Assembly (NCBI GenBank): GCA_903813345.2
Contig: CAIIXF020000011.1
Coordinates: forward strand, 23,483,754 to 23,547,753
From: Owenia fusiformis
Taxonomy: Eukaryota; Annelida; Polychaeta; Sabellida; Oweniidae
Length of the DNA: 64,000 bases
Direction of reading: 5' to 3'
A program made the translations under genes and the position numbers. Below are positions 1 to 64,000 of the stretch, piece after piece (positions within the stretch are counted from its first letter, which is position 1; each line of letters opens with the position of its first letter). Below the pieces are notes generated by a model that had not been told where the DNA came from, ran no database searches, and was given only the letters and a program-made list of their open reading frames with translations.

Positions 1-2517
1 GAAAAGTAAATTAATTGGCACTTTTTAATATAAAAATCATCAACCTGACAGCGACAATGTGGGGATTCTACGAGTAAGGTTTGTTACAAAGCATGTGCAA
101 TTTTGCAGTGATTGTATGAGCCAGGCCCACACAAATTGTGCCGGTGTAAAAGAAATTATGGTCCCCTCCCCTGGGGATTATGGTCCCTTTCCTTACGGTC
201 CTTACTGGCCCTGACTGCGTATAAATAATACGGAAAATAATTGTAATAAGGTCAACATATAAATCATTAGAGAGTAGGACCAAAATTTGATAGGACCACC
301 TACCCTTTTACACCGGTCTAAGAGGTGATCCTATGGGGCTCTTACAAGATATGTCATCATCTTTGCCTGTCTGTCTGGTCAACTGTCTTTCAAAAGTTCT
401 AGGGCCACTTTTTAAGGATTTTTTCTCAGGACATGCATTTTTAGAATCAAATAATAAAAAGATCGACCGCCTGGTTCAAAGGAGGGGGTATTTATTGAGT
501 TACTTTACCCCGGGGATTTCGTTCATGTAGCCGAGAAAAGATTCGGAGGAAAAAATAAAAACTATGTGCTCCGATGAAAGAAAAGTCTCTTTCAGATAGA
601 TTTTTAGTAGTATTAGCACCAAACCTTGAACAATTCTGATAACGCCCTTGACTCGTTCATATATCACCGTACTAACTTTCTTACACCAGGCTTTAACGCG
701 CGATTTGACTGTCGTTTCGTTAACTTTTACATAACACCTTTACACCTTTGATCAGTCTGCGTTAATACAATATCAGGATAATTAAAGTAATATAAGCTGA
801 CATCAATTGTTTCATGCGATTTTTCCTATACAGAATAATAATGACTAATTGGTTTCGAATAAGTTTCAAAAATAATTGTGGATATAATAAGACTCATTTA
901 TAAATGCTTCAGCTGTAAATGACACTGTTATCAATATCGGGGGAGGATTGGGGATCTAATGATACTTAAAAACTCACCCAAAACCCAGTCAAACCTGTAT
1001 ATCTCATTTTTAGAAATAACTTCGCAATGGATCTCTTGGATTATGAAAACACAAGTCATACATTTTTACAACATGTTAATGCAATATCACAGTGTTCTAC
1101 ATTAGGCCAAATTAATGTAGCAATATCTAAACTCTGTTGGAAAGTGGATAAGCACCTCATTTTAATAGAAATAGGGATTGTTTCACGTGGGTTCTTCTAA
1201 TCCCATTACTCTGTCTTAATAGCAGAACTACTCACATATTATCCTTTTCCCTGCTCATTTAATTCCTGCAACTTTTTTAACTATTGACTTTGAAATACAA
1301 TTCCTGCCACTACTTACTATTATCATTGCGAGGTCATATACATATACTACACAGCATCATCACAATTTTAGATTCATTAGGTGATTATTTAAAACATTAC
1401 TGACTGTCACTAATCCCCCAGGGGTGCTGTATCTCTTCAACGAGTACAAATATTCTTGATTAAGAAGACTGAAAATAACCACAATATGATGTTAGAACAG
1501 GCCATTACCATGACAACTTGATGCCTTCTGGTCACACGCAGTATCTCAGTACTAATTTTATACTTTTTAGTTTAACCACATAACTCTATAGGTATGCTAT
1601 CAATTGATGCCTACTAATCTGACCATTTCTCAGATTTAATCTCAAGTAATGCTAAGCGACAAAAAATTCTATAGTACAGTATGTTACCATGGTGACGGAT
1701 TTTGCCTAAAATGTGAAAACATCCATGCCATGAGCAGATGAGTAGGCAATCACTGTGCTCTGAAGTCCATATCACTTCTCAATTTACTGCAAATTAGAGA
1801 GCCTATGCAATAACAATATGTCATGATTTCATTGTAGTGACATAATATTATAGGTATTAAGGTAATTTTATACCTCACACTAAAGATAGAAAAACATCAA
1901 GTGTGAGTCTAGTTGTTTATTAATCTATCTATAAATATGCTATTATTCTTACATTACATTGCATTCATAATATGTACACATTTTCAATACTTTTGACAAT
2001 TTTTTTGGATATCTCATAAGTTAAGTTTCATGAGCTAACATTAATGTGCAATTTGCTTCTTGTTTAAAAAGAAAGTTCTTGGGAACATCAGATTCCCTGA
2101 ATACAGTAAATATTCCTTATGTTATCTAATTATCTACCTATAACCTCAATAAGTATAGAAGAAGATACACAATGGTTCATAGGGCTCTGAATATGTAGTC
2201 TAGAACTGCATTGTAAATCCTGGCAAATTCATAAGATACACAAGTATTTAAAAGTCACTGTCATCCAGTGTGAATCTCAATTTAGATATACAAAATTATT
2301 TTTGTATAATTGTCATTAATGTAGCCAGGCATGATGCAGATTAGTCATTTGCCTCACCAAAATTTTACAGAAATATATTAATTCAGACATTATTGAACAG
2401 AATTTGTAAAATTAAGTAAAATAATTTTTGCCTCACCTATTTAAATTTGCCTCACCGTAGGCGAGTGATCAAGGATGTAGGTTGTGGCTGATCATGTACA
2501 ATTTACTATGTAAACTA
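1..2517. other. 3' flank of CHAF1B, no gene recognised
   Basis: No reading frame here has recognisable protein similarity or plausible splice structure. The stretch is AT-rich and lies downstream of the CHAF1B stop codon, so part may be its 3' UTR. Around 2328-2470 there is a diverged dispersed repeat (GCCTCACC and AATTTTACAGAAA motifs) that recurs in inverted orientation at about 25545-25690. Confidence 0.4.
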
Positions 2518-2519
2518 TA

Positions 2520-2729
2520 CACTCCTCTCCATAAGTTTGGCAACTGGAAGTTTTCATGAGATAACATATCAATGTCTATCAATGTTTCGATCTTAATTTT
2601 GTTGATTAATTATAATTGTTCTGAAATTCATGACAATTATGAAAATTTGTTTTAAATTGCCAAACATAAACAATCTTTGATATGTGATCCAAAATGGACT
2701 TCTGGTTCAAAGTCTTGTGGAGGGGAGTG
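2520..2729. mobile_element. 210-bp MITE-like element with TA target duplication
   Basis: The left end reads CACTCCTCTCCATAAG and the right end, reverse complemented, reads CACTCCCCTCCACAAG. Both are flanked by TA (2518-2519 and 2730-2731), the Tc1/mariner insertion signature. There is no coding capacity. It sits only 12 bp downstream of the CHAF1B stop codon, so it may supply part of that gene's 3' UTR. Confidence 0.65.
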
Positions 2730-2741
2730 TATATTCAAGGA

Positions 2742-4364
2742 TTAATTTTGGCTGTTAGGGGGAGTAGAACTGGGGCTAGCACTAAGGGTAATCAATTGGA
2801 CCCTCCTACTGGGTTTTGGTGAATCTTTTGCCCCATCTGCTGGTCTACTAGTTGGGGTCAGAGATGTTGCACCATCTATTTTTCTACTTGGTGTTACATC
2901 CACCTTATCAATTTTACTACTTGGAGTGAGCGTCATTTTAGAAGTTTGTGATTTCAATTCGGAATCAGTCTCATTTTCATCCCGTTTCTCAGGTGTACTC
3001 GATAAAGTTACTAAATTAACCCTTCGCGGACTTTTTGACTTGGAATTTGTGGGCAATGTACCAGAGGAAACACTTGTTGTATCTCCTAATCCTCCATGCA
3101 GGGTCCGATGTTTGGAGAGTTCAGCTTCATCTGAAGAGGACTCTAAGTGGAGATGGAAGTCCTGATCAGAGGATTCTATATCCGAGGAATCGCTAGGGAG
3201 ACGACTCGGACTCTGGAGATAGAAGTGATGAAAAATATGGTTTATAATGTAATCCTCCATAAATGTTAACATGCCATACAAAAATTAGACACCAAGTGCC
3301 TGCTCACTTTTATGTTTTCATCAGTTTAAAAACTCAGTTTACACTCTTTAATGCCTCTTCTTTCTACCATTCTCCATTTACATCAAAAGAAATTACTTTA
3401 ATTTGTCGTAACACATGAAATAAAAAGACAAGATATTGTGAAATCAAAATGTCAGCAAAACAAGCATATTCTACATTTAGGATAAATGAGTGCAAAGTGA
3501 AAAGTGACTGATATTTTTGTTTTACCACCAAGTAACTAGGATACACATATCATATGGCTAGAATTAGAAGTTTTTCTTTACCTGCGAAGACATGGTCATC
3601 AATTGTATTCTCCGTCCTTGTTTTGGAGTGCCGGGCTTCAACATGACAGCATCAGTATTCTTAATCTGATTGGTTACTACTACAGGACTCTGATTGGATG
3701 AGGAAGCCTGGTTCTGATTGGTTGATGGACTGTTGCTGATTGTTGTTAGAACTACACGTCTAGGCTGCTTTGAAGTGCTGCAAAAAGTTTGGATTAAAAA
3801 TATACAAAAGACGACGACAAGATAGCTCCATAAAAGCATATCCTTTGAAATAAATAAATAATTTTTGATGACTCATATACACAGCTTAAGATCAAAACCT
3901 ATTGAAAATTGATTTAAACTTAAATGTAAATTCTCAAAAGTAATGTACATCTACCTGGTAGGTGTTTGAGGTCCAATAGGCTTCTCAGAGTCTATAACAG
4001 TAGCCTTATCATCTTTCCCATCCACTTTCTGGTCCTCTTCCCCTTTATCACTCCCTCCAGTAGCTCCAGAAGTGTTGGATCCTTTATCAGATTCAGAATT
4101 TTCTTTTTTACGAATTTTGATACCATCTGGATCCTTATTTTCGAGCTTTGGATTCTCTTTTCTCCGAACTTGAATAACTGTAGCTTCAGTGGCATCAACT
4201 GGTTTGGATTTTGGACTTTGTTTCTCTTTTTTACGGAACTGTATAACAGAAGCTTCACCACTGTCCTTAGGTTTGTTTTCAGGGCTCTCTTTTTTACGAA
4301 CTTGTATGAGCCCTGGTTCATCAGATTTCTGCTTGTTGGTACTTAGAGTTGAGGGGGAGGATGC
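2742..4364 (-). CDS. CHAF1B: CHAF1B C-terminal tail exons 10-12 with repeated basic motifs
   Basis: These three exons encode the low-complexity tail, about residues 420-777. Exon 10 contains four spaced copies of a short motif: [24 protein letters not shown] and GIKIRKKE. Exons 11 and 12 contain four copies of an RR-[VI]-x-L-x-T-[LIM]-S motif: [27 protein letters not shown] and RRVQLITLS. Vertebrate p60 has related RRVTL/RRINL motifs, described as B-domain-like motifs that bind the H3-H4 chaperone ASF1. Four copies here suggest multivalent ASF1 docking, which is inference. The tail is Ser/Thr-Pro rich, with several SPxx or TPxx sites that CDKs might phosphorylate. The stop codon TAA is at 2742-2744. 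Confidence 0.85.
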
Positions 4365-7300
4365 CTATAATGTACAAATTTGATAAAATCTAAGTTTAAA
4401 CAGAAAATATTTGAAACAAAACTGCATAACCTTGTTGGTGTTTATTGAGTCTTTTAGATCCAAAATATGTCAATTTCGTAGCTCAAATAGGATGTAGTTA
4501 GGGGAGGCATAAAAAGTTCAATGTCAATAGTAAACTTAATATCTAGATTTGAGTTTATTTCCCCCCCTCCCCCAAAAACTAAATACCATGAAAATTATTC
4601 ACAGACTTTTCATGGACTTGAACTTTCTGAGTAATGTAAAGAAATTGCTGATCTAATAGGGAAAACTCACAACACTGTATTTTGATGCATTTCTTTTTAC
4701 ATGGTTTGGGCAATTTCTGCACCGAAAGTTTTTCTATACAAAACAAGTTGCCCTAAGCCTTATTCAGATTATTCCAAACACACTTGGAAGAACTACGGCT
4801 CCATAGACTAATGACCTAATGAAAGCCTACCTGGGTTTCTTCATTTGCAAGTTTCTTCACAGGATCAGATATAGTGACAGGTTGCTCCTTATATGGTATT
4901 CCAAGCTCATTCTCATTAAAATGTACCATTGAGACGTAGCCATCTGTAGAAGACACAGCAAGCAGACGACCATCTTGAGACCTAAAAGTACAGATAAGAA
5001 ATAGTTTGTAGAAAACTGAATGGCTGGAGTGGTTCACTAAAACAAGCTTTGGCATATTATATATGATGATTTGAATAGCTAAAGAATGATGATTATCACA
5101 GGCTGGTATCGAAAGATTTGTCCGCTGTGACGGAGCATGCTATTTTTCATAAAAACATTGAGAATGCTTCACGATTTATTTTTGAACTCATATGTTTCGT
5201 TATATCAAATATAATTACTTACTCCATGCAATGGATATATCATTTGCGGGTAACCGTCACTTCTCTTTGAAGTCCAATAACGCTAGGAGTAAAAGCTATT
5301 GAAAACGGCGCCAGCGTATCAAACTCTAAAATGTACCATTTCTTTTTTAACTTTTTAATGGCATGATATTGTGACACGATAATATTAATATATGTTTTCA
5401 GCATAACTCTGAATGCATTAATGAGATATTCATGCATTGGGTCTTTTTAATTTTTTTTATAAAAAATAATATTAATATTTTTTGTCCGCTGTGACGGAGC
5501 ATTTTCACAGTTCACATTTGCAACTGCTCCGTCATAGCGGACAGAAAAATTAAAAATTATTTTTTATAAAAGAATTAAAAAGACCAAATACATTACATCA
5601 ACATCTCATCTATATCTTCTTAGTTATGCTGAAACCATGTGTAAATATTATCGTGTCACTATATCGTGCAAATAGAAAGTTAAAATAGAAATGGTACATT
5701 TTGAAGTATGATACTCCGGCGCCATTTTCAATAGCTTTTCTTCCCAGCGTAATTGAACTTCAAACAAAGTGAAAGTTACCCGCAAATTATATATCCATTG
5801 CATGGAGTAAGTAATTTTCTATGGTATAACGAAACATATGAGTTAAAAAATAAATCGCGAAGTATTCTTAGTGTTCTTATGAAAAATAACATGCTCCGTC
5901 ACAGCGGACAAATATTTCGATACCATCCCGTGATTATGGGAAATACTTGCATATGTTCACATTTGTTAGGTCCATTTAATGCATTTAATGCAATCAATAA
6001 CTGTAAAAACAATCAACTGGTAGTGATGTATGTTAGAGATCAGCCCACTTTGTAATATCTAATATACTTTGTACAGTGAAGCCTGTAAAGTGGAACACCT
6101 CTAGAAGTGGTCAGTGGAACACCTCTGTAAGTGGAACACTTTTCAGAGTCCCAAGACCAACTGACTTGATGTTAAATGAACCTCTAAAAGTGGAACACCT
6201 CCTCTTAGGTAAAACACTTTTTAGAGGTACCAAATGTGTTCCACTTAGACAGGTTTTACTGCATATTGTAAGTTGCAATTTTTATACTATTATATCTATA
6301 TGCACTTCTTATGCTATTATATTCACTTCCTAGGTCCTATACATAAGATGCACTTTCTATTCTATTAGATGCATTTCCTATACTATTGTTTTTCATACTT
6401 GAGTGGGTTTGGGGTAGATATCACCCGGGAATATATATCATATCTGAGGAGTGGGCAGGATATATTGTATATGTTCCGTTCTAGGCCAAATGCGGGCAGA
6501 TATAATATATCCATCCCGTTCCCGTGAATTTTTTCAAAAGTTTTAAAAAGTTTAAAAATTTAAAAAATTTAAATTTCAGAAGTTTAAAATTTTTCAAAAA
6601 GTTTAAATGTTACAATTCTATTGTATTGAACTGAAGGAATATTATGAAAATGTTAAATATAAATTGTGCTTTTACAGTATAGGCCTATCTTGTCATTTGA
6701 AAAAGGTGGTAAAGGTTATATCTACCCCAAACCCAGTTATGTACGGTCAGTTTTGGATACAGTGTTTATCCCGCGGGAAATATGTGTATCTCCCTCGGTC
6801 CCTGCGGTCCCTCGTGAGATACATATATTTCCCTTCGGATAAACCCTGTATCCAAAACCTCCCAGTACATAACCCTTATATATGCACTTTCTATACTATT
6901 ATATTTACTTCCTATATGCACTTTCTATACTACTACATGCACTATTGCACTTACCACGTAAGATCACTAAGCTGGTGGTAGTGTATGTTAGAGATGTAGC
7001 CTACTGGTATGGACTGCTGAGTGTCATACAATAACACACTGTCCTCTGTAGCTACAGCAAACACCATCCTGTATGGTAGACTAAAACAAAATACAGCAAA
7101 TCAATTATAATATGTGTCAATTTTAAAATGTTTCACTTTGACGGTTAGATTGGTTTTTTTTCTTTGGCGAATTTTTTGCAAAAATGTTATTGTAATGGAA
7201 GATATTGTGAAATAAAATACAGTATGAATTAAAAAAAAAAATATATGCAGGGGTTGCATTGGAAGGCAATTTCTGTGGATGTTTCTACCAAAATTGTTTT

Positions 7301-10300
7301 TGATAGTCTCGCTACAAGCCCTTGTGACTCACCCGCCACTACAACAAGTGTATGAGGTGTGTAGTCAAATACCCTGCGTGCAGAGTCTAGTCTACACTCT
7401 GCCTAATTACAGTTTAGTAGCCCCGCCCCCACGACGGGTACCGGTGACAGTTCGGGAGATAAATCACTTTTGACCTATGCGCTGACCTTTCTTCCACCAA
7501 TCAGAGAGCTTAAAGAAACATACGCCAAATGCGTTCTAATTAAATATGCGCATGTCATTGGTCAATTCCGGGCTCAACAATGACGTCAGAAGAAATGACC
7601 ATATATAGAACGTTGGTCAAATTTGGCCGACGAACACTGATTGGCGCGATGAGTTCACAGGTTTATTTTAGTTTGAAAGAGTGAAGACGAAGCTCTCTTT
7701 TAAGAAGTGAAGTCAAACGAATGCAAAGGGTAGTAGTCAAAAGAGGGGGGGGGGGGGGGTCACAGAGACTTGTAGCTAAACTGAGTAATTAATGCATTCA
7801 AATCAAAAGTAGGTGGATGATGTCATCTGTATTTCAAGCAATATTCGAAGAAAAAACATCTTGATTATAAGTATGCTTTGAAAGGCTAATTGGCAAAGTG
7901 ACAACTCAATGGTTTAAAGTTTTGCAATTGACTTAATATGGTTGTATTAATTTCCCCCAGTGTGCTGTTCTAAGAAATACTCATCACAATATGTCTATCC
8001 TCAGTTGAATTAGTTCAACATTCAATGAAAACATTTACAAAATTTGTAAGTGATGACATACCATTGATTTTACATATAACACACCTGAAAATTGTTGAAT
8101 ATTTTTCCCATTCTTTAAGCTTCTCATCATCTGGATCCACATCAGGCCTCAATTTCTTGTTTAACTCAAACAATATTGGACAACATTTAACAGCAATGGT
8201 GGCCTTCTGTGGCACAGGCAGATATAGTCCTGGTCTGTAACATACAAGTACATTGTGCAACATACAAGTAAATTGTGTAACATACAAGTACATTGTGAGA
8301 AATACATGTATATTGTGTTGTTATACATACAAATAGATCATTTAGCAAACAAGTACAATGTTTGACATGCAGGTAAATTGTACAATATGTTATATTGGAC
8401 AAGGGAAGTAGAACACGTTACTGATACAATATATTACATTTCAAGTAAAATTTACAATATATTTCTCTCATAAATCCCTATCATGCGAACAATTATTCTG
8501 ACCTTATTTCATTTCTTATTTCATATCATTTCTGTTTCTTAAAGCTTCAATATATTCTATATTTGATCAAGTATCTCAATCGCCGAGTGTCAAACAGTGA
8601 ACACAGTTACAGATGCCAATCACCAACCACTGACACCAACCGCCTAACACCACCTACAAAAATGTTGGGGACTATACAAATTTGTCGCGACTTGTGGTGA
8701 TGACATAAAAACTGAAATAAATTTCACATACTTTGAAAACTGGCCTCTAACGAACACATAGGTGGCGTTGACAGTCTTATCCCCTGACTCAATACAACCA
8801 GCAGGTGTGATCAACAACTGGCCATCTGGGGTCCAGGTCAGTCGACGGAAAAATGACTTCATCGTGTCATCATGGTACATCTTAAAGGACTTGGGCTTTG
8901 TTTCACCATCAGCATTCTGTGCATTTGGGACTGATATCTTAGATGTATTGGCAAGACAAGCTTTGGAAGTTGTGCTGAACACTCGCAGTGACCTGGAATG
9001 ATATAAGGGTTTGATTGAGGAATAAAATGTCATTAAGGTTGGTTGGAGTCATTCACATGATTACAGTATGTAAGCCCTTTTCAGTCGATATGTTATGACA
9101 TGCGCAAAGCTCTATTTAGTGATATTTTCATTTCGAATATGGTGGCCAATCCGATGTCTGAAAACCCTTACAAAAAATCTAGGCAGTGTGCATTTTTACC
9201 TCCTGTGAAATAACAAGTGGAATTTAGTAGTTGTTTTGTGTTTTATTCTCATTCTGCATCGTAATTCTATAACAATGTAATGTGGTGTTAAAACGTCAGC
9301 AGAAATACATATCCATATGACCATATGATAATCGAGTGAATTAGATAACCAATTTTTCGAAAATTCATCTCCTAAAAACTTGTATTAACATGCTCAAAAG
9401 TGTGAATGTGCACCTCAATGTCAAGCTAAATTAATGTTGTGTCTAAAACAAGTACCTGATCTACTCAAAACAGCTTGTCATTCATCAACAAATAACGTTT
9501 ATAAATCAATTTTGCGCATGTGTCTTACAAGGGTAAAGAAATTCTTATTTATAAACGAACCAAATTGAGATAACCTGATATCAGTCGGAGAAATCTGACG
9601 ATCTGACGAAACTCACTTCATGTTGGGATCTAAGATTTTCAGTATAGATAAAGTCTTTTGGGATCTTTCGAATGAGGTAAGTCTCTAGTTCGAAAGACAA
9701 CCGTATCAACTTGAACAAAAGTTGACTGTTTTATAAAAGTAAAAAAAGTCAGTGTACTTGTCTTGCTTTGAAAGCTTGAGTCGACTATGAAAAAGTGGAC
9801 TGGAAAGAAAATGGGTTTTTGATGTCTAATTTTGGAAAAATTAGTCCAAAAAATTGTCAAATTCATGATTCGTGATTCTGGACACTGGAGTCGATATGAT
9901 TATTCAAGACCCTCAATACCTCAACAATATGACTCTTGACTATTTACTGCACCACAAATAATAAATGTTCATTAAAATGGCTCTAATGTTTACCCTTAAC
10001 CTACCTGTCACTGCTTAGTGTTGCTAAATATTTCTGTAAGGGATCAAATGCAACACCCTGTACAAAGCTTTTGTGTTCAGTAAACATCTTCAGGGACTGA
10101 CCTAGAAATAAATTACAGGGTGTAAAAAAATTAAGGAAACAAGTTAAATATCTGCATTTTGGTATACAAAATGTACATGTTATGTATTCCTAATATTATA
10201 AGTTTTAATCAAAATAAAAAAAATAAACTATTTGCTGTTATTTTATAGAATAGATTTATATTAAGTTTTACTGCTATCAAATTCTGAAATTTTTTACCTT

Positions 10301-12778
10301 TTTTGGCATCCCACAAGATGGCACTGTTGTCAACAGAACCAGAAAGAATGTAGCGACTGTCCTTGGACCAGGACAGATCATAAACATCTTCTAAGTGACC
10401 CCTGGAATGAAATAATCAATGAAATCAGGAGACAAGGGGGTTTCATTAGCAGCAGGCAACAGGCGATTTTCACCAGTTGTTTTCACAAAATTGCCTGTTG
10501 ATTTAAGGACTTTTCAACTTCTCCATGTTAAATTTATGATTTCCATGAATTTTGCCTGTTGTTTTCATTTATTCAGCCAGTTGTGAAAAATTCCAGTGAA
10601 ATCCTTGAGACAGTATTATCACCATCTGATGGTTTACATTTGAGGATGACACATTAGTTTGGAATTGTTGAGAACTTGGGTGGCTTTCTTTTCTTTGTTT
10701 ACCTAAATTAACAACTCCTTCCCTTAATATCTTTAAAGATGACAACATCTCCTGGCTCGCCTTAATATCTCGAAAGATGACCATATCTTCATGTTTACCT
10801 TTATACCTTTAAAGTTGCTCATATCCCCTTGCTTAACTTAATACTTTTAAAGTGGACCATATCAATTTCAGCATTAAGAAGTGTAAATTCAGTTCAAAGC
10901 TTCTATAAAGGGAGTCCCACTTATAGATTTTTAAGATCCCCTACGTTTCAAGAGGAATATCAGCTGAAATAATGTTCAACCAGGGGGTTTCTTTGGAGAA
11001 AATAAAAATATATGTTAGTCTTGATGAAATATCCAAACTTGAATATATTTTGACACTGGTCCATGATTGTTGAATGGCCTCTGCACTAAATGTTGCACCT
11101 TTAAATAAATATGTAAGCTCACACTTTGAAAGTGGATCATATCTCATTACTTAACTTAACATCCTGACAAAGGACCATGTATCCTTGTGTACCTGTAGAA
11201 TGAACTATATTTGTTTGCTTACCTTAACACCTTAAAAGTGGACCATATCTCCTTGTTCTCTGCCTCCTCTTCTTGGAATATATTGTTGACGGGTACGAGG
11301 GTGTCATTTAATTTCCACAGCATGATGTAAGAATCATCTCCTCCCGAGGCCAACAATTCACCTACAAATATATTATACATGTACATTGTATACCTTTGTT
11401 ACTGTTGAATATGACATGCAGTTTTAGTTGACATTGAAATAATTAACAGGTTTGCCATCATACAGTGGACTTATTCTCATGTTAAACACAACAGAAATGG
11501 ATCGTAATTTTGGGGACCTAACTATTTAAACATACAAAATGCTCATTTACGTGCCTCCCTTTTAAATTGATCTATCCTAAAGTGAGGTACATTTCTCAAT
11601 AAAGATCTACACTTAAGAATTCCTTTGTCAAGTTTTTTCTAGTTTTAGGATTTTCAAGTCATTAGAGTCCATTTCATTGTTTAACTGTGTCAGTAAAAGC
11701 TAAAAAATAAGAAATCAAAATATCATTTTACAATAATATATTCCTATTGTACACGAATGACATTTATATATCTTGGATTGCTTCTAGTTTGGCTTATAAA
11801 GTGTGTGGCCTCTTATATTTGGATGCTTCTCTGCCATGCTATTTTCAATAAGATTAACATGGCTGAAATTCTTCAAATTACAAGATGGCACAGGCTTATT
11901 GCTCAAAAAACTAAAAAATCTGAAATATACAAATGTCATTTATGTACATTATGAATATACTTTTCCATATATTATTGCACAATGGTCTCCCAATTTCTTA
12001 TTTTTGCCGTACTACTGACGCAATGAAGCAGTGAAATGGACTCTAGAATAGAAGCAAGGTATTCACTTACCATCAGGAGAGAAACGTACAACATTCACAG
12101 CCCGGTTGTGACGTGTTAGAGTTGCAAGGAATTCTGGGGTTGGTTTGCCTTCTTTGTCTTCAACAATATTCCACATCTGAAAATATTTTCTAGTATTTTG
12201 TTCCAGAATAACAAACATTTTGGTGAAAGGTGCAACAACAAAGGCCTTTGATTGATAAAAAGCAAATCTAGTTTAATTGCAAAGTATTTCAACCTACATG
12301 ATAGCCTTGGCAGTTTTCCCAACTGTTATTTATGATCAAGGTATAAGATGTTAGAAGAAAGGGGGGGGGGGTTGTCCAAGAAGGTACTGTACTTCTACTT
12401 AATTTGGTGCTACTTATTTTAGCGGATTTACTAATATGTACAATTGGCGGCTACTTAATTTGGCAGACTTGCAATATCACAGTACACTATTTTGGTACTA
12501 ATTTACATGGTGCTAGATTTGCTAGATTTACCGGGGCCCAAATTAAGTAGAAGTCAATAATTTTTGTAGATTGTCAACATGAATGACAATGCCTCCTCCA
12601 ACTCTGTTGTTGATTTCAACAACTACATGTAATAATAAAAAGCAACTAAACTGACCATGATATTCTTATCTGTCCCACATGTGGCCATACGACGCATGTT
12701 CCCTTTAAGGTATTGGAAATCTATACTGTAAATTGGATCTCTTCCATGCCATGATATCTCTGGAGTCACAAGTTTCAT
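2742..12778 (-). CDS. CHAF1B: Chromatin assembly factor 1 subunit B (CAF-1 p60), complete, 12 exons
   Basis: This is the p60 WD40 subunit of the CAF-1 histone chaperone, which deposits H3-H4 on newly replicated DNA in the nucleus. Exons in gene order: 12656-12778, 12071-12176, 11223-11361, 10298-10401, 10005-10101, 8732-8992, 8085-8234, 6955-7080, 4831-4981, 3955-4364, 3582-3777, 2742-3212. All junctions are GT-AG, phases agree, and the total is 2,334 nt (777 codons plus stop). The start ATG at 12778 opens [18 protein letters not shown], matching the family N-terminus. Family-typical stretches follow: [76 protein letters not shown] and [15 protein letters not shown], together forming the WD40 propeller. 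The protein is longer than vertebrate p60 (about 560 residues) because of an expanded tail. Introns contain several mobile elements. Identification is by conserved motifs and is strong. Confidence 0.95.
5095..5934. mobile_element. About 840-bp foldback element in CHAF1B intron 8
   Basis: The left arm (about 5095-5500) is the imperfect reverse complement of the right arm (about 5525-5934); the arms are about 400 bp and meet near 5510. The 20-mer GTCCGCTGTGACGGAGCATG starts near 5119 and recurs, whole or with few changes, near 5484, and in reverse complement near 5525 and 5890. Each arm is therefore itself bounded by the same motif. Outer ends share TGGTATCGAA. No coding capacity is seen. As an intronic insertion, it would form a very long hairpin in CHAF1B pre-mRNA. 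Confidence 0.75.
6074..6261. mobile_element. 188-bp MITE, CAGT-ended family, copy 1
   Basis: The inverted ends are CAGTGAAGCCTGTAAAGTGG on the left and CAGTAAAACCTGTCTAAGTG on the right (reverse complemented). Internal subrepeats GTGGAACACCTC occur several times. The left flank is TA. Related, more decayed copies lie at 17198-17365 and 28604-28854. These ends resemble pogo/Tigger-type Tc1/mariner elements. Confidence 0.65.
6738..6872. mobile_element. 135-bp hairpin (foldback) in CHAF1B intron 8
   Basis: The sequence from TATGTAC at 6738 to GTACATA at 6872 folds on itself with arms of about 60 bp. Both arms contain TTTTGGATACAG and GTTTATCC followed by GGGAAATAT-TGTATCTC. The loop is GC-rich (CGGTCCCTGCGGTCC). 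A separate box, TGGGTTTGGGGTAGATAT, occurs just outside in inverted orientation (about 6718) and again at about 6402. This is probably a foldback transposon; a small-RNA hairpin is the alternative. Confidence 0.55.
7370..7732. mobile_element. 363-bp non-autonomous element with 9-bp TSD and promoter-like core, copy 1
   Basis: The element begins TACCCTGCG and ends CAAAGGGTA (short inverted end TACCCT). It is flanked by a perfect 9-bp duplication GTAGTCAAA (7361-7369 and 7733-7741). A second copy in opposite orientation lies at 58113-58481 with its own 9-bp duplication. Inside, in the plus orientation, are a GC box CCCCGCCCCC (7421), a CCAAT (7497), an ATTGG (7557), a consensus CRE TGACGTCA (7581), a TATA-like ATATATA (7601) and another ATTGG (7640). 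That is the order of a Pol II promoter. It lies in CHAF1B intron 7, antisense to the gene. No ORF of note. A 9-bp duplication is typical of Mutator-like elements, but the family is unassigned. Confidence 0.75.
8235..8400. repeat. Minisatellite of about 20 bp abutting the CHAF1B exon 7 acceptor
   Basis: Degenerate repeats of TAACATACAAGTACATTGTG start within two bases of the exon 7 splice acceptor and run for about 165 bp, decaying with distance. The exon itself is not duplicated. On the minus strand each unit carries GTATGTTAC, resembling the sequence just before the real acceptor AG. Confidence 0.6.
8993..10004. other. CHAF1B intron 5, nothing recognised
   Basis: This AT-rich intron lies between exon 6 (8732-8992) and exon 5 (10005-10101). 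The box GTCGATATG occurs at about 9085 and 9891 in the same orientation, which may reflect an old insertion. No coding region or clear terminal repeats were found. Confidence 0.4.
10711..11260. repeat. Degenerate array of the CHAF1B exon 3 donor edge
   Basis: CHAF1B exon 3 ends (plus-strand view) at ACCTTAACACCTTAAAAGTG followed by GACCATATCTCC. Diverged copies of this 35-45 bp edge, including the TTA(A/C)CTTAA splice-donor side, recur at about 10720, 10758, 10797, 10838, 11127 and 11150 in the adjacent intron. Copies keep the order CTTAA, then a spacer, then AAAGTGGACCATATC. They are much more diverged than the POLQ arrays, so they look older. Confidence 0.6.
12389..12556. mobile_element. 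Small MITE in CHAF1B intron 1
   Basis: Inverted ends ACTTCTACTTAATTTGG (12391) and CCAAATTAAGTAGAAGT (ending 12554) bound about 165 bp. The interior repeats short boxes of the TACTTAATTTGG type. There is no coding capacity. A poly-G run lies just to its left at about 12361. Confidence 0.6.
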
Positions 12779-13149
12779 GGTTGCAGTTTTCACGATTTCT
12801 TGAATGCCTTGGTGAGTTGACTAACAGCTGCAACGACCTTCAAGCAGACAAACATTGCATCAACAAAGTTAAAAATTAAAGGAACCGAATATGATGAGAA
12901 TCACTAATGGCAAATGAATTATAATGTGCTTTTATAAGAAAACTCAACATCACTTGATCTTCTCATTTTTCAAGAAAAATTGAAATGTTTTGGAAGTTTA
13001 AAAAAACGATTGTACCTCTACCAATTCACTATTTTATAAACTTACGCTATATAATAATGCCTTTAATTTTCCCACTTCCAGGGATACCACGACTCTTCCT
13101 ATCTGGAGTCGATAAATAGCAGTATTTGTCAAAATCTTGAAGATAATTT

Positions 13150-13230
13150 AGCAGAGTTACAAATTTTACCGCCAAATGGCTATTTCCGGTCAGCCTCGCT
13201 TTGACGAATGACGTCAACTAGCGGAAATTT
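13150..13230. promoter_or_regulatory. Putative divergent CHAF1B/POLQ promoter with E2F, ETS and CRE-like sites
   Basis: Within 60 bp lie an E2F-type site (TTTGGCGG on the minus strand, 13169-13176), an ETS core ATTTCCGG (13182-13189), a consensus CRE TGACGTCA (13209-13216) and a second partial E2F-like TTTCCGC (minus strand, 13221-13227). The cluster is about 390 bp upstream of the CHAF1B start codon. POLQ exon 1 is preceded by a splice-acceptor-like TTGTTGTAG, so POLQ probably has an untranslated first exon nearer this site. Sites are seen; shared promoter function is inferred from the head-to-head arrangement. Confidence 0.5.
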
Positions 13231-13625
13231 TAAACATTTCCAAAATTTGCTCACTAAAAAGGTAAAAATCTTCTAAAATAGAATAATGTTATCAGAATGG
13301 TATATTTCTATGAATACATGAAGTGTATGTCGATTTTATGTAGCATCCGCAGAGGCATAAGATATATCTATGCTAGTCTATTGATAATTATAAAGTGGCC
13401 ACAGAATCTTTTTTTTTCAATTTTTGCAATTTTGCCATTTTTGACTTGCAAGCATGAATATGATGGAATATCACTATGGGCATCTTCAGACTACAATATA
13501 CCGCCGACCTTGAACATGATGAATGATAATAATTTAAGTTCACACCACTAAGACAGACGAAAGGGTGGCTTCTTCAATGACTCCACTCTTTCTCATTCAT
13601 CGGTAACATGTCAGTCTAATCAGTC

Positions 13626-14599
13626 ATGAGAAGCAACTACACCTTCAACAATTAATTGAAACTCAAAAGCCAGATGTCATCATAGGCTGTGAGACTCACT
13701 TGGACAACACCGTCGACAGCAAATGGATATTCGGTCAAGACTACCTTAGACAACCTCCATACAGGAAAGACCGAAAGAAAGGTGCTGGCGGCGTCCTTAT
13801 CGCAGTCAAAAGTGACTTCATATCAGTCGGTTATGAAGCGACAGCTGATTGCGAAATCATATGGTTCAAAGCATCTCTATCAAATGGGGACATACTGTTA
13901 AGATCCTTCTATCGTCAACCAAACAACTATACTGGTGCTTTGGACTCGCTCCAAACATCCCTCGATAAACTATATGCTATTGGTAATACACATATGAAGA
14001 ACATCTTCCTATGTGGTGACTTCAACTTACCAGACATCGATTGGGAGAATGGAACTATAAGGCCTAATTCTCAATATTCTAATGATCTTAATGAGAAGAT
14101 GATTACAATAACTGATGATCATGGCCTAACCCAACAAGTCAAGGAAACAACAAGACAAAATAACATCCTTGACTTAGTATTCACTACATGCCCAAACCTC
14201 GCAGAAAGAATCTCGGTGGTTTCAGGCATGAGTGATCATGAGGCAGTCCTATGTGATATAAACCTGAAAATGAAAATTCAGAAAAAGAAGCCTCGTAAGG
14301 TCCACATATACAAGCAGGCAGAATGGACTGGACTTAAAGAGACTCTATGATCTAAGTTCAGCGAATTCAAAGAGAGCTCTGAAAGTAGATCAGTTGAAGG
14401 CAACTGGGCCTCCTTCAAATCAATCAATGAGCATATTCCAAGTAAAACTCTTAGTGGGAAATTCAAAGTGCCCTGGATTACCACCAGGATACTGAGAATG
14501 ATCCAACACAAACAAAGACGATATAATGTTGCCAAACGTTCAAATGAACCTCATCATTGGCATAAGTACAAATCACTACGGAAATTAATCCATATATGA
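13626..14599 (+). pseudogene. Non-LTR retrotransposon fragment, endonuclease domain
   Basis: The frame reads through an apurinic-like endonuclease domain of Jockey/CR1-type elements: QKPDVIIGCETHLD, GAGGVLIAV, FLCGDFNLPDIDW, LDLVFTT and SGMSDHEAVL. Conserved residues visible are the ETHL glutamate, GDFN, and SDH near the end. A TGA at 14348-14350 interrupts the frame, which then continues in the same frame (PWITTRILRMIQ, WHKYKSLRKL) until about 14599. That part is the usual linker before the reverse transcriptase, which is absent. The copy is dead and truncated at its 3' side. It lies between CHAF1B and POLQ, probably in the first POLQ intron. Confidence 0.85.
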
Positions 14600-14853
14600 A
14601 ATTGTCCCCATATGGAACTTTTTCAATTTTAACCATGATTTATGTAACCAGGATTATTGAATGTTGTATATAGCACAAGCTTTATTATTTGCAAATCTAA
14701 TTTGTATCAGAACATATAGTCCAAAAAAATAAATACTAATTCTAAATACCTGTACATGTCTATCTTGATGAATAAAAGAAAACTTTCAAAGTAAACTGAA
14801 GCCGTAAGCCTGTATCTGTATTGTAATTGTACAATGTATTTTATTGTTGTAGG

Positions 14854-64000
<49,147 letters not shown>

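Follow-up and report, generated by a model that had tools for sequence, protein, structure and literature searches.

Tandem arrays whose unit crosses a splice site recur in the genome of Owenia fusiformis, and long-unit arrays sampled at exons of four gene families lie across exon edges at a higher rate than expected from random placement. We read these exon-edge arrays as "mirage" minisatellites, that is, as splice-shielded tandem duplications that are probably neutral passengers, and give this reading a probability of roughly 0.75. Mirages were previously known from single amphioxus genes and were linked to intron gain. Their presence at about 1 in 20 sampled exons makes what was anecdotal a recurrent class of mutation that can be measured. 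The anatomy of exon-edge repeats has already been described in amphioxus and human; what is new is the lineage, the scale, and the measured excess.

Arrays in POLQ and neighboring genes

The window, i.e. the whole analyzed stretch of 64,000 nt (contig CAIIXF020000011.1, positions 23,483,754 to 23,547,753), contained seven arrays with units of at least 50 bp as detected by TRF, with nested larger periods of the same array counted once. Stacking of the copies against the splice sites revealed that five of these seven arrays straddle a splice site of POLQ. The gene was identified by alignments to the solved human and fish POLQ (PDB queries), which cover the array exons of 32270, 35354, and 60096; in three POLQ exons, the alignment to the POLQ structure is carried by the intact copy.

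All five arrays are located on the plus strand. The acceptor type is represented by 32270-33153 (127 bp × 7), 37389-37824 (75 bp × 5.8), and 60096-61525 (182 bp × 7.9). The intact exon of the first of these, at about 33045-33222, consists of the last copy and its continuation and aligns to human POLQ. The intact exons of the other two lie at about 37795-37857 and 61394-61606, and the latter aligns to the POLQ polymerase region. The donor type is represented by 35354-36114 (127 bp × 6), whose first copy contains the end of the intact exon (35308-35458), which aligns to human POLQ, and by 40671-41392 (113 bp × 6.3) with an intact exon at about 40584-40721. In the array at 40671, the lengths of G runs vary between the copies. 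The preliminary description had stated that the intact exon is the last copy when the unit carries the acceptor and the first copy when it carries the donor, and this was found for 32270, 37389, and 60096 and for 35354 and 40671, respectively. Its statement that one intact exon always remains is also true, though forced by geometry. POLQ edge arrays are present as described, but their number is five and not four according to TRF and the stacked copies.

Boundary-crossing arrays had been claimed for six exons, including those of two further genes, and here the outcome was divided: the claim stood for the POLQ exons and for CHAF1B exon 3 but not for PAN-like gene A. CHAF1B, assigned by its Pfam CAF1B/HIR1 beta-propeller, is located on the minus strand, and the donor edge of its exon 3 together with six decayed copies spans 10718-11222 with a unit of about 36-38 bp. 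The 3' end of the exon is at about 11222, and the six copies follow downstream in 11186-10718. Their local scores were 28-50, compared to 21 (95%) and 29 (maximum) for 200 letter shuffles, so that one copy (score 28) falls under the shuffle maximum. The 21-bp array of PAN-like gene A (23504-23662), which had been thought to cross the boundary of exon 2, is wholly intronic. It begins about 86 bp past the exon-2 donor, ends 65 bp ahead of the next acceptor, and showed no likeness to either exon edge by eye.

The remaining two long-unit arrays of the window, 24385-24801 and 28639-28817, lie between located POLQ exons. The former consists of three copies of a 138-bp unit. This unit carries ACAGGGTGT and ACACCCTGT, which by eye form an inverted repeat, and is possibly a small transposon in tandem. 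At 18673-18861, a 42-bp unit is repeated 4.5 times in frame within an open frame of the minus strand, which amounts to 14 residues per repeat. Three long open frames of 520-529 aa that closely resemble one another, plus a shorter copy of 149 aa, occupy 45623-55387 on the minus strand; they are apparently recently duplicated genes within a long POLQ intron.

Frequency of edge-crossing arrays outside the window

The window was unable to decide whether chance accounts for these arrays because the finding had been picked by eye there. We searched the same genome with the profile models Pkinase, Kinesin, Myosin_head, and SNF2; these searches give the best candidates only. The main sample was built from 238 exon matches, which form 234 clusters; with 500 bp of flank added at either end, it comprised 174 loci and 248,740 bp without any N. 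The matches were transcribed by hand from the search results, and the sample, drawn from four gene families, is not random. We dropped rows that contained in-frame stops or exceeded about 430 bp in match length, repeated myosin rows, and 17 of 18 repeated kinesin rows on C2 (one was kept), and at least six kinase rows that meet these rules are absent from the sample (C1:44541991, C3:14943295, C3:15002426, C3:15084687, C5:12656030, and C8:18542076). A Pkinase pair at C10:2256896/2257074 had no TRF array of period ≥25 and was left out of the counts. To infer exon edges, we combined the profile match with the open frame and with a small matrix of splice-site scores trained on POLQ; out of 238 each, no more than 204 acceptors and 205 donors scored above 3. 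For the null expectation, each array was collapsed to one unit, which was then placed randomly within its locus.

TRF detected 37 merged arrays with a period of at least 25 in the main sample. Twelve of them crossed the inferred edge of the matched exon, while 4.8 were expected (P 0.0011). For units of at least 50 bp, a threshold that was picked after the first sample had been seen, 11 of 19 arrays crossed an edge versus 3.9 expected (P 0.0003). Without L074 and L080, two loci that bring several search rows, the values were 9 of 17 versus 3.3 (P 0.0018). Units shorter than 50 bp showed no clear excess in the main sample (1 of 18 versus 0.94 expected). Nested periods were present in L051, L059, L062, L101, and L132, and the test was rerun with the smallest listed period as the unit. 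This resulted in 10 of 16 versus 3.1 expected for the long class of the main sample (P 0.0001) and 2 of 21 versus 1.1 for units below 50 bp. The preference for splice boundaries over random placement, which the preliminary description had put forward for the window, is supported for long units at loci outside it.

A further set of 18 matches with one in-frame stop was picked by hand, with up to 1000 bp on each side (38,453 bp). Five of nine arrays with units of at least 50 bp crossed the matched edge versus 0.83 expected (P 0.0005); L188 (122 × 5.8) was entered as non-crossing. With the smallest period as the unit, the long units of this set gave 5 of 7 versus 0.68 expected and the short ones 0 of 9 versus 0.24. 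A stop in the match could favor loci that bear arrays, and the rate per exon was higher in this set (5/18) than in the main sample (12 arrays in 234 clusters). For these reasons, our claim rests on the main sample. Two of the eight long-unit arrays counted there as non-crossing (L003 and L129) cross, by eye, the acceptor of the next, unmatched kinesin exon, and inspection showed that another of the eight is the second block of an already counted array; the P values do not include these corrections.

Structure of the repeat units and their possible origin

We compared the units of 24 arrays, namely 5 from POLQ, 14 from the main sample, and 5 from the further set. Sixteen units carry an acceptor and eight a donor. 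The median unit length is 89 bp, and the length is divisible by 3 in 8 of 24 cases. The intronic part measures 6-62 bp (median 27) and the exonic part 4-139 bp (median 51.5). The notion that the arrays start at exon edges is inexact, as their units straddle the edges. The exonic part is larger than the intronic part in 19 of 24 units, and the mean intronic share is 0.35 versus 0.5 (P 0.005 against a uniform distribution). Outside POLQ, the intronic share is below one half in 16 of 19 units (P 0.011). For the largest intronic part (62 bp), a post hoc test gave P 1e-4. In many arrays, the copies differ by substitutions; at 35354 and 37389, they are identical or almost so. A 119-bp array in an SNF2 gene has 2.1 copies in L076 and 3.9 copies in the related L194, about 29 kb apart (paralogs or haplotypes). 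At L086, the intron directly upstream of the array resembles by eye the exon directly downstream, which suggests that an older, longer duplication may underlie the present array. GC-richness was considered as a driver and dismissed: exons are richer in GC than their flanks (0.418 versus 0.334; sampled genome 0.350), but the printed intronic arrays, few as they are, were not clearly GC-rich.

According to the reading that we prefer, a unit made of one splice site, a piece of the exon, and a short piece of the intron would be duplicated in tandem. With the splice site inside the unit, the additional copies fall on the intron side of the single intact exon. The coding sequence would be unaffected provided that the spliceosome picks the outermost correct site, as it presumably does. 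After the first duplication, the copy number would probably shift by unequal exchange or slippage, and the copies would be carried along as neutral sequence. We infer that in this genome the first duplication happens more readily in exon DNA or at exon edges. In simple terms, breakpoints would be commoner in or next to exons, edge-crossing duplications would survive, and exon-internal ones would be purged by selection. More tentatively, and with the odds in our view somewhat against it, exon ends in this lineage may be genuine mutational hot spots at which tandem duplications of about 50-180 bp arise. About one exon in 20 would then carry a mirage at any time, and spare splice sites and pieces of exons would be constantly available throughout the genome as raw material for new introns or alternative exons.

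The same arrays could be due to chance and geometry, if duplications arose anywhere in genes, those inside exons were lost, and those crossing an edge were merely noticed. The choice of the finding by an earlier reader for its arrays would fit with this, and so would the short units with no clear excess. We nevertheless consider it unlikely. When exon-internal placements were excluded, 11 of 19 arrays still crossed an edge versus 4.3 expected in the main sample (P 0.0008) and 5 of 9 versus 0.88 in the further set; both sets pooled gave 16 of 28 versus 5.2 (P 3e-6). This result demonstrates that selection against exon-internal copies together with uniform placement is insufficient, and it upholds the earlier argument that geometry accounts for the survival of such duplications yet not for their excess. 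Expansion of these stretches by long-read assembly is very improbable. One amphioxus array is reported to appear aberrantly assembled in the draft genome (PMC3087553), but artefacts should not prefer splice sites. The substitutions between copies of many arrays, the arrays at 35354 and 37389 aside, and the recurrence of the L076 array in the related gene copy L194 with another copy number also argue against an artefact.

The extra copies might instead serve regulation, with decoy splice sites that compete with the true site and tune expression via nonsense-mediated decay. In the first 19 arrays, 93 of 99 decoy copies have kept their AG or GT, and use of an upstream acceptor would, as judged by eye, run into stop codons in several arrays. 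The loss of decoy splice sites was, however, not clearly below background (0.030 per base versus 0.049 elsewhere in the core, with six events), and the sites look unselected. Since the copy number also turns over between L076 and L194 and the affected genes belong to unrelated families, we regard a regulatory role as improbable. Even less credible is that end joining by pol theta, which had been suggested speculatively for the window, makes the duplications and that its own gene is the preferred victim. POLQ alone has five arrays, and its rate of 5 in 21 listed exons is above both sample rates (binomial P 0.004 and 0.011), albeit in a gene picked for its arrays. Arrays are scattered across many genes, however, and their hosts include members of the kinesin, myosin, SNF2-type, and kinase families from many chromosomes. 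As POLQ is one host among many, no reason is left to blame pol theta. Templated junction inserts were considered as a signature of this enzyme and rejected: as judged by eye, four of the five inspected apparent fillers (32270, 60096, L074, and L080) look like flanking intron sequence that has diverged, the exception being 14 bp per junction at 37389 without a clear match to either flank.

Relation to known exon-edge repeats

The original mirage paper reportedly dealt with the Adh gene. Two amphioxus studies describe mirage minisatellites in the globins BflGb6 and BflGb9, in Adh3, and in TnC, with similar repeats in PGBD5; their units are about 10-160 bp long, the copy number is variable, and AG or GT is present in many repeats (PMC3087553, PMC3902484). 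The likeness to the arrays analyzed here is close: a tandem unit spans the exon-intron boundary at the acceptor or donor, one authentic exon is left, and the splice signals are kept in many repeats. The units reach 182 bp here, beyond this amphioxus range. The genomes also differ: 19 chromosomes in B. floridae and 41.3% GC in B. belcheri contrast with 12 large contigs and a sampled GC of 35% in the genome analyzed here, in which a mitochondrial search gave no COX1 match. Abundance and excess were measured here from genome sequence, in a genome other than amphioxus. In our literature search of openly licensed papers, as far as it went, we came across no use of the word mirage for repeats of this kind outside amphioxus.

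In human genes within segmental duplications, tandem repeats of variable copy number at exon-intron boundaries were linked to new introns, and that study counts 27 cases in which introns of recently duplicated genes were modified, many of them accompanied by alternative transcripts (PMC2812944). In contrast, the arrays reported here reside in single conserved genes, have an existing splice site in every unit, and were characterized at the genomic level. Intron gain by tandem genomic duplication (AGGT model) assumes that an exon-internal AGGT is duplicated and a new intron is made (PMC3443670). Both cases have in common that tandem duplication of exon DNA is tolerated via splicing. The units found here, however, hold an existing splice site and intron DNA and not an exonic AGGT that serves as new donor and acceptor, as the AGGT model requires (PMC3443670).

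The species offers direct tests of the origin of splice-site duplications, of the choice among tandem splice sites, and of the proposed route of intron birth. For annotation, the arrays are a warning, as edge arrays can yield false exons. Profile listings alone reveal a regular spacing: on C2, all but one of the steps between 18 kinesin matches measure 159 bp, and those between five SNF2 matches measure about 137 bp. The 27 rows of PF00133 showed no regularly spaced repeats, although short exon pieces would escape such a check. The kinesin exon edge at L080 (C2:23265859-23270305), repeated about 18 times at 159 bp, has the highest copy number among the edge-crossing arrays analyzed here. Twelve myosin-head rows at C9:37986009-37994334 were considered as an array, rejected for their irregular spacing, and left out of all counts; this twelvefold occurrence of the same myosin-head stretch looks like a large alternative-exon set of muscle myosin.
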